64,000 nt of DNA from Spirochaetales bacterium (GTDB lineage Bacteria > Spirochaetota > Leptospiria > Leptospirales > Leptonemataceae): assembly GCA_015075425.1 (NCBI GenBank), contig JABTUL010000002.1, forward strand, positions 992,001-1,056,000, written 5' to 3'. Under the pieces are notes generated by a model. It made no database searches. It had not been told where the DNA came from and worked only from the letters and a program-made list of their open reading frames with translations. A program made the translations under genes and the position numbers. This document shows positions 1 to 64,000 of this stretch, one piece after another (position 1 is the stretch's first letter; every line of letters starts with the position of its first letter).

Positions 1-561
1 GCGTGGGCGGCCGGGTACCTTGCCGCAAGCTTCCACTTCCGCGTACACCGGCGGGAATCCCAATACCTGTGCTCACCCGCTTTCATCTACAACAAGCTCA
101 ATGGTGGGCGCAATGAGGGCATTGAGATTCTGGATGCGCTGAAGCTCCTCAAGTACAGCGGCTGCCCGCATGTAGATCACATGCCTTACATAGATTCCGA
201 CTATCTGCGTCAGCCCGAGGCCCGCGCTCTGCTGGATGCTCCCCGCTTTTTAATCAGTGGATTTGGCCGGGTGGATTTTGCCGATATCAATCAGCTCAAA
301 GCCCATTTGTTACAGCGCAAAGTGATCATTGCCACCTTTAGAATTACAACCAATTTTGTGAAGCTTTCCAGTCGCACCTGGAAACAGCCCGAGGGCTTTG
401 CAGCCGGCCGACACACGGTGGGCATAGTTGGCTATGACGACGAGAACCAAGTTTTTCTGATTCAGAACTCGGTGGGCCGTTCCTGGGGGCGGGGTGGGCT
501 CGCGGAAATTCCCTATCCCTGGCTCATGCGTACGACCGGCAAAGCCTACGTTCTCTGGTAG
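1..561 (+). CDS. Papain-like (C1) cysteine peptidase, C-terminal part
   Basis: The reading frame is open from the first base of the window, so the gene starts upstream; 186 residues are visible. The first residues (AWAAGY) match the helix that follows the catalytic Cys in bacterial C1A peptidases, so the Cys itself probably lies just outside the window. Next come CSPAFIYNKLNGG, a typical occluding segment, the catalytic-His region AGRHTVGIVGYDD, and the Asn region FLIQNSVGRSWGRGG. The His and Asn of the catalytic dyad/triad are therefore present. Such enzymes usually act as exported or cytoplasmic proteases. The gene ends 58 bases before a convergent lipoprotein gene, with a shared hairpin between them. 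The family is clear; the substrate is unknown. Confidence 0.85.
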   Translation, partial: AWAAGYLAASFHFRVHRRESQYLCSPAFIYNKLNGGRNEGIEILDALKLLKYSGCPHVDHMPYIDSDYLRQPEARALLDAPRFLISGFGRVDFADINQLKAHLLQRKVIIATFRITTNFVKLSSRTWKQPEGFAAGRHTVGIVGYDDENQVFLIQNSVGRSWGRGGLAEIPYPWLMRTTGKAYVLW

Positions 562-573
562 TCAGGCAAAAAA

Positions 574-593
574 AAGCCAGCTTACGCTGGCTT
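574..593. terminator. Bidirectional intrinsic terminator
   Basis: An 8-bp perfect stem AAGCCAGC/GCTGGCTT with a TTAC loop is preceded by an A-run and followed by a T-rich stretch. It lies between the stop codons of the convergent peptidase and OmpA-lipoprotein genes and can serve both. Confidence 0.75.
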
Positions 594-619
594 CTTTCCA
601 GACCCTGTGGGATTTCCGA

Positions 620-1159
620 TTACATTCCGGCTGCCGGAACGATTTTGAAACTCACCCGCCGATTGCGCTGATCCGTAGTGTCCAGATCTGGCAGAGGTTC
701 ATCATCGGCTATGCCTTTGTAGACCATCTTGTCAGATGGCACGCCTTTGGCTTTCAGTTCTTCATAGATGTTGCGAGCCCGCTCTGTTGCATACCAGATG
801 TTACCGCGCTTGCCGTCCATGGCATCGCGAGGACCGATGCTACAGGTGTGCCCGGTAACTTGCAGAACGAAGCCGGCCGGAACCTGATTTAAGGCCTTCT
901 CAATATTTTCCTTGTTCTTATCTGCCCAGCTGGCAAAATTGCCGGCAGCTGTTTGCTTGTAAGCATAGCCTTTGTCTTCCGGTGAATAAGATCCCATGCC
1001 GTCCAGGGCCTGGTTAATGCCGCGGATGATGGCTGTGGTATCTACTGATGGAACGCTTGGGCCGCCACGCTCTGCGGTCTGCTTGGATTTGCAGAAACTG
1101 AGCGAAAGCGCTGCCATAGCGATCAGAACGATGCTTTGCATTTGGATAGTTGATTTCAT
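620..1159 (-). CDS. OmpA-family lipoprotein (Loa22-like)
   Basis: A 179-residue protein with an N-terminal signal sequence ending in LSLSFC, which fits the relaxed spirochaetal lipobox, so it is probably a lipoprotein. The C-terminal half is an OmpA-like peptidoglycan-binding domain: LQVTGHT, ATERARNIYEELKAKG and DQRNRRVSFKI follow the order of the family. The domain should tether the outer membrane to peptidoglycan. The Asp that normally follows GHT in this motif is replaced by Cys (GHTCSIG), while the Arg of the RA(R) helix is kept. A GGGAG ribosome binding site precedes the ATG. The architecture resembles Leptospira Loa22; orthology is not proven. Confidence 0.8.
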   Translation of the reverse strand: MKSTIQMQSIVLIAMAALSLSFCKSKQTAERGGPSVPSVDTTAIIRGINQALDGMGSYSPEDKGYAYKQTAAGNFASWADKNKENIEKALNQVPAGFVLQVTGHTCSIGPRDAMDGKRGNIWYATERARNIYEELKAKGVPSDKMVYKGIADDEPLPDLDTTDQRNRRVSFKIVPAAGM

Positions 1160-1320
1160 GGATCAATACACTCCCGTTGATATACGGGGCATAGAATTCA
1201 GGAAAGAGCTGGATGAAAACCATTTTTTTCTCGCTTCAGGCAGTTCCATCGCTCGCCGGAGAATTCCGAATTATGTCGCATTGGATCGCCCCGTGAGGAG
1301 AAGCACCCGGATGAAAATCT

Positions 1321-2247
1321 GTGGAAGCTGAGAAGTCCCTGCACGCAGAAGTTCATGAATCGGGCATGCGTCTGGACCGCTACCTGCATGAAATTTTTCC
1401 GGATGTGACGCGCAGTCGCTTCCAGCACTGGATAGAGGCCGGTTGCGTGAGCATAACCGGCCAACAGCCACCGCTCAAGCCTTCTTTTGTTGTCAAAGCG
1501 GGTCAGCAAATCACGGTCGTGCCACCGGCCCCGCGAGCGACCTTGATCGAGCCGCAGGAAGTTCCTTTCAGCGTGCTCTATGAAGACGCAGAACTCATTG
1601 TGATTCACAAGCCAGCAGGCTACGCCGTTCACCCCGGTCCGGAAGATGCGTCCGTGACCATAGCTTCCGGACTGTTGCATCGCTGGCGTGATTTACCGGG
1701 GCATCGCGTACGGCCGGGGATCGTGCATCGGCTGGACAAGGCCACGGAGGGGGTTCTCCTTGTGGCCCGCACCGAGTTTGCCCTGTCCCATCTATCGCGG
1801 CAGTTCCACGATCGCACCGTCGAGAAAGAATACTTTGCCTGGGTCATGGGAGCACCGTCAGCTTCCGGAACCATTGCAGCTCCCATAGGCAGGAGACGCG
1901 GCGATGATTTACGAATGAGCATCCGCGGCGACGGTCGCCAGGCCATAACCCATTATGCTGTGACCCGGGCTGTGAACAGCAGGACGGGCCGCAAATTCAG
2001 CGCTCTGAAACTGACCATCGAGACCGGTAGAACGCATCAGATTCGCGTGCATCTTGCCCATCTGGGTTGTCCGGTGGTGGGCGATCCTCTGTACAGCCGC
2101 ACCTATCGTCGGTTTGAAAAATACGGCATGATGCTTCTGGCCAGACGGCTTTCTTTTGATCATCCCCGGAGCCAGGAGCGACTCAGCTTTAGCATTGATT
2201 TTCCCGAGCGATTCCAGAGGTTTGCTCTGGAATGTTCCGAACTATGA
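1321..2247 (+). CDS. RluA/RluD-family 23S rRNA pseudouridine synthase
   Basis: A 308-residue enzyme that isomerises uridine to pseudouridine in structured RNA, most likely large-subunit rRNA. An S4 RNA-binding domain begins at MRLDRYLHEIF (about residues 16-63). The catalytic motif GIVHRLDKATEG holds the conserved Asp near residue 139, and GRTHQIRVHLAHLG is the family's C-terminal signature. A TGA nine bases upstream in the same frame limits the start to GTG 1321 or ATG 1366; GTG is chosen because the S4 domain needs the extra residues. The GAGGAG at 1295-1300 is rather far from it. The stop overlaps the next start in ATGA. The exact target uridines cannot be told. Confidence 0.88.
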   Translation: MEAEKSLHAEVHESGMRLDRYLHEIFPDVTRSRFQHWIEAGCVSITGQQPPLKPSFVVKAGQQITVVPPAPRATLIEPQEVPFSVLYEDAELIVIHKPAGYAVHPGPEDASVTIASGLLHRWRDLPGHRVRPGIVHRLDKATEGVLLVARTEFALSHLSRQFHDRTVEKEYFAWVMGAPSASGTIAAPIGRRRGDDLRMSIRGDGRQAITHYAVTRAVNSRTGRKFSALKLTIETGRTHQIRVHLAHLGCPVVGDPLYSRTYRRFEKYGMMLLARRLSFDHPRSQERLSFSIDFPERFQRFALECSEL

Positions 2248-3035
2248 ACCCCCTCCGGATTCAGCCCTGCCGGCACAGGTCAGTGCAGAAAAAGATTCTC
2301 GCTTTTTTGATTCTGGCAGTCTTGCTGATCGATTGTCGCAAGGGCTTTGATCGGCCTTCCCCATTGCGGAACCGGCACAAGAGTGCCCTTGAGTTGCAGG
2401 AAGCTTTCCGCAGTGTTTACGATCTGTACCGCGATTCTGTTGTGTTCATTACGACAGAACAGTACGTGCGCGTTTCTCCCTTCGGTGACGATTCCATCTT
2501 TGCCTTTCTTTTTGGAGGTTCCCGCGTGCAACGTCAGGTTCAGATGGGCACGGGTTTTGTGCTCACGACCGATGGCTTTATTTGCACCAACCATCACGTC
2601 ATTGCCGGAAAAACAAGGATAGTAGTCAAAGTGGCTGGCCAGGTGTATCCGGCCCGGATTATCGGAGCGGATCCAGAAATCGACATAGCCTTGCTGAAAA
2701 TAGAGGGAACGGGTTTCAAGCCGGTGCACTTTGGTGATTCCGATCAAACCCAGGTAGGGGACTGGGCCATAGCCATTGGCAATCCTTTTGGGCTTGAGCG
2801 GACCTTTACTGTGGGTGTGGTGAGCGCCATTGCCCGTAGCGTTGGTGACCGCCAGTCCTATATCCAGACCGATGCTTCCATCAACCCTGGTAACTCTGGA
2901 GGGCCGCTGATCAATGTGAATGGCGAGGTCATCGGTGTGAACCGAATGATCTATTCTTCCACGGGGGCCAGTGCCGGGATCGGTTTTGCTATCCCCATCA
3001 ACACGGTGCGGCGGATTCTGGCCCGTTACCTGTAA
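2244..3035 (+). CDS. Trypsin-like serine protease, HtrA-type without PDZ
   Basis: 263 residues from an ATG that overlaps the previous stop. The N-terminus has a hydrophobic segment ending in LLIDC, a possible lipobox, so the protein is exported and perhaps lipid-anchored. The catalytic triad is visible: His118 in TNHHVIAG, Asp147 in EIDIALLKI and Ser218 in NPGNSGGPL. Sequence and order match the S1C (DegP/HtrA) protease core, but the protein ends right after the protease domain; no PDZ domain is present. It is likely a periplasmic quality-control or processing protease with non-PDZ regulation. It is co-transcribed with the pseudouridine synthase. Confidence 0.87.
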   Translation: MNPLRIQPCRHRSVQKKILAFLILAVLLIDCRKGFDRPSPLRNRHKSALELQEAFRSVYDLYRDSVVFITTEQYVRVSPFGDDSIFAFLFGGSRVQRQVQMGTGFVLTTDGFICTNHHVIAGKTRIVVKVAGQVYPARIIGADPEIDIALLKIEGTGFKPVHFGDSDQTQVGDWAIAIGNPFGLERTFTVGVVSAIARSVGDRQSYIQTDASINPGNSGGPLINVNGEVIGVNRMIYSSTGASAGIGFAIPINTVRRILARYL

Positions 3036-3169
3036 ATGCTGTGCTTCCTGTACCACAGTGTTGCATTTTTGACACACTTTTGGGGTCCATGAACCCATTT
3101 CCGGATGCTTTTACCGGGAGGTTGAGGTCAAAATGCCCTGGTACGCATCTTGCAATGGTTCAGGTCAGA

Positions 3170-4072
3170 ATGGAGACTGTGCTGCCTTATCTTGGAAACC
3201 CTTACCGGGGCACGATTCGTCAAAAGACCATCATCCGCGGTAAAGGCGTTCATTCCGGTGATACGTCAACCCTGACCATCGAGCCCGCACCCATCGGTAC
3301 TGGACTGGTGTTCCGGCCCACCCGCGCGGATAAAGGCAGCATTCCCGTCAGTCCGTTCTACGTCACGGGCACAGCTAATGCCGTCACTCTGGCCAATGAG
3401 CACTGGGAAGTTCAGACGGTTGAACATTTGCTGGCCGCTTGCGCAGTGTTGGGACTCACGGATGCCTATTTTGGCATTTCTGCGGCGGAAATCCCCATCA
3501 TGGACGGCTCTGCAGCCCCCTTTTATGAGGCCATCCAGTCGGCCGGGATAGAGCTATCCAGCACCCCTGTGGCCCCCTTAGTTTTGCGCTCCCCGGTCTG
3601 GGTGGTGGATCGGGATCGATACGTTGTAGCCCTGCCATCCCCCGTCTTCCAGACCACTTACTCCATCCATTACGAACATCCTTTGCTTTCCGGGCAATCC
3701 GTGCACATGGAGCTAAATAACACAGCTTTTACAGAGGAAATCGTTCGGGCCCGGACTTTTGGCTTCCGGAAGGACGTGGAGGCATTACGGGGTCAGGGCT
3801 TGGCGCGCGGCGCCTCCCTGGAAAATGCTGTTGTTCTGGATGACTCGGGCTATGAAAATGAGCTACGTTATGCCAATGAATGTGTCCGCCACAAGGTTCT
3901 GGATCTCGTCGGGGATCTGTACCTCATGAATCGACCTCTGGTTGCTCATGTCATTGCCCATAAGGCAGGGCACGCTCTGGATGTCAGTCTGGCCAAGAAG
4001 ATCCTGACCGGCGCGGCCATGGATGAGCTGGCCCAGCGTAAAGAGCAGGAAAGTCTGCGGCATTCGGCCTGA
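3170..4072 (+). CDS. lpxC: UDP-3-O-acyl-N-acetylglucosamine deacetylase
   Basis: LpxC carries out the first committed step of lipid A synthesis, a zinc-dependent deacetylation in the cytoplasm. The sequence shows IIRGKGVHSGDTSTL near the N-terminus, the zinc His in VQTVEHLLAA, the catalytic region AAEIPIMDGSAAPF, zinc His and Asp in NECVRHKVLDLVGDLYLM, and the general base His in KAGHALDVSLAKK. The ATG at 3170 (AGG five bases upstream) gives 300 residues, the usual length; an in-frame ATG at 3155 is possible and a far upstream one at 3041 is too long. Its presence shows that the organism makes lipid A. Confidence 0.93.
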   Translation: METVLPYLGNPYRGTIRQKTIIRGKGVHSGDTSTLTIEPAPIGTGLVFRPTRADKGSIPVSPFYVTGTANAVTLANEHWEVQTVEHLLAACAVLGLTDAYFGISAAEIPIMDGSAAPFYEAIQSAGIELSSTPVAPLVLRSPVWVVDRDRYVVALPSPVFQTTYSIHYEHPLLSGQSVHMELNNTAFTEEIVRARTFGFRKDVEALRGQGLARGASLENAVVLDDSGYENELRYANECVRHKVLDLVGDLYLMNRPLVAHVIAHKAGHALDVSLAKKILTGAAMDELAQRKEQESLRHSA

Positions 4073-4168
4073 ACTTTCAAGAAATGCTTTTCCTCTGAAT
4101 TGTCTTTAATAGAGATTTCCCCTTAAGCCGATCTTATAAGTATGCCCGCGGGCATGAAGGGGCCGAAC

Positions 4169-7100
4169 GTGGAATTTCTTGCTGAAATAGGAAGTCGAAC
4201 CTACTTTAACTTCTACTCCTTTGCTTCGATCCTTGCGGTCGTTCTGTGTTTGTTCCTCGCTGTTTTTCTGCTGAGTTTGAAGAATAAATCAAAGAGTACG
4301 ACCCACTTCGGGATCATGTTTTTGACGGCGGCTCCATTCTACCTGGCCTATGCCCTTACAGCTTTTTATTACCATCCAGACGGTGCCTTACATCGCTGGC
4401 TCACCGTCGGTCTAATCTTCCCGCTCGAAATCCACATGACACAGTGGCTTTTTAAATTTCCTACAAATTCTCACCCGCGCCTTTCGCGTCTGATCATGGT
4501 CATTCAGTACGCTCTGGCTCTTACAGTCACTGGCATCTTTATCAACGTAACGTGGGATGCGAACCGGGTGTTCCTTTTTTCGGCTCACTATTGGGACTTT
4601 GACGCTGAAGACATTTCGCGCACGGTTGCTTATTTGATTCAGGCCTACCTTGCTGTAATTCTGGTGACCGGCATCTGGAAGGCCGTAGTCACTAAATCTG
4701 GAGAACGATGGGCTATTATTCAGATTGTGATTGCGTTATTGATTTCTACAATCGTCCCATCGCGAACCAATGTGTTGAGCCGCGATGGCGCTCTTGATCG
4801 GGGTACGCACCAGACTTTGATGGTCTTACTGTTACTGTTAGCCTTTTTTGTCATGTTCATCATTTATTTGAACAGTACCAAAGATCGTACGTCCTTCATG
4901 GCCAAAATTGTCGGTATTTCTCTGGTTACCTTCTTGATTACTCTGCAATTTCTGGGATTCTTCCAGACGCGCGCCGGAGAAGAGCAGTATGATGCTCTGC
5001 GCCGTGAACACGTGTATCGCGCGCTGGAAGGTGGAGATCGCGACCGCGACATTGAATACATTTTACGTTATGATCTGGCAGCGGGTCGAATGGACCGCGT
5101 TTTCATGGTGGACGGCGTAAACATTGATTTTGACGATCATACTGAAGAACTCAAAAATTCCGCCGTTTATGCCGCTCTTGCTGCTTTACCGCCGGAATCT
5201 TTCCGTGATCGTTATGCCGGGCTTTTCGGGAATTCGGAATACTTTCGTGGCTATCGGGAGTCTGTTGTTGCTTTTGTGGACGACTATCCCGCTGATGATG
5301 AGCTGAAAGCTGCAACGTTTGAGTACATAGAAGCATTGAACACAGACGCCCTGGTAAATTTCAACAAGCTCAACGTTCTTTCCAATGACGATTTTCGCGG
5401 CGCGGCTCTCAAGCATTTGCAGAAACCGGGAGAGCGATTTGTGCACTTTGCCTCTGCCTTACAGAAGTCTATTGAACAATCGCCTCTCCAGGGAGCCGAA
5501 CTAAAAGAGGAAGTTCTGAAATATTTAAGTCCCTTCCGGGCGCCGATGGTCCGCACCTATCGGAAAAACATGGATGAAACTCGCGATAACTACAGACATT
5601 TCATCGCTTACGTGTATCAGGATCGAACCCGCACCGCCATGTATGAGGTGGGCTTTGCCTACACGGCCTACAGGGCCTTCATGCATCCCGCAGCACTCAT
5701 TCAGACTTTGATTCTCTGTGCAGTTCTCTTTGTGGTCCTCGGACTCTTTCCGCTTTTCTTCAGGGGAAGCCTGTTGCTCCCGCTGCGTTCCCTGCTCGAT
5801 GGCGTTCGCAAAGTAAACGATGGTGATTTGAGCGTGAAAGTACCGGTCAAGGTGGAGGATGAAATCGGCTTCATTACGGATTCTTTCAATAACATGGTGA
5901 CCTCTATCCGCGATGCCCGTGCCCAGCTTGAGGACTACGCGCATAACTTGGAAGAGAAGGTGAAGGATCGTACCGCTGAGCTGAATAAAACCCTGGAGCA
6001 GGTCCAGGCTTTGAAAGTCCAGCAGGACGGAGACTATTTCCTGACCTCGCTTCTGGCCCGACCCCTTTTCTACAATGCAAATAAATCTCGCACTGTAACT
6101 ACAGAATTTATTCTGATGCAGAAGAAAAACTTTGAATTCCGGAACAAAAAATCGGATCTGGGTGGGGACATCTGCGTTACCGGGATGTTACGGTTGGGCC
6201 AGCCGGACAATTTCCGGCGTTACATCGTTGCTGTGAACGGCGATGCCATGGGAAAGTCCATGCAGGGAGCTGGCGGAGCGCTGGTTATGGGCGTTGTCAT
6301 GAATTCTATCATGGCGCGTTCGGCCAAAAACAATCGAATCTTGGACACAACGCCTGAAGCATGGCTGGCGGAAGTCTATGAAGAGCTTCACGGTGTTTTT
6401 CTGGCCTTCAATGGTTCTATGGTGATTTCTGCTGTGATCAGCGTAATTGATGAAGAGACGGGAGAAATGTGGTACATCAACGCCGAACATCCCTACACGG
6501 TACTGTACCGTAACGGCCGGGCAACTTTTGTAGAGGAAGAGATGATGCTGCGTAAAATCGGCCTGGAATCGGAGATTCCCTTTTCCGTCCGGAAATTTCA
6601 ACTGGAGCCGGGAGACCTTTTGATTATGGGTTCAGACGGCCGCGATGATATAGACATCACTCCCGGCGCAGAAGTCCGTACAATCAACGAAGATGAAACT
6701 TTGTTCCTGCGTCGGGTGGAAGAATCGCGCGGCGATCTGAATGGAATCGTTGAACGCTTGAAAGCTTTCGGGACGCTCACGGACGACCTTTCCCTGCTGC
6801 GGATAGGCTTTCAGGAAGATCCGGCGCTGCGTCGAGAAAGTTTGCTTGAACCGCAAAAGACAATTATTGATATCGATTTACAACCCGAATTGATCGATCA
6901 GGACGCGGAGCAAACTTTTGAACGATTGTTTCAGCGCGGTCGTCAGCTGGTCCGGGAGGGAAAATCCGGCGAAGCCCTGGAATACTTAAAAGAAGCTTAC
7001 AATCTCCGTCGCGATGTTCCAGCTTTGAATAAAACCATGGCCGTGCTTACTTTCAAAGAAAAGGACTATCGTCAGGCTGTAGAGATTCTGGATAAGTATT

Positions 7101-7363
7101 TACAGCACGATCCGGGTATTGTCGACTTCTGGCTGTACCTTTCCATTGCTCACAAGCGCAATGGAAATTACAACAAAGCGCTGGAGGCAGCCCAGAGAGT
7201 TTTTGAAATGAATCCGGATCGGGTTCCCAATCTTGTGCAGCTGGCTGATCTGTATCAGAAGCTCGGTCATATGGGCCGGGCGCGAATTTTTCTGGAAAAG
7301 GCCCTGGAACTTGATCCCACCAATGAACAGGCGCAATCGCTGCAAGCCAGTATGGCAGGCTGA
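4169..7363 (+). CDS. Membrane SpoIIE-family PP2C phosphatase with HAMP and C-terminal TPRs
   Basis: About 1064 residues. Six or more N-terminal membrane helices (roughly residues 10-270) are followed by an extracytoplasmic region, another helix, a HAMP domain (about 535-587), a coiled coil, a SpoIIE/PP2C domain (about 625-880) and TPR repeats (about 910-1055). It should sense a signal outside the membrane and dephosphorylate a Ser/Thr-phosphorylated protein. Metal-binding Asp residues are present in LGGDICVTG, VNGDAMGKSMQGAGGAL, MGSDGRDDI and LTDDLSLLRI, but the usual DVSGHG signature is replaced by GDAMGKSMQ. GTG 4169 has AAGGGG six bases upstream; ATG 4142 is an alternative without a clear site. 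A close paralogue of the catalytic and TPR part lies at 39130-41805. Confidence 0.85.
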   Translation: MEFLAEIGSRTYFNFYSFASILAVVLCLFLAVFLLSLKNKSKSTTHFGIMFLTAAPFYLAYALTAFYYHPDGALHRWLTVGLIFPLEIHMTQWLFKFPTNSHPRLSRLIMVIQYALALTVTGIFINVTWDANRVFLFSAHYWDFDAEDISRTVAYLIQAYLAVILVTGIWKAVVTKSGERWAIIQIVIALLISTIVPSRTNVLSRDGALDRGTHQTLMVLLLLLAFFVMFIIYLNSTKDRTSFMAKIVGISLVTFLITLQFLGFFQTRAGEEQYDALRREHVYRALEGGDRDRDIEYILRYDLAAGRMDRVFMVDGVNIDFDDHTEELKNSAVYAALAALPPESFRDRYAGLFGNSEYFRGYRESVVAFVDDYPADDELKAATFEYIEALNTDALVNFNKLNVLSNDDFRGAALKHLQKPGERFVHFASALQKSIEQSPLQGAELKEEVLKYLSPFRAPMVRTYRKNMDETRDNYRHFIAYVYQDRTRTAMYEVGFAYTAYRAFMHPAALIQTLILCAVLFVVLGLFPLFFRGSLLLPLRSLLDGVRKVNDGDLSVKVPVKVEDEIGFITDSFNNMVTSIRDARAQLEDYAHNLEEKVKDRTAELNKTLEQVQALKVQQDGDYFLTSLLARPLFYNANKSRTVTTEFILMQKKNFEFRNKKSDLGGDICVTGMLRLGQPDNFRRYIVAVNGDAMGKSMQGAGGALVMGVVMNSIMARSAKNNRILDTTPEAWLAEVYEELHGVFLAFNGSMVISAVISVIDEETGEMWYINAEHPYTVLYRNGRATFVEEEMMLRKIGLESEIPFSVRKFQLEPGDLLIMGSDGRDDIDITPGAEVRTINEDETLFLRRVEESRGDLNGIVERLKAFGTLTDDLSLLRIGFQEDPALRRESLLEPQKTIIDIDLQPELIDQDAEQTFERLFQRGRQLVREGKSGEALEYLKEAYNLRRDVPALNKTMAVLTFKEKDYRQAVEILDKYLQHDPGIVDFWLYLSIAHKRNGNYNKALEAAQRVFEMNPDRVPNLVQLADLYQKLGHMGRARIFLEKALELDPTNEQAQSLQASMAG

Positions 7364-7866
7364 TGAAATCTCACCAGCGCCAGAAGCTTCCGGTTGATCC
7401 GCGTTTACAAAGAAAACTATTCCTGGGGGCCCTTGCTCCTTTTTTGCTGCTGTTTGTTGCCTGTGCCGTGTACGCGGCCTACCTCAGCGCGGGCTATGTT
7501 CCTCTTCTTGTTTTGAGCGGACTGTTTGCGGGCTGCTCTTTGCTGCTCTACTTTTCCCTGCGACGTGTCAGTAGCAAAATCACGGGCCCGCTGGTCAATA
7601 TCAGCCATGTACTCGAAGGAGTTGCCGGGGGAGATCTCACCCGGCGAGCTCATGTTCGCAAAGGCGATGAACTTAAGGAGCATGCTGAAAAGCTGAATCG
7701 GACATTGACGGAGATTCAGGCAAGAATCAAACGAGCCCGCTCGTTTTGCCAGTATACGTCAGGAGAAATGGAGCGCATGAAGCAGGAAAAACCAGATCCT
7801 TCGCTGGAGCGGATCGCAGATCTGGTAAAATCCGTGGACGAGGCACTGGAAACCTTTAAGACATGA
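7363..7866 (+). CDS. Two-helix membrane protein with HAMP domain
   Basis: 167 residues. Two membrane helices (about residues 20-42 and 46-68) are followed directly by a HAMP-like linker (SSKITGPLVNISHVLEGVAGGDLTRR in pieces; about 70-122) and a charged helical tail. No catalytic output domain follows. The ATG shares one base with the previous stop (TGATG), and the stop overlaps the following start (ATGA), so the three genes are translationally coupled. It may transmit or modulate the signal of the upstream SpoIIE phosphatase; that role is inferred from position only. Confidence 0.75.
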   Translation: MKSHQRQKLPVDPRLQRKLFLGALAPFLLLFVACAVYAAYLSAGYVPLLVLSGLFAGCSLLLYFSLRRVSSKITGPLVNISHVLEGVAGGDLTRRAHVRKGDELKEHAEKLNRTLTEIQARIKRARSFCQYTSGEMERMKQEKPDPSLERIADLVKSVDEALETFKT

Positions 7867-9173
7867 TTACCCGTCTCGAAGACATTGTAAAAGAATTACA
7901 AGAAATTGATGCTGATATTTCTGAGCTGGAGCGCCTGAAGAACCGAATCCCTGGCAATCGTCCCTATACCCGCAAGCTGGAATCAACTTTTGACCGGCAA
8001 ATCAATGAGCTGCTGAATCGAAAAACTGCTTTGCACGATCTGGAGATGGAGGAACCTCCTCCCGAACTCATGAAAGAGATCTTTAGTTTTGACCTGGCCA
8101 CAGCCAGCACCATCCACGGCCGGGCCCGCGTCTTTGAGCCGACGCGCAAAGAAGAAGCAGTGGTGGCTTTTTTGAAAACCATTCCTAAAACGGAGATCCA
8201 TCTACACATTGAGGCCTGTATTTCCGCGGCAACCCTGGCCCGGCTTCTGGAGAAGAATAAAGTCACCTATACACAGGAAAAGTTAAAAAAACTGTATCAG
8301 TTTACAGATCTGGGCGGTTTTATCGAGCTATTTTTTTTCATTCTGGATGCTATCAAGCAGCCGGATGATTTTAAGCTGATCTTCCAGAATCTGCGGGAAT
8401 ACCTGGAAGAGAATAATGTACGCTATGCGGAAGTATTCCTTGCTCCCTCCAAAATGATTCAGAACGGTCTGGATTTCAATGAAATCATGCAGGTCCTGGA
8501 CCGGGAAGCGCGGGAATGTCGGCTATCTGGCGGACCGGAAGTTTCTTACCTGATTGATGTCTCCCGCACCTTTGGTCCGGATAATGCCAGTAAGAATTTG
8601 CAGCGGGTGATGGCTGCTAAAGTGAGCAGCATCATTGGCATTGGTCTCGGGGGGAATGAACTCAAGGGGCCGGCCCGTGACTTTGCCTCGGTTTTTGCCC
8701 AGGCTCGTGCGGCCGGCCTGCATACAGTGGCCCATGCAGGGGAAGACGACGGTCCCTGGTCGGTTCGTGATACTGTGGAAATTCTCAAAGCGGAAAGAAT
8801 CGGCCATGGCATTTCCATGGTGCAGGACCCCGACCTGATGGAAAAAGTTAAGCGCCTGGAAATACCCGTAGAAATCTGCCTGACTTCGAACATTTTTACC
8901 GGTAAGTATGTCAAAAGGGAAGAGGATCACCCCGTGCGCCGCTACTATGATGAAGGGATCATCTGCACAATCAACACGGATGATCCAGAGATTTTCAATG
9001 TGACTCTGACTCAGGAATATTTTAAGTTTTATAAATATCTAAATTTTACAATTACCGAACTGGTAGACCTGGTCCGCCAGGGTGTGTATGGCAGCTTCCA
9101 TCCTGATCCCGGTAAACTGTGGCGCAGTTTTGAAAGTGACATTGCGAAGCTGCGTGAAGAAGCCCGGCTCTGA
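7863..9173 (+). CDS. Adenosine deaminase family protein with N-terminal coiled coil
   Basis: 436 residues. From about residue 100 the protein follows the adenosine/adenine deaminase fold: zinc-binding EIHLHIEAC, VAHAGEDDG (zinc His and catalytic Glu), ERIGHGISM, and TDDPEIFN with the zinc Asp. It should hydrolyse an adenine-based purine to the 6-oxo form. Two things are odd: the usual HxHxxG start reads HLHIEA, with Ala for Gly, and there are about 100 extra N-terminal residues rich in Glu, Lys and Leu that look like a coiled coil. It overlaps the HAMP gene by four bases, so it belongs to a signalling operon. Substrate choice (adenosine, adenine or another) cannot be settled. Confidence 0.85.
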   Translation: MITRLEDIVKELQEIDADISELERLKNRIPGNRPYTRKLESTFDRQINELLNRKTALHDLEMEEPPPELMKEIFSFDLATASTIHGRARVFEPTRKEEAVVAFLKTIPKTEIHLHIEACISAATLARLLEKNKVTYTQEKLKKLYQFTDLGGFIELFFFILDAIKQPDDFKLIFQNLREYLEENNVRYAEVFLAPSKMIQNGLDFNEIMQVLDREARECRLSGGPEVSYLIDVSRTFGPDNASKNLQRVMAAKVSSIIGIGLGGNELKGPARDFASVFAQARAAGLHTVAHAGEDDGPWSVRDTVEILKAERIGHGISMVQDPDLMEKVKRLEIPVEICLTSNIFTGKYVKREEDHPVRRYYDEGIICTINTDDPEIFNVTLTQEYFKFYKYLNFTITELVDLVRQGVYGSFHPDPGKLWRSFESDIAKLREEARL

Positions 9174-9224
9174 ATAGTGCTCGACGGAAGCTGCCCTTCC
9201 CTGAAAGTTGCAAAAGAGGTTTCT

Positions 9225-9758
9225 ATGAAACGACCCGTTTATTCGATCATCATCGCAGTCGCCGTGCTGTTTGCCTGTTCCGGCAGCCAGAAGAAAACGA
9301 CTGTCGTCATTCCACCCTCAGAAGGGCTTTTCACGGATATCACGCCGGAAAATGCGTCAACCGGTCAGGCTTTGCGGATCAAGTATTTCAAGGGTCTCTG
9401 GTTGCCCATCGGCGAGGGCCGACTGGAAAAGATCGATGCTACAACGCAGGAAATCAAAGGTAGCGGTAGCTTTGGCGGGCAGAGCGCCAGCGTGTACTTG
9501 CTGGTTGAAGATCGCGGTAACAACATGGCTCATGTAGTTTTTCAGTCAGAGGGCGCTGTAAAAAATGATTGGGATCTGGAAGCCGGTTACCAGAAAGAGC
9601 CTGGCCTTCTCACTGTAACTCACGAAGAGGCGCTGGTCAAGCAGTCGCGCTATGAGCGCAAGTGCTCCGCCCTCGGGTGCAGCGGACCGGGAATCGAGGT
9701 GTACATGCGTGAAAAAGACGGCAGGGAACATCGAATTCGTTTTGATTTTGCCCCCTGA
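9225..9758 (+). CDS. Putative lipoprotein of unknown function
   Basis: A 177-residue product starting at ATG 9225, which has AAGAGG five bases upstream. The signal peptide ends in LFACSGS, a good lipobox, so it is a likely lipoprotein. The mature part has no family I recognise; it contains KCSALGCSG with two close cysteines and ends in a beta-rich stretch (GIEVYMREKDG). It follows the deaminase gene by 51 bases and probably is the last gene of that operon, as a hairpin follows. Confidence 0.7.
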   Translation: MKRPVYSIIIAVAVLFACSGSQKKTTVVIPPSEGLFTDITPENASTGQALRIKYFKGLWLPIGEGRLEKIDATTQEIKGSGSFGGQSASVYLLVEDRGNNMAHVVFQSEGAVKNDWDLEAGYQKEPGLLTVTHEEALVKQSRYERKCSALGCSGPGIEVYMREKDGREHRIRFDFAP

Positions 9759-9768
9759 TTTCTCTGCA

Positions 9769-9787
9769 GGGCAACTTCTGGTTGCCC
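9769..9787. terminator. Hairpin between convergent genes
   Basis: A 7-bp perfect stem GGGCAAC/GTTGCCC with loop TTCTG lies just after the lipoprotein stop and directly before the stop of the convergent GNAT-nitrilase gene. There is only a short T-rich tail on the plus strand, so terminator strength is uncertain. Confidence 0.5.
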
Positions 9788-9788
9788 G

Positions 9789-11357
9789 TTATTCCACTCG
9801 AATAAGCCGGATGGGACGGCGCAGCTCCAGATTGTAAAGATCCATTCTGCGATCGTACAGGGGGCGGACACTCGCCAGTTCCCGATTGGACTGTAAAGCT
9901 GCCAGGTCCAGATCTGCAAAAAGGGCGGCTTCTTGATTGGGTTCAATCTCTGCGAGCACGGCATTCATAGGAAAACCAATATCGCTGGGTGTGAGCACGG
10001 CAGCCTGCCCGTGATTGATTAAGTAGGAACGCACCTGCGGCAGGTTACCGACGTTGCCGGCCATTACAACGTAGATATAATTTTCCACTGCCCGGGCCTG
10101 ACTGCTGTAGCGAACTCGATGGTATGCCTTGCGATCATCCGTGCTGTAGGGGACAAAGATAACGTCCACTCCAGAGAGCGCCAGCAGTCGGGAAACTTCC
10201 GGAAATTCAATATCATAGCAGATCTGGATGGCCATGCGGCAGTGCGGTGTTTCAAAAATATTGATCTGGTCCCCGGGCTGCATATCCCACCATGTGCGTT
10301 CGGCCGGAGTAATGTGTAGCTTGTCCTGGTAATAGGTATTCCCGGAAGGCGTGAAAAGATGAGCGGTGTTGCGCAGATCGGAACCGACTGTGCGCGGGTG
10401 GCTTCCACCAATGATATACATGCCGAATTTCTGGGCTTTCTGGCGCATCATGTCCAGGTAGCGGCTCTCCATGGCCGCCAGTTTGTGGACTGCCGTCATA
10501 GCATCCATATCCGGTGAAAATAAAGAAAATAGATTTACTGTAAAAAGCTCAGGAAAAATCAAGTAATGACAGTGGTAGCTGTCGGCTACATCAACAAAGA
10601 AATCCACGCAGCGTTCAAAGTCGTCCCAGGAAGAGAGCGGCCTCATCATATACTGGGCAGCGCACACCCGAATGGTACGGACGGGCCGGCGGAGTGGGGC
10701 GGCAGCAATTTTCCGTCGCGCCGCATTGTAGCGGGGATTGGTCATTTCTATCCATGTGCTGAAGTCTGCACTGGGAGCGTCTGGAGAAAGATTGAGCATG
10801 GTGCGCTTGACCTTATATCCCGCCCGCAAATGGGCATTCAATGCCGGATCCTTCAACTCGCCGGCAACCACCCGTTCCACATACTCATCGGCTGTCATAC
10901 GACCCACGTGCTCGCGGTAGCCAGGGATTCGACCGTAAGCTACCAGGCGGCGTAGATTGTAACGATTCAGCAGTCTGCGCCGGAAACGGTAGAGAAGCTC
11001 AGCAATGCGCTGGCCGCGGAACTCCGGCAAAACTCCAATATCGGCCCCGTAGAGGGTATCACCGCCCGGATTGTGGGTGCTGAATGTTCCCGAACCTGTT
11101 AATTCGTCATATGTATAAAGTCTGTTATCTTCTTCCAGCTGTACGATCAGCGAGGTGGCATAACCGACAATGCGGCCATCCAGCTCAGCCAGAGCCTGTC
11201 CTTCCGGAAAAGCGCTGTACTGCATTCGGAAAATTCTTTCGTCATACATAGCTTCTGAACGATAATCAGAATACACGGCGGCATGGCACTCAACTAAAGC
11301 CGGGAGATCGGCTTCCTGCCAGGATCGAACCATGATTTTGCTGCTGCGCCTGGGCAT
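9789..11357 (-). CDS. GNAT acetyltransferase fused to carbon-nitrogen hydrolase
   Basis: 522 residues in two parts. The first ~200 residues are a GNAT fold (DIGVLPEFRGQRIAELLYR resembles the acetyl-CoA-binding motif). From about residue 228 a nitrilase-superfamily amidohydrolase follows, with the Glu in YLIFPELF, the Lys in YYQDKLHITPAE and the nucleophile Cys in MAIQICYDIEFPE. The combination predicts an enzyme acting on an amide, with an acetyl transfer step before or after. This fusion is known in several bacteria, but its substrate is, as far as I know, not established. It lies 30 bases downstream of cysH on the same strand and probably shares its transcript. Confidence 0.88.
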   Translation of the reverse strand: MPRRSSKIMVRSWQEADLPALVECHAAVYSDYRSEAMYDERIFRMQYSAFPEGQALAELDGRIVGYATSLIVQLEEDNRLYTYDELTGSGTFSTHNPGGDTLYGADIGVLPEFRGQRIAELLYRFRRRLLNRYNLRRLVAYGRIPGYREHVGRMTADEYVERVVAGELKDPALNAHLRAGYKVKRTMLNLSPDAPSADFSTWIEMTNPRYNAARRKIAAAPLRRPVRTIRVCAAQYMMRPLSSWDDFERCVDFFVDVADSYHCHYLIFPELFTVNLFSLFSPDMDAMTAVHKLAAMESRYLDMMRQKAQKFGMYIIGGSHPRTVGSDLRNTAHLFTPSGNTYYQDKLHITPAERTWWDMQPGDQINIFETPHCRMAIQICYDIEFPEVSRLLALSGVDVIFVPYSTDDRKAYHRVRYSSQARAVENYIYVVMAGNVGNLPQVRSYLINHGQAAVLTPSDIGFPMNAVLAEIEPNQEAALFADLDLAALQSNRELASVRPLYDRRMDLYNLELRRPIRLIRVE

Positions 11358-11387
11358 TGCGGCAGCTTCTCCAGCATGGACGATCTT

Positions 11388-12122
11388 TCAAGAAGGATTG
11401 GCGGGCTTTTCCAGCGAACGAATTGTCGTGACATGCAGCCCACATTCCTGATCGCTCTGTTCCCACCACCAGCGACCGGCGCGCAGGGCCTCCCCAGGCT
11501 TTATCGCCCGCGTACAGGGCGCGCAACCTATACTTGGAAAATTGCGGTCATGAAGTTCATTGTAGGGAATTTCTTTTTCTTTAATATAATTCCAGATTTC
11601 TTCTGTAGTCCATTCCAGCAGCGGATAGACTTTGATCAATTGATGATCTTCATCCCATTCGGCAATGTCAAAAGAATTGCGCGACGGGGATTGTTCTCTA
11701 CGAATTCCGGATATCCAGCAGGATTTTCCGATCAGTGCCCGCTGTAAGGGTTTAACTTTGCGTAAAAAACAGCATTCTTTGCGATTTTCTACGGATTCGT
11801 AAAAACTTAAAGGCCCTTTCTTCTTCAGAAGGTTCTCGATGTCAGCGGCTTCCGGAGAAAAGGTATCAATGGGGCCGTAGCGACTCACCGTCATGGCCAT
11901 GGTGTAATACGTCTCTTCAAAGTGGCGACCGGTATCCAGAGCAAAAATTCCCGTAGTTGGTGTTAGCGAGCGAATCATCTGCGTCAGGACCTGATCTTCT
12001 GCGCCAAAGCTTGTGGAAAAAACCGCGCCCGCACCAAACCGCTTTGCGATGGCGATCAGTATCTCTTCTGCGGAAAGACCACTCAGGGCTTGCTTTAGTT
12101 CTTGCAGATCTGCAGGGACCAC
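11388..12122 (-). CDS. cysH: Assimilatory APS/PAPS reductase
   Basis: Reduces adenylyl sulfate (APS or PAPS) to sulfite in cysteine synthesis. The nucleotide-binding motif FSTSFGAEDQVL, the central SGIRREQS, and the C-terminal catalytic ECGLH are present. The pairs CC (ECCFLRKVK) and CxxC (IGCAPCTRAI) are the [4Fe-4S] ligands typical of APS-using enzymes. The frame extends upstream to 12230 (TTG) with ATGs at 12218 and 12209, but that part would run through the conserved start of the opposite gene. GTG 12122 gives an N-terminus of normal family length, so it is preferred; the start is uncertain. It precedes the GNAT-nitrilase gene. Confidence 0.88.
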   Translation of the reverse strand: MVPADLQELKQALSGLSAEEILIAIAKRFGAGAVFSTSFGAEDQVLTQMIRSLTPTTGIFALDTGRHFEETYYTMAMTVSRYGPIDTFSPEAADIENLLKKKGPLSFYESVENRKECCFLRKVKPLQRALIGKSCWISGIRREQSPSRNSFDIAEWDEDHQLIKVYPLLEWTTEEIWNYIKEKEIPYNELHDRNFPSIGCAPCTRAIKPGEALRAGRWWWEQSDQECGLHVTTIRSLEKPANPS

Positions 12123-12135
12123 ATGTTTGAAGGAA

Positions 12136-13233
12136 ATGGAGCGGACGCAATTGGCAAGTGTTTTCCCGACCAGAGTTCGTTCACTGGATTTTTTAAGGGG
12201 GCTTACCATCCTCTCCATGATCCTGGTCAATCACCCGGGTTCCTGGAATCATCTCTACGCGCCGCTGCGCCACGCTGCCTGGCACGGTTATACTTTTGCC
12301 GATTTTATTTTTCCCTCTTTTGTCTTTGTCCTGGGTGCATCTGCCGCTCTGAGCGCACCTACGGCTGGCAGAATTTTGCAGAGGTCTGTCCTGCTCCTTT
12401 TGGCAGGCCTTTTCATACAAGCGTTTCCTTTCCTGCATCTGGACGGCAGTCTGCATGGCAAGCTTGTGGAACTGCGATTGCCGGGCGTGCTGCAACGTCT
12501 GGCAATCGTATACTTTTTTGTGGCTTTTTCCGGGCGTTATCTGAATTTCTCCTGGATCGGTTGCCTTGTTTTTATCAATCTTCTCACTTATGATTTGATT
12601 TTGCGCTTCGGGGCTGTGGCACTATCTGTGGCTGGCCTGCCGATCAATGGTTGTTCGGGCTGGGCTGCACCGGAACAGAACCTGGCTGCCTGCCTGGATC
12701 GCTGGCTCTTTGGCCGGCACATGTACCTTCCCGGACGGTACGACCCCGAGGGCCTTCTTTCTACCTGGCCAGCTGTTGCCACGGGATGGATCGGCTATCT
12801 GGCGGCCGGGCTTTACCGTGAGAACAGTCTGCCATGGTGGTCTTTCCTTCTTCTGCTCCTCGGAGCGATCGCCTGGCCCATTCCACTGAACAAGATCCTC
12901 TGGACCCCATCGTATGTTCTTTTGTCAGCAGCCCTGAGTATTATGCTCCTGTTACTTTTTGCCCGCCTGGATCGTGGTCAAGAGGGCATTCCAGGGGCTC
13001 GCCTCGCAGACCCGGTCATTGCCGCCGGCCGCAACGCGCTGCTGGTATTTGTCGGAAGTGCCATTCTGGCCCGCTCATTCGAGCTCGTGGGACTGCGCAC
13101 GCAGATATTTAGCTGGCTCTGTCTTTTTTTTGAGCCGGTAGCGGCATCGCTTTTCTACGCTACTGTCTGGACAGCCGCCTGGCTCAGCATTCTTGTCTTT
13201 CTGGACCTCCGGAAGATCTATCTGCGCCTTTGA
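12136..13233 (+). CDS. Multipass membrane acyltransferase, HGSNAT/DUF5009-like
   Basis: About 365 residues with ten or so hydrophobic helices. It begins with RVRSLDFLRGLTILSMILVN, the characteristic first helix of the family related to lysosomal heparan-alpha-glucosaminide N-acetyltransferase, and keeps GYTFADFIFPSFVFVLG after it. These proteins are thought to move an acyl group across the membrane onto a sugar. ATG 12136 is preceded by GAAGGA at a very short distance. The gene starts only 13 bases from the proposed cysH start on the other strand, so its promoter must lie within cysH. The acceptor sugar is not known. Confidence 0.8.
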   Translation: MERTQLASVFPTRVRSLDFLRGLTILSMILVNHPGSWNHLYAPLRHAAWHGYTFADFIFPSFVFVLGASAALSAPTAGRILQRSVLLLLAGLFIQAFPFLHLDGSLHGKLVELRLPGVLQRLAIVYFFVAFSGRYLNFSWIGCLVFINLLTYDLILRFGAVALSVAGLPINGCSGWAAPEQNLAACLDRWLFGRHMYLPGRYDPEGLLSTWPAVATGWIGYLAAGLYRENSLPWWSFLLLLLGAIAWPIPLNKILWTPSYVLLSAALSIMLLLLFARLDRGQEGIPGARLADPVIAAGRNALLVFVGSAILARSFELVGLRTQIFSWLCLFFEPVAASLFYATVWTAAWLSILVFLDLRKIYLRL

Positions 13234-13275
13234 AAAACACTTTGCCCGACATGCCCGATCCAACCTCTGGAATGC

Positions 13276-15834
13276 ATGGCATATCCTTTTAAGGAAATTG
13301 AGGCTCGCTGGCAGGCACGCTGGGAAAAAGAAGAGCCCTTCAAAACGGGTACAGACCATTCACGTCCCAAATACTATGTTCTGGATATGTTTCCCTACCC
13401 ATCGGGAGCCGGGCTGCATGTGGGTCACCCTGAAGGTTATACGGCCACAGATATCATTGCTCGTTACAAGCGGATGTGCGGATTTAACGTTTTGCATCCT
13501 ATGGGTTGGGATGCTTTTGGCCTGCCCGCAGAAAGATACGCCATGCAAACGGGTATCCACCCGTCAATTACCACCGGGCAGAACATAAATAACTTTCGGC
13601 GGCAATTGAAACGACTGGGTTTTTCTTACGACTGGACGCGCGAAATCAACACCACCGATCCTTCTTACTATCGATTCACCCAGTGGATTTTCCTGCAATT
13701 ACTGAATTCTTACTATGATGAGCGCAAAAAGAAAGCACGCCCGATCACAGAACTCAAGATTCCAGCCTCACTGAGTAAGCCGGGCAAGGAAGCAGACCGG
13801 GCCAGATTTTTGGATTCTAAACGATTGGCTTACATCGCGGAAATGCCCGTAAACTACTGCGCAGAGCTGGGAACGGTTCTGGCCAATGAAGAAGTGGATG
13901 AATGGACCCAGAAAGGCTACACAGTTGAACGGCGGCCCATGCGTCAATGGATGCTACGTATTACAGCTTATGCCGAACGATTGCTGGAAGATCTTCAGCA
14001 TGTGGACTGGCCGCGCGGAACACTTGAGCTGCAAAAGAACTGGATTGGCCGGTCTGAAGGTGCACTCATCGATTTTGTCATCCAGAGCAAAGGTAAGAAA
14101 AAACAATCGATTCCCATATTTACCACGCGTCCGGACACGATTTACGGTGTGACCTATATGGTGCTGGCACCGGAGCATCCGTTGATTGCCACGGTAACGA
14201 CTGCGGCCCAAAAAAAAGCCGTGCAGGCATACATTGAAGAGACCAGTCGCAAAAGCGATCTGGAACGGCAGCTCCCCGGCCAGGAGGCAAAAAAAACCGG
14301 TGTTTTTACCGGCGCTTATGCCATTCATCCCCTGACGGAGGAATCCGTACCGATCTGGATAGCCGACTATGTGCTGATGGGTTATGGCAGCGGAGCGGTA
14401 ATGGCTGTGCCGGCCCACGATGAACGGGATTTTGCTTTTGCTCGAGAGCATTCTCTGGCCATCAAACCCGTGATCCGGCCAACGGATCTAACCACAGATC
14501 AGGCTCGTGCGCAAAAGTTAACGGAAGCCTTCACCGCTCCCGGAATCAATTTTGATTCTGATCTCATCGACGGTATGGCTACCTCAGAGGCGATTGAAAA
14601 AATCATAGAAATTCTCCAGGAAAGGAAACTGGGCAAACGACAGGTGAATTACAAATTGCGCGACTGGCTTTTTTCCCGCCAGCGCTACTGGGGTGAGCCT
14701 GTCCCTGTTTCTTTCGATGATGCGGGTTTCCTGCATGCAGAGGATGAGTCCAGGCTACCTCTGCCACTGCCTCCCTGCGAAAACTTCCAGCCTGCCGCGA
14801 GCGGCGAATCTCCCCTGGCGAATCTGAAAGATTGGGTTTTTTTTGAACGAAACGGAATTCGCTATCGCAGGGAAACCAACACGATGCCGCAATGGGCGGG
14901 GAGTTCCTGGTACTACTTACGTTTCATTTCCCCGCAGTCGGACCGATTTGTCGATGAAAAAGAAGAACGCTACTGGATGTCCCCGGGGGGCGTGGATCTG
15001 TATGTGGGCGGTGCCGAGCATGCCGTCTTGCATCTACTGTATGCGCGCTTCTGGCATAAGGTTCTTTTTGATCTGGGGTATGTTTCCGGCCCGGAACCCT
15101 TCAAAAAGCTTGTGCATCAGGGACTGATCCTTGGTGAAAATGGACAGAAGATGTCCAAGTCTCTGGGGAATGTAGTGAATCCCGATGATGTTGTCGATGA
15201 ATATGGAGCGGACGCGTTCCGGCTCTTTGAAATGTTTCTGGGTCCGCTGGAACAGATGAAACCCTGGTCTTCTCGCGGTATTGAGGGCGTCTTTCGGTTT
15301 CTGGACCGCACCTGGCGCTTGTTCACTGACGGGCAGGGGGGAATCGTTCCTGAACTTCTTGTCGAAGCTATGGATCGCGAGACAGAGCTGTTGCTCCATA
15401 AAACAATAAAGAAAGTAACAGATGACATAGAAAAAATGGCTTTTAATACGGCTATTTCCCAGCTCATGATTTTTGTGAATCATATTTTTAGTTCAAGAAC
15501 CATTGGCCGGAGTGCCGCCGAATCTTTTGTGCTGCTTTTGCACCCCTTTGCTCCGCACATGGCAGAGGAATTGTGGCAACGGTTGGGTAAAAAGAATCTG
15601 TCGCAGGCATCCTGGCCCACTGCCGATGAAAACAAGCTTCAGGAGGAGCTTGTGGAGGTGGTTTTTCAAATCAACGGAAAGGTTCGCGATCGAAAAGCGG
15701 TTCCTGCAAACATCACGCCTGAAGAACTGGAAGCGGTGGCTCTGGCCGCACCCGCAATGGAACGGTATCTGGAAGGAAAAAAGCCCCGTAAGATTATCGT
15801 CGTACCCGGACGACTGGTAAATTTTGTTGTATAA
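13276..15834 (+). CDS. leuS: Leucyl-tRNA synthetase
   Basis: An 852-residue class I synthetase that charges tRNA-Leu in the cytoplasm. The HIGH-like motif is HVGHPEGYTATD, and the KMSKS loop is KMSKSLGNVVNPDDVV. Between them lies the CP1 editing insertion with TTRPDTIYGVTYMVL and AVPAHDERDF, the threonine-rich peptide and the conserved Asp region that clear mischarged tRNA. LPVNYC-type sequence (EMPVNYCAELGTVL) is also typical. The length is normal for a bacterial LeuRS. No T-box or other leader was seen upstream. The end overlaps the start of the next gene by 11 bases. Confidence 0.96.
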   Translation: MAYPFKEIEARWQARWEKEEPFKTGTDHSRPKYYVLDMFPYPSGAGLHVGHPEGYTATDIIARYKRMCGFNVLHPMGWDAFGLPAERYAMQTGIHPSITTGQNINNFRRQLKRLGFSYDWTREINTTDPSYYRFTQWIFLQLLNSYYDERKKKARPITELKIPASLSKPGKEADRARFLDSKRLAYIAEMPVNYCAELGTVLANEEVDEWTQKGYTVERRPMRQWMLRITAYAERLLEDLQHVDWPRGTLELQKNWIGRSEGALIDFVIQSKGKKKQSIPIFTTRPDTIYGVTYMVLAPEHPLIATVTTAAQKKAVQAYIEETSRKSDLERQLPGQEAKKTGVFTGAYAIHPLTEESVPIWIADYVLMGYGSGAVMAVPAHDERDFAFAREHSLAIKPVIRPTDLTTDQARAQKLTEAFTAPGINFDSDLIDGMATSEAIEKIIEILQERKLGKRQVNYKLRDWLFSRQRYWGEPVPVSFDDAGFLHAEDESRLPLPLPPCENFQPAASGESPLANLKDWVFFERNGIRYRRETNTMPQWAGSSWYYLRFISPQSDRFVDEKEERYWMSPGGVDLYVGGAEHAVLHLLYARFWHKVLFDLGYVSGPEPFKKLVHQGLILGENGQKMSKSLGNVVNPDDVVDEYGADAFRLFEMFLGPLEQMKPWSSRGIEGVFRFLDRTWRLFTDGQGGIVPELLVEAMDRETELLLHKTIKKVTDDIEKMAFNTAISQLMIFVNHIFSSRTIGRSAAESFVLLLHPFAPHMAEELWQRLGKKNLSQASWPTADENKLQEELVEVVFQINGKVRDRKAVPANITPEELEAVALAAPAMERYLEGKKPRKIIVVPGRLVNFVV

Positions 15835-18439
15835 AATTATACTTATCGTCAGTCTGGTTATCTTTTCCTGTCGTGAGAATTACCGGGAAGATTTTCTTGA
15901 TCTTACAAAAGAGACATGGATTGCATGCTATAATGAAGACCGGCAATTTCCCCCCGTCCGGGAAGATCAAAAGAATTGTCAGTCCGTCCTTGAGTTTCCC
16001 GTGCATCCGGCTGGCCTGTTTCACCTGAGTGGAGGAGAAGACCTCCATGCCTTTGCTCTGCGCGCACGGTTTTCTCTGGATGCCGCGCAGATGGAGAAGC
16101 TTCACATTCCTGCCTTTTATTTTCCCGCTCTGGGAGAATACTGGGAGATTTATTTGAATGGTCGGTTAATCGATCGCAGTCACAATCTCTCCATCCTTTT
16201 TGCCGAAGGACTTTTGCCTCCTCCCCGCTTTGTGCGTGGCCATGTGCTGCCATTTTCTGTTGCGGAACTGAAAGAAGAGAATCAATTACTGATTCATGTG
16301 GCCGGTTATGGCCCGGGCAGCCGCTGGACCGCGAACCGCTTTCTGGGGCTGGGCGTTTCTGCCGGTTATGTTCTGGGCCCCCTCTCCCGGGTGTTGCAAA
16401 AACGTTCTGATCTGATTGGTCTGGCTCTTTACGGTTCTTATGTTCTTTTTGGTTTGTATCACATGCTGCTTTTCTTGCTACAGAGACGGCAACGGTACAA
16501 TCTGTACTTTGGCCTGTTCTCCCTGTCTCTGGCCGCTTTTTTGTTTTTTTTCTCTTATCATTCTTATGAATTATTCAATGACGGCGGAAAAATTCTGCAG
16601 TGGACTTATATCTTGCAGCCGTTTGCGCTTTCTTTTTTTCTTTTGTTCCTGAACGCTTTTTTCGTGCCGCAAAAGGTGTTGTCGCTGCTCAGGGTGAGCC
16701 TGGTGTTAAACGGACTCATTGTGCTTGCCCTTTTGATTTTTCCTTACCGCCTCTACCAGACCATTCTACAGCTCTGGTATCTTTTTGTTATTCCTCAGCT
16801 CCTTTTCCTCATCTGGTTCATGGTTCAGAGTGTATGGCGTAAAAGGGAGGATGCCCTGGCCATCGCGGGCGGCCTTCTCTTCGCTGTGACTTTCATGGTC
16901 TGGGATATTCTTGATACGCTGCTTTTCTTTACCGGGGTCCGCCTGATGACTTACGGTCATCTGGCAATCGTTCTGGTGCTGACCGGCACTCTGGCCCGCC
17001 GGCATAGCCGGATGAGCCGACACGCTGAAGATTCAGCGCTGGATATGGAAAAGCGAGTGCAGGAGCGGACGCTGGAATTGCACAGGGCCTGGGGTCAACT
17101 CGAGCGTGCTTACCGGACTGCAGAGCGATCTCACAATGAGATCGAAAAATTAAATGATCTCAATCGTGTGCTCAATAATACTGCGGATTACGATGAAGTC
17201 CTCGTGCATATTTTTGCTTTTATCGAGCGAGTCTTTCGCATTGAGGGGGCCTGGCTCTTCCATGTTCGTGGTGGCTGTTTTTCTCTGGCCCAGCTCTCCA
17301 GCGAAAGTCTGAATCGCTACAGCGACGAAACGATACTTTTTTTTACAGAGAATTCCTTTTCTGCCGAAGCGGGCAGCGTTATCGGTGAGTCAATCAGCAG
17401 AAAACGTCCCCAGTATATGCGACGAATCGACCCGGAGCGGGCAACGAGTGTTTTTGATCGGGCCGTTGTGGAAAAACTCAAGATCGAATCGGTTCTGGTT
17501 CTACCACTTCTTACCGGAGGATCCGTGATTGCTGTCCTGCTTCTGACCCGCTACAAAGAAAGGTTGCGTCTGGGAAAGGAAGAGATTCGCTCCATTATGC
17601 GATTCTGTGACCAGGTGGCAGGAGTGCTCAGTACTGCCAGTCTCTTTGCCCAGGTGAAAGAAGAACGCAGCAAATCTGACGCTCTGTTGCGTAACATTTT
17701 TCCCGCTGCCATTGCAGAAGAACTTCGTACGGCCGGCCGTGTCCGTCCGCGGCGCCATGAAAGTGTTACAGTGCTTTTTACCGATTTTAAATCGTTCACT
17801 TCTGAAACGGAAAATATGCCGATTGAAGAGCTGGTGGAAGACCTGGACGCTGTTTTCGAGCAGTTTGACCGTATCTGTGCGCGCTACGGAATTGAAAAAT
17901 TGAAAACGATCGGCGACTCCTACATGGCTGCCGGTGGTTTGACCGTGAGCAACCATACGCATCCTGTGGATACGGTTCTGGCCGCGATGGAGATCATGGA
18001 CTTTGCCGAACAGGTGCATGAAATCCGTCAGGCTATTGCCGGAAGCACCTTCTGGCGCATGCGCATCGGTATTCATACCGGCCCGGTAGTAAGCGGAGTC
18101 ATTGGTCAGACTCGATTTGCCTATGATATCTGGGGCGATGCTGTGAACGTTGCCTCGCGAATGGAGTCCTCCGGAGAACCCGGTCGCATCAATCTATCGC
18201 GGGATACGTATGATCTGATCAAATATTTTTTTGATTGCGAGTCCAGGGGAAGCATTCCCATCAAGAATCATGGCAGCAAGGAGATGTTTTTTCTGACCGG
18301 AATCCGCCATCGCCTGTCATCGGCGCAAGTCGGGCGACTGCCTGACGCGAATTTTCATAAATTGTATCAAGAATTAAAATCAGGCGCCAGGCTTGCCTTT
18401 CGCAGCGAGCTGGATAATCGTCAGAGGAGCAGCCCGTGA
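15824..18439 (+). CDS. 7TMR-DISM receptor adenylate cyclase with GAF domain
   Basis: 871 residues. A signal peptide ends in VIFSC, a likely lipobox. Next come a periplasmic DISMED2-like beta domain (about 20-185), seven membrane helices (about 195-400), a coiled coil, a GAF domain (about 450-600) and a class III cyclase domain (about 640-820). The cyclase has both metal Asp residues ([16 protein letters not shown]), the Lys of EKLKTIGD and Asp of YDIWGDAVN that favour ATP, and the Asn/Arg pair in VNVASRME. It should make cAMP in response to an outside ligand and a GAF effector. The start is TTG 15824 or 15827, inside the leuS end; no strong ribosome binding site is seen, suggesting coupling. 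Confidence 0.88.
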
Positions 18440-19452
18440 AGAAACGCAGGCTGGGACGAAGCAATCTGGTGGTGAGTGAAATCTGTCTGGGCACCATGAC
18501 TTTTGGATCCACATGTGAAGAGGCGGAGTCTCACCGTATTTTAGACGAGTGCTTTGATCGGGGAGTGGATTTTCTGGACACGGCAGAAATCTACCCTGTA
18601 CCGCCGGATGCCAGGTATGTGCACCGGACAGAGGAAATCGTGGGTCGGTGGTTGAAGAATCGGCCCAGAGATTCAGTAATTGTGGCCACGAAAGTTTGCG
18701 GCCCCGGTCACGGGTGGTTCGTTCCTCCGGTGCGTTCGGGAAAGACGGCCCTGGACGCCCGGCACATACGCATCGCTATCGAGGGCAGTCTTGAGAGACT
18801 GCAGACAGATTACGTCGATCTGTACCAGACTCACTGGCCCGATCATGATGCAAACTATACTGATATTTTGATGGCCCTGGACCGCTTGAAGGAATAAGGC
18901 AAGATTCGGGTAGCGGGTTGCAGCAACGAAAATAGCTGGGGTCTGATGAATGCACTGCGTGCAGCTGAGCGGGAGGATCTGCTGCGCTATGAAACGATTC
19001 AGAATAATTATAGTTTACTCAATCGTCGTTTTGAAGATGAGCTGGCCCTTATCTGCCGCAAGGAAGGGGTGAGCCTTTTACCTTATTCGCCGCTCGCCGG
19101 TGGGGTCTTGAGTGGCAAATACAATGGCGACTCTATTCCTGAGAATGCCCGTTTCTCCCGCTATGCAAAACTCGGGGATCGCCAGAAACGGATGACCCAT
19201 CGCTTCCTTAACGAAAAGACCCTGGCGGCCACAGAACGGATTGCAGTGGTGGCGCGCGATCAGGGGCTCAGTCCGGTGACCCTGGCGATTGCCTGGAGTA
19301 AACAGCAGGATTTTGTGGCTTCCACGATCATTGGTGCCAACACCAGGGAGCAACTCAAAGAAAGCTTGCAGGCCGCGGATGTAGAACTGTCAGCAGAATG
19401 CTTGAAGAGGCTTGATGAAATTGCTAAAGAGATACTCTACCCGATGGGGTAG
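18436..19452 (+). pseudogene. Tas-like aldo/keto reductase broken by an in-frame TAA
   Basis: The frame starts at GTG 18436 (GAGGAG just upstream; GTGA overlap with the cyclase stop), stops at TAA 18895-18897, and then continues in the same frame to 19452. The joined product would be 338 residues: [12 protein letters not shown] and [11 protein letters not shown] (catalytic Asp, Tyr, Lys) and [10 protein letters not shown] (His) before the stop; GKIRVAGCSNENS and VASTIIGANTREQL after it. The stop falls in RLKE*GKIR, a place where relatives have a Glu or Gln, so one base change from GAA or CAA explains it. The first part keeps the catalytic tetrad but lacks the second half of the barrel and the NADPH site. 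Either a recent pseudogene or a sequencing error. Confidence 0.85.
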
Positions 19453-19502
19453 TCAGGTCTGGATGTCCTTTGGCGAAACTCTTTGTCACTTTGAAAAGCC
19501 AA

Positions 19503-19520
19503 CCGCGCCCGCAGGCGCGG
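19503..19520 (-). terminator. Hairpin after the 19532-20815 gene
   Basis: A perfect 7-bp stem CCGCGCC/GGCGCGG with a CGCA loop. On the minus strand it is followed by TTGGCTTTTC, a weak T tract, and it stands 12 bases beyond the stop of the minus-strand gene. It may also block transcription leaving the aldo/keto reductase remnant. Confidence 0.55.
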
Positions 19521-19531
19521 CGACAGGATGA

Positions 19532-20815
19532 CTACATTTCCGCCTGCTTTTTGAGGTCTTCCAGAGTTCGCGCTTTCTCTTCAGACTCCCATTCCTTGTC
19601 TGAAAAACTTGCCAGAGGATAGCTCCGGGTCACGAAGCTTGCGGATGTGTAGGGCATGTAATAGATCAAGGGCTCTTTCGATGGTTCAGCATTCACGATT
19701 TGATCCATTTTAGATGGATCTCCCAACCAGCGGGCCGGGAAGGGTAGATTTTCACAGGTTCCCCTTATATCTTGTAAACGGAACTTTCCCTCATAGCCAC
19801 CGTCACGGAAAATTTTTCCAAAGAACAGATAACTTATGGTCTGTCGGCCGGGGGGAAGAATCTTATTTACGGTGACCCAGTGGGTGGGCTCATTCAGTTC
19901 CACATTGTAAAGATTTGCCTGGATTTGAAAGCGGCACTCCATTTTCACATCGATGATCTGATCAATCACAAGGCTGCCATTTTCCAGACGCTCGCTGAAT
20001 TGATCGCTGAATGTGGCCGGTGAGACGGGACTGGAATAGAAATGATGGTGCAGTGTAACCGGGTCATTCACACCGGGAACTTTTGCTTTGAGGACAATAT
20101 CCAGGTTGCCCCAGTATTTCTTATCCATGGAAGGTAACTTCCAGCTTGCTGTATAGGTCTGGTCATCGGCGGTCTGGTCCGCTCCCACTCCACGGTCATT
20201 GAAATCGATACTGCCCAGGGAAGCAGGGTTGAAGTTACGATCGCCCTGAATGGTGGCCTCCAGGATTTCCACGGCAACTTTGTTCTCAGAAGGGTCTGTA
20301 ACGGTCAGCTTCACCACCAGCTCATCTCCGTAGGTCAGGGTATGCCGATTGGCGTCAAAGAGATAACCCGGCATGCGACGCAGCTGATCCTTCAGGGAGG
20401 CTTCGATCTCTTCCGGCTTTTTTCCTTCCTTTTCCATCCGTTCCATCATGGCCTTAAAAGAGTTCTCTGTGGCCAGATCGGGATTGGTGATAATGGGCAG
20501 GCGCACCGGGCCCACTTTCCAGGGTTCGATCAGGTCTTTCATTTTGGTGGTTAATGGCCGTGATTCATGGGGATAGCGGGCATAGGCACGGTAGGCTTCA
20601 TACTCTCCGGCCGGGTTGCCGGCAATAACCAGCTTCTGAATTTCGCTTTCTGAGAGAAAGCCACCCTCTCCGCTGCGCGATGGGCCATCAAAGGGACTGC
20701 TCAGATCCGGAAACAGGCTGTCCGGGCCATCGCCGCGGTCACTGAGAACGTAAAAAATAGCAACAATCAGGATGGCGGCAACGGCTCCAATAATAATGAT
20801 TTTTTTCTGATTCAT
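19532..20815 (-). CDS. Membrane-anchored protein of unknown function, choice-of-anchor-X-like
   Basis: 427 residues with one N-terminal membrane helix (IIIIGAVAAILIVAIFYVL) and a large periplasmic or surface part. A beta-rich region near residue 210 contains DFNDRGVGADQTADDQTYTA, which resembles the calcium-loop-like repeat seen in choice-of-anchor-X and related extracellular beta domains. No catalytic motif was recognised. It lies downstream of the secreted hydrolase gene on the same strand, separated by a strong hairpin and 111 bases, so it could be expressed separately or by read-through. A role as an anchored partner or chaperone for that hydrolase is only a guess. Confidence 0.6.
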   Translation of the reverse strand: MNQKKIIIIGAVAAILIVAIFYVLSDRGDGPDSLFPDLSSPFDGPSRSGEGGFLSESEIQKLVIAGNPAGEYEAYRAYARYPHESRPLTTKMKDLIEPWKVGPVRLPIITNPDLATENSFKAMMERMEKEGKKPEEIEASLKDQLRRMPGYLFDANRHTLTYGDELVVKLTVTDPSENKVAVEILEATIQGDRNFNPASLGSIDFNDRGVGADQTADDQTYTASWKLPSMDKKYWGNLDIVLKAKVPGVNDPVTLHHHFYSSPVSPATFSDQFSERLENGSLVIDQIIDVKMECRFQIQANLYNVELNEPTHWVTVNKILPPGRQTISYLFFGKIFRDGGYEGKFRLQDIRGTCENLPFPARWLGDPSKMDQIVNAEPSKEPLIYYMPYTSASFVTRSYPLASFSDKEWESEEKARTLEDLKKQAEM

Positions 20816-20871
20816 ATTACTCCTTCATCGGGTGGAATGCAGGTCATAGGTTTTTGAGGTGTTAAAACAAA

Positions 20872-20897
20872 CAAGCCCCCGTTTGCACGGGGGCTTG
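20872..20897 (-). terminator. Strong intrinsic terminator
   Basis: A 10-bp perfect stem CAAGCCCCCG/CGGGGGCTTG with loop TTTGCA, followed on the minus strand by TTTGTTTTAA. It stands 29 bases after the stop of the secreted hydrolase gene. Confidence 0.82.
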
Positions 20898-20926
20898 CCC
20901 TAAGTTTGGAAAGTGGTCTTGCTTTT

Positions 20927-21754
20927 TTACAGGCAGCCAGATCCCAGAGACTTACAACGATTCCATTCTGATTTTGCAGCAGTATTGATAGAATTGCTTC
21001 CATCTCCTGTGTGCACTTTATGGTAACCATTTTTGCTGCTGCTGTATTCAGCGCCGGATGCTCCACCAGCCCAACGGGTGTGGTAAGAGTAGCGGGTTCC
21101 GGACAGGCAGGAAGAATAGCTGCCCGTAGTGTTGATACCGCAAGTAGAGTGGTAGGCAACGGCACCGTCATCTTCGCCCGGCAGAATCACAGACGCTCCG
21201 GTCCAGGTAGCTTCATAACCGGCAATGGCGTAGATCCATTTGCCGCGAGTGTCATTGTGGTTGAATGAGCCACGAGCGTTGCCTGTTTTCAGTGCGTCAA
21301 CCATGCTGTTGGATTCCCAGAAAGCGGCATTGGCCAGTTCTGATCCGCCGGCTGCACTGGAAGAGGCCCAGATGCGGCGAATGTTATATGTGGTGGAGCT
21401 TTTGTTAATGAAATACTGCGAAGCGTAGCAACCAGCACTGTGGCAGATGATAGTGCACTGCATGCTGCCTTTGCAGCGAGCTTCCAGCACCTGATAGAGT
21501 TTGCTCTGAGCGCGGCAGGTGCCCCATGTGCGCGGATCGCTGGCTCCGTCATAGCCCACATAGTAACGCGAAGCGGAGGTGGTAATGCTCTTGGCACTTC
21601 CCCAGTAGTTGTTGATATCCGTTGTGTAGCCGCCACTGGTATCACAGTGGGTGCCAGAACGGCCATGCACAAAAATCACTGATTCTTGTGCCGAAATCGC
21701 GCCAGCAACCAGCATGGTTGCCAGCAAGAAACTTGATGCTTTAAGTTTTAGCAT
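20927..21754 (-). CDS. Secreted Cys-rich alpha/beta-hydrolase (lipase-like)
   Basis: 275 residues with a classic signal peptide (FLLATMLVAGAISAQ). The mature protein opens with SVIFVHGRSG, the strand and oxyanion loop of alpha/beta hydrolases. The nucleophile elbow is CHSAGCYAS; Asp in LPGEDDGAVAYHS and His in NGYHKVHTGDG complete a plausible triad. There are about ten cysteines in the mature part, enough for several disulfides, so it is probably released or surface-exposed. AAAGGGG precedes the ATG. Codon 2 onwards and context give no substrate; lipase, esterase or cutinase-like action are all possible. Confidence 0.75.
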   Translation of the reverse strand: MLKLKASSFLLATMLVAGAISAQESVIFVHGRSGTHCDTSGGYTTDINNYWGSAKSITTSASRYYVGYDGASDPRTWGTCRAQSKLYQVLEARCKGSMQCTIICHSAGCYASQYFINKSSTTYNIRRIWASSSAAGGSELANAAFWESNSMVDALKTGNARGSFNHNDTRGKWIYAIAGYEATWTGASVILPGEDDGAVAYHSTCGINTTGSYSSCLSGTRYSYHTRWAGGASGAEYSSSKNGYHKVHTGDGSNSINTAAKSEWNRCKSLGSGCL

Positions 21755-21921
21755 AGTTTTCCCCTTTTTGTATTCAGTGCCGGTCTAAGTCGCATGAACC
21801 TGCCCTGTGCGGCAGATTCGGTACCCCCTCCCGGGCGGGGTCAAGTCTTTTCAGAGCGACCCTGGAAAATTTCCGGGGATTTTCTGGTAGACATCGGCCA
21901 CTGCTGCTGCGCCTTTCCGTC

Positions 21922-22854
21922 ATGAAACGATCCGTACGCTGGCCGCTCACCATCGGTCTTTTGCTTCTCTTTGTGGGCGGGGGTGCCTCCTGGTATTTTT
22001 CCAGTGTCATCATCCGGTTCAAAACGCGTACCATAATTGAGGATCAGGTTCATCGTCTGGTCTGGAGTCCGGCCCAGTTCGGGTTGCCCGCGCCAGAGGA
22101 CTACGAGGTTCGCAGGGGGGATTTGACTTTACGAGGCTGGTTCTTCCCGGGAAAGCCGGGCCGATGCGGGGTGATTTTGCATCATGGGCACAAAGGGACA
22201 AGGATTGGAGGCCTGAAATACGCTCCGCTTTTTCTAAAAAGAGGGTGCCATTTCCTGCTTCCCGATGCCCGCTACCACGGGGAAAGCAGCGGGAGCTTTG
22301 GTTCCTATGGCTATCTGGAGCAAGGGGACATGCAGGCCCTGCTGGATTATTTTGTGCAACGTACCGGTTTGCCCCGCAGCAAAATCGGTCTGATGGGTGA
22401 GTCCATGGGCGGGGCCATAGTGCTGCTGACAGCAGCCAGGGAACCCGAGCTGGCCTTTGTCGCGGCGGACTCGGCCTATAGCGACCTTCCCACGATTCTC
22501 AGGGAAGGAGCGATTCGTCTTTATGCGAAACCCATCCTGGTCCTCTTTTATCCGGCGCTCCAACTGGCCGAGTGGCGTTCCGGACTACCCCTTGGCGAAC
22601 TTTCGATTGAGGACGCTGCCAGGCAGATCGGGATGCCGCTTTTTGTATCCCATTCCCTGCAAGATATTGAAACCCTTCCCGAGCACTCGCAGCGCATCTT
22701 CGATGCTTCGCCCTCTGTAAAAAAGGTGCTGCATTTCAGTGATTTCGGGGCCCGGCACGGCAAATCCATTGACACAGATTTTTCCTGGTATCAGAAGCAC
22801 ATGGACGATTTTCTGGATCGGTATGTGCCAGGCTTTGGTGGACGCACCCGCTGA
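21922..22854 (+). CDS. Membrane-anchored alpha/beta hydrolase
   Basis: 310 residues. An N-terminal membrane helix (LTIGLLLLFVGGGASWYF) anchors a serine hydrolase domain. HHGHKG supplies the oxyanion region, GLMGESMGGAIVLL the nucleophile Ser, SLQDIETLP the Asp and GARHGKSI the His. The family (FrsA/BAAT-like, COG1073) contains esterases and peptidases of diverse use. No ribosome binding site is visible before ATG 21922. The 167 bases upstream separate it from the divergent secreted hydrolase and hold a GC-rich palindrome around 21823-21840 of unknown use. Confidence 0.82.
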   Translation: MKRSVRWPLTIGLLLLFVGGGASWYFSSVIIRFKTRTIIEDQVHRLVWSPAQFGLPAPEDYEVRRGDLTLRGWFFPGKPGRCGVILHHGHKGTRIGGLKYAPLFLKRGCHFLLPDARYHGESSGSFGSYGYLEQGDMQALLDYFVQRTGLPRSKIGLMGESMGGAIVLLTAAREPELAFVAADSAYSDLPTILREGAIRLYAKPILVLFYPALQLAEWRSGLPLGELSIEDAARQIGMPLFVSHSLQDIETLPEHSQRIFDASPSVKKVLHFSDFGARHGKSIDTDFSWYQKHMDDFLDRYVPGFGGRTR

Positions 22855-22924
22855 TTTGCGTAGCCGCCATACCGCCCTGCCACCTATGCCTCCGGCAAGG
22901 AACAGGGAAAAGTATTGACCGGAA

Positions 22925-22953
22925 TCGTCATTCCGCGGCATGCACTTTACAAT
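22925..22953 (+). promoter_or_regulatory. Candidate sigma-70-type promoter
   Basis: TCGTCA (22925-22930) and TACAAT (22948-22953) are 17 bases apart and 38 bases upstream of the OmpL47-like gene. The -10 is good, the -35 is weak; a TTGACC at 22915 is too far from it. Confidence 0.35.
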
Positions 22954-22990
22954 AGAAAAACGTGCCCTTTTTAATTGGTGAGGATAGAAT

Positions 22991-23962
22991 ATGAATCGCT
23001 TTTACATCATTTTGAGCCTGCTGTTGCCCGTAGCCCTTCTGGCCCAGGCGGACATCATTGAAGAAGAGGGAGCCGTTGAAACCAAAGTAGAGACAGCCGA
23101 ACCTAAAGCTGAAATCCCGGGGATGATTGAGAAAAATAAGATCGAATACTATGCCCTTCCCGGCAACAAGCGTTTGCGACTCAAAGTGGAAAGCGGGGAT
23201 CAGATCTCCGGTGTTCGCAGCACCTATGTAAAAATCAATGATGGTTCCTTTCTTCCGGATAACGATAAGCCTTTTTATCTCAAACGCGACGGCTTTTACC
23301 GTGTAGAGTGGTACAGTGAAGACCAGGTTCTTAATCGTTCCGGGCATGGCATCCGCAACATCTATCTGGACAGCACAGCTCCGGTTATTGAACAAAATGT
23401 ACTCGATTCACGGGTGAACAAGCGCAATGAAGTGCTGGAAACAGCAAGACTCAGTCTTGCCGCCACCGATGCGGGGATCGGCCTGGAAAAAATCGAATGG
23501 CAGAATGCAGAAAAGGGAACCTGGGAATCCTACAGCGCGCCGATTGCGTTGCGCGATCAGGCCGGTGAGCATGGCACGGGGACCATTCATATCAGGGCCA
23601 CGGATAAACTGGGCAATGCCACGGCCCTGCAGGCCTTTCAATTCAAAATCAGTAGCGGTCCGGCTGTCCTGCCATCGGCCCTCCTGGATGATTTTCCGGA
23701 AGATGCGCAACCCATCCATATACCCGCAGAAGGGTATGAGGTAGGTGAAATCCCGCCGGACTCCCAGGTAGAATACAAGATCGACAACGGGGAATTCATC
23801 CCCGTTAAATCAGGGGAACGTATCCAGAATCTGCCTCCGGGTGAGCACACCATTACCTGGCGCTATACGGATGACCTGGGTCGCGTTGTGGAAAAAACGT
23901 ATCGTATTGTTGTGGATACAGATCCACCAGAAACCATTCTGCGACCATCTGTAGAAGATTGA
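22991..23962 (+). CDS. Exported protein with OmpL47-type repeats
   Basis: 323 residues with a signal peptide (LSLLLPVALLAQA) and no membrane helices after it. The rest is made of Ig-like beta repeats in which DGFYRVEWYSEDQVLN, GTIHIRATDKLGN and PGEHTITWRYTDDLG recur at regular spacing; this pattern matches the repeats of leptospiral OmpL47-type proteins. These are placed in the periplasm or outer membrane and some bind host matrix, but no such activity can be read here. GAGGA precedes the ATG at the right distance. Confidence 0.65.
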   Translation: MNRFYIILSLLLPVALLAQADIIEEEGAVETKVETAEPKAEIPGMIEKNKIEYYALPGNKRLRLKVESGDQISGVRSTYVKINDGSFLPDNDKPFYLKRDGFYRVEWYSEDQVLNRSGHGIRNIYLDSTAPVIEQNVLDSRVNKRNEVLETARLSLAATDAGIGLEKIEWQNAEKGTWESYSAPIALRDQAGEHGTGTIHIRATDKLGNATALQAFQFKISSGPAVLPSALLDDFPEDAQPIHIPAEGYEVGEIPPDSQVEYKIDNGEFIPVKSGERIQNLPPGEHTITWRYTDDLGRVVEKTYRIVVDTDPPETILRPSVED

Positions 23963-23966
23963 TAGG

Positions 23967-23984
23967 GGGCGGCTCCGGCCGCCC
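23967..23984. other. GC hairpin with UNCG-type tetraloop
   Basis: GGGCGGC/GCCGCCC stem closed by a TCCG loop on a C-G pair, which is a UNCG tetraloop in RNA. It fills the short gap between the OmpL47-like gene and ilvE. No T tract follows, so it may be an RNA-stabilising or weakly terminating element. Confidence 0.5.
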
Positions 23985-23990
23985 GTACCT

Positions 23991-24929
23991 GTGGGGGTTC
24001 ATTCTCTGGAACAGTACCGGCCCGATTCCGTTGCCTACCATCAGGGGGAGTACCGCCCCCTTGAGCAGTGCCATATCAATATCATGACCCACGCTTTACA
24101 GTATGGAACCATGGTATTTGGCGGCATGCGGGCCTACTGGAATGCCGATAGCCAGCAATTGTACGTCTTCCGCCTCAAAGATCACGTAGAGCGACTGCTG
24201 CGCAGCGCGCACATCATGCAGATGCAGTCTCCCCTGGGTAAAGACGAAATGGCTGAAGTGCTTCTTGAGCTGGCCCGGCGCAACAATGCCGGCTGCAATC
24301 TTTATTTCAGACCATTTATTTATAAATCTGCTCTACAGCTTTCTCCCCGTCTTCATGACGTGAAGGACGATTTTTCCTGTTATGTGATTCGTCTGGACGA
24401 CTATCTGGATATGAATCGCGGACTGCGGGTCATGGTTTCCAGCTGGCGTCGCATTGATGAAAATATCATTCCCACAAGAGCCAAAGTTGCCGGGGGCTAT
24501 GCAAATTCCGCGCTCGCCAAGTCGGAAGCGGTTCAGAATGGTTTTGACGAAGCGATTTTTCTGGACAGTCGCGGGATGGTCAGTGAAGGCAGTGCGGAAA
24601 ATCTTTTCCTGGTCCGTGATGGACAATTGATCACGCCGCATCTGGCTTCCTCTGTCCTGGAAGGTATCACTCGTCGCAGTGTAATTGATATTGCGCGCCA
24701 CCTGGGGCTTCCTGTGCTCGAACGCGATGTCGCTCGTTCTGAACTTTATATAGCCGATGAACTTTTCTTTAGCGGTACCGGCGCGCAGATTGCCTGGATC
24801 ACGGAGGTGGACCGGCGTCGCGTAGGCAGCGGGCAAATCGGTGACTGGACAGAGCGGATCCGCCAGGCATTCTTACTTGGTGTTACCGGTCGCCATGCCG
24901 ACTTTCGGCAGTGGGTGACTCCGGTATAG
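23991..24929 (+). CDS. ilvE: Branched-chain amino acid aminotransferase
   Basis: 312 residues, the size of class IV aminotransferases of the IlvE type. They make Val, Leu and Ile from their 2-oxo acids with PLP. Visible motifs are HALQYGTMVFGGMRAYW near the N-terminus, the PLP Lys in KVAGGYANSALAKSEA, DEAIFLDSRGMVSEGSAENLF, and ITRRSVIDIARHLG with ELFFSGTGAQIAWI. The start is GTG 23991; no closer start fits. It follows a hairpin and precedes an amino acid permease by four bases, so biosynthesis and uptake genes may be joined. Confidence 0.92.
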   Translation: MGVHSLEQYRPDSVAYHQGEYRPLEQCHINIMTHALQYGTMVFGGMRAYWNADSQQLYVFRLKDHVERLLRSAHIMQMQSPLGKDEMAEVLLELARRNNAGCNLYFRPFIYKSALQLSPRLHDVKDDFSCYVIRLDDYLDMNRGLRVMVSSWRRIDENIIPTRAKVAGGYANSALAKSEAVQNGFDEAIFLDSRGMVSEGSAENLFLVRDGQLITPHLASSVLEGITRRSVIDIARHLGLPVLERDVARSELYIADELFFSGTGAQIAWITEVDRRRVGSGQIGDWTERIRQAFLLGVTGRHADFRQWVTPV

Positions 24930-24933
24930 GCGG

Positions 24934-26334
24934 ATGCATTCCAGGCATCCGTTCGAACAGGATTTCTCCACCGATACCGAACTGCGCCGTGAACTGGGCC
25001 TGAAAGAGGCGCTTTCCATCATTGTTGGTCGCATTATTGGTTCAGGGATCTTCCGCACTCCGGCCCCCATCATGGCCCTGGTGGGCTGCGTTTCTTTGTT
25101 TTACGGAGTCTGGATTCTTGGCGGAATTGCCACCATTCTGGGCGCGATTCTTTATGCTGAACTGGTGGCCATGCTGCCGCGCTCCGGCGGTCCCTACGCC
25201 TACTTGAAAGTCGCTTATCCGCCCATCTGGTCCTTTCTGCGCGGTTGGGCCATGTTCTTTGTTTCAGAGACCGGAGCGATCGCGGCCGTGGCCATCGTTT
25301 TTTCCGAGTACAGTCTGGCTCTGCTGGAATTGACCCTGGGCTTCAAGGCCGGCCGGCCGGGGGAACTGGCTCTGGCGCTGGCCCTGATCTGGCTGCTTAC
25401 CTGGCTCAATCTCTATGGGGTGCGCCTGGCCGGCAAAATGCAAGATTACTTGAGTTTACTTAAGATTCTGGCTCTGGGCCTTGTGATCGTTACGGGTTTT
25501 TCCCGCAGCGGCCGGGTGGAAAACTTGACCGGAGATTTCTGGCCGGATCAAGGTTTCTGGGCCAGCCTTACGGCCACCTTTGCTGCCTTGCGCTACAGTT
25601 TCTTTGCCTACTCGGGTTGGGAAGGCTCCACTTACGTCGCCGAGGAGGTGCGAAACCCCCGTCGCAATCTACCACTGGCGCTATTTGCGGGCATCAGCGG
25701 CATTCTTGTTCTATATCTTGCCGCCAACACCGCTTATCTCTATCAGCTGGGAGTGGAACAACTGGCGGCCTCGCGTCAGGTGGCTGTTGATGCCTTACAA
25801 CTGGCACTGGGTTCGATGGGTGGCATCCTGATTTCTGCAGCCATTATGTTTAACACATCGGGCAATGTGAGCGCACAGATTATGGTTAAGAGTCGGACAT
25901 GGTACGCAATGGGCAGGGATGGCCTTTTTCCGCGATGGCTGGGTCAGGTCAATGAACATGGGGTTCCCGCCCGTTCGCTGCTTGTTCAGGGTGTCTGGGC
26001 CAGCATTTTACTGCTGGCCGCCGGCTTTGCTGAAAATATATACAATCAGATTATTGATTTTTTTAGTTTTACATCGACAATTTTCAATATATCCACTTTT
26101 GCCGCGGTCTGGATTCTGCGGCGCAAATATCCGGATGCCCTGCGTCCTTACCGCGCCTGGGGATACCCTTTTACTCTCTGGATTGTTCTTTTGATTCAGG
26201 GCGCTTTTCTATTCTTCACACTCTGGACGGCCTTCTGGCCATCTCTCTTGGGGGTAGCTCTCACTCTGACCGGACTTCTTTACTATTTCTGGCGCCGCAG
26301 AAAGGAAGAAGTCAAGCAGGCAGTTCAGCCGTAG
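24934..26334 (+). CDS. APC-family amino acid permease
   Basis: 466 residues with twelve hydrophobic helices. The first helix reads EALSIIVGRIIGSGIFRTP, the glycine-rich substrate site of the LAT-type APC family. GPYAYLKVAYPP and EGSTYVAEEVRNPRRNLP are further conserved loops. It should exchange or import amino acids across the inner membrane; specificity is not evident. Its end overlaps the convergent STAS gene by 23 bases. Confidence 0.9.
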   Translation: MHSRHPFEQDFSTDTELRRELGLKEALSIIVGRIIGSGIFRTPAPIMALVGCVSLFYGVWILGGIATILGAILYAELVAMLPRSGGPYAYLKVAYPPIWSFLRGWAMFFVSETGAIAAVAIVFSEYSLALLELTLGFKAGRPGELALALALIWLLTWLNLYGVRLAGKMQDYLSLLKILALGLVIVTGFSRSGRVENLTGDFWPDQGFWASLTATFAALRYSFFAYSGWEGSTYVAEEVRNPRRNLPLALFAGISGILVLYLAANTAYLYQLGVEQLAASRQVAVDALQLALGSMGGILISAAIMFNTSGNVSAQIMVKSRTWYAMGRDGLFPRWLGQVNEHGVPARSLLVQGVWASILLLAAGFAENIYNQIIDFFSFTSTIFNISTFAAVWILRRKYPDALRPYRAWGYPFTLWIVLLIQGAFLFFTLWTAFWPSLLGVALTLTGLLYYFWRRRKEEVKQAVQP

Positions 26335-26644
26335 CGGCTTCCAGGTTGGCAAAAACAGGGAACTGGATGATGGTGTTGGTCAGCTCCAGCAAATGTTTGA
26401 TGCGATCGCTGACATGGATCAAAGCGATGGACTCACAGGGCGGGCGCGCATGAGTTTTAAGATAGATCAGAGTACCCAACCCCGAAGAATCGATAAAATC
26501 ACAGCGGGCCAGATCAAGAACCAGGTGAGCCGGCGGATCTTCGCTGATAAATTCTTTAAGCTCCGGGACGGAGTACAGATCCATACTGCCACTCACATGA
26601 ATGAGTTGGACGCCCGGTCTTACTTTTTCCCTGCTAAGATCCAT
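26312..26644 (-). CDS. STAS-domain anti-sigma factor antagonist
   Basis: 110 residues forming a single STAS domain. The phosphorylation site region is CDFIDSSGLGTLIYL, with the Ser that is phosphorylated by an anti-sigma kinase in SpoIIAA/RsbV relatives. Such proteins release a sigma factor when dephosphorylated, often by a SpoIIE phosphatase. It is the last gene of a minus-strand cluster, 51 bases after the PAS-cyclase gene. No RsbW-type kinase or sigma factor is near. Confidence 0.85.
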   Translation of the reverse strand: MDLSREKVRPGVQLIHVSGSMDLYSVPELKEFISEDPPAHLVLDLARCDFIDSSGLGTLIYLKTHARPPCESIALIHVSDRIKHLLELTNTIIQFPVFANLEAATAELPA

Positions 26645-26695
26645 AGCCTATTGGACGCTTGATTCCTGCATTTCCTGTTCTCTTTTTATCGGGAA

Positions 26696-27742
26696 TTAGA
26701 AAACATCGTCATCCAGACCGATGCTGATTTCCTTGCCGTCCTTGCGCTGGAACCGAACCCGAACCACATAGTGTGCGGCCAGCGGTTCCTTTTTGCCTTT
26801 TACACGGAGTTCCACGCCTTTTCCCAGCTCCAGCTGTCCTTGAACCAGATCCGCTGTGGACTGTGAAATCAAAATCATGCCCGGCTCGGCCGCTTTTTCC
26901 AGGCGGCTGGCTGTATTTACAGCATCCCCAATGTAAGTCAATTCCATGAATTCCAGGGTCCCGATGCTGGCAATGGTACTGGGTCCGGTGTGGATGCCAA
27001 TCCTCAGTTCAATTGCATTTTCTCCATCTTTTAATCGGAAAAAATTGAGGATGTTGAATTGCTTCTGAATCTCGACCGCTGCTATGACGGCATTGAGTGG
27101 CTCCTCAAAAACGGCGAAGATAGAGTCGCCCATGATTTTATCAATAAAACCACCCCAGTGCAAAATGGTAGAAGAATTGGAACCTATACTTAAATTCAGC
27201 AAATTTACAATTTCATCAGGATCTGAATTTTCCGCAAGCGAAGTAAAAGAGACCAGATCGGCAAACAAATAGGTGAGGACCCGGTTTTCACTGGCAATCG
27301 TTTCGCGTCCCTGACGGACCGCTTCCTGAATCCCACCCATGATTTGCGGCGAGACATATCTGCGAACCAGTTGGAAGGCGCGGACATTAGGGATAAATGG
27401 ACCGCTATCGATGATCAGATCGTCCGGCAATTCAATGATCTGCACAACCAGACGGACCGTTTGCGGCGTTCGCTTTCCAGAAACATTGCAGAAGTGTAGC
27501 TTGCCGCCGGAGGTTCTGAGATACGCCCGATAGCTTTGAAAGGTTTCCGGTGCATCCGGGCCAAAAAGATCCTGCAGCGCCGTTCCCTCAAAAAGGTCAT
27601 CCGGACGCAGTGATCGGATCTCTTCCGGAGCAAGTCCCAGAATTTGCACAAGGCCGGGAGTTATGCTGCGGCAACGACTGGCGCTATCGAACTCAATGAG
27701 GCCCACGCCCGCATCAGAGAGCCAGTCATTCAAAAGGCCCAT
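26696..27742 (-). CDS. PAS-domain class III adenylate cyclase
   Basis: 348 residues from ATG 27742, one base after the stop of the PAP2 gene; an ATG at 27781 is possible. A PAS-like domain (LNDWLSDAGVGLIEFDSAS, about 1-120) precedes a cyclase domain (about 150-320). Metal Asp residues are in TYLFADLVSFTS and KIMGDSIFAVF, the purine-selecting Lys in FIDKIMGD, and transition-state Asn/Arg in YIGDAVNTASRLE. It has no membrane helix, so it should be cytoplasmic and make cAMP in response to a PAS signal. Confidence 0.88.
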   Translation of the reverse strand: MGLLNDWLSDAGVGLIEFDSASRCRSITPGLVQILGLAPEEIRSLRPDDLFEGTALQDLFGPDAPETFQSYRAYLRTSGGKLHFCNVSGKRTPQTVRLVVQIIELPDDLIIDSGPFIPNVRAFQLVRRYVSPQIMGGIQEAVRQGRETIASENRVLTYLFADLVSFTSLAENSDPDEIVNLLNLSIGSNSSTILHWGGFIDKIMGDSIFAVFEEPLNAVIAAVEIQKQFNILNFFRLKDGENAIELRIGIHTGPSTIASIGTLEFMELTYIGDAVNTASRLEKAAEPGMILISQSTADLVQGQLELGKGVELRVKGKKEPLAAHYVVRVRFQRKDGKEISIGLDDDVF

Positions 27743-27743
27743 A

Positions 27744-28646
27744 TCAAGATTCCAGCAGTTGCCCGGCCCGGCGTTCGCCATACATCCGGCTATAGAGCCA
27801 TACCGGAATCATGATGCCTATCAGAGCACCCGTCAGCACGTCAGCCGGAAAATGCATAAAGACCACAACGCGGCTCAGAGCAATCAAAAGGGCCGAGCTC
27901 ATGAACAGCAAACGATACCGGGGAAAGAGCAGACTGAGCGAGAGCCCCAGAGAGAAAGCCGTGGCGGAGTGGCCGGAAGGGAAAGACATGCTCTGATGCA
28001 TGAATTCACTGAACTTAAAGTTGAATAGAGTAAAGCCGTGGATTTTCTCTGCGGAGAATAAAAGTTCCGGGCGTGCCCGGCCAAAAAGTAGCTTAAAAAA
28101 ATTAACAATAATTCCTGAGTAGAGGATGGACAGAAAAACATAAAGCGATATACTGGCCGTCCGCCCATCACGCCTCCGGGTGACCCACCAGAAGAGAGCA
28201 AAAAAAAGTAAGTAAAATGATGATTCGCCCAGGTAGCTGATGTTGACAAAGGTTTCATACAGCGAGGTTTCCCGCAGTCCGTAAAAGTAAGTAGCTACCG
28301 GAATATCAATGTAGCGAATGCACAGGTAAGCCCCGACCACAGTCAAAAGCGGAGCCACAATGGAAAACCAGGTAGACCCCAGAAATTCCCGCCAGCGAGC
28401 GGCATACCCCAGCAATTGGGCATGACGGGCATCGGCGCGGGCCGCATCTGCGGACCAGCGCAGGCAGCGGGCGTAATCCAGTCCGGTGTATTCGCAGATT
28501 TGTTCCAGAGAAAGTCCGCTTCTTTGCTGGATGTCAGAAACATCGCGGACAATACGACGGCGTGTGTTCGCCGGAACGTACCATGAACGATAAAGGCCCC
28601 AGAGTCGGGAACGTGCTTCGAGCAATTCCAGATAGCAATCGTTCAC
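27744..28646 (-). CDS. PAP2-family lipid phosphatase with an N-terminal HTH-like extension
   Basis: 300 residues. The C-terminal two thirds are a membrane PAP2 phosphatase with the three signature motifs KLLFGRARP, PSGHSAT and SRVVVFMHFPADVLTG. These enzymes remove phosphate from lipid A, phosphatidate or undecaprenyl diphosphate on the outer face of the membrane. The first ~80 residues are unusual: RRIVRDVSDIQQRSGLSLEQ and ICEYTGLDYARCLRW look like a helix-turn-helix of the kind found in transposases. The GTG start and the stop of the GT39 gene overlap in GTGA. A link to lipid A or carrier-lipid recycling is inferred. Confidence 0.85.
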   Translation of the reverse strand: MNDCYLELLEARSRLWGLYRSWYVPANTRRRIVRDVSDIQQRSGLSLEQICEYTGLDYARCLRWSADAARADARHAQLLGYAARWREFLGSTWFSIVAPLLTVVGAYLCIRYIDIPVATYFYGLRETSLYETFVNISYLGESSFYLLFFALFWWVTRRRDGRTASISLYVFLSILYSGIIVNFFKLLFGRARPELLFSAEKIHGFTLFNFKFSEFMHQSMSFPSGHSATAFSLGLSLSLLFPRYRLLFMSSALLIALSRVVVFMHFPADVLTGALIGIMIPVWLYSRMYGERRAGQLLES

Positions 28647-30349
28647 TGTCGTCCCCGGAGCACATACATGGAGTGCAGGCCCAGGTCCCGCACATGTTCA
28701 AGAGCCGGGTGCTCTAAAGTTAGTTGTAATTTATGATCTTTGCGGCAGAGAACATAAAGATCCTTTTCTCCGTGCTGATTCAAGCGTTCAGCATTGCCTT
28801 TGAATTTATAGGAATGAAGGACTTCAATGGTTCGCTTTCCGTAAAAGAAAAGATCAAAGGATAAAAAGCGATACATGGCCAGGTCGCCATTTTTACTGTA
28901 AGCCTCCTGCATCAAAGTGCGCAGTGGACCCTGATTGTGGCTTGTATAAAGCGGAAGCACCAGGATCCAGAGGCTGGATAAAAATAAAGCAGTACTGAAC
29001 ATTCCGGAGCAAAGATAGGCGAACCACTGTCGCTTTTTTAGAAAGAAAAAAGTGAGCAAAGCCAGCACGCTCAGCAAAATTCCCGGCAAAAAAGCCAGAC
29101 CGTGAGGCTCCGGCGGGTTTTCCATCACAAAGCCCATTTTTTCACGAAAATCCGCAAATGTATAGGGCAGGATGGCAAAAGCGATTCCCATCAGCATCAT
29201 GTACCCGAGCGTTAAGAACTGGACCCATTTCCAGCGCGGGCTGGAGTGGATCGATTCCCTGAGTGCCAGAAGAATTAATAGAGTTTGTGGAATATACATG
29301 GAAGCAGAATAATGCGGCAACTTTGTCGTTACAAAAGAAAAGAGAATCAGGACAAAAAGAATCCAGCCCAGACAAAAATACACCAGGTCCCGCTCCTTCT
29401 GCATGACGGCGGTACGAATATCTTGATGGGTGTAGAGCAACAGTAACGGTGTCCAGGGAAAAAGACCTACAAGGGCAACTATGAAATGATAGAAAAACGG
29501 ACCTTCGTGAGAATCCAGTGGTTGCGAAAAGAGCATTCCCTGAAAGGCAGCAAATCCCTCAAGGAACTGCGGTCCGGAAATCAGATAGTTGATGACGAAC
29601 CAGGACAGGGCAATGGCCAGAGAAAGGCTGCCCGTGAGCAAAAGCGGTCCCAAAGGCAGTGCTTTGCGGAAGTGGGACCAGGAAGAAGCGAGGAGACCGG
29701 TTACACTGGAAAACACAGAGCTGGCCGCTCCAGAGTCCTGAAGCGCCCGGCCCAGAATCAGGCCAGAGCAGGCAATCAGCGGAATCACACCGCCCAGAGG
29801 GCCCTTGGTAAGCACAGCCGTTCCCATGGCCAGAGCTGCAAGCATTGCATGCTTGTATCGGGTGGAGGATTGATTTGCCCGCATGAGGAAAAGCAGTTCA
29901 AATGCTGCCACTCCGATCAGTGCGTTGAACATATTATCGATGACCGCGAAGCGTGCAGAGAGCAGCGGACCAAAAGCGCCGGCATAAAGAATCGCGTAGA
30001 AAAAGGAAAGCGGCCCGAGGATCGATCGTAGACGGTAAGCCAGATAAAGGGCAAAGAGAAAGTGAGACAGAGCTGAAGTGGATCGGGCTGCAAATTCACC
30101 CACGCCAAAGATTTTGAACAGGGTTGCCATGACCCAGAAATAGAACGGAGGCTTCTCCGCAAAGGGTTGATCATTGATATAAGGATTTAAAAAATCCGAG
30201 CGCACCAGCATCTGCCGTGCTGCCTCTGCATAGATGTTTTCATCCCAGTCAATGAGCGGTGCGGATGTTAGGCCGGAAAATAAGAATAGAGCCAGCAGGG
30301 CAAGAACCAGAAACTGGACGCGTGGCTGATCAGCGGGCGCTGGATTCAT
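28643..30349 (-). CDS. GT39-type (PMT/ArnT-like) membrane glycosyltransferase
   Basis: 568 residues with about twelve membrane helices. The first periplasmic loop has LIDWDENIYAEAARQM with the Asp/Glu pair that defines GT-C transferases, and EKPPFYFW is the next conserved loop. These use polyprenyl-phosphate sugars to glycosylate lipid A or proteins in the periplasm. The start ATG overlaps the previous gene by 20 bases, and the stop overlaps the PAP2 start, so transferase and phosphatase are coupled. Acceptor and sugar are unknown. Confidence 0.85.
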   Translation of the reverse strand: MNPAPADQPRVQFLVLALLALFLFSGLTSAPLIDWDENIYAEAARQMLVRSDFLNPYINDQPFAEKPPFYFWVMATLFKIFGVGEFAARSTSALSHFLFALYLAYRLRSILGPLSFFYAILYAGAFGPLLSARFAVIDNMFNALIGVAAFELLFLMRANQSSTRYKHAMLAALAMGTAVLTKGPLGGVIPLIACSGLILGRALQDSGAASSVFSSVTGLLASSWSHFRKALPLGPLLLTGSLSLAIALSWFVINYLISGPQFLEGFAAFQGMLFSQPLDSHEGPFFYHFIVALVGLFPWTPLLLLYTHQDIRTAVMQKERDLVYFCLGWILFVLILFSFVTTKLPHYSASMYIPQTLLILLALRESIHSSPRWKWVQFLTLGYMMLMGIAFAILPYTFADFREKMGFVMENPPEPHGLAFLPGILLSVLALLTFFFLKKRQWFAYLCSGMFSTALFLSSLWILVLPLYTSHNQGPLRTLMQEAYSKNGDLAMYRFLSFDLFFYGKRTIEVLHSYKFKGNAERLNQHGEKDLYVLCRKDHKLQLTLEHPALEHVRDLGLHSMYVLRGRQ

Positions 30350-31355
30350 GTTTTACCTCAATACAGACTTTGCCAAAATGGGCCATGCTCTTTAGGTGCT
30401 CAAATGCCGCCACGGAAGCCGCAAAAGGAAAAACTTGATCCACGACCGGGTGGAGGCCGTGCAATTCGATGGCCCGATTCATTTCCTCGAAGCTTTCCCG
30501 ATGACCCACGACGATCCCCTGGATTCGTATGTTTTGCATAAGTACAGGATAGAGATTCAATTCACCGGACCCGCCGGCCAGAACGCCAATGAGGCTGATG
30601 GTCCCGCCCGGTCGCACGGAGCGAATCGATTTTTCCAGGGTTCCCGATCCACCTACTTCTATGACCAGGTCCACTCCTTCCCCGCCGGTCATCCGATACA
30701 CTTCCTTTTCCCAGGACGGGCGCTCGGAGTAATTGATGGTCAGATCTGCCCCCAGACTGCGGGCGCGCTCGAGTTTTTCTGCAGAACTTGAAGTGATAAT
30801 GGTACGCGCTCCCAGCAGCCGGGCGAATTGCAGGGCAAAGATAGAAACTCCGCCAGTTCCTAAGATCAAAACAGTGGAGGCCGGGCCAATGCGTGCTTCT
30901 TTGACCAGAGCGCTCCAGGCAGTGAGCGCGGCACAGGCCAGCGTACTGGCTTCCACATAACTCAAATGCGACGGTTTGCGAACGCAGGCCGATTCCGCAA
31001 CCACCATGTATTCGCAGAGCGTGCCGTTTAGCGGTCCACCCAGGCTTGACTTCAGCATCGTGCGCCGTGGCAGGCCGTAGAGCCAGTCCTGGGAAAAAAG
31101 GGGGATGACTTCCTCGCCTGTCGCCATCGTGCAGGCCGGCCCGGTTTCCACGACAACACCCACTCCATCGGAACAGGGAATGAGCGGCAGCTTGAGCCGT
31201 GGGTTGTAGCGCCCGGTCACCATTAAGAGATCACGGTAATTGAGAGAAACGGCGCGCATTTCCAGCAGAAGCTCACCCGGGCCAGGTTGGGGCCTCTCGA
31301 TTTCTACGGGCTTTAAGTGCTCAAGGCCGAATTGATCGAACCGGTATGCCTGCAT
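30330..31355 (-). CDS. Zinc-independent MDR-family oxidoreductase
   Basis: 341 residues of the medium-chain dehydrogenase/reductase family. The N-terminal GroES-like part reads SLNYRDLLMVTGRYN, which lacks the catalytic zinc Cys of alcohol dehydrogenases and fits the quinone-reductase-like branch. The Rossmann fold has VLILGTGGVSIFALQFARLLGA, and ITSSSAEKLERARSLGAD points to NADP(H). It should reduce a carbonyl or enoyl compound. It is the first gene of the minus-strand cluster with GT39, PAP2, cyclase and STAS genes. Confidence 0.85.
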   Translation of the reverse strand: MQAYRFDQFGLEHLKPVEIERPQPGPGELLLEMRAVSLNYRDLLMVTGRYNPRLKLPLIPCSDGVGVVVETGPACTMATGEEVIPLFSQDWLYGLPRRTMLKSSLGGPLNGTLCEYMVVAESACVRKPSHLSYVEASTLACAALTAWSALVKEARIGPASTVLILGTGGVSIFALQFARLLGARTIITSSSAEKLERARSLGADLTINYSERPSWEKEVYRMTGGEGVDLVIEVGGSGTLEKSIRSVRPGGTISLIGVLAGGSGELNLYPVLMQNIRIQGIVVGHRESFEEMNRAIELHGLHPVVDQVFPFAASVAAFEHLKSMAHFGKVCIEVKHESSAR

Positions 31356-31395
31356 TGCGGTAAGAGAATTGGTCTTTGATTTGTCGTAAAGAGTT

Positions 31396-32538
31396 TTACT
31401 CGCTCACGGAATAGCGGGCACTGAAGCGGGTCTCAGCTCCGGTCGGGTCGATGGGTTTGAGCAGCAACAAAAAGGTTTCACTGAGTGCCGGCAACCGGGA
31501 CCGAATGGGCATGGGCGTACTGGCGGAGAGATTGTGCAGTTCAAATTCGATTTCCACTGTTTTATCCGCAGAGTAACCATTTTGTACGTACATAATAATC
31601 GTATCATCATCCTTTTGGGGTCGCAAAGTGACCTGATCTTTACGGGCAATCGTCCGGCGGTGGCCGGCAAAATCTTCTGCTTTCAGATCCTTGCCAAAAA
31701 TCGCTTTAAAGGATGGGCCGCCAGCATGCACTGCATAATGGTAATCGCCCTCGCGCAAACGCTCCACCTTGCCCTGCAGAGTGCTGAAACGTACGGGTAT
31801 GCTCTGCGCTTCCATGATACCGGGGCGACTCACTTCAAAGTGCAAATGAGGGCCACGGCTGAAACCGGTGTTTCCGCTGTAGCCTATGGGATCTCCCTGG
31901 TTGACCTTTTGTCCGGAACGAACCATTACGCCTCCCTGCTTCAAATGAGCGTAAGTGGCGTACGTGCCGTCGTCATGGGCGATGATGATATAGTTAGCAT
32001 AATCATTGTAGTTGGGGGACGGCCCGCCTGTGTTGGAATCGCTTTTTGTTTCTACAACCAGACCTGCTCGCGCTGCATGAATGGCCGTACCGATTTCCAG
32101 AGCAAAATCAAGACTGAACTCCGATGTTCCCTTGTGAGAAAAACTACCACCGTAGCCCTGAATGAGCTTAGCTTTAGTTCCGTGCGCAAAGGGAAGGACG
32201 TAAAGAGCATCCCGATCAGGTTCGGCGGCTGGATCTCCTCTTGACTGCCGCGTCATCAAATTGTAGCTCATGTTTTGTCCGCTTCCCGAATGGCGCAGGG
32301 TCAGTAACAGGACCTTACGGCTCCCGGCAGGAATCACCGCATGCAGGGGCAGGGGGCGGTCGCTTTTTAAATTCTGGACAGCCTTGAGAGCCAGCTCTAC
32401 CTGGCAGGGATAGAGAGCCTGACTGTCCGCGTAGATATGAATGGTTTGTCCTTCCACCACATCACGGTACACTTTCACGCATTCTGAGGCCTGAAACGCA
32501 GTTGGCAGCAAGAGAATTGCAAAGAGCAAGCGTAGCAT
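31396..32538 (-). CDS. M23 (LytM-type) metallopeptidase
   Basis: 380 residues with a signal peptide (LLFAILLLPTAFQAS). The peptidase domain (about 130-245) has zinc ligands in SHKGTSEFSLDFA (His, Asp) and PHLHFEVSRP (His), plus the catalytic-His region YATYAHLKQGG. It should cut peptidoglycan cross-bridges in the periplasm or activate an amidase. A C-terminal beta region of ~110 residues follows. Its ATG shares two bases with the ATG of the divergent RNase HI gene (CATG). Confidence 0.9.
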   Translation of the reverse strand: MLRLLFAILLLPTAFQASECVKVYRDVVEGQTIHIYADSQALYPCQVELALKAVQNLKSDRPLPLHAVIPAGSRKVLLLTLRHSGSGQNMSYNLMTRQSRGDPAAEPDRDALYVLPFAHGTKAKLIQGYGGSFSHKGTSEFSLDFALEIGTAIHAARAGLVVETKSDSNTGGPSPNYNDYANYIIIAHDDGTYATYAHLKQGGVMVRSGQKVNQGDPIGYSGNTGFSRGPHLHFEVSRPGIMEAQSIPVRFSTLQGKVERLREGDYHYAVHAGGPSFKAIFGKDLKAEDFAGHRRTIARKDQVTLRPQKDDDTIIMYVQNGYSADKTVEIEFELHNLSASTPMPIRSRLPALSETFLLLLKPIDPTGAETRFSARYSVSE

Positions 32539-32992
32539 GAACCTGCCTGTAGAATCGTCCAGAACAGACAGTTCGCCCAGCCATTTTTCCAGCCCTCCGG
32601 TGATTCAGATCTATTGCGATGGGGCCTCGCGGGGCAATCCGGGCCCCGCTGCCATAGGTGGCATTCTCCTGGAAGGAGAAGAGATTCTGGCAGAGATTTC
32701 AGAAAGAATTGGCAGCACCACCAACAATGTTGCTGAATACCGCTCTCTGATAGCCTGTCTTGAAAAAGCGGTGGAACTCAAACGCAAGAAGATGAATATT
32801 TTTATGGATTCAGAACTTGTGGTGAAGCAGGTCAGGGGGGAGTATAAAGTAAAAAAAGAACATTTGAAAGCCTACCATGCGCAGGTCAAGGTTCTGCTTG
32901 AAGGACTGGTCTGGACAATTGGCCATGTTCGCCGGGAGGAGAATGCCCGGGCTGATGCTCTGGCCAATCGAGCTCTGGATCGCTCCAACTGA
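32537..32992 (+). CDS. RNase HI-family ribonuclease
   Basis: 151 residues. The four acidic catalytic residues are visible: Asp in IYCDGASRGNPGPAA, Glu in NNVAEYRSLI, Asp in NIFMDSELVV and Asp in ENARADALAN. It matches the single-domain RnhA-like branch common outside the enterobacteria and should cut RNA in RNA-DNA hybrids. The ATG at 32537 adds about 20 Ser/Pro-rich residues; GTG 32600 is an alternative start. The stop is 38 bases upstream of the insertion sequence. Confidence 0.9.
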   Translation: MNLPVESSRTDSSPSHFSSPPVIQIYCDGASRGNPGPAAIGGILLEGEEILAEISERIGSTTNNVAEYRSLIACLEKAVELKRKKMNIFMDSELVVKQVRGEYKVKKEHLKAYHAQVKVLLEGLVWTIGHVRREENARADALANRALDRSN

Positions 32993-33021
32993 ACTTTCCT
33001 GAATTTCCCGGAGGATTTGGC

Positions 33022-33030
33022 CGCTACCCG
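33022..33030. repeat. Target-site duplication, left copy
   Basis: CGCTACCCG, identical to 34495-34503, directly abutting the left inverted repeat of the insertion sequence. Confidence 0.8.
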
Positions 33031-33051
33031 GGGCGTACCCGCCAATCGTAG
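33031..33051 (+). repeat. IS terminal inverted repeat, left
   Basis: Begins GGGCGT and ends CCAATCGTAG; pairs with 34474-34494 with one T/C difference at position 6. Confidence 0.85.
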
Positions 33052-33060
33052 CGCCGGGGT

Positions 33061-34411
33061 TCAGGCGGCCGACCGGCCCCATTGCAGGTCCCAAGATCCG
33101 TCGTAGAGCATCTGGCGGAGCCGGATAATAGCGGATGCGCCGTCGATGGTCCATTTCATTCCGGCCTGCTTGAGCCGGGATTGGACGAGGTACTTATGAG
33201 CGCTCTCGACCGCACCGCTCCCAATGAAGAATCCCATGCGGCGGAAATGCGGATAGCGCATCTTATCCAGGCGACTTTTGTAATAGTTGTGTAATTCAAT
33301 GATTGGGGTCTGGACTCGGGGCCGGCGCTTGGCTTCGAAGAGTAGACGTTCGCAGACCGCTTCGGCCATTCCGTTCCATAACATTTCTCGAAGTGGCTCC
33401 ACCCATTCCCTGACGCTTGCGGTTTCATTCTCCCCGAAGATGGCTTTCCCGCAATTCCAGAGGTGTTCACTTGCGTGGTACCAATCCAGAATGTGCACTG
33501 ACCGGGGAAAAAGTCTTTCGCGCATATGGTCCAGCCAGTCCGCGCCATCGCTTATGAAGACGATCGTTTGCGCGCGCATGCTGCCGGCTTCCGCAGCCAC
33601 TCGCTTCAGGAGTTGTGCGAAGTGCTCTACGCCCTTACCGATTGATGTTGCGAAGCGTTTTTTTGTAATACGGCATATTTCTTTTCCTTTTGCAGACTTT
33701 CTCCTGATGATATCCTCTGTACGAAAAACAACTCCAACTTTTACCTCCTTGTACTCGGTTTTGAGCCGATTTTCAGGGGTTTTTCCCCGAATCGGCACCA
33801 TGCCACCGTCTGCCTGAACATAGAGAATTTCTGTCTTCTCAGCAGACACCGTACCGAACTCTTTGCTTCTGTATTCATCTGCAGCACAGAATGATGCTCC
33901 ATACGCCTCGGCCGTTTCGCGCAGCATAGTCTCTGTGATATCGACTTTTTCAAAGCGTCCGAGATAATGACGCGCCTGATCAAAGGGGACGGCTGCGCCC
34001 AACCAGCACAATAGCTCAGCAAATTTTCCTGACGCCGAATGAGGTGTCAGTCCGAGGATTTTCTCCAGTGGGAATTCTGTGCAGCGGCAGGATTTGTTAG
34101 TGCACGTATAATATGCACGATGAATTCCAATAACACCAGTTCGGCCCAGATTTAGTTTGCGCTCTCGAGTTCCCTGGAATTTCTGCGGGCTTCCGCATTC
34201 AGGACATTTTTTTTTCGCCGGCCTTCAGGCCCGGTCCTATTTTTCCCAGAATCTTCAGCAGAACTTCAGGGTGGTCTACATGGTGACGGATCATCCAATC
34301 CTGAATTTCCGCCAGGTTTGGAGCCGTCCGGTCCGGGTGTTCCTCCCCCTTCCGGAGACTTTCCTTGAAACGCTCTCCCAACTCCTCGATTTCCGCATCT
34401 GTGAAAAACAT
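33061..34411 (-). CDS. ISKra4-type transposase in two frames
   Basis: The first part (ATG 34411 to TGA 34199) encodes about 70 residues (FFTDAEIEELGERF, HHVDHPEVLLKILGK). The second frame, open from 34224 to 33061, begins with a zinc ribbon KKCPECGSP and YYTCTNKSCRCTEFPL, typical of ISKra4 transposases, and has a DDE triad: Asp in YVQADGGMVP, Asp in FISDGADWLDH, Glu in GSGAVESAHKYL. Joined at the A9 run (34207-34215) the product is about 449 residues, the family's usual size. The second frame is +1 relative to the first, so loss of one A (transcript slippage) or a +1 shift would join them. A GGGGG ribosome binding site precedes ATG 34411. It may be active through slippage or simply mutated. 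Confidence 0.85.
34207..34215 (-). other. A9 run at the transposase frame junction
   Basis: Nine A residues on the coding strand, in the context GGCG-A9-TGTCC. The first frame reads GAA AAA AAA ATG TCC TGA; the second reads AAA AAA AAA TGT CCT. Homopolymers of this length are known sites of RNA polymerase slippage in IS transposase genes. Confidence 0.65.
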
Positions 34412-34418
34412 CAGCACC

Positions 34419-34434
34419 CCCTGCAATTACAGGG
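34419..34434 (-). promoter_or_regulatory. Small hairpin covering the transposase ribosome binding site
   Basis: On the coding strand CCCTG pairs with CAGGG around a 6-base loop, and CAGGG is the first part of the G-rich ribosome binding site of the transposase ATG at 34411. It could hold back translation from read-through transcripts. Confidence 0.4.
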
Positions 34435-34473
34435 AAGCTTGGGCCAGACGGCCGCCGGTACCAGCACTTTTTC

Positions 34474-34494
34474 CTACGATTGGCGGGTGCGCCC
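34474..34494 (-). repeat. IS terminal inverted repeat, right
   Basis: Reverse complement begins GGGCGC and ends CCAATCGTAG; 20 of 21 positions match the left end. Confidence 0.85.
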
Positions 34495-34503
34495 CGCTAC
34501 CCG
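34495..34503. repeat. Target-site duplication, right copy
   Basis: CGCTACCCG, identical to 33022-33030. Confidence 0.8.
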
Positions 34504-34566
34504 CTCCGGATTATGTCGCCTGGGGCCCATTCTTTGCCGAAAAAGTACCGGGCACCCCTGTCTTTA

Positions 34567-35783
34567 TGGATCGCTGGCAAATCACCAATGCAACGCTGGT
34601 TTTTCCAGATCGCGCGGAGAACGGCGGACTGCTCATTGATGGTGCGCGCATTCAGAAAATTCTGAGCACGGGCGAACAGGATGCAGATGTTCTGGAAGTG
34701 GATCTGCACGGGCATTTTCTATACGCCGGACTGATCAACAGTCATGATACGCTCCTTGCCAGTTACCTCCCTCTGCCGGCACCGGCGCGTCCCTATTCCA
34801 GCTGGCTGGCCTATGACAATGCCCTGAAATCTTCCGTACTTTTTCGCGAGCGTATGCTCATTGATACGGCCGATCTGTACCTGCTGGGTGCTTACCGGAA
34901 CCTTCTGGCCGGTACTACCACGGTGGTTGACCATATACCCGAGTTTGTGCGCCGGCCCTTTCAGGGCAAATTACCCATCCACCTCCTTGAGGACTTTGGC
35001 ATTGCCCATGCCGTGGATCACAGTGCCCTCGGCTGGGGGCAGGGCGTGCAGATTGAGCATGAAAAAGCCGTTCGGGAAAATCGGCCTTTTCTTTTGCACA
35101 TTGCAGAAGGCACCGACCGGGAAGCACAGGAATCTCTGGCAACGCTCCAGGCGCTGGGTGCCCTGTCGGAGCATACAGTGCTTTTGAGCGGCGTTGGTTT
35201 AAGTGCTCAGGACCTGGAACGAATCGCCGGAGCGGGCGCGCACCTGGTCTTCTGCCCGGTAGCCTCAGAACGATTGTTTGGTCAATTACCCGATGTGGTC
35301 CGGGCCACGCAGCTGGGAGTCTCTTTGAGTCTCGGGACCGATGCTGCCATGACAGGATCCCTGCACCTTCTGGATGAATTGCGGGCAGCTCGCAAGGCTC
35401 TGCCAGCATTGAGCGCTAAAGAATTGTATGCAATGGTCACAAAGAGTCCGGCCCGGGCTTTGCGGCTGCCCTGCGGTGAGTTGAAAACAGGTAACCGGGC
35501 CGATTTTCTGGTTCTGCAAGGCAGCGGTGATCCTTACGAGAGCCTCTGTGAAGCAAAGAGTGCGGACATTTTTCTGGTTGTAGCCGACGGTCGTCCTGTC
35601 TTTGGAGATAAGAATACGGCTTCTCTGGCCGATTCTGCAGGTGTGGAGAAAATCGAGATCAACGGACGGGAAAAATGGATCACAGGCAGTCCGCAGGAAT
35701 TGCTTTCTCGAATTGAGATGGCCACCGGCAAGCGGCCGGACCTGCCTTTTCTGAATTTGCGAACTCTGGAGAAAATCAGCTAA
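34567..35783 (+). CDS. Degenerate amidohydrolase-family protein
   Basis: 405 residues from ATG 34567, the only ordinary start downstream of the IS that keeps the family's first strand (WQITNATLVF). The fold matches COG0402-type metal-dependent amidohydrolases: HFLYAGLINSHDTLL, LLHIAEGTDREA, HLVFCPVASERLFG, LGTDAAMTGS. Key metal ligands are changed: the HxH pair reads HDT, and the His of the usual VHG strand reads LLSG; the later His (LLHIAEG) and Asp (GTDA) remain. It is probably not a normal deaminase and may be a binding or regulatory form. The stop and next start overlap in TAATG. The IS sits 63 bases upstream and may have separated it from its promoter. Confidence 0.8.
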
Positions 35784-36862
35784 TGCCTGTCTCGCGAAAT
35801 TATACCGGTGGTTCCATCGTTTATTTTGCGGAGGACAAACCTACCGATGAGATCTATGTCCTGCAGCAAGGCCGGGTGATTTTGATCAGCACCGCTCTTG
35901 ATACGGGCGATGAAATTAAAGAAGAGGTACAAATCGGTGAATTTTTTGGGGTAAAGTCCACGCTGGGCAAATACCCCCGGGAAGAAACAGCTCAGATCCT
36001 GGGTAAATCCACGGTGCTTGTTTTTAAGGTCAATGAATTTGAGGCGATGGTGATGCGCAACACCCGCATCGTCATGAAAATGCTCAAAGTCTTTTCCCGC
36101 AATCTCCGTAATATCCACCGCCAGGTACGCGATATCCTCAAGGCGGGAGCCCAGCGCAGCCCGGCCTATGAACTCATGAATGTGGCCGAGTCGTTTTACC
36201 GGACGGGTAATTTCGATCATGCTGTTTATGCCCTGGAGCGTTATTTGCATTACTACCCGGGTGGTCGCTATACGGATCGTGCTCATGACCTTTTGTCTAA
36301 AGCACGCAAGGGCCAGATGTACCCGCCCAGCTATCCGCCGCTGGAAGAAGACATCACCGATCACCCGCGGGCACCGGCTAATTTTCTGGAAACCAGTATG
36401 CAGACGGTAAGTAATGACTATGATCCGTTTGCCCTGGACATGCCGGCCGCACCAGCCAGACAATCCGGTGCCGGCGGCGAGCTGGAAACGATGTCTAAAA
36501 AAGCCGCCGAGGCCTTTTCGCGCAAAGATTTTGCCGGAGCCCTGCGTTTTTACACGGACTGCGTGCATTTTCCGGAAGTTCTTTCTCCCCGCGATGAAAA
36601 GATTGTTGCCGAAGCTCGTTTTGAACGCGGCCGGACACTTCTGGAACTCTCGAAGTTTGACGAAGCCAATCTGGCTTTTTCCGAATATATCAAAATGCAT
36701 CCCACGGGAGGTCATGTAAAAAGTTCCCTTTTCCACATGGGCCTTGTTGCGGAAAAAACCGGAAACCGCGAACGCGCAAAGACGCTCTATTCCAAAGTGG
36801 TCAGCATGCTTCCACCCGATGAGCTTTCCACTCAGGCTCGCAAGAAGGTTCAGGAGTTATAG
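35783..36862 (+). CDS. Cyclic-nucleotide-binding-domain protein with TPR repeats
   Basis: 359 residues. The N-terminal ~125 residues form a cNMP-binding fold (DEIYVLQQGRVILIS; phosphate-binding cassette GEFFGVKSTL followed by PREETAQ). The middle and C-terminal parts hold TPR-like helical repeats (AESFYRTGNFDHAVYALERY; FERGRTLLELSKFDEANLAF; FHMGLVAEKTGNRERAKTLY). No DNA-binding domain is seen, so it likely reads cAMP or cGMP and relays it through protein contacts. It is directly followed by a Crp/Fnr regulator gene without any gap. Confidence 0.85.
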   Translation: MPVSRNYTGGSIVYFAEDKPTDEIYVLQQGRVILISTALDTGDEIKEEVQIGEFFGVKSTLGKYPREETAQILGKSTVLVFKVNEFEAMVMRNTRIVMKMLKVFSRNLRNIHRQVRDILKAGAQRSPAYELMNVAESFYRTGNFDHAVYALERYLHYYPGGRYTDRAHDLLSKARKGQMYPPSYPPLEEDITDHPRAPANFLETSMQTVSNDYDPFALDMPAAPARQSGAGGELETMSKKAAEAFSRKDFAGALRFYTDCVHFPEVLSPRDEKIVAEARFERGRTLLELSKFDEANLAFSEYIKMHPTGGHVKSSLFHMGLVAEKTGNRERAKTLYSKVVSMLPPDELSTQARKKVQEL

Positions 36863-37495
36863 ATGCTTTTACCTGAATCGCTTTTTGATAAATTTGGAAA
36901 AACGTTTGAACCGGGTCAGATCGTTTTCTGTGAATATGAACCGGGGAACGACTTTTACTTTATTCAGGAAGGTAAAGTAAAGATCACCAAGACCGTTGCC
37001 AATATGCAAAAGACCCTCGATATTCTGACCACCGGAGATATTTTCGGGGAGATGGCCATCCTGGAGGAGGAACCTCGCAGCGCATCGGCCATGGCCATTG
37101 ATCAGGTGCGTGCTTTGCATTTCAATCGTGAGAACTTTGACACTCTGATGATGGGCAACCCGCAACTGGCTTACCGGTTACTCGTGATTTTCACCACCCG
37201 TATCTATGATGCCCGGCGACGGTTGCAGGTTCTACTGCTACCCGATGCCCCCACCAAGATAGCCGATGTATTTTTAATGCTTTATGAAAAAATGCAGGCC
37301 CAGGGGCCGCACAAAGTGATTTTCAATGTTACCGTCGATGATGTGGCCAACTGGTGCGGCCAGCCGGTCGGTGAAGTTCAGAAAATTATTTCAAACTACG
37401 TAAAACAGGGTAAGCTGGAACTTTTTGCGGATCGGATTGTGGTCAGCAACATCAATGATTTTTCGCGCATGGTTGCCTCACGCCGGAAGGGTTGA
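36863..37495 (+). CDS. Crp/Fnr-family transcription regulator
   Basis: 210 residues. The cNMP-binding domain has [11 protein letters not shown] and the cassette [19 protein letters not shown], with Glu and Arg placed as in cAMP-binding CRP. A long helix leads to a winged HTH near the end ([20 protein letters not shown]). No iron-sulfur cysteine cluster is present, so it is a CRP-like rather than an FNR-like sensor. ATG 36863 follows the preceding TAG immediately. Its tail overlaps the convergent transporter gene by 18 bases. It is a natural reader for cAMP made by the two cyclases in the window; that link is inferred. Confidence 0.88.
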
Positions 37496-38407
37496 CTTCT
37501 TTTTCCCGGTCAGATAAACACCACAAATCACCAGTAAAGATCCCAGTAGCTGGCGCAACCCCAGGCTTTCTCCGCGTAGCGAGGCGATGGCCATGGTGGT
37601 AACCGGTACAAGATTGATGTAAATGGCCGTGGCTGTGGGACCCAGCGCGCGCACACCCCGATACCACCATAAGTAGCCAATGATCGTCGCAAAAACAGAC
37701 ATGTACACGACCGCAAGCCACAGTTCCAGGTTCATGAGCCACAAGAGCTGTGCGTCCAGCGGGCGGGCATAGTTCACTTCCAGCAGAGCGAAAGGTACAA
37801 GCATGACTGTCCCGGTTACCATGGAAAGTGTGGTGGAGACCAGTGGGCCGGGATTTACGACCAGTTTCTGTCCGAGGATGGTGTAAATGGCCCAGCAGGT
37901 CGTTGATCCCAGAATCATGAGATCGCCGGCATTGGCCTGTATGGCAGATCCTTCCGCCGGCAGGATTACCAGAGCAACGCCGACAAAAGTTAGAAGTGCG
38001 CCGGCCAGCTGAAGCCTTCGCAACCGTTCGCCTTTCCAGAAAAAAAGCAGAATTGCTGTTATCACCGGATTAGAAGCAACAATCAAAGAACCATTGATTG
38101 CCGATGTCTGGCGCAAGCCCTCAAAAAAAAGTAAATTATAAATAAAAATTCCGAAGAGCCCGCCCCTGGCCGTGCGAACCAGACTACCCGCATCCCGGGG
38201 CAAGGACACGCGTAGGGATGATAGAAGAAGTAGCATGAGGCCGCTGGCCAGAGAAAAACGCAGGACGGCGACTCCAACGGGCGGACCAATGGCCAGAGAA
38301 AGCTGCGCCGCATGAAAGGCACCACCCCAGAAGACAGCTGTTAAGGCCAGCTGGACATGTTCTCGCCACACTCTGGTCTTAGATTTTTCGACTGAGCCGC
38401 TGAACAC
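37478..38407 (-). CDS. EamA/DMT-family transporter
   Basis: 309 residues with ten membrane helices in two EamA repeats. The first begins [19 protein letters not shown], with the second near [40 protein letters not shown] is a typical late helix. Members export amino acids or other small metabolites; the substrate is unknown. The start is a GTG at 38407, with GTG 38371 as an alternative. It ends in an 18-base overlap with the Crp/Fnr gene. Confidence 0.88.
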
Positions 38408-38461
38408 ATTTTCTTTACTTGACGTCTAAATTCTCAGGGCCAACCTGCTCGGGGAGAAATT

Positions 38462-38860
38462 ATGCTACGATTGATGTACGGATCCATTGGGGTTATCATG
38501 TTCACTTTATCTTTTTCCGGGCTGGAAGCTGCCCGGTGCCGCTGGGAAAACATGATGGTGCTTTATAAATGTAAGTATGAACTGGGCCTGCTCAGAGGCG
38601 AGTCTGATATGCCCAAACTGGCTACAGAAGAGTATCTGGACTGGTTCAAGCGCTTGACGCCGCGCAAAGCCGGTGAACGCCCCGCTCTACTCATTGAATT
38701 CGTCAAGCGCGGTGCAGTCGTCGGGAATTATCAGCTTGCTTCCTGGAAGATCATCGATGCGATTCCAGAAGATAAACAGCAAAGAGCTCCGGCCTCAGAA
38801 GTCCTGAAAAACCAGGCCCAATTCAAGGCCATGATCCAGCGGAATATGGAAAAGCTTTAG
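38462..38860 (+). CDS. Small exported protein of unknown function
   Basis: 132 residues, ATG preceded by GGGGAG at a good distance. The first ~23 residues form a signal peptide (YGSIGVIMFTLSFSGLEA). The mature part is helical and charged with two cysteines near its start (RCRWENMMVLYKCKYELG). No known family was recognised. It stands alone between the divergent transporter and two terminator hairpins, so it is a monocistronic unit. Confidence 0.65.
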   Translation: MLRLMYGSIGVIMFTLSFSGLEAARCRWENMMVLYKCKYELGLLRGESDMPKLATEEYLDWFKRLTPRKAGERPALLIEFVKRGAVVGNYQLASWKIIDAIPEDKQQRAPASEVLKNQAQFKAMIQRNMEKL

Positions 38861-38875
38861 CCCGGATTATTCGTG

Positions 38876-38911
38876 AAAACAGCGAGTCGCCGCACGCGAC
38901 ACACTGTTTTT
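38876..38911 (+). terminator. Intrinsic terminator with an internal loop
   Basis: AAAACAG and GTCGC pair with GCGAC and CTGTTTT, interrupted by a CGA/ACA internal loop; a T run ends the structure. It is 15 bases after the stop of the small exported protein. Confidence 0.65.
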
Positions 38912-38945
38912 ACAAACAAGCTCCGGGTTTTAGTGGAAATGATGA

Positions 38946-38971
38946 AAAACCGCCCAGTGCGGGGCGGTTTT
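38946..38971 (+). terminator. Second, strong intrinsic terminator
   Basis: A 10-bp stem AAAACCGCCC/GGGCGGTTTT with loop AGTGCG, followed by TTC. The two hairpins in tandem insulate the next gene. Confidence 0.82.
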
Positions 38972-39129
38972 TCTTTGAACCTGTACAAGATTCGTCGCAA
39001 GGTGGTTCGAACTTATAGCCAAAAAAGTCATATTGAAAGAAATTTGAAACCAAAGTGAAACAACAGGCAGCTTTTCTTCTTGGAAGGGTAGCGTTTGAAT
39101 GAAAAAGCGCATACCAGAGGATTTAAATT

Positions 39130-41805
39130 ATGCGAATTCCCGGCCGCTTGCGCTTTCTTACTTTTGTTTCAGCTCTTTTTTCTATTCAGCTTTCCTCCGG
39201 GCTTTTCGCCCGATCGTATCCTGTTCGGATGGTTGACCTGGATTCGCCCGTATCGCTGGACAGCGCGGCAGAGAAAGGAGCGGACGCCCCGGTCTGGTGG
39301 GCCAGCGCCAGCAAGATCGATCCCGCGGCCTATTCCACCGTGGTGCTGGCGCAAAATCCCCTGCGCGACGAGGCCGGTCCCGACTGGGCGCCTGTGCCCA
39401 CGCCCTCCAATCTATTCGAAAGCAAAGCATTGCCGCTTCCGGAGTCCGGCGATGTTAAAAGCAGTTCCTACTGGCTGCGCCTTGTGTTTCGCGCTACGGG
39501 GCATTCTCGGGACGCCATGGCCATTCGCCTGGGCGAGATCAGCGACCGCGACCGCGCGTATTTAAACGGAGTGCGCATTGGCGAAACAGGAGTCTGGGGC
39601 GCGGAGTTGCCCCAGGCCTACGACAAACATCGCATCTATAACATTCCGGAAGGGCTGTTGCGCCGGGATGGGTTGAATGTGCTGCTGGTGGAATTGCAGC
39701 CCTATTTTGACTATGAGCTTGGAATTTGCAAAAACTACACTGAGATCGGCCCCGCCGCCGTAATGTGGCAAACCCACTACAATAAAAACTGGTTCGATGT
39801 TCTGTTTCTCATCGCCTATCTCACGGTGGGCATGTATTTCTTATTTTTATTTGTGCGACGACGTTCCCAGCGGGAGAATCTTTTCTTTGGACTTTTCTGT
39901 ATCTTTTTAGTGCTGTATCAATTCTTGCGCACGCAGATCAAATACGAGCTGGGCATGGATTTTCATCTCTTGAAGCGCATGGAATACATTTCGCTATTCA
40001 TGATGTTTATCATGATCAATCTATTTATCCGCAATTATTTTGAATTGCCGCGCAATCTCTTTATGCGCTGGTTTGATCGCGTTTTGTACGGACTGGGTGC
40101 CCTGGTTTTTGGAACGGGCATTTTTATTGTGGCGCTCAATCCAGATACTGCGGTCTGGAGCGCATACAACAATGGTTATGCGCTGAAAACCCAGAGCTTT
40201 GTGTTTATTCCGGTAATGCTGGGCATTGTGATCTATTCCATGTTCAAAAAAAATCGGGACGGATTTTTCATATTTGCAGGCATGTTGTTTATCATCGCGG
40301 CCTTTGTGATCGATCAGCTCACGCACCACGGTATTCTGAATTTCATGCGCGTGATGGGCTACGCCTTCGCCTTTTTTGTGATGTTCCTGGCGGTAATTCT
40401 GGCCAATCGATTTGTGCGGCTGCACAATGAAGTGGAAGATCTGAACAAGAATCTGGAAAAAAAGGTTCAGGATCGCACGCAGCAGCTTGCCGACAGCCTA
40501 AATGAAATTCGCGGGCTGAAAGAACAGCAGGATGGCGACTACTGGCTGACCTCGCTTTTAATCAAGCCGCTCAAGGGTTTGTTTGGGCGCTCGCCAAATG
40601 TGAGCATTGAGCTCCTTGAGCGGCAGAAGAAAAAATTTAAGTTTCGAAAGTGGTCCTCGGAAATCGGAGGGGACATCAACGCTGTGCACAAAATCACGCT
40701 ACGCGGACGCGAGTACACCGTTGTCATCAACGGCGATGCCATGGGTAAGTCGATTCAGGGAGCGGGTGGCGCCCTGGTGCTGGGTACGGTTTTTAAGTCC
40801 GTGATCGCGCGCACAGAAATGTCCAGTCATGCGGCCAACAAGTATCCGGAACAATGGCTCAAGGAGTGTTTTATCGAGTTCCAGAACGTATTTACCTCTT
40901 TTGACGGCACCATGTTGATGTCGGCGATCATCGCACTGGTAGACGACCGGAGCGGTCTGGTGTATTTCATCAACGCCGAACATCCTTGGGCTGTGCTCTG
41001 GCGCGACGGGAAGGCGGAATTCATCGAAGATCGGCTGCATTTTCGCAAGTTCGGCACTACGGGAATGGAGGGCAGTCTCGAAGTGAAGCTTTTTCAAATG
41101 CGCCCGGATGACGCGCTGATTCTGGGGTCGGACGGACGGGACGATATCCAGACCGGAGTGGACGAACGGGGCCTGCGCATCATCAACGAGAGCGAACAGG
41201 AGTTTCTGCGGCGTGTCGAAGACGGCCATGGCAATCTTATCGATATTGAAGAGTCGATTCTGGCCCAGGGAACCCTGACTGATGATTTTAGCATGATTCG
41301 CATTGGCTACAAAGAAGACGCGCCGCTTGCGCAAGAAACAGATTATCCGGAGGAATATCGCATGGCACTGCAAGCGGGGCGTAAAGCTTTCCGCGAAGGC
41401 GCTCTGGAAGAAGCGGAGAAGCATTTGCTGGCCGCGCTGGGCTACCGCCCGGACGATCAGGAAGCGTTGCGCGACGTAGGTCAGATCAGCTATCGTTTGA
41501 AAAAATACGCGGAAGCCGTCTCTTTCTCAGGTCAATATTCGGACCTGAGCCCTGGTGATTCGGATGTTCTATATCTGATCTCCATTTCAGCGAAGCAGGC
41601 CCGTCAATATATGAAAGCCGCCGACTTTGGCGAGCGCTTGCGTTTGCGTCAGCCAAAGCATGTTAAGAATTTGATCAACCTGGCGGATGTCTATCGTTTG
41701 CTGGGCAATCATGCCCGCTCGGAGATGTTGCTGGGCCTGGCTCTGGAGCTGGATCCGGAAAATAAAAACGCGGCCATCTTGCAGGACGTTTTGCAGAAGG
41801 CCTGA
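39130..41805 (+). CDS. 7TMR-DISM receptor with SpoIIE phosphatase and TPR domains
   Basis: 891 residues: signal peptide (1-27), periplasmic DISMED2-like domain (about 30-215, SSSYWLRLVFRATG, GEISDRDRAYLNGVRIG), seven membrane helices (about 220-420), a coiled coil (EDLNKNLEKKVQDRTQQL), a SpoIIE/PP2C domain (about 470-725) and TPRs (about 740-890). Metal Asp residues are in IGGDINAVH, INGDAMGKSIQGAGGAL, LGSDGRDDI and LTDDFSMIRI. It dephosphorylates an unknown partner on sensing an outside ligand. Catalytic and TPR regions are clearly paralogous to the protein at 4169-7363, while the sensor half is different. AGAGGA precedes the ATG. Confidence 0.88.
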   Translation: MRIPGRLRFLTFVSALFSIQLSSGLFARSYPVRMVDLDSPVSLDSAAEKGADAPVWWASASKIDPAAYSTVVLAQNPLRDEAGPDWAPVPTPSNLFESKALPLPESGDVKSSSYWLRLVFRATGHSRDAMAIRLGEISDRDRAYLNGVRIGETGVWGAELPQAYDKHRIYNIPEGLLRRDGLNVLLVELQPYFDYELGICKNYTEIGPAAVMWQTHYNKNWFDVLFLIAYLTVGMYFLFLFVRRRSQRENLFFGLFCIFLVLYQFLRTQIKYELGMDFHLLKRMEYISLFMMFIMINLFIRNYFELPRNLFMRWFDRVLYGLGALVFGTGIFIVALNPDTAVWSAYNNGYALKTQSFVFIPVMLGIVIYSMFKKNRDGFFIFAGMLFIIAAFVIDQLTHHGILNFMRVMGYAFAFFVMFLAVILANRFVRLHNEVEDLNKNLEKKVQDRTQQLADSLNEIRGLKEQQDGDYWLTSLLIKPLKGLFGRSPNVSIELLERQKKKFKFRKWSSEIGGDINAVHKITLRGREYTVVINGDAMGKSIQGAGGALVLGTVFKSVIARTEMSSHAANKYPEQWLKECFIEFQNVFTSFDGTMLMSAIIALVDDRSGLVYFINAEHPWAVLWRDGKAEFIEDRLHFRKFGTTGMEGSLEVKLFQMRPDDALILGSDGRDDIQTGVDERGLRIINESEQEFLRRVEDGHGNLIDIEESILAQGTLTDDFSMIRIGYKEDAPLAQETDYPEEYRMALQAGRKAFREGALEEAEKHLLAALGYRPDDQEALRDVGQISYRLKKYAEAVSFSGQYSDLSPGDSDVLYLISISAKQARQYMKAADFGERLRLRQPKHVKNLINLADVYRLLGNHARSEMLLGLALELDPENKNAAILQDVLQKA

Positions 41806-41927
41806 AAAGCATGGGCTGCCATCTTTTGCGCGAGCTACGAAAACCGGTGAAGTCGCCCTTAAATTTTTTTTGAATTCAACACTTGAGTATTTATTTATTC
41901 TGGCCAGTTTTGCCGGCAGGCGTGGAC

Positions 41928-42176
41928 ATGCTTGTGAATATGGCAGATGAACAAATCGTATTGCTGAATAAAATTACAGCCATCATAGATGAAAAAGCGG
42001 CCAAATACAAGGATGAGCTGGCTGATATGCCCCGGGTGAGGGCGGTGAATGAAAAAAAGCTAATCGTGGACCTCATTGATGAGGCCCTGGCTCTGGCGGA
42101 AAGCATGAAGCCGGCTCCCTTTGATTTAATCGCCGATTTCAAGCGTCTCAAGCAGCAACTGAATAATTTGCACTAA
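41928..42176 (+). CDS. Small helical protein of unknown function
   Basis: 82 residues from ATG 41928 (41940 is possible). It is rich in Lys, Glu, Asp and Leu and should be mostly helical (LLNKITAIIDEKAAKYKDEL; LIDEALALAESMK). No signal peptide, motif or family was recognised. It follows the SpoIIE-TPR gene by 122 bases that include a run of eight T. Confidence 0.5.
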   Translation: MLVNMADEQIVLLNKITAIIDEKAAKYKDELADMPRVRAVNEKKLIVDLIDEALALAESMKPAPFDLIADFKRLKQQLNNLH

Positions 42177-42219
42177 CATCATTCAGTTTCTTCCCGTCGG
42201 TATGTCGGCCTCCTCAAAT

Positions 42220-42654
42220 CTATTCGATTACGTTGCGGGCTTCAAGGCCAAAATTCTCCGCTGCCATCAGCATATTTCGATCATTGGTGTAAATAGTTTT
42301 CAAGCCATTCTTGCGCGCAGTTGCCAGATGGACGGCATCCCCGGCTCGTAGTCGTAAGGTTAGAGGCACAGTCTGGAAGGCGTGCCGCACATCCAGAATG
42401 ATTTCCGGGCTTACGGGAAAGAAATTCCAGACCCCCGAAGCCCGATCGGAATCAAACCATTCGATGACCTGCCCAATCGCGAGATCGGAAAGGCGATTTT
42501 CCTGGCGATGGCGATGCAGGCCGGAGAAGAACTCCGCACATGCCCATTCGGATGACGCAAGCCCTGGAGCTGCCCGGGCCAGGTTGCGAACGGCGGCGGC
42601 CCCCGGCTCGTTCAGATAGCATTTGAGCATGTACGCCGTGTCAAAATAGACCAT
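42220..42654 (-). CDS. PIN-domain toxin, VapC-like
   Basis: 144 residues of a PIN-domain ribonuclease. Acidic residues of the active site are seen in MVYFDTAYMLKCYL (Asp), SSEWACAEFF (Glu), LRAGDAVHLATA (Asp) and YTNDRNML (Asp). Such toxins cut tRNA or rRNA when freed of their antitoxin. ATG 42654 is chosen because it starts the first strand; it overlaps the antitoxin gene by 14 bases. Confidence 0.85.
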   Translation of the reverse strand: MVYFDTAYMLKCYLNEPGAAAVRNLARAAPGLASSEWACAEFFSGLHRHRQENRLSDLAIGQVIEWFDSDRASGVWNFFPVSPEIILDVRHAFQTVPLTLRLRAGDAVHLATARKNGLKTIYTNDRNMLMAAENFGLEARNVIE

Positions 42655-42874
42655 CTCGGTCTTTCCTGACGAGATCAACTGAATCCATTGGAATCGGAGG
42701 CAAGCCCAGAATTTCAAGCTCCCGGTCCGGCAGTCCTGCCCCGGAAGGGGGTACGTAATGCCGTAAAACGGCAACCGGGCGGCCACGGTCCAGGATCAGG
42801 AGCCCTTCAGCACCTGCGCTCCGGACCAGCGCGCCCGTCCGGGCGTGCAACTCCCTGATCGTTATGCTTTTCAT
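42641..42874 (-). CDS. Antitoxin, Phd/VapB-like
   Basis: 77 residues. The N-terminus MKSITIRELHARTGALVRSA is the DNA-binding fold of Phd/YefM-type antitoxins; ILDRGRPVAVLRHYVPP follows as in the family, and the tail should wrap the toxin. It is the first gene of the pair, overlapping the toxin by 14 bases, the usual toxin-antitoxin arrangement. An inverted repeat overlaps its start and probably serves autorepression. Confidence 0.82.
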   Translation of the reverse strand: MKSITIRELHARTGALVRSAGAEGLLILDRGRPVAVLRHYVPPSGAGLPDRELEILGLPPIPMDSVDLVRKDRDGLF

Positions 42875-42892
42875 GTATCACACTGAGACACA
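42874..42892. promoter_or_regulatory. Candidate antitoxin operator
   Basis: TGTATC, seven bases, GACACA: an imperfect inverted repeat (one mismatch) immediately upstream of the antitoxin ATG, where an autorepressor would sit. Confidence 0.4.
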
Positions 42893-43027
42893 TTCCGCGC
42901 GCAGAGTCAAGGCCAAAATTCTCAGCTGCCAAGGACCTTGGCTTGATTTCCGGCACCCGGCTGCCCCAGTTCTTAGGCAACAGGTCAGGGCGATGGTAGT
43001 TTGTTGTGCTTTTTCATCGCTCGGTTC

Positions 43028-43411
43028 TCAGTTCAAGGACTGAGGCGCCACCAGTTGAAAGCGGGCGATGCGAGCCTTGAAGCGTGAACCGTCTTCGCGT
43101 AGCATTGTATAACTGCCCTCCATAAATCCGAGAGCGGTACTCAGCGGACAGAAGCTCGTATACTGGAAAGACTGACCGGGCATCAGTCGCGGTTGGTGTC
43201 CTACGACACCCGGACCCTGTACTTCCTCTACATGGTTGAAGGCATCGCGGATGATCCAGTGGCGATCCAGGAGCTGCACCGGTTCTGAGCCATCATTGGT
43301 GATGGTAACCGCATAGGCATAGAAATAGACCGATTCTGCCGGCCGCGACCTTTCCGGTATAAATTGAGACACGACTTCCACACGCAGGCCATTGGTGACA
43401 GCGACAGACAT
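43028..43411 (-). CDS. apaG: ApaG/Co2+-Mg2+ efflux-associated protein
   Basis: 127 residues from ATG 43411, which has AGGGGG upstream; this is the usual ApaG length. The sequence follows the ApaG beta-sandwich: VYFYAYAVTITNDG, LLDRHWIIRDAFNHVEEVQGPGVVG, PRLMPGQSFQYTSF and GFMEGSYTMLREDG. Its biochemical role is unclear; it is related to the DUF525 domain of F-box proteins. It follows the STAS gene on the same strand. Confidence 0.9.
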   Translation of the reverse strand: MSVAVTNGLRVEVVSQFIPERSRPAESVYFYAYAVTITNDGSEPVQLLDRHWIIRDAFNHVEEVQGPGVVGHQPRLMPGQSFQYTSFCPLSTALGFMEGSYTMLREDGSRFKARIARFQLVAPQSLN

Positions 43412-43469
43412 GGCCCCCTGTGCCCGGGCCCCTCGATTTTGTAAAGAAAATTGCGGGAGATTTTTTCCC

Positions 43470-43817
43470 TCAGGGGGTTTTGATTCCGGCGCGAAGCAGG
43501 GCCTCTGCCTCTGTTTTGCAGATGTCAAACATATCCGTCAGACGGGCCAAGTCGAGGACGTATTCCGTAACCGGTGAGATATCCGCCAGCAACAATTGCC
43601 GGCCCTTAATTTCGCAATCCCTTTTGATTTGCAGCAGTTTGCCAATGCCGCTGGAGCTTATATCCGTTACGTCTGCCATTTGTAAGATGAAGGTTCTGAC
43701 CGCCGGCCGGCTCTGTTCTTCAATGCTTTTACCAAGCCAGGGGATCTCTTCCAGGGTAAGCCGACCGGACAGTCGCAGGACAACAGCCGAACCGTTCTCC
43801 GTTACCTTGATTCGCAT
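43470..43817 (-). CDS. STAS-domain anti-sigma factor antagonist
   Basis: 115 residues from ATG 43817 (an ATG at 43883 is possible). The STAS fold is shown by VVLRLSGRLTLEEIPWL and the phosphosite region VTDISSSGIGKLLQI. It resembles SpoIIAA-type antagonists that are switched by a kinase and a SpoIIE phosphatase. It is divergent, 87 bases away, from the hybrid kinase with a SpoIIE domain, and may be its target; this is inference. Confidence 0.82.
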   Translation of the reverse strand: MRIKVTENGSAVVLRLSGRLTLEEIPWLGKSIEEQSRPAVRTFILQMADVTDISSSGIGKLLQIKRDCEIKGRQLLLADISPVTEYVLDLARLTDMFDICKTEAEALLRAGIKTP

Positions 43818-43904
43818 GAAGCGGATTTTTTGTTCGGGTATGTGTAGACAACCGTAAAACGATTTTCTTTTGACATCCCGCATCCCAGGACCTTCAGTGA
43901 GTTC

Positions 43905-46628
43905 ATGGTCCGGATACCGGGATGCTCCTGCCTTGCCGGCCTTCTTTTCCTATCCGGCCTATCCGGCCTGTCCGCCGAAGTCGTCTGGCTTGATAGCAGC
44001 CGGGCAGAGGTTCACGCTCTCGAGATCCTCGAAGATCCGGAGGGGAGCCTGTCCTATGAACAGGTGCAGACCATGCCCTTTGTCCGGACGTCAGGCCGCC
44101 ATCTCAATCGCGGATTTCGAGCGACCACCGTCTGGGTTCGCATTCAAGCCGGCAATCGCAGTCAGGCCGGTGAATGGTTGCTTGAACTTGCCCACCCCAT
44201 CACCGATTCCATTCAAGCCTATCTGCCTGCTCTCGATGGCAAAGTAGAGCTACGAACTGCCGGTGACACACTGAAGTTCGCTGAGCGGGAATTAGCTCAT
44301 CGTAATTTTTTCTTTCGTATGCGCCTGCCTGCTGAAGCGATTACGCCACTTTATTTAAGAATTCAAACGCAGGATGCTCTGGTTTTGAAATTTAAAATCT
44401 GGAAGGCGGACGCACTTCTGGAACAATCCACCGCAGAACAGGCAAGCTCCGGTCTTTACTATGGGATTATGCTGGCCATGATTCTGTACAATGGCTTTCT
44501 TTTCCTTTCCCTTCATGAGCGAACTTATCTTTACTATGTTTTATATATTATATGTTTCTCTATTTTGATGCTCTGCCACCAGGGGTTTGGCTACCAGTTT
44601 CTCTGGCCGGATTATCCCTGGTGGCAACAGAAGAGCATTCCTGTTTTTACCGCCAGCGCAGCCTTTCTTTTAGGGCTATTCATGCGCGGTTTTCTGGATG
44701 TTCCCGGTCAGCTACCACGCTTTGACAAAGTACTGCGAATCATTATCGCCATATTTGCTGTTATAGTGCCGGCCAGCCTTTTTTTATCAGTCGTTGATTC
44801 CGCGCGACTTGTCATCAGCGTTGGTCTTTTTGCTGTTGTCTTGAGTCTCCTGATGGGCGTTTTTCTCCTGCGGCGTGGCAATCGGCCGGCCCGATTTTTC
44901 TACCTGGCTTTTTTTGTTTTTTTCATCGGTGTTGTGCTCTTTAATCTAACGGCTATCGGCCTTTTGCCGGCGAACCCCTGGACAGAATCGTCAATGCGGA
45001 TCGGCTCAGCTGTAGAAGTGGTGCTTTTGTCTCTCGGGCTGGGGGACCGGATCAATACCACTCAGGCCCGGGTTATCGCCGCTCAAAATCAAGCTGTTGC
45101 AGATCTGAAGCGTATTGATACAATCAAAGATGAGTTCCTGGCCAATACTTCGCATGAATTGCGCACGCCGCTGCACGGAATCATCGGTATAACGGAATCA
45201 TTGCTGGCCCGCGGGCAGCTTCCGGAAAAGGCCCGGTTGGACCTGGAGCTGGTCGCTGCCAGCGGTCGCCGGCTGGCAAGCCTGGTTGGCGATATCCTGG
45301 ATTTTTCACGTTTGCGGAATGCGGACCTGACCCTTCAGTTACGTCCGGTCGCCCTGTCCTCTGTTGTTCATGCAGTGATAACCGTGTGTAAACATATTTC
45401 TCAGGATGGAAAAGTCAAACTCACGGCAGGACCGCTGGACGTGCCTCCGGTGCTGGCCGATGAAAGTCGTTTGCAACAGATTTTACACAATCTGATTGGC
45501 AATGCTCTCAAGTTTACGCGTCAGGGTCAGGTGACGGTCAGCGCAGAAGAAAAAAGTCCTGGCCGGGTGCAAATTTCCATTCGCGATACGGGCATTGGCA
45601 TTCCCCGGGAGAAGCAGGAGCTGATTTTTCAATCCTTCACTCAGGCGGATGGCTCCATATCCAGGGAGTACGGGGGAACGGGCCTTGGACTATCCATCAG
45701 CCGGACTCTGGTTGAATTGCATGGCGGGACGCTGGAGGTGGATTCAGAGCCAGGTAAAGGATCCTGTTTTTTCTTCACCCTTCCTCTTGCCCCGGAAAAG
45801 GCCGGGGAGGAGCCGAAAGTATCTGCTCCGGGTGCTACTGTTTTACCTGCCGTGTTGTCCGCTCACCCTTTGCCAGGCGCAGAAGAAATCGGTCTGCTCC
45901 AGCAATCGGAAAAGGAAAAGGATAGCATTGCAGATCCTGGTGGCCGCGGAGAGCGAATCCTTATTGTGGACGATGATCCGGTCAATTTGCGCGTTTTACA
46001 GAATCACTTATCTTTAAGAAACTATATTGTTGATGCTGCTCTCTCCGGTCGCGCAGCCCTGGAGCTGATGGAAAAAGTAAGTTATGATCTCCTGCTTATG
46101 GACGTTATGATGCCAGGGCTTTCCGGCTATGAAGTGTGCCGATTGCTCCGCGAAAGCAGCTCGCCATCCGAATTGCCGGTGATCCTGCTCACGGCCCGCA
46201 ACAGGATTGAAGATATGCTGGCCGGCCTCGAAAGCGGGGCCAATGATTTTCTGGTGAAACCTTTCGACGCCAGAGAATTGCTCGCTCGAGTAGACACACA
46301 GCTGAATCTGAAATCCTCTGCCCGTGCGCAGGCTGAACTCAGTGGCATGCAAATGGGACTCGAACTGGCAAGGTCCATTCAGCAAAGTCTTTTGCCTCAT
46401 TCCATTCCGGTGGTCCCGGGATTGCACATTGCTGCCAGCTACAGATCTATGGAGCAGGTAGGCGGTGATTTTTACGATTTTCAGGTGATTCCCGACGGGC
46501 TTGCCGTTATCATAGCCGATGTTTCTGGACATGGAGTACCGGCGGCTTTGATCGTTTCCATGTTGAAACTGGCCTTTGCCTACCAGAAGGGAGTTTTAAG
46601 CGACCCCCTGCCGTCCTTTCTGGAATGA
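43905..46628 (+). CDS. Hybrid 7TMR-DISM histidine kinase with receiver and first half of SpoIIE domain
   Basis: 907 residues: signal peptide, DISMED2-like domain (about 25-175), seven helices (about 180-380), HisKA with SHELRTPLHG (His near 415), ATPase domain (IGNALKF, DTGIGIP, GGTGLGLSI), receiver domain (LIVDDDPVN, LLLMDVMMPG, FLVKPFD; about 684-800) and the start of a SpoIIE phosphatase (GGDFYDF, IADVSGHGVPAA). The frame ends in PSFLE, TGA 46626-46628, in the middle of the phosphatase domain. The rest of the domain is in the next frame. Kinase and receiver should be intact; the phosphatase lacks two of its metal Asp residues. Confidence 0.87.
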   Translation: MVRIPGCSCLAGLLFLSGLSGLSAEVVWLDSSRAEVHALEILEDPEGSLSYEQVQTMPFVRTSGRHLNRGFRATTVWVRIQAGNRSQAGEWLLELAHPITDSIQAYLPALDGKVELRTAGDTLKFAERELAHRNFFFRMRLPAEAITPLYLRIQTQDALVLKFKIWKADALLEQSTAEQASSGLYYGIMLAMILYNGFLFLSLHERTYLYYVLYIICFSILMLCHQGFGYQFLWPDYPWWQQKSIPVFTASAAFLLGLFMRGFLDVPGQLPRFDKVLRIIIAIFAVIVPASLFLSVVDSARLVISVGLFAVVLSLLMGVFLLRRGNRPARFFYLAFFVFFIGVVLFNLTAIGLLPANPWTESSMRIGSAVEVVLLSLGLGDRINTTQARVIAAQNQAVADLKRIDTIKDEFLANTSHELRTPLHGIIGITESLLARGQLPEKARLDLELVAASGRRLASLVGDILDFSRLRNADLTLQLRPVALSSVVHAVITVCKHISQDGKVKLTAGPLDVPPVLADESRLQQILHNLIGNALKFTRQGQVTVSAEEKSPGRVQISIRDTGIGIPREKQELIFQSFTQADGSISREYGGTGLGLSISRTLVELHGGTLEVDSEPGKGSCFFFTLPLAPEKAGEEPKVSAPGATVLPAVLSAHPLPGAEEIGLLQQSEKEKDSIADPGGRGERILIVDDDPVNLRVLQNHLSLRNYIVDAALSGRAALELMEKVSYDLLLMDVMMPGLSGYEVCRLLRESSSPSELPVILLTARNRIEDMLAGLESGANDFLVKPFDARELLARVDTQLNLKSSARAQAELSGMQMGLELARSIQQSLLPHSIPVVPGLHIAASYRSMEQVGGDFYDFQVIPDGLAVIIADVSGHGVPAALIVSMLKLAFAYQKGVLSDPLPSFLE

Positions 46629-47074
46629 ACGATGTTCTTTATGGTAACACGGGACATGAATTTGCGACAGCCTGCTATGCTTATATTGATACAGAATCGC
46701 TCTGCCTGCGTATTGGCAGCGCGGGGCATCCACCTGCCCTGGTCTGGAAAGCAAGCAGTAAAACTATGTTAAGCATAAGACCTTCCGGTCGTTTGCTGGG
46801 AATCTTTCCGGATCCGCAGTTTCAGTTCGAGGAAATCTTTCTGGAAAGCGGAGACCGCGTCGTTCTTTATACCGATGGAGTTGTGGAAGCGCATCCGCGC
46901 GATAGGGATACAGATTTTTTTGGCGAGGAGAGGCTCCGGAATTTGATTGCAGCGAATGCCACGGCCGTTGCCTCCGCGTTAAAAGATGCGATACTGACGG
47001 ATCTGAATGAATGGACAGGTGGCCCCGAATACTGCCAGGATGATGTTGCTCTGGTTGTTTTGGAAATAAATTAG
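46625..47074 (+). CDS. Second half of the SpoIIE phosphatase domain (frame -1)
   Basis: 149 residues starting at an ATG that overlaps the stop of the kinase gene (ATGA). The sequence continues the SpoIIE fold exactly where the first frame ends: MNDVLYGNTGHEFATACYAY, GSAGHPPALVW, LYTDGVVEAHP with one metal Asp and YCQDDVALVVLEI with the last. A -1 shift after GAA 46623-46625 would read straight through. Possible readings are a one-base deletion, programmed frameshifting, or two coupled polypeptides that reassemble. No promoter of its own is seen. Confidence 0.82.
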   Translation: MNDVLYGNTGHEFATACYAYIDTESLCLRIGSAGHPPALVWKASSKTMLSIRPSGRLLGIFPDPQFQFEEIFLESGDRVVLYTDGVVEAHPRDRDTDFFGEERLRNLIAANATAVASALKDAILTDLNEWTGGPEYCQDDVALVVLEIN

Positions 47075-47487
47075 CGGCGATAGAGATACAGGCCAATCGC
47101 TATGGCCGCGCCCAGAGACGCGCCCAGCAAAAAGAAATACAGAGCAATCAGGAAGGTGATGAGCGGTTGTGGAGCCGGAAAGGTAAAAATGGCCAGGCCG
47201 CTGGAAAGTACACCGCTGATCCAGAATCCAGCACAGCGAGAACAGCTAATCCACTGTCGGTACAACCGGTGCAGGAAGCCCTCATTTTCAGGCGCAGGAA
47301 TCCTCTGATGCCGTCGGGCCAGAAAGTCGCCCAGGAAGCCGCCAGCGGCTACAATGCCCAGCCAGGGCAAAAGAAACAGCATCCGGGACCGTACCCACCA
47401 GACAAAACTTTCTTTGTTCAGAAAGCCCAGTACAAAAAGCAGTAACAGAAACAGGAAAAAGTGACGCAGCAGGCTTTTGCCATCCAT
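47071..47487 (-). CDS. Small membrane protein, DUF1360-like
   Basis: 138 residues with four hydrophobic helices. QWISCSRCAGFWISGVL near residue 83 resembles the CxxCxxFW motif of DUF1360 proteins, whose role is unknown. The start is ATG 47487 or GTG 47493. It overlaps the convergent SpoIIE fragment by four bases (TTAG). Confidence 0.6.
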   Translation of the reverse strand: MDGKSLLRHFFLFLLLLFVLGFLNKESFVWWVRSRMLFLLPWLGIVAAGGFLGDFLARRHQRIPAPENEGFLHRLYRQWISCSRCAGFWISGVLSSGLAIFTFPAPQPLITFLIALYFFLLGASLGAAIAIGLYLYRR

Positions 47488-47526
47488 CTCCACGCGTCCA
47501 TATTTCGCTGTGTACTCAGAAAGGCA

Positions 47527-48591
47527 ATGAAAGTAGCAGCTCTTCTATCCGGTGGTGTTGATAGCTCTGTCGCCCTGCTCAAATTGTGTGAGGCCGGCCA
47601 TGACGTGCAGGCATTTTATCTCAAAGTATGGCTTGAGGACGATGCGCTTGCCGCCCATTGCCCCTGGGAAGAAGACCTGGAGTATGCCCGTGCCGTCGCC
47701 GAAAATTTGCAGGTGCCGCTGGAAATCATCGCTTTGCAGCATGCCTACCGCGACACCATTCTGAGTTATACGCTGGAACAAATCAAGGCAGGCTTTACTC
47801 CCAATCCAGATATGCTCTGTAACAATCATATAAAATTCGGTGCGTTTGTTGAGGCTGCGGGAGAACATTTTGATCGCATTGCTACCGGGCACTATGCGGG
47901 AACGCAAACGCTGGATCATGGTGTAGCCCTTGTGCGTGCCCGTGATCGCTTCAAAGATCAGACCTATTTTTTGGCACGATTGGGTCAAAAGCAGCTCCGG
48001 CGAGCACTCTTTCCCCTATCCGGAATGCAGAAGAGGGAAGTGCGGGAACAGGCTGCTCGTGCTTCTCTACCGACAGCCGGTCGCCGGGACAGTCAGGGTC
48101 TGTGCTTTCTCGGGAAAATTAGTTTTTCCGATTTTCTGGCTGCCCGCCTGGGCAGACGGCCCGGTCCATTTGTCGAAGAAGAGAGCGGTCAAATTGTAGG
48201 AGAGCACCAGGGTTACTGGTTTTATACGATCGGGCAGCGGCGCGGTCTATCTTTAAGCGGTGGTCCCTGGTATGTGACGCGCCGCGATATTTTGACCAAC
48301 CAGGTTTTTATCAGCCGGGACTATTTTTCCGCGGATAAACCGCGAAATCGGTTCGTGGCTACCGGGCTTCACTGGAATCTTGATGAACCGGAAAGTCAGA
48401 TTCGTACATCGGGTAGCATGCGAGTGAAATTGCGCCATGGCGAACAGGAATATTCCTGCCATTTTTTAGAGGAGAGCACAGATAGAGTGGTGGTGCAAAT
48501 AGAAGGCCATGACCAGGGAATTGCTCCCGGTCAGTTTGCCGTGTTCTACCATGAAGATATTTGTTTGGGGAGCGCCGTCATTTCGAGCTAA
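47527..48591 (+). CDS. mnmA: tRNA-specific 2-thiouridylase
   Basis: 354 residues, the usual length. MnmA adds sulfur to U34 of Lys, Glu and Gln tRNAs. The PP-loop reads VAALLSGGVDSSVALLKL. The catalytic cysteines are in PNPDMLCNNHIKFG and SQGLCFLGKISF, and FYTIGQRRGLSLSGG is a further signature. ATG 47527 has AAAGG upstream. Its end overlaps the convergent membrane-protein gene by 14 bases. Confidence 0.94.
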   Translation: MKVAALLSGGVDSSVALLKLCEAGHDVQAFYLKVWLEDDALAAHCPWEEDLEYARAVAENLQVPLEIIALQHAYRDTILSYTLEQIKAGFTPNPDMLCNNHIKFGAFVEAAGEHFDRIATGHYAGTQTLDHGVALVRARDRFKDQTYFLARLGQKQLRRALFPLSGMQKREVREQAARASLPTAGRRDSQGLCFLGKISFSDFLAARLGRRPGPFVEEESGQIVGEHQGYWFYTIGQRRGLSLSGGPWYVTRRDILTNQVFISRDYFSADKPRNRFVATGLHWNLDEPESQIRTSGSMRVKLRHGEQEYSCHFLEESTDRVVVQIEGHDQGIAPGQFAVFYHEDICLGSAVISS

Positions 48592-50311
48592 ATAGAGTAA
48601 GGCAGAAATGTTCGTTGAGTTGAGTTTTTGTGGCGACCCGCATACCGGGACAGAATGTTTCCATCCAGGCGCTGGCCAGAGGATCATAAGCCGAGCCCTT
48701 ACATTGATCGCTCACGTAGGCGACAGTGGGGATTTCTGCGTTTTCGCAGGAGCGGTTTTCCGTGGCGGAGTAGAGGCGCACGCCATTCCTGCGGGCCCGT
48801 TGGCGGCTCAAAAGCTCCAATTCTGTGGTCATGGCCCGTCCAGGTAGCGGTGCAGCCGGATGGGCAAAGGCATTCAAAAGGGTCGTGTCGGCGCCGGGCA
48901 AATGGTCAACTACTTCGCGGACCGGATCGTACAGGCCGCGTTCGATACCGGTAAAACAGTATATTCGTTTTTCAATATAGCTACCGGAAAACAGTCCACC
49001 CGGCACAAATAAAATTCCCAGAGAAAGCAGTGGCAGACCGGCCCCTAAAACACGCATTGGCCAGGCGGGATGGCCGTACAGAAAAAGCATACAGAGATAT
49101 GCCACGGCCGGGATCAGGTGATAAATATGTCTTAACTGTTTATTGCTTGTGGCAATCTCTAAAATAAGAAACGGAACAATGCAGGTGATCGCAGCGCTGA
49201 CCAGAAGCTTTCGATCAGGATGCCTGAAAATCAGGCCAGCCATGCCAGCAAGAAGAATGGCGATCCAGAGGACCGGATGGTCAAAGATCTCGCTGAATAG
49301 ACGTACACTGAAAAACTCATGCTCTGACTGTGTATGCTCGCGGGAGTCAATCAAACCGGTAATGCGGTCGGGATGGATGGCCATCCAGATTACGAAGGGA
49401 AGGATTCCGGCATGGTACGCGTAGGGAAAAGAGGCGGGAACGGATCTCTTTACCGTAGCCTTTCTATATAAAAATTGAAAATAGATAAGGGTCAGAATGC
49501 TTCCCAGAGCTGCCAGATTGGCGCGAATTTTCAGTCCCGGTAGCATCAGGAAGGCAACAGCCATCCCACCCACAAAAACCAGAAAAAAGTAACCGGAACG
49601 GCCAGCCTCCCCAAACAGAAAGCGGGCAAAAGATACATAAGAATGCCTGTCGCTATGAATGCAGGAGAGAAGCAGAGCGGGGAAAAAAAGAAGACCGTAA
49701 GGATACTTGGTGTGCACCAGACCCTGGAAGGCAATCAGACAGATGATAAAAAAGGGTAAGGAAAAGGGCCTGGCCTGCCCTGAAACCAGGCGAAGTGTGA
49801 TGATGACAGAAGCAAGTGTGAAAAACATTCCCTGCACTTCCAGCATGCTTGAGAAAATGTAAGCCGGGATTTCACGCGAATGCAGTAGCAGGCTGACCAG
49901 ACAAAAAAAAGCCAGTCCAGCCTGTAGCGGACGCAACCTGTACAGGAGAGTGGCAGCTAAAGCCAGAATGAGTAACGCAAAAGTAAATACGGTTATGTAA
50001 ATATCATGCTCGCTGGGCCGCTTTGCCGAAAGAAATAAAAGAAGACTGGCTGTTGAGCGCAGCATGGGCCACGTGGGAGCATGGAAGTAGGGTTGCAGAA
50101 AGGAGACGATCTCTCCGCGCTGCCAATCACGAATCTGATCAAAGACGATGACGGTTCGCAGGTTGGCATCCCAGGACAGAACATCCTTTTCCGGACAATT
50201 GCGGGTATACGCATCATGGAGGACATGCAGGCCATAAAGAGAGAGCAGAAGTCCCGGTAAAAGGACGCTAAAAGCGAGGAAGCGTTTTAAAACAGGCGGT
50301 AAAGATACCAT
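48578..50311 (-). CDS. Large multipass membrane protein, GT-C-like
   Basis: 577 residues with about twelve hydrophobic helices. After the first helix the sequence has SWDANLRTVIVFDQIRDW, with an acidic pair placed as in GT-C glycosyltransferases, and a soluble C-terminal part. It is probably a lipid-linked sugar transferase, but the similarity is weak. It is the last gene of the long operon that begins with mutL; it overlaps the lipoprotein gene by 25 bases. Confidence 0.65.
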   Translation of the reverse strand: MVSLPPVLKRFLAFSVLLPGLLLSLYGLHVLHDAYTRNCPEKDVLSWDANLRTVIVFDQIRDWQRGEIVSFLQPYFHAPTWPMLRSTASLLLFLSAKRPSEHDIYITVFTFALLILALAATLLYRLRPLQAGLAFFCLVSLLLHSREIPAYIFSSMLEVQGMFFTLASVIITLRLVSGQARPFSLPFFIICLIAFQGLVHTKYPYGLLFFPALLLSCIHSDRHSYVSFARFLFGEAGRSGYFFLVFVGGMAVAFLMLPGLKIRANLAALGSILTLIYFQFLYRKATVKRSVPASFPYAYHAGILPFVIWMAIHPDRITGLIDSREHTQSEHEFFSVRLFSEIFDHPVLWIAILLAGMAGLIFRHPDRKLLVSAAITCIVPFLILEIATSNKQLRHIYHLIPAVAYLCMLFLYGHPAWPMRVLGAGLPLLSLGILFVPGGLFSGSYIEKRIYCFTGIERGLYDPVREVVDHLPGADTTLLNAFAHPAAPLPGRAMTTELELLSRQRARRNGVRLYSATENRSCENAEIPTVAYVSDQCKGSAYDPLASAWMETFCPGMRVATKTQLNEHFCLTLFSSK

Positions 50312-50817
50312 TCGCCATTCTGTCTGGTGAAAGCCGGGTTGTTCAACCGGAAGTTGTCTTCGGGATTATCGACCAGATCCAGATCTGCTTCCACCATGTC
50401 CGGTTGATCCACAAGAAAATGGATTTTCACATGCCGACTATTTTTGAGAACATCATGGACGGATTTTTGCCCCGGATCCCCTGTTTGTTTGCGCAATTTC
50501 TCCGTACTGGTAAAATAAATATTTATAAAACTATCTGGATTCTGAATATCCGCTTCCAGGTCTTTCAGGCTGCGGTGCGATTTGAGATCCACATACAGTC
50601 CCATATCGGGATGGACAAAGCTGATTAGATGCGACATTTTTTTTTCATCCACGGCGGCAAAAGCATTTACCAGCAGTTGAACAAGTTGCCGGTCCTCCTC
50701 TTTAGAGCTGAAATCCGCCTTATAGTCTCCGGAAATGGAGGCGATCTCCAGTTTACGGTTACAGGTGGCCAGCAAGCAAAGAAGTATCAGGAGAGGAAGG
50801 GATTTGAGATTTTTCAT
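50287..50817 (-). CDS. Lipoprotein with NTF2-like fold (tentative)
   Basis: 176 residues. Signal peptide with lipobox LLATC. The mature domain begins with a helix (RQLVQLLVNAFAAVDEKKMS) and ends with FTRQNGEWYLYRLF, the layout of NTF2/SnoaL-like domains, but no active-site residues were recognised. It is coupled on both sides: its ATG overlaps the stop of the TPR protein (ATGA). Confidence 0.65.
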   Translation of the reverse strand: MKNLKSLPLLILLCLLATCNRKLEIASISGDYKADFSSKEEDRQLVQLLVNAFAAVDEKKMSHLISFVHPDMGLYVDLKSHRSLKDLEADIQNPDSFINIYFTSTEKLRKQTGDPGQKSVHDVLKNSRHVKIHFLVDQPDMVEADLDLVDNPEDNFRLNNPAFTRQNGEWYLYRLF

Positions 50818-52376
50818 TTTCGCAGGACTTTGAGAAGCAACTCTGCAAACTCCAGATCGTTTACAACATTAATTTTCTTGAGATTCTGCAGGGCATTTTC
50901 CGCGCCGGGAGTTAAACGCGCTCCAGCCACCACGTAGCCTTCCTGCACCTTCAGCTCATTCATATTGTTCTGTAAGTCCCGCAAGAAAATATCAGAAATC
51001 GGCTGATTTTTCCACTGCCTGATTTTAAAGAGCGCCCGTACTTTCTTATCTGCCTGGCTGACGGTCAGATAATCGGCGCCGTCTTTATCCCGGTAGGGCA
51101 GGGCTTTATTGACTTTGTGGCCCAGAATGGTGATCAATCGCTCACAGGCTTCCTGAAAAGCGGTCCCCTTGAGAGCATTGAAGCGGGCAATGTACTCAGC
51201 CGGATCGATACTTTCCTGGCTGGATTTTCGCGGCTTGCTGCCATCGCTTGTGTGGAAGGCCAGAAGGTCGAATTCCGCTTCCATTTTTAGTCCGGAAAGA
51301 TCGTAGATGGCATTGGGCGGGAAACGACGTCGGGCCCAATCCTGTAAATGGGAGAGGAAATCGAAGCCACGGGGGCTGACCACATCCACTGTCGCAATCC
51401 CTTCTTCTATATCCATGCGAAAATCAGATACTTTCATTACTGTCTGATCAGCGGGGTTACGAATTTCCAGTTCCAGCAGATGTTCATTGGCCTTTTCCAT
51501 GTTGTTTGTGAGCAATGCCATATAAGCGACGGAAAGCCGGCTATCATACTCCTCCTGATTCCAGCCTTCCTGAATGGCACCATGCAGACAGCGTTCTGCG
51601 TGCGAAAGAGCCGCTGGATAATCTTTGAGCATGTAGCAGACGACCGTGGCCAGTTTGCTGGCAATGTAACTGATGGCCGGGTCCATGAGACGCGGGATTA
51701 AATCGTTGAGGACCGTTCGTGCTTTTTCCGGTTCGTTTTGCCGATAGGATTGCAGGGCCACCATAAATTGCGTGCTTTCATCATGGGGATTCATGGCTAA
51801 AGCCAGCTCAAGCTCTGCCAGGGCATCTGTACTTTTTTGCATGGCCAGTCCAATACCCCGGGCCAGCCGGTAATCGGGGACGTTGGGAGCCACTTTTACA
51901 AGCCTTCGCAGATGACCTTCTGCAATATCAAATTGCTGCTGGCCCAGTGCCATAAAGGCGAGAAATGCCAGAGCCGTATCGTGAGCCGGCTGATGGGCGA
52001 TGACTTCCAGATAATTCTCGTAGCTATCGCGATAGGCCCCCCAGATGTAGTAGATCTCTGCAATGCGACCCAGTATTTTCCCCGGCTGAATATCCGGTGT
52101 CCAGCGATTGATACGTTTGAGCTCCAGCAGGTGCACCAGTTCACTGTCTTCGTTCCCTTCCATGTTGTAAATCCGGGACATGACATAGTGTGCCCGAACA
52201 TTGTCCGGATCACTGTCGATGCGTGAGCGGACAAATCCACGCGCATCAGTGAATTCGCCACGCTCTGCCAGGGCAAGTGCCTTCTCATAGACCGATCCAG
52301 TGTCCCGTATGAAGAAATAGTAAATGATTCCAAAAAAAGCAAGAGTCACGACCAGGGCGATGATGTAGGCAATCAT
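50814..52376 (-). CDS. Membrane-anchored TPR protein with degenerate Mrr-like nuclease domain
   Basis: 520 residues. One N-terminal helix (IIALVVTLAFFGIIYYFFI), then many TPR repeats (about 30-290), a middle region, and a C-terminal domain (about 405-515) that follows the Mrr/restriction-endonuclease-like core: FQEACERLITILGHKV, Asp in DKDGADYLTV, Lys in RALFKIRQW, and EGYVVAGARLTPGAENA. The Gln/Glu normally two residues before the Lys is Leu, so cleavage is doubtful and DNA or protein binding is likelier. The nuclease part would be on the cytoplasmic side only if the anchor is in-to-in. It is between a nucleosidase-like and a lipoprotein gene. Confidence 0.72.
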   Translation of the reverse strand: MIAYIIALVVTLAFFGIIYYFFIRDTGSVYEKALALAERGEFTDARGFVRSRIDSDPDNVRAHYVMSRIYNMEGNEDSELVHLLELKRINRWTPDIQPGKILGRIAEIYYIWGAYRDSYENYLEVIAHQPAHDTALAFLAFMALGQQQFDIAEGHLRRLVKVAPNVPDYRLARGIGLAMQKSTDALAELELALAMNPHDESTQFMVALQSYRQNEPEKARTVLNDLIPRLMDPAISYIASKLATVVCYMLKDYPAALSHAERCLHGAIQEGWNQEEYDSRLSVAYMALLTNNMEKANEHLLELEIRNPADQTVMKVSDFRMDIEEGIATVDVVSPRGFDFLSHLQDWARRRFPPNAIYDLSGLKMEAEFDLLAFHTSDGSKPRKSSQESIDPAEYIARFNALKGTAFQEACERLITILGHKVNKALPYRDKDGADYLTVSQADKKVRALFKIRQWKNQPISDIFLRDLQNNMNELKVQEGYVVAGARLTPGAENALQNLKKINVVNDLEFAELLLKVLRK

Positions 52377-52387
52377 GGTTCGGGATT

Positions 52388-53143
52388 TCAGCGGATGTGC
52401 GGCAAGAATACGCTGCGGCGGGCAGGCGGCAAATCGCTCATGTCCTTTAAGCTGAGGATGAATTGTTCCGTGGCCCGGCCAAGGCCCAGCAGACCTTTTT
52501 TCTTAATTCTTAACAACCGATAGTGACGCACGCTCACAAGCCAGCTACCCAGCCTGTCACGGATCCCCGATCCTGGCCGGGTGCGTAAACGGTCCTCATA
52601 CCGGAATAAATCGGCCTGTTCCGGTAGATCTCCTGCAATTTTGAGAAGCACGATCCGCCACTGGAGAGCCAGCGGACTGCGGCCACACAGTTTGAGCAAG
52701 CGGTAGGCTTCCATATCACAAAGATCGGCTCCGCTTGCCCGGGCCAGGTCGTGTTTTTGTCCTGGGTCAAAGATAGGCCGATCAACACTGAGCAGCACAA
52801 ATCGGCCCGGTCCCCCCGGATACACGGTGGGTTCATTGTGTGACTGAACCGCCCGGATGGTCAGCTCCTGTCCTACCGGGATGGCTGAGTGGGGGCGCAG
52901 TACGCCGACAAGACCGGCAGAGACAATTACATCCGGCGCAGCCCATTCGAGTCGGCGCAGCAAATGTGCTGGCCGGGGTAGTCCTGGTCCGGCACTGCCA
53001 GCGTAGAACACATGTCCGGCGTATGGCAAAATAAAGAAGCGGCCCTGTTTATCGTAAGTGAAGGGTTCTTGATGCCTGTCTTCCCAGTACTGAAGAATGG
53101 CGCGCAATTCCTGAGCGATGCCGGTCAGAATCAAGATTTTCAT
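52388..53143 (-). CDS. Nucleoside phosphorylase/nucleosidase-like protein
   Basis: 251 residues of the PNP/UDP phosphorylase fold. VIVSAGLVGVLRPHSAIPVG is the phosphate/ribose strand, DLCDMEAYRLLKL carries the Met-Glu pair that holds the ribose, and LLKIAGDLPEQ supplies a late Asp. Relatives include MTA/SAH nucleosidase, futalosine hydrolase and HpnG; the present one is not close enough to choose. ATG 53143 overlaps the coaB stop in ATGA. Confidence 0.75.
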   Translation of the reverse strand: MKILILTGIAQELRAILQYWEDRHQEPFTYDKQGRFFILPYAGHVFYAGSAGPGLPRPAHLLRRLEWAAPDVIVSAGLVGVLRPHSAIPVGQELTIRAVQSHNEPTVYPGGPGRFVLLSVDRPIFDPGQKHDLARASGADLCDMEAYRLLKLCGRSPLALQWRIVLLKIAGDLPEQADLFRYEDRLRTRPGSGIRDRLGSWLVSVRHYRLLRIKKKGLLGLGRATEQFILSLKDMSDLPPARRSVFLPHIR

Positions 53144-53841
53144 GCAGCACGGATCATTTTTTCCAGAATGGCCGCCAGAATCTCACCGGCCAGAAGAGCT
53201 TTGGGTGCCGGTCCCAGGGTCAAACGTTCCGAACCTGAGGCGCTCAGGAGCAGCACAGAATTTTCCGCCGATGCAAAGCCCTGTGTGGTTTTGAACACTT
53301 GATTGGCGCAAATGAAATCCAGTTGCTTGCGCTTCATCTTGCCGAGCGCATGCTCTTCCAGGTGGTCTGTTTCTGCGGCAAAGCCGACAACAACCAATTG
53401 GTGAAAGTTTGCTTTTCTTTCTGCCACGGAAAGCAGAATATCCGGATTGCGCACCAGCTGGATGGTGAGGTCTTCCTGTGCTTCCTTCTTGATCTTCTGA
53501 GGCTGTGATTGTGCCGGTCTGTAGTCTGCTGGCGCGGCAGCCATGATGAGCAGACAATGATTGCGCAGTTGACCCAGAACTGCTTCCTGCATATCCAGCG
53601 TGCTTTCGACAGACAGGGAGAGCGATCCTTCCAGCTGATTGTAGCGCGCATCGGTGGCGCCGGCAATGTAAACAACCTCTCCAAAGATTGCCTGTCCGGC
53701 CCGGGCCATTTGCCAGCCCATCTGACCGCTGCTGGGGTTGCTGATGAAGCGTACCGGATCGAGCCATTCGCGGGTTGGTCCGGCCGTTACAATGAGACGC
53801 AGCTGTGAAGCAAGCGACCGGGCAACAGGGCTCCAGTTCAT
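53140..53841 (-). CDS. coaB: Phosphopantothenate-cysteine ligase
   Basis: 233 residues. The second step of CoA synthesis from phosphopantothenate. RLIVTAGPTREWLDPVRFIS and NPSSGQMGWQMA are the nucleotide-binding hallmarks, MAAAPADYRP is the acyl-phosphate region, and GFAAETDHLEEHALGKMKRK holds the conserved Lys. In most bacteria CoaB is fused to CoaC; here the two are separate genes joined by a 4-base overlap. Confidence 0.9.
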   Translation of the reverse strand: MNWSPVARSLASQLRLIVTAGPTREWLDPVRFISNPSSGQMGWQMARAGQAIFGEVVYIAGATDARYNQLEGSLSLSVESTLDMQEAVLGQLRNHCLLIMAAAPADYRPAQSQPQKIKKEAQEDLTIQLVRNPDILLSVAERKANFHQLVVVGFAAETDHLEEHALGKMKRKQLDFICANQVFKTTQGFASAENSVLLLSASGSERLTLGPAPKALLAGEILAAILEKMIRAA

Positions 53842-54362
53842 AAAAGTCTCAAAATTGTTTCTTCAATTTCTGCTACGGAGGACATCTTTCCCTGGCCCGC
53901 ATCCTTGCAGATCACTTCTCCTCCGTCCGGGCCGACTGTATGCACGCCCCGGGAACGTAACAGTTCCAGATTGGCACGGGTTGCCGGATGCCGGTACATG
54001 TTGGGATTCATCGCAGGCGCAACAAGGATGGGACAATTCAGTGCCAGCGCAGTCGTACTGACCAGATCATCGGCGATTCCCTGAGCCATTTTTGCCAGAA
54101 TGTTGGCCGTGGCCGGCGCCACAACCAGCAGGCGGGCGCGATTTTTAACCTCTATGTGCAGCATCCCTTCATCCCAGTCCGTTGTGTAAACTTTCTGTCC
54201 GCTCAATATTTCAAAAGTCAATGGACCTACAAAACGGGTGGCATTGGCCGTCATGAGAACACTGACCGGAAGGTCTCTTTTCACCAGGCTGCGCACAAGT
54301 TCACAGCTCTTGTAGGCGGCAATGCTTCCGGTAACGGCAATCAAAATCGATTTTTCTTGCAT
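53838..54362 (-). CDS. coaC: Phosphopantothenoylcysteine decarboxylase
   Basis: 174 residues, a stand-alone flavoprotein CoaC. ILIAVTGSIAAYKSCELVR is the FMN-binding strand, IEVKNRARLLVVAPATANI holds the catalytic His-like region, and LVAPAMNPNMYRHPAT is the Asn/Met signature. CKDAGQGKMSSV contains the catalytic Cys near the end. ATG 54362 is chosen because it starts the first strand; it lies two bases after the mutL stop. Confidence 0.92.
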   Translation of the reverse strand: MQEKSILIAVTGSIAAYKSCELVRSLVKRDLPVSVLMTANATRFVGPLTFEILSGQKVYTTDWDEGMLHIEVKNRARLLVVAPATANILAKMAQGIADDLVSTTALALNCPILVAPAMNPNMYRHPATRANLELLRSRGVHTVGPDGGEVICKDAGQGKMSSVAEIEETILRLL

Positions 54363-54364
54363 GG

Positions 54365-56125
54365 CTAACTCCGCATGAACATGCGATCCAGTTCCTCTTG
54401 CGTGATTCGAATCATGGTGGGACGGCCGTGTGGACAGCGCAGAGGTTCTGCACATTCTGAAAGTTCTTCCAGAATCCCGGAAATCACGGGACCGGAGATA
54501 CTATCATTTTTCTTGATCGATGCTTTGCAGGCTTTCATGGCGGCCAGTTCATCATAGAGAGCAAAGCCTGTCTCTCCCTGGAGGATGCGTCCAATCAAAT
54601 GCCAGAGGGTATCTTCCTCTGTCCCGACTTCCAGGTAAACGGGCACTTCGCGAACAATAACTTTATCCCGACCAAAGACTTCGACAGTAAAGCCGTTCTC
54701 TGCTAATCTTTCCCTTTCATGCTCGATCTGTTCCAGATCCGCGGCCGTGCATTCGATCACTACCGGTTCGAGTAATATCTGTTTTTCTTTTCTTTGCTCG
54801 GCAAAGCGACGGCGCATTTTTTCGTAATTAATGCGTTCGTGAGCCGTATGCTGATCCACAATATAGAAGCCATCCTCTGCTTCAGCCAATATGTAGGTGC
54901 CAAAAATTCGGCCTGAATGTTTAATGAACTGAACACGATGAACTCCTTCCGGATACGCTGCCTTTTCCTCAGTTGCGGTAACGATGGAACCTGATCCGGA
55001 CTTTTTGTTAGCGGATACAGCGAAAACCTCACTGGCAACGAGCTCCGTTTGCAGCGGCAGGGAGTAGGGTGACAGCGGTTTAATATGGTGGGCTTTGTGT
55101 TCGAGCCGGACCGGTGACTCTTTATGCAGGGCACCGTAGGTCATGTTGATCAGCGTTCCCATAAGCTGACTTTGATCCTTGAGGCGCACTTCCTTCTTTG
55201 CCGGATGGACGTTCACGTCAACAGTGGCGGGATCGAGTTCCAGAAACAGAAAAAAGCAGGGATAAGCGCCTGGAGGCAACAATTCGCCGTAAGCCTTCTT
55301 GATTAGAAAGCCGGCATTCTTCAGATCCACTGCCCGATTATTGATGAAAATATACTGACGGTCAGAGCGCGGGCGGAAGTAATCTCCACTGCACAGAAAG
55401 CCGTGGATGATAAACTCACTGCGGATGGCTTCGACAGAAAGGAGATGATCCTTGACAGTGCTGCCAAAGATTGCCGCGAGCCGCTCTTCCTGGCTTTTGT
55501 GTTCCGCTAAAAACAGATATTCACGCCCATCGCGTATGTATTCCAGCCGAAGTTCCGGATGCGCTATGGCGATTTTTATGATTTCCTGATAGATTTGCAG
55601 ATGTATGGATTTTTCCGATTTTTGAAATTTACGCCGCGCAGGTACGGAGTAAAAAAGATCTTTAATGATGATCTGCGTGCCTTCCGGATAGGCGACGGCT
55701 TCATGCTGGAGTAACTCGCCGCCGCGTACAAGCAGCAGTCCCCCCTGATTTTCCAGTGCCTGCCGGCTGCGAATCGTCAGTTCAGAGACAGCAGCGATAG
55801 CAGCCAGTGCTTCCCCCCGAAATCCCATGGAACGAATCTCCTCAAGATCACTCAGGTTGCGAATCTTGGATGTTGCGTGACGCTGGACGCTCAGTGGCAG
55901 ATCTGCAAAGAATATTCCACTGCCGTTATCGGTAATTTCCAGACTGTCCATACCCGCAGCACTGGTTCGAATGACGATGGAGGTGGCACCGGCATCCACA
56001 GAATTTTCCAGGCATTCTTTAACGATGGATGCCGGTCCTTCAATGACTTCGCCTGCCGCTATCTTATCCACCAGGAGGTCAGGCAGGGGAGCAATGTGTG
56101 AAAAATGAGTTGCCGTTATGTTCAT
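54365..56125 (-). CDS. mutL: DNA mismatch repair protein MutL
   Basis: 586 residues. The GHKL ATPase is clear: VDKIAAGEVIEGPASIVKE, ITDNGSGIFF and SMGFRGEALAAIA. The C-terminal endonuclease site DQHTAHERINYE and the zinc-site motif CPHGRPTMI, with ACKASIKKND, show it is the nicking type used where MutH is absent. It couples MutS recognition to strand nicking. It is the first gene of the minus-strand operon; its ATG overlaps that of the divergent small membrane protein. Confidence 0.95.
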   Translation of the reverse strand: MNITATHFSHIAPLPDLLVDKIAAGEVIEGPASIVKECLENSVDAGATSIVIRTSAAGMDSLEITDNGSGIFFADLPLSVQRHATSKIRNLSDLEEIRSMGFRGEALAAIAAVSELTIRSRQALENQGGLLLVRGGELLQHEAVAYPEGTQIIIKDLFYSVPARRKFQKSEKSIHLQIYQEIIKIAIAHPELRLEYIRDGREYLFLAEHKSQEERLAAIFGSTVKDHLLSVEAIRSEFIIHGFLCSGDYFRPRSDRQYIFINNRAVDLKNAGFLIKKAYGELLPPGAYPCFFLFLELDPATVDVNVHPAKKEVRLKDQSQLMGTLINMTYGALHKESPVRLEHKAHHIKPLSPYSLPLQTELVASEVFAVSANKKSGSGSIVTATEEKAAYPEGVHRVQFIKHSGRIFGTYILAEAEDGFYIVDQHTAHERINYEKMRRRFAEQRKEKQILLEPVVIECTAADLEQIEHERERLAENGFTVEVFGRDKVIVREVPVYLEVGTEEDTLWHLIGRILQGETGFALYDELAAMKACKASIKKNDSISGPVISGILEELSECAEPLRCPHGRPTMIRITQEELDRMFMRS

Positions 56126-56447
56126 GGCAGAAATAATGCTCTACTCTGACGGAGTTAACCAGTTGAATTTTCTTGTCGATCCAGATTTTCGCACCGGATT
56201 TATTACAGGAGCGATTCTGCATGTGGTGCTGGTCTTCACCCGCATCAGCCTGCTTTTATTTGAATGCTACACCCCGGGCTGTTCGGAAATTGTGATCTGG
56301 GATTTTCCCGTTTCCGTTGTCTATTACGCTTTTGACAGCGATTTTCCCATCATCTTCTTTTCCCTGCTGTTGGGATCGGCATTGTGGGGATTCTGGGGGT
56401 TTGGTCTGCTCAAACTTGTGCGTGTCCTGACCCGTAAATTTTCTTGA
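56124..56447 (+). CDS. Small membrane protein of unknown function
   Basis: 107 residues with two hydrophobic helices (FITGAILHVVLVFTRISLLLF and PIIFFSLLLGSALWGFWGF, split here for length). No family recognised. ATG 56124 overlaps the mutL ATG on the other strand; ATG 56136 is an alternative. The stop overlaps the following TTG start. Confidence 0.55.
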   Translation: MAEIMLYSDGVNQLNFLVDPDFRTGFITGAILHVVLVFTRISLLLFECYTPGCSEIVIWDFPVSVVYYAFDSDFPIIFFSLLLGSALWGFWGFGLLKLVRVLTRKFS

Positions 56448-57463
56448 GGATACCCGTTGCCTGTATTGGCCTCGGTAGAATTGCTTACGGGCTGGAAGCG
56501 GATCCTTACCGGTACCATCCCTGTACACACCTGGGGAGCATCCTCGCGCGCCGTTCCTTTTTGCTTACCCGGGCCTATGATTACGATCAGGGTCAGTGCA
56601 GCAAGTTCGCGCGATGGTGGCAAAAGAAAGTCCGTCAAAACGCCCCGGTAATTTTTGATCGGGGCACTGCTTTCCTGGAAAGCATGCGAAAGGATCCGCC
56701 GCAGGCCTGTATCATTGCCACCCCGCCGGCATCGCATGTAGAGCTTGCCATGGCTGTCCTCGATCTGGGAGTCAAACAGATCATTCTGGAAAAGCCCGTG
56801 AGCACAAATCTAAAAGATGCCCAACAATTATTAACAATTGCCCGGAAAAAGAAGGCCCAGATCCGGGTGAATTTCGAGCGACGTTACCACAACGGCTACA
56901 GGAAAATCAAGTCGCTTCTCGCAACGGAAAAACTTGGAGCGCTACGCTCCATACAGGGTAAAGTTTTGCGGGGGCCCATAAGGCAGGGGGAAGGTCCTGA
57001 CAGGGAGGGGCCCCTGCTCCATGATGCGATTCACTGGCTGGATCTGCTCGTCAATTACGTTGGGACACCACGGAATCTATCCTTCCGGCGATTGGATTTG
57101 CCCGGAGCCCGCCCGCCCCTCGAGCATACCGTGTTCTTACGGCTGGACTACGCGGAATTTACGGCAACCCTGGAGTCGGGCGGACGAAGGCGCTACTTTA
57201 CCTTTGAAATGGAGCTTGATTTTGAAAGGGGTCGCCTCCGGGCAGGCAATACAGGATTTGAAATGTATGTCAGTCGATCCTCACGCCGTTATGCGAAATT
57301 TTTTGAACTGCAACGCATACCGCTGCCCTTCCGACTCAACAATCCCTGGCTGGAGCTCTATCGCGAGCTTGAGCTTGCCTGTCGGGGAAAACCTGCGGCT
57401 CTGACCAGCAGCCTTGAAAGTTCTCTGGAGTCTCTGGCCATGGTCGATCAGGTCTACGGCTAA
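56444..57463 (+). CDS. Gfo/Idh/MocA-family oxidoreductase
   Basis: 339 residues. The N-terminal Rossmann fold opens with VACIGLGRIAYGLEADPYR; CIIATPPASHVELA and the catalytic Lys in QIILEKPVSTN follow. LLHDAIHWLDLL is the HDxxH substrate motif. These enzymes oxidise or reduce sugars or cyclitols with NAD(P). The start is TTG 56444, overlapping the previous stop. The two glycosyltransferases nearby suggest a nucleotide-sugar substrate; this is inference. Confidence 0.87.
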   Translation: MRIPVACIGLGRIAYGLEADPYRYHPCTHLGSILARRSFLLTRAYDYDQGQCSKFARWWQKKVRQNAPVIFDRGTAFLESMRKDPPQACIIATPPASHVELAMAVLDLGVKQIILEKPVSTNLKDAQQLLTIARKKKAQIRVNFERRYHNGYRKIKSLLATEKLGALRSIQGKVLRGPIRQGEGPDREGPLLHDAIHWLDLLVNYVGTPRNLSFRRLDLPGARPPLEHTVFLRLDYAEFTATLESGGRRRYFTFEMELDFERGRLRAGNTGFEMYVSRSSRRYAKFFELQRIPLPFRLNNPWLELYRELELACRGKPAALTSSLESSLESLAMVDQVYG

Positions 57464-57780
57464 ATGGTAGTGTCAAAAACCAGTCCCTGGCAGGCAAGCG
57501 GAGTGGGATCTTCTTTGATCCACGCGGAGCAGGCCGTGTCCAGTACGGCCAGGACGCAAGCATTTACATTCTTTTCCCTTGTGGGAGCAAAAACGAACTG
57601 CTTCACCTGATGGCGCGTTTCCTGACACATTTCATCTTTGATTTGAAAGGCAAGTATCACCCGCAAATTGGCTTCGCTGGCTTCCAGGTAGTCCGATTCT
57701 TTGTTTACGCAGACAAGGAGGCTGGCAACTGGTAAGAGAAAGGCCATCGTTTTGAGCAGACTCTTTTTTGATGCGCGCAT
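57460..57780 (-). CDS. Small putative lipoprotein
   Basis: 106 residues with signal peptide and lipobox ASLLVC. The mature part has five further cysteines (MCQET, NACVLA, DTACSA, LACQG). No family recognised. It overlaps the convergent oxidoreductase by four bases and the divergent glycosyltransferase start by about 29 bases. Confidence 0.6.
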   Translation of the reverse strand: MRASKKSLLKTMAFLLPVASLLVCVNKESDYLEASEANLRVILAFQIKDEMCQETRHQVKQFVFAPTREKNVNACVLAVLDTACSAWIKEDPTPLACQGLVFDTTI

Positions 57781-58849
57781 GATAGCCAGTTCCGGTATTG
57801 GAACTCAGGTCCAGAATGTCCTGCGTTCTTTCCTGGTCCAGGGAAGGGCCCCGGTACTCCTTGGCGACCCCTTTTTGATAGAACGACTCCTTCCCGATTA
57901 TCCGGGGGAAATCAGGGAATGGCGCTCTCGCATTTACAGCCCCGGCGAGCAATGGAGCTGTCCGGCTATCGCTTCGCCTGATTTCATCCATTTTCCTCAT
58001 TACAATGCTGCGGTCAAAGAGCTGCGCCGTGCTTTTGTAGTCGTTCATGATTTGATACATTTACAGTCACCGGAGTTTCGTTCCCCGCTTTACCGTATTT
58101 ACGCCCGCTTTTTACTGGATCAAATCAGCCGGCGAGCATTGCATATCATTACGGTCAGTGAAGCCACGCGCAAGACCTTGATTGAATACTTCCCGGCAGC
58201 AGAACCTAAAACAACGACAATCTATAACGGAATCAACCATTCTTTGTTCAAGCCCGCTGAGAAAAAATCGATTGTCCGGTTCCAGAAAAAAAATCAGCTG
58301 CCCCTGGAGTACCTGCTGGTAACGGGCATTGGCAAAGCACATAAAAATCTCGATCGACTGCTCCGTGCTCTGCAACCCCTCTGGAAGCAGAAGTGCGCCC
58401 CTCCTCTGGTTGTTGCCGGTGCCGGTGTGAGACTGCCAGAATACGCCTCGGGAATTCTTTCGCCGGTAGAGGAAGCGGAGAACGTGATCCAGCTGGGATT
58501 TCTGCCGGAAAAAGAACTGCCGCTCCTCTATAGTGGTTGCCAGCTTTTCATTCAGCCCTCTTTTCTGGAAGGCTTTGGTTTTCCCCTGGCGGAAGCGCTG
58601 GCTTGTGGAGCTGTTTGTGTGGCCGGAAATCGCACAAGTCTGCCGGAAGTGGGGGGAGATGCCGTTCATTACTTTAATCCGTTCAGTATTGAAGAAATCC
58701 AGGCCGCCATTGTTCAGGCCCTGACTTCTTCCGACTTGCGCCGGCGCCTGCGTGGCCGCGCGAGAAAACAGGCGTCACGCTTCAGCTGGGAAAGTCATGT
58801 AGCTAAATTGGATGAAATTTATCAAAGCTACGGACTCAATTTTTCCTGA
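57752..58849 (+). CDS. GT4-family glycosyltransferase
   Basis: 365 residues from TTG 57752, which has AAAGG eight bases upstream and begins the first strand LSRLFFDARMIASSGIGTQV. The donor-binding half has LLVTGIGKAHKNLDRLL, and FIQPSFLEGFGFPLAEALACG with the Glu pair of the GT4 family. It transfers a sugar from a nucleotide donor to a cell-surface glycan. The first bases overlap the divergent lipoprotein gene. Confidence 0.87.
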   Translation: MSRLFFDARMIASSGIGTQVQNVLRSFLVQGRAPVLLGDPFLIERLLPDYPGEIREWRSRIYSPGEQWSCPAIASPDFIHFPHYNAAVKELRRAFVVVHDLIHLQSPEFRSPLYRIYARFLLDQISRRALHIITVSEATRKTLIEYFPAAEPKTTTIYNGINHSLFKPAEKKSIVRFQKKNQLPLEYLLVTGIGKAHKNLDRLLRALQPLWKQKCAPPLVVAGAGVRLPEYASGILSPVEEAENVIQLGFLPEKELPLLYSGCQLFIQPSFLEGFGFPLAEALACGAVCVAGNRTSLPEVGGDAVHYFNPFSIEEIQAAIVQALTSSDLRRRLRGRARKQASRFSWESHVAKLDEIYQSYGLNFS

Positions 58850-59787
58850 GAGGAACGGCGGCTTAATTTGCGCAACAGACTGAACGTTTCATTATGGTAC
58901 TTGTTGATGGTATCCAGGATAAGTCCCACGGCAAAGCACAAAACAGAAAGTATTGCCAGGCCAGCGGCAAGAATCGCCAGCGGGACGTGATAGACGTATT
59001 TCTCCTGAATGTAATCCATAATGGGCCAGAATCCCGCACCCAGGCTGGCCAGCGCCAGCAGGGCACCGGCCAGACCAAAAAAAACAAGTGGTTTATAATC
59101 CTTAAATATCATGAAGATCGACTTAAGAACCAGAAATCCATCAGAAAAAGTACTCAGTTTGGAAAAGCTGCCCGCCGGCCGTTCACCGTATTCAATCGGT
59201 ATTTCACGGACCACAAATCCTTTGGTGAGCGCCTGTAGCGTGAGCTCGGTTTCAATCTCAAAACCGGCGGACAGCAAAGGAATCGATTTGACAAAGTCCC
59301 TGGAAAAAGCCCGATACCCGGAAAGGACATCCTTGATGGGTGATCCAAACATAAAGGATATGAGTCCGGATACAAGATGATTTCCAAAGACATGAAAGCG
59401 GCGAAAGGAGTCCGATTGAAACCGGGACATCCGCGTGCCCACAGCCATATCAGCGCCTGACTCGACAAGTTCAATCAGAGACATGGCTGATGCCGCCGGG
59501 TAGGTTGCATCGCCATCAGCCATGAGGTAGATATCCGCTTCCACGCTCTCAAACATATGCTGGACTACATGACCCTTGCCTTGCTTGCGGGAAGGGACAA
59601 CGCGCGCTCCCGCCTTCAGAGCCCGCTCGGCTGTGTCATCGCTGGAATTGTTATCGAATACGTAAATGCGAGCTCCGGGCAGAGCTTTGCGAAAATCAGC
59701 AACCACGCCCGCGATGGTGACGGCTTCATTGTAGCAGGGCAGAAGGACCGCAATTTCCCGCGATGCTTTACCCCTTCTGCCTGCCAT
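58828..59787 (-). CDS. GT2-family glycosyltransferase (DPM1-like) with membrane helices
   Basis: 319 residues. The GT2 fold reads IAVLLPCYNEAVTIAGVV, YVFDNNSSDDTAE and ADIYLMADGDATYP with the metal DxD; the C-terminus adds two membrane helices (PLVFFGLAGALLALASLG; AGLAILSVLCFAVGLIL). Such enzymes make polyprenyl-phosphate sugars, which would supply the GT39-like transferases in the window. The tail overlaps the convergent GT4 gene by 22 bases. Confidence 0.87.
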   Translation of the reverse strand: MAGRRGKASREIAVLLPCYNEAVTIAGVVADFRKALPGARIYVFDNNSSDDTAERALKAGARVVPSRKQGKGHVVQHMFESVEADIYLMADGDATYPAASAMSLIELVESGADMAVGTRMSRFQSDSFRRFHVFGNHLVSGLISFMFGSPIKDVLSGYRAFSRDFVKSIPLLSAGFEIETELTLQALTKGFVVREIPIEYGERPAGSFSKLSTFSDGFLVLKSIFMIFKDYKPLVFFGLAGALLALASLGAGFWPIMDYIQEKYVYHVPLAILAAGLAILSVLCFAVGLILDTINKYHNETFSLLRKLSRRSSQEKLSP

Positions 59788-59873
59788 GGAAAAACCAGCC
59801 TGCCTGAAAGGCGTGAGCCGTGCAAGAAATAACTTGCCTGGAAATGCTTCTGACTGGAGAATCGTGTTCGTTT

Positions 59874-61187
59874 ATGAAACGCGGATCTTTTCTTACTATT
59901 TTTTTGCTGGGCGTGCTCGGTATGTATTGCCGGAGCGGTTCGCCGGTTCGCCTGCCTGCGCCAGAGACACGTCAGAAAATCGGCAGTGAAAGCTGTCAGT
60001 TTCTCCTGCAACCTTACCAGAAAACAACCATCACTGTGGATAACGAGCTTCAGACCCCACGAATCCTGTCGCGGGATAAAACAATGGCGACCATTGAAAT
60101 CTCCTGGCCGCGCTACAAGGACGGAAAAGGTAGCGAGCTTTTGATTGAACACGCGGATTTTGCTCCCCGGCGTAAAATTTACAATGAATGCCCGGCCGGT
60201 GTGGCGATGTTTCTGAACACACCCGCATCCCGACTTGTATTTGAGAATTATTTATCATCGGGTAAACAGCCCAAGAGTGTTACCTTCATTGATGATCGCC
60301 GGATCGTTATCCCCTACATGCTGGAAAAAGGGGCAGAGGTGATCCATATTCTGAGTGGAGAGCGGACCTGGCTGCGCCCTCCAGAAGAATGGGCCCGGCA
60401 TACAGGTTTCGTAGAATCGCTTGTCCTGCCCGGAGAAATCTGGATTTCTCAGATGTACATAAGTAAGATCCATGTGTTTGATCGGCGCTCGCTGGCTTAC
60501 AAAACAACGATTTCCCTTTCAGCGCGCTGGCCTAAAGTTCTGACCTACGATGCCGGTCGCAATCTGGTCTATGCCAGCAACTGGGGTTCGCATGACATTT
60601 CTGTAATTGATCCAGCCAGTCACAAGGAACTCAGAAGAATCAAAACGGGCGGAGTGCCGCGGGGCATGCTGGTCATGGAAGACGGAACGCTGTTTGCCGC
60701 TCAATTTGGTGGAGAAAATGATACAGATGGCAGAGGGTTACTATTACAGATCGATGTGGAATCTGGCCGGATCTTGAATCGTTACGGCCGCCCGGGTAGC
60801 AAAAGACATATAGCCAGGGGAAAAGAATTTGTTTACGTATCTGATATGAGCGATGCCAGCGTCGATGTGTTTTCGCGGGCGGAGAATTCCATCGTGAATC
60901 GGATTGCTGTTTACTCCAAACCCAATACGATCGTTCTGAGTCCGGACCAGAAGACGCTTTTTGTATCCTGCCGTGGACCCAACAATCCGCAGAGCTATCT
61001 CATCAAGGGCCATCAGATGGGCCGGGTCTATCTCATTGATACAGTGAGCCAGGCTGTGACGGAGTATCGCGAGGGAGGCAATCAGCCTACCGGACTGGAC
61101 GTTTCTCCGGACGGGCTATACCTTGCTTCCTCTGATTTTCTCGATGCTGCCATTCGAATTTATCGCGTTCTTCCTGGAGCCCCCTGA
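59874..61187 (+). CDS. YncE-like beta-propeller lipoprotein
   Basis: 437 residues from ATG 59874. Lipobox LGMYC. The mature protein has repeated blades: RNLVYASNWGSHDISVIDPA, KEFVYVSDMSDASVDVFSRA, TIVLSPDQKTLFVSCRG and LDVSPDGLYLASSDFLDAAI. This is a seven-bladed propeller of the YncE/surface-antigen type, usually periplasmic or surface, binding proteins or DNA. No enzyme site was recognised. Its stop overlaps the M28 peptidase start in TGATG. Confidence 0.78.
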   Translation: MKRGSFLTIFLLGVLGMYCRSGSPVRLPAPETRQKIGSESCQFLLQPYQKTTITVDNELQTPRILSRDKTMATIEISWPRYKDGKGSELLIEHADFAPRRKIYNECPAGVAMFLNTPASRLVFENYLSSGKQPKSVTFIDDRRIVIPYMLEKGAEVIHILSGERTWLRPPEEWARHTGFVESLVLPGEIWISQMYISKIHVFDRRSLAYKTTISLSARWPKVLTYDAGRNLVYASNWGSHDISVIDPASHKELRRIKTGGVPRGMLVMEDGTLFAAQFGGENDTDGRGLLLQIDVESGRILNRYGRPGSKRHIARGKEFVYVSDMSDASVDVFSRAENSIVNRIAVYSKPNTIVLSPDQKTLFVSCRGPNNPQSYLIKGHQMGRVYLIDTVSQAVTEYREGGNQPTGLDVSPDGLYLASSDFLDAAIRIYRVLPGAP

Positions 61188-62926
61188 TGACATTTGGCCG
61201 GGCAGTACAACTGCTAACGGTTGGCGTTTTCGTTTTCACCTGCGCCCGTCCACAGCCGGAGCTTCGCGAGGATGATCTGGCCTATTACACGCGCATGCTG
61301 AGTTCACCTGCTTTCAACGGGCGTGAGTCGGGGACTCTTGATGCCTACCGGGCAGCGCGAACCATTGCTCGTGAACACAAGAGAAATCAACTGCAACCGC
61401 TGTACAGTGGATCTTTCATGGACCGATTTTCCATTGAATTGGGTTCAGAGGCTGACGGCGAGAATTTGCTCACTGTTACACTGGACAGCGAACAAAAAAC
61501 TTTTCCAATCACTCCGGTGCCTTCAGCGGTCCGCTCGGAACTAACTGGCGAACTTCTTTACGCCTCTTTTTGTTTGCGCTCGGCTACGGGAAGCGAACTG
61601 CATGGTTTGCCGGTTCGTGGGCGAGTGCTCCTGTGCAGTCGTTACGCACCCGGTGGAAAGGAAAATCAGAAGTTTCAGCGGGAGATGAGCTTTCAGGCCA
61701 AACTTCAGGCGGCCCGGGAAGCGGGCGCTACAGGACTCATTTTTTTGCGCGGGGCAGATGGACCGGTCATGAAAACGGAGGACTTTGAAGCAGATTTACG
61801 GGGAAATTTTCCGGCGGCTTTTGTGAATGGTTCTGAGCTGTATGATCTCCTGCCCTGGCTTCGAACTGCAGAACAGGATTTGCTGGCCGGTAAGCCGGTG
61901 AAAGAACACGGGCGTATTGTCGGGAGTGCAACGCTTAAAACAGCTGTTAAAGAAAAGAAACGCCCCGGTTTCAACGTAGGGGCCGTACCCTATCCCCATG
62001 AGCACGGTCGTCCCCGCGTACTGGTGGGTGCCCATCTGGATCATATAGGCCGGGGAGACTTTTCAAGCATGGGTAAGCGCGGTCGCATCCACCCGGGAGC
62101 TGATGACAATGCTTCGGGGACGGCAGTACTTCTGGAACTGGGTGCCTATCTACAAAAAAATCCCGTTGCCGGGCTCAATGTAGAAATTGTCCACTTCGAT
62201 GGCGAAGAACGTGGCTTGCTGGGAGCGGAGATTCACGCGACGCGCAATGAAAAAAATCTCCCGGATTATATGATCAATCTGGATATGGTAGGACGGTTGC
62301 GCAAGGAAAGGGGACTGCATTTGCAGGGAGCCGATAGCGGCGATGAGCGCTGGCGTGATCTTCTGCTGGAAGCACACAGTCGTTCCAGCCTGGGTCAGTT
62401 GAAACTGGATTTCATGCCGGGCGGTCGCGGGCCTTCCGATCACAGCGTGTTTTACATGCGCAACGTACCGGTGGCCTTTTTGTTCACCGGCGAACATAGC
62501 GAATACCACACAGAGCGTGATACTTTTGATACTCTTAACCTGGAAGGGTTGCTGGGCGTAACGGAATTCACTCTGGAAATTTTGCACGGGATTGCCAGCC
62601 TGAGTCCACCGGTAAACTTTCGTCGGGCCCCCGAAGAACCATTGCGCGCTGCTTTTTCCTGGAAACTTCGCCTGGGGATCATGCCTGGCAACTACACCGG
62701 CAATGACGGAATTCTGGTGGGAGCGATTCGCAAAGAAGCCCCCATCGCAAACAGTGGGCTGAAAGAAGGCGATGTCATTCAAAAAATTGGATCCGAGTCC
62801 ATACTGACCATGCGCGACCTTATGCGTTTTCTGGATCAGGCCAGCGCGGAAAAGGAGTATGAATTTACCATTCGGCGGAAGGAAGAAGTGCTTACCGTCC
62901 GTTCACGCTTATGGAGCGGCCGTTGA
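61187..62926 (+). CDS. M28-family aminopeptidase lipoprotein with PA and PDZ domains
   Basis: 579 residues. Lipobox VFVFTC. A PA-like insert (about 120-250) precedes the M28 zinc peptidase core: GAHLDHIGRG (His), GADDNASGTAVLLE (Asp), FDGEERGLLGAE (Glu-Glu), NLDMVGRL (Asp), SEYHTERDT (His). A PDZ domain closes the protein (SGLKEGDVIQKIGSESI). It should remove N-terminal residues from peptides outside the cell or in the periplasm. It is coupled to the propeller gene and overlaps the epimerase by 16 bases. Confidence 0.9.
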   Translation: MTFGRAVQLLTVGVFVFTCARPQPELREDDLAYYTRMLSSPAFNGRESGTLDAYRAARTIAREHKRNQLQPLYSGSFMDRFSIELGSEADGENLLTVTLDSEQKTFPITPVPSAVRSELTGELLYASFCLRSATGSELHGLPVRGRVLLCSRYAPGGKENQKFQREMSFQAKLQAAREAGATGLIFLRGADGPVMKTEDFEADLRGNFPAAFVNGSELYDLLPWLRTAEQDLLAGKPVKEHGRIVGSATLKTAVKEKKRPGFNVGAVPYPHEHGRPRVLVGAHLDHIGRGDFSSMGKRGRIHPGADDNASGTAVLLELGAYLQKNPVAGLNVEIVHFDGEERGLLGAEIHATRNEKNLPDYMINLDMVGRLRKERGLHLQGADSGDERWRDLLLEAHSRSSLGQLKLDFMPGGRGPSDHSVFYMRNVPVAFLFTGEHSEYHTERDTFDTLNLEGLLGVTEFTLEILHGIASLSPPVNFRRAPEEPLRAAFSWKLRLGIMPGNYTGNDGILVGAIRKEAPIANSGLKEGDVIQKIGSESILTMRDLMRFLDQASAEKEYEFTIRRKEEVLTVRSRLWSGR

Positions 62927-63819
62927 ATCAGGTCCTGGACCTGGGCCACTACTTTGAACTCAGGTCCGGTCAGAGCCGGGCTCGTATATTAAAAAAAGGA
63001 AATAATTTATTTTCTCTGAAAAATGATGGGGAGCCGAACTGGATGTATTTCCCCTTTGTCCCGGAGCGCCCGGAAAGTCCGCTTCTTGCCGGGAATCCCT
63101 TCCTTTTTCCCTGGGCCAATCGGCTGCAGAGCGATGGATTTTCTTTCCAGGGACGATTCTATCCCGTGCAACCGCTACTGCGTGATGGCCGGGGACTGCC
63201 GCTGCACGGGCTGGTTCTCGATCAGGTCTGGACGCAATTTTCCGATCAGACTCCGGATTATGCCCGTCTGGACAGCCGCGTTATCTGGAATGAGAGTCAT
63301 CCGGGTTTTGCCTCTTTTCCTTTTGAACAGGAGATCAGCATCAGCCACATTCTTACTCCCGGTTGTTTACAAATACGAACTGTTATAAAGAACACAGGAA
63401 ATGTGCCGCTGCCCGTTAGCTTTGGATTTCATCCCTATTTTTTGTGCGATGTGGAGCGTGAAGCGGTGCGCATCGGGCTCCCGGATGCCCGCTATCTAAA
63501 GCTTGATGAGCGGCTGCTACCCCTTGATGCCACGACACCCGTTCTTGAGCCGTGGCTCGCGCTTCCAGAACTGCTGGACACCGGATTGACGCAAATGTCT
63601 CCTGATGCAGTTTTTGTACTCCGAGCGGCTGAGCGGGAACTCCGGCTGGAGTTGGGGGAGGGCTTTTCCACTTTCTGGTTGTATTCGCCGGCCGGGCCGC
63701 ACTGCGACTTTGTATGCCTGGAACCCATGGTGGCGCCGGCCAACGCGCTGTGCCTGGAGAGAACTCCGGTAACCCATCCAGGCCAGAGCTACCTGGCAGC
63801 ATTCCGCATTCAGTTTTAA
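62911..63819 (+). CDS. Aldose 1-epimerase-like protein
   Basis: 302 residues of the galactose mutarotase fold. NPFLFPWANRLQSDGF is the substrate loop, LPLHGLVLDQ holds one catalytic His, SFGFHPYFLCD the second, and FVCLEPMVAPANAL the catalytic Glu. It may equilibrate sugar anomers, or act on a sugar phosphate like YeaD; the substrate is open. Its stop overlaps the stop of the next, convergent gene. Confidence 0.87.
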   Translation: MERPLNQVLDLGHYFELRSGQSRARILKKGNNLFSLKNDGEPNWMYFPFVPERPESPLLAGNPFLFPWANRLQSDGFSFQGRFYPVQPLLRDGRGLPLHGLVLDQVWTQFSDQTPDYARLDSRVIWNESHPGFASFPFEQEISISHILTPGCLQIRTVIKNTGNVPLPVSFGFHPYFLCDVEREAVRIGLPDARYLKLDERLLPLDATTPVLEPWLALPELLDTGLTQMSPDAVFVLRAAERELRLELGEGFSTFWLYSPAGPHCDFVCLEPMVAPANALCLERTPVTHPGQSYLAAFRIQF

Positions 63820-64000
63820 TCCACAAGTTTGCCCGGATTCATGATGCCGGCAGGGTCCAGGGCAGCTTTGAAATCCGTGATCCATTTGTAAGCTGTCGGA
63901 TTGGATTTCTTAAAAAAACTTTTATGGTCTACCCCGATTCCATGGTGATGGCTGATATTGCCACCACTGCGAATCACAGCTGCAGATACGGCGTCCTTGA
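63816..64000 (-). CDS. FAD-linked oxidase C-terminus, AGPS-like (partial)
   Basis: Only the last ~61 codons are in the window. They read VIRSGGNISHHHGIGVDHKS and later LDPAGIMNPGKLVD, the typical end of VAO-type FAD enzymes. The triple His with GxG is the signature of alkylglycerone-phosphate synthases, which make ether lipids from acyl-DHAP; glycolate-oxidase-like enzymes have a similar tail. The stop TAA is at 63816-63818. The rest of the gene lies beyond the right edge. Confidence 0.8.
   Translation of the reverse strand, partial: KDAVSAAVIRSGGNISHHHGIGVDHKSFFKKSNPTAYKWITDFKAALDPAGIMNPGKLVD

Follow-up and report, generated by a model that had tools for sequence, protein, structure and literature searches.

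We found that positions 43905-47074 of the window (the whole 64,000-nt stretch analysed) very probably hold a single gene that has recently lost one base, true mutation and assembly or sequencing error being counted together, and whose frame is now broken within a C-terminal SpoIIE phosphatase domain. In annotation, the segment is best entered as one interrupted gene in place of two. The original prediction had the kinase frame stopping in the middle of a SpoIIE domain, after the metal-binding motifs GGDFYDF and ADVSGHG, and placed the remaining two motifs, LYTDGVVEA and QDDVALVV, in a -1 frame ORF opening at ATG 46625; the ORF listing and the Pfam searches bore out both statements, together with its domain order and its two-plus-two assignment of the motifs to ORF1 and ORF2 (Table 1). 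The two ORFs overlap in the four bases ATGA (46625-46628; ORF listing). The hybrid histidine kinase part is complete in ORF1, in which HisKA (65 bits), HATPase_c (119 bits), and Response_reg (107 bits) match near full-length profiles. At this locus, no single protein contains an uninterrupted SpoIIE domain (PF07228) with its four metal-binding Asp motifs, each frame being partial, and only ~7 profile positions separate the SpoIIE matches of the two frames, the profile being otherwise continuous. Read from its upstream stop, the -1 frame matches SpoIIE positions 39-191 (Pfam), a match that begins before ATG 46625, and it is conserved from about 46601. Reading through both frames gives one complete SpoIIE domain that is gapless against relatives at the junction. 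All other SpoIIE copies in the 4.13-Mb genome are in one frame each (33 of 33; whole-genome SpoIIE search).

Table 1. Features of the frame-broken kinase locus, its neighbourhood, and the kinases of similar design elsewhere in the genome
Feature	Position	Strand	Description	Basis
Divergent STAS-domain gene	43470-43883	-	Anti-sigma-factor-antagonist type; PF01740, 58 bits	Pfam
ORF1	43905-46628	+	907 aa; stop TGA 46626-46628	ORF listing
ORF1 domains		+	7TMR-DISMED2, 7TMR-DISM_7TM, HisKA, HATPase_c, Response_reg, SpoIIE positions 3-30	Pfam hmmscan
Best-fitting interval for the -1 change	46586-46610	+	One base missing	HMM score, all junctions
AGGGAG	46588-46593	+	Shine-Dalgarno-like; separated from the C5 run by exactly 10 nt; probably chance	Sequence
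C5 run	46604-46608	+	Frame 0 GAC CCC CTG; longest homopolymer of the plateau, likeliest point of loss	
ORF2 (ATG ORF)	46625-47074	+	149 aa, -1 frame; SpoIIE 47-191, C-terminal part	Pfam
7TMR-HK-REC-SpoIIE paralog (L085/L086)	C1:2197168-2199916		One base missing inside REC; junction 2199276-2199282	
HAMP-HK-REC-guanylate-cyclase (L178)	C2:552190-555605		One base missing in REC; junction about 554694-554715	
HAMP-HK-REC-cyclase (L257), intact sister	C4:190-193 kb		Frame unbroken	

The relatives found for comparison all come from other genera, the closest of them from other genera of the same family (~45% identity), and have the region in one frame. These single-frame proteins of the same class, with a 7TMR-DISM sensor and a SpoIIE/PP2C output, have the domain order and the four phosphatase motifs in common with the locus; in contrast to such 7TMR-DISM/SpoIIE hybrid kinases, the frame here is broken within SpoIIE. 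Literature searches covering 7TMR-DISM/SpoIIE kinases and hybrid kinases with frameshifts yielded nothing specific.

We further scored every possible -1 junction in the open-frame overlap against an HMM of 32 single-frame relatives spanning the region. Read-through reached 465 bits, compared with 298 and 154 bits for the separate frames, and the junction scores formed a plateau of 464-465 bits at the best-fitting interval, with 457.7 bits at 46625. The claim that a -1 shift would join the halves holds as far as the complete, gapless domain is concerned, but the site originally given for it, after GAA at 46625, lies ~7 bits below the plateau. The read-through YQKGVLSDPPAVLSGMNDVLYGNTG shows no gap near the junction against 20 relatives and keeps the family pattern DP..LL..MN..L.GN. 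ATG 46625 is the codon for the conserved Met of the 'MN' in this pattern, which makes the ATGA incidental. By the junction scores, the frame changes upstream of the ATGA, with the C5 run as the likeliest point.

Under the favoured reading, a single gene would encode a membrane hybrid histidine kinase (7TMR-DISM, HisKA, HATPase, and REC) with a C-terminal SpoIIE/PP2C-type phosphatase output, and one base would have been lost within the plateau, most likely in the C run. Translation would then stop a few codons further on, at TGA 46626, so that the product would comprise kinase and REC but lack a functional phosphatase, and the downstream remainder of the phosphatase would not be expected to be translated. 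If the sequence is correct, the product in the cell is a membrane hybrid kinase in which HK and REC are complete and the phosphatase is absent. The loss would be recent, since conservation extends in both halves right to the junction; homology (single-frame relatives, conservation on both sides) favours the fresh one-base deletion that was among the options first put forward, and it does so for mutation and error alike.

Within a one-base loss we lean slightly towards a true mutation, at about an even level of confidence, because the breaks cluster in a few kinases of this design and are not scattered, and because homopolymer lengths are normal. A sequencing or assembly error, in which case the real genome would be one base longer here and have a single open frame, takes the smaller share of the favoured reading and is a serious possibility that falls short of even. 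Its likely point is a short homopolymer flanked by two conserved halves, and the three breaks that we found in the genome are all one-base losses. It also has general experience on its side: in the GeneTack survey (Antonov et al. 2013), unclustered, homology-confirmed frame breaks were mainly sequencing errors with some indels, and most homology-confirmed singleton breaks are expected to be errors (PMC3711429). Our locus resembles the singleton frame-disrupted genes of that survey in having a homology-validated break in one genome at a site that is not conserved; it differs in that, of four readable proteins sharing one design, three are affected here, with few signs of breaks elsewhere. Against an error also stand the confinement of the three breaks to a small class of genes (a chance of about 1e-3 when the wider signalling class is taken), the lack of an obvious long homopolymer at two of the three, and the homopolymer lengths, which look normal. 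In the genome, homopolymers of up to 8 occur at normal or higher frequency, which indicates that runs are not generally under-called.

The extent of frame breakage was surveyed in the assembly (4.13 Mb, 4 contigs, 96% complete) by searching 1.26 of the 4.13 Mb with proteins of relatives, of which ~515 kb was covered by homology, and by whole-genome Pfam searches. Planted one-base deletions were recovered at a rate of 55% overall (signalling genes 61%, all others 51%). Beyond the three kinases, no frame break was accepted in the ~515 kb of homology-covered DNA at this sensitivity of 51-61%, and this absence of further breaks at roughly 50% sensitivity is a further point against an error. Likewise, ~600 kb from three relatives gave no accepted break; the few candidates there, judged from match rows and not individually, scored weakly or were of the type seen at kinase/response-regulator boundaries. 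The whole-genome Pfam searches gave no evident frame-split domain for ACR_tran, HATPase_c, ABC_tran, or 7TMR-DISM_7TM. Three breaks placed at random would all hit the wider signalling class with a probability of about 1.2e-3, for a class chosen after the data had been seen. Three candidate breaks were rejected: that at C1:1746257 proved to be the end of an NtrY-like kinase followed by the start of an NtrX-like regulator, and those at C2:480.8 kb and C2:908.7 kb were matches of antisense shadow ORFs. The genome as a whole carries many SpoIIE phosphatases and 7TMR-DISM receptors, with 34 and about 30 copies, respectively.

Taken alone, the locus would be an ordinary frame-broken gene, and it gains some interest from the two other kinases of the same design that are broken likewise in this genome (Table 1). 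Among the HK-REC-output kinases, three of the four readable ones are broken, with one base missing in each; this readable set leaves out a possible HK-REC protein at C1:128 kb (1034 aa), the end of which was not read. Whole-genome Pfam searches found 2 of ~46 REC domains split, both of them in the sister kinases. The junction at C2:554.7 kb is less well placed, as the profile of the preceding kinase was used and no relative spans the whole stretch. In the C1:2199 kb paralog, the best junction is preceded, at a distance of a little over 20 nt, by the heptamer T_TTT_TTA; this was rejected as a programmed site because frame 0 is still REC-like beyond the heptamer and junctions further downstream gain as much as 10 bits. 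The clustering of the breaks, recognised post hoc and resting on three events, suggests recurrent loss in the HK-REC-output class. A lineage that is uncoupling its HK-REC-output kinases from their outputs, with independent recent one-base losses in the REC or output domain of three of the four readable proteins, is an unlikely but not negligible extension of this pattern. If it holds, it would mean either that loss of output is selected for or that these kinases share a low-level recoding mechanism by which breaks are tolerated; and if the breaks are real, they would form a small case of parallel output loss in a signalling family. Elsewhere in the genome, we noticed a response-regulator remnant (C2:632056-632253; L182) whose REC ends at profile position 67; judged by eye, what follows REC seems to have decayed in several frames, and a Uma2-like gene comes next.

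Readings in which the two-frame arrangement is functional came out far behind a one-base loss. The proposal of a programmed frameshift that sets the ratio of kinase forms fared poorly, and we regard a programmed -1 ribosomal frameshift at the C run, yielding kinase with and without phosphatase, as very improbable. It would explain why the -1 frame runs exactly into the phosphatase, and AGGGAG offers a Shine-Dalgarno (SD)-like stimulator 10 nt before the C5 run, at an unusual spacing that fits stimulated -1 frameshifting: among the 231 C5 runs lying in phase within the open frames sampled, the exact arrangement AGGGAG-N10-C5 occurred once, and an SD-like hexamer stood 7-20 nt upstream of two. 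In the dnaX gene of Escherichia coli, an SD stimulator 10 nt upstream acts together with the slippery motif A_AAA_AAG and a stem-loop. The likeness to dnaX-type -1 frameshifting lies in AGGGAG preceding a homopolymer run by 10 nt; the locus differs in having a weak C_CCC in place of A_AAA_AAG, no stem-loop, and no conservation. Indeed, the run provides only C_CCC and no efficient motif (X_XXZ_ZZN, or an A_AAG/U_UUY tetramer), and after a slip the following CTG codon would be unable to re-pair. In E. coli, C_CC.C shifts near background without stimulators and at a low level even with the IS3 pseudoknot (Sharma et al., PMC4066793). Moreover, no stimulatory structure is predicted in the 100 nt from the C run onward (z +1.05), the two sister breaks have neither motif nor position in common with this site, and the relatives from other genera are in one frame, so there is no conserved frameshift site.

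A phase-variable switch, in which the length of the C run would flip by slipped-strand mispairing and turn the phosphatase on and off within a population, appears just as improbable. The likely junction is a homopolymer and poly-C tracts are known sites of phase variation (PMC3711429), but a run of five C would be a short contingency tract, and the broken sister kinases have no comparable tract at their junctions. Least likely of all is the two-subunit phosphatase that had also been suggested, in which coupled re-initiation at the ATGA would produce the ORF2 protein as a complement to the N-terminal part in ORF1: the stop/start overlap is present, but ATG 46625 is preceded by no SD-like pairing (+1.2 kcal/mol, compared with -3 to -7 in four of five other presumed starts), ORF2 has no complete domain and starts inside SpoIIE, the relatives are fused, the overlap is not conserved, and the -1 frame is already conserved upstream of the ATG, so that coding sequence would be wasted under coupling. 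We therefore rejected ATGA coupling as the mechanism, on the missing SD and the coding sequence upstream, and rank the split enzyme below the programmed shift because the split cuts the PP2C-type fold between its metal-binding motifs and leaves ORF2 with half of it.

With the interrupted single gene as the preferred reading, the neighbourhood offers clues to the function of the intact protein, in which REC would gate the phosphatase. STAS antagonists are the usual substrate class of SpoIIE/PP2C phosphatases, and a gene of this type lies divergently beside the kinase (Table 1). Judging from architecture and neighbourhood, this phosphatase probably acted on a STAS antagonist in its phosphorylated form, for which the divergent gene product is a candidate, and the presence of this neighbour suggests that the intact kinase-phosphatase fed a partner-switch pathway. 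No STAS gene was found beside the kinases of relatives within flanks of ~1.5 kb. HsbR/HsbA is a partner switch in which a PP2C-type phosphatase under REC control acts on a STAS antagonist. Our locus is similar in combining a REC-controlled PP2C-type phosphatase with an adjoining STAS gene, whereas here the phosphatase is fused to a membrane histidine kinase and the proposed link to the STAS gene is drawn from the arrangement. In the same part of the window, two adjacent small ORFs on the - strand (42220-42874) resemble by eye a toxin-antitoxin pair, consisting of a PIN-like protein and a prevent-host-death-type antitoxin.
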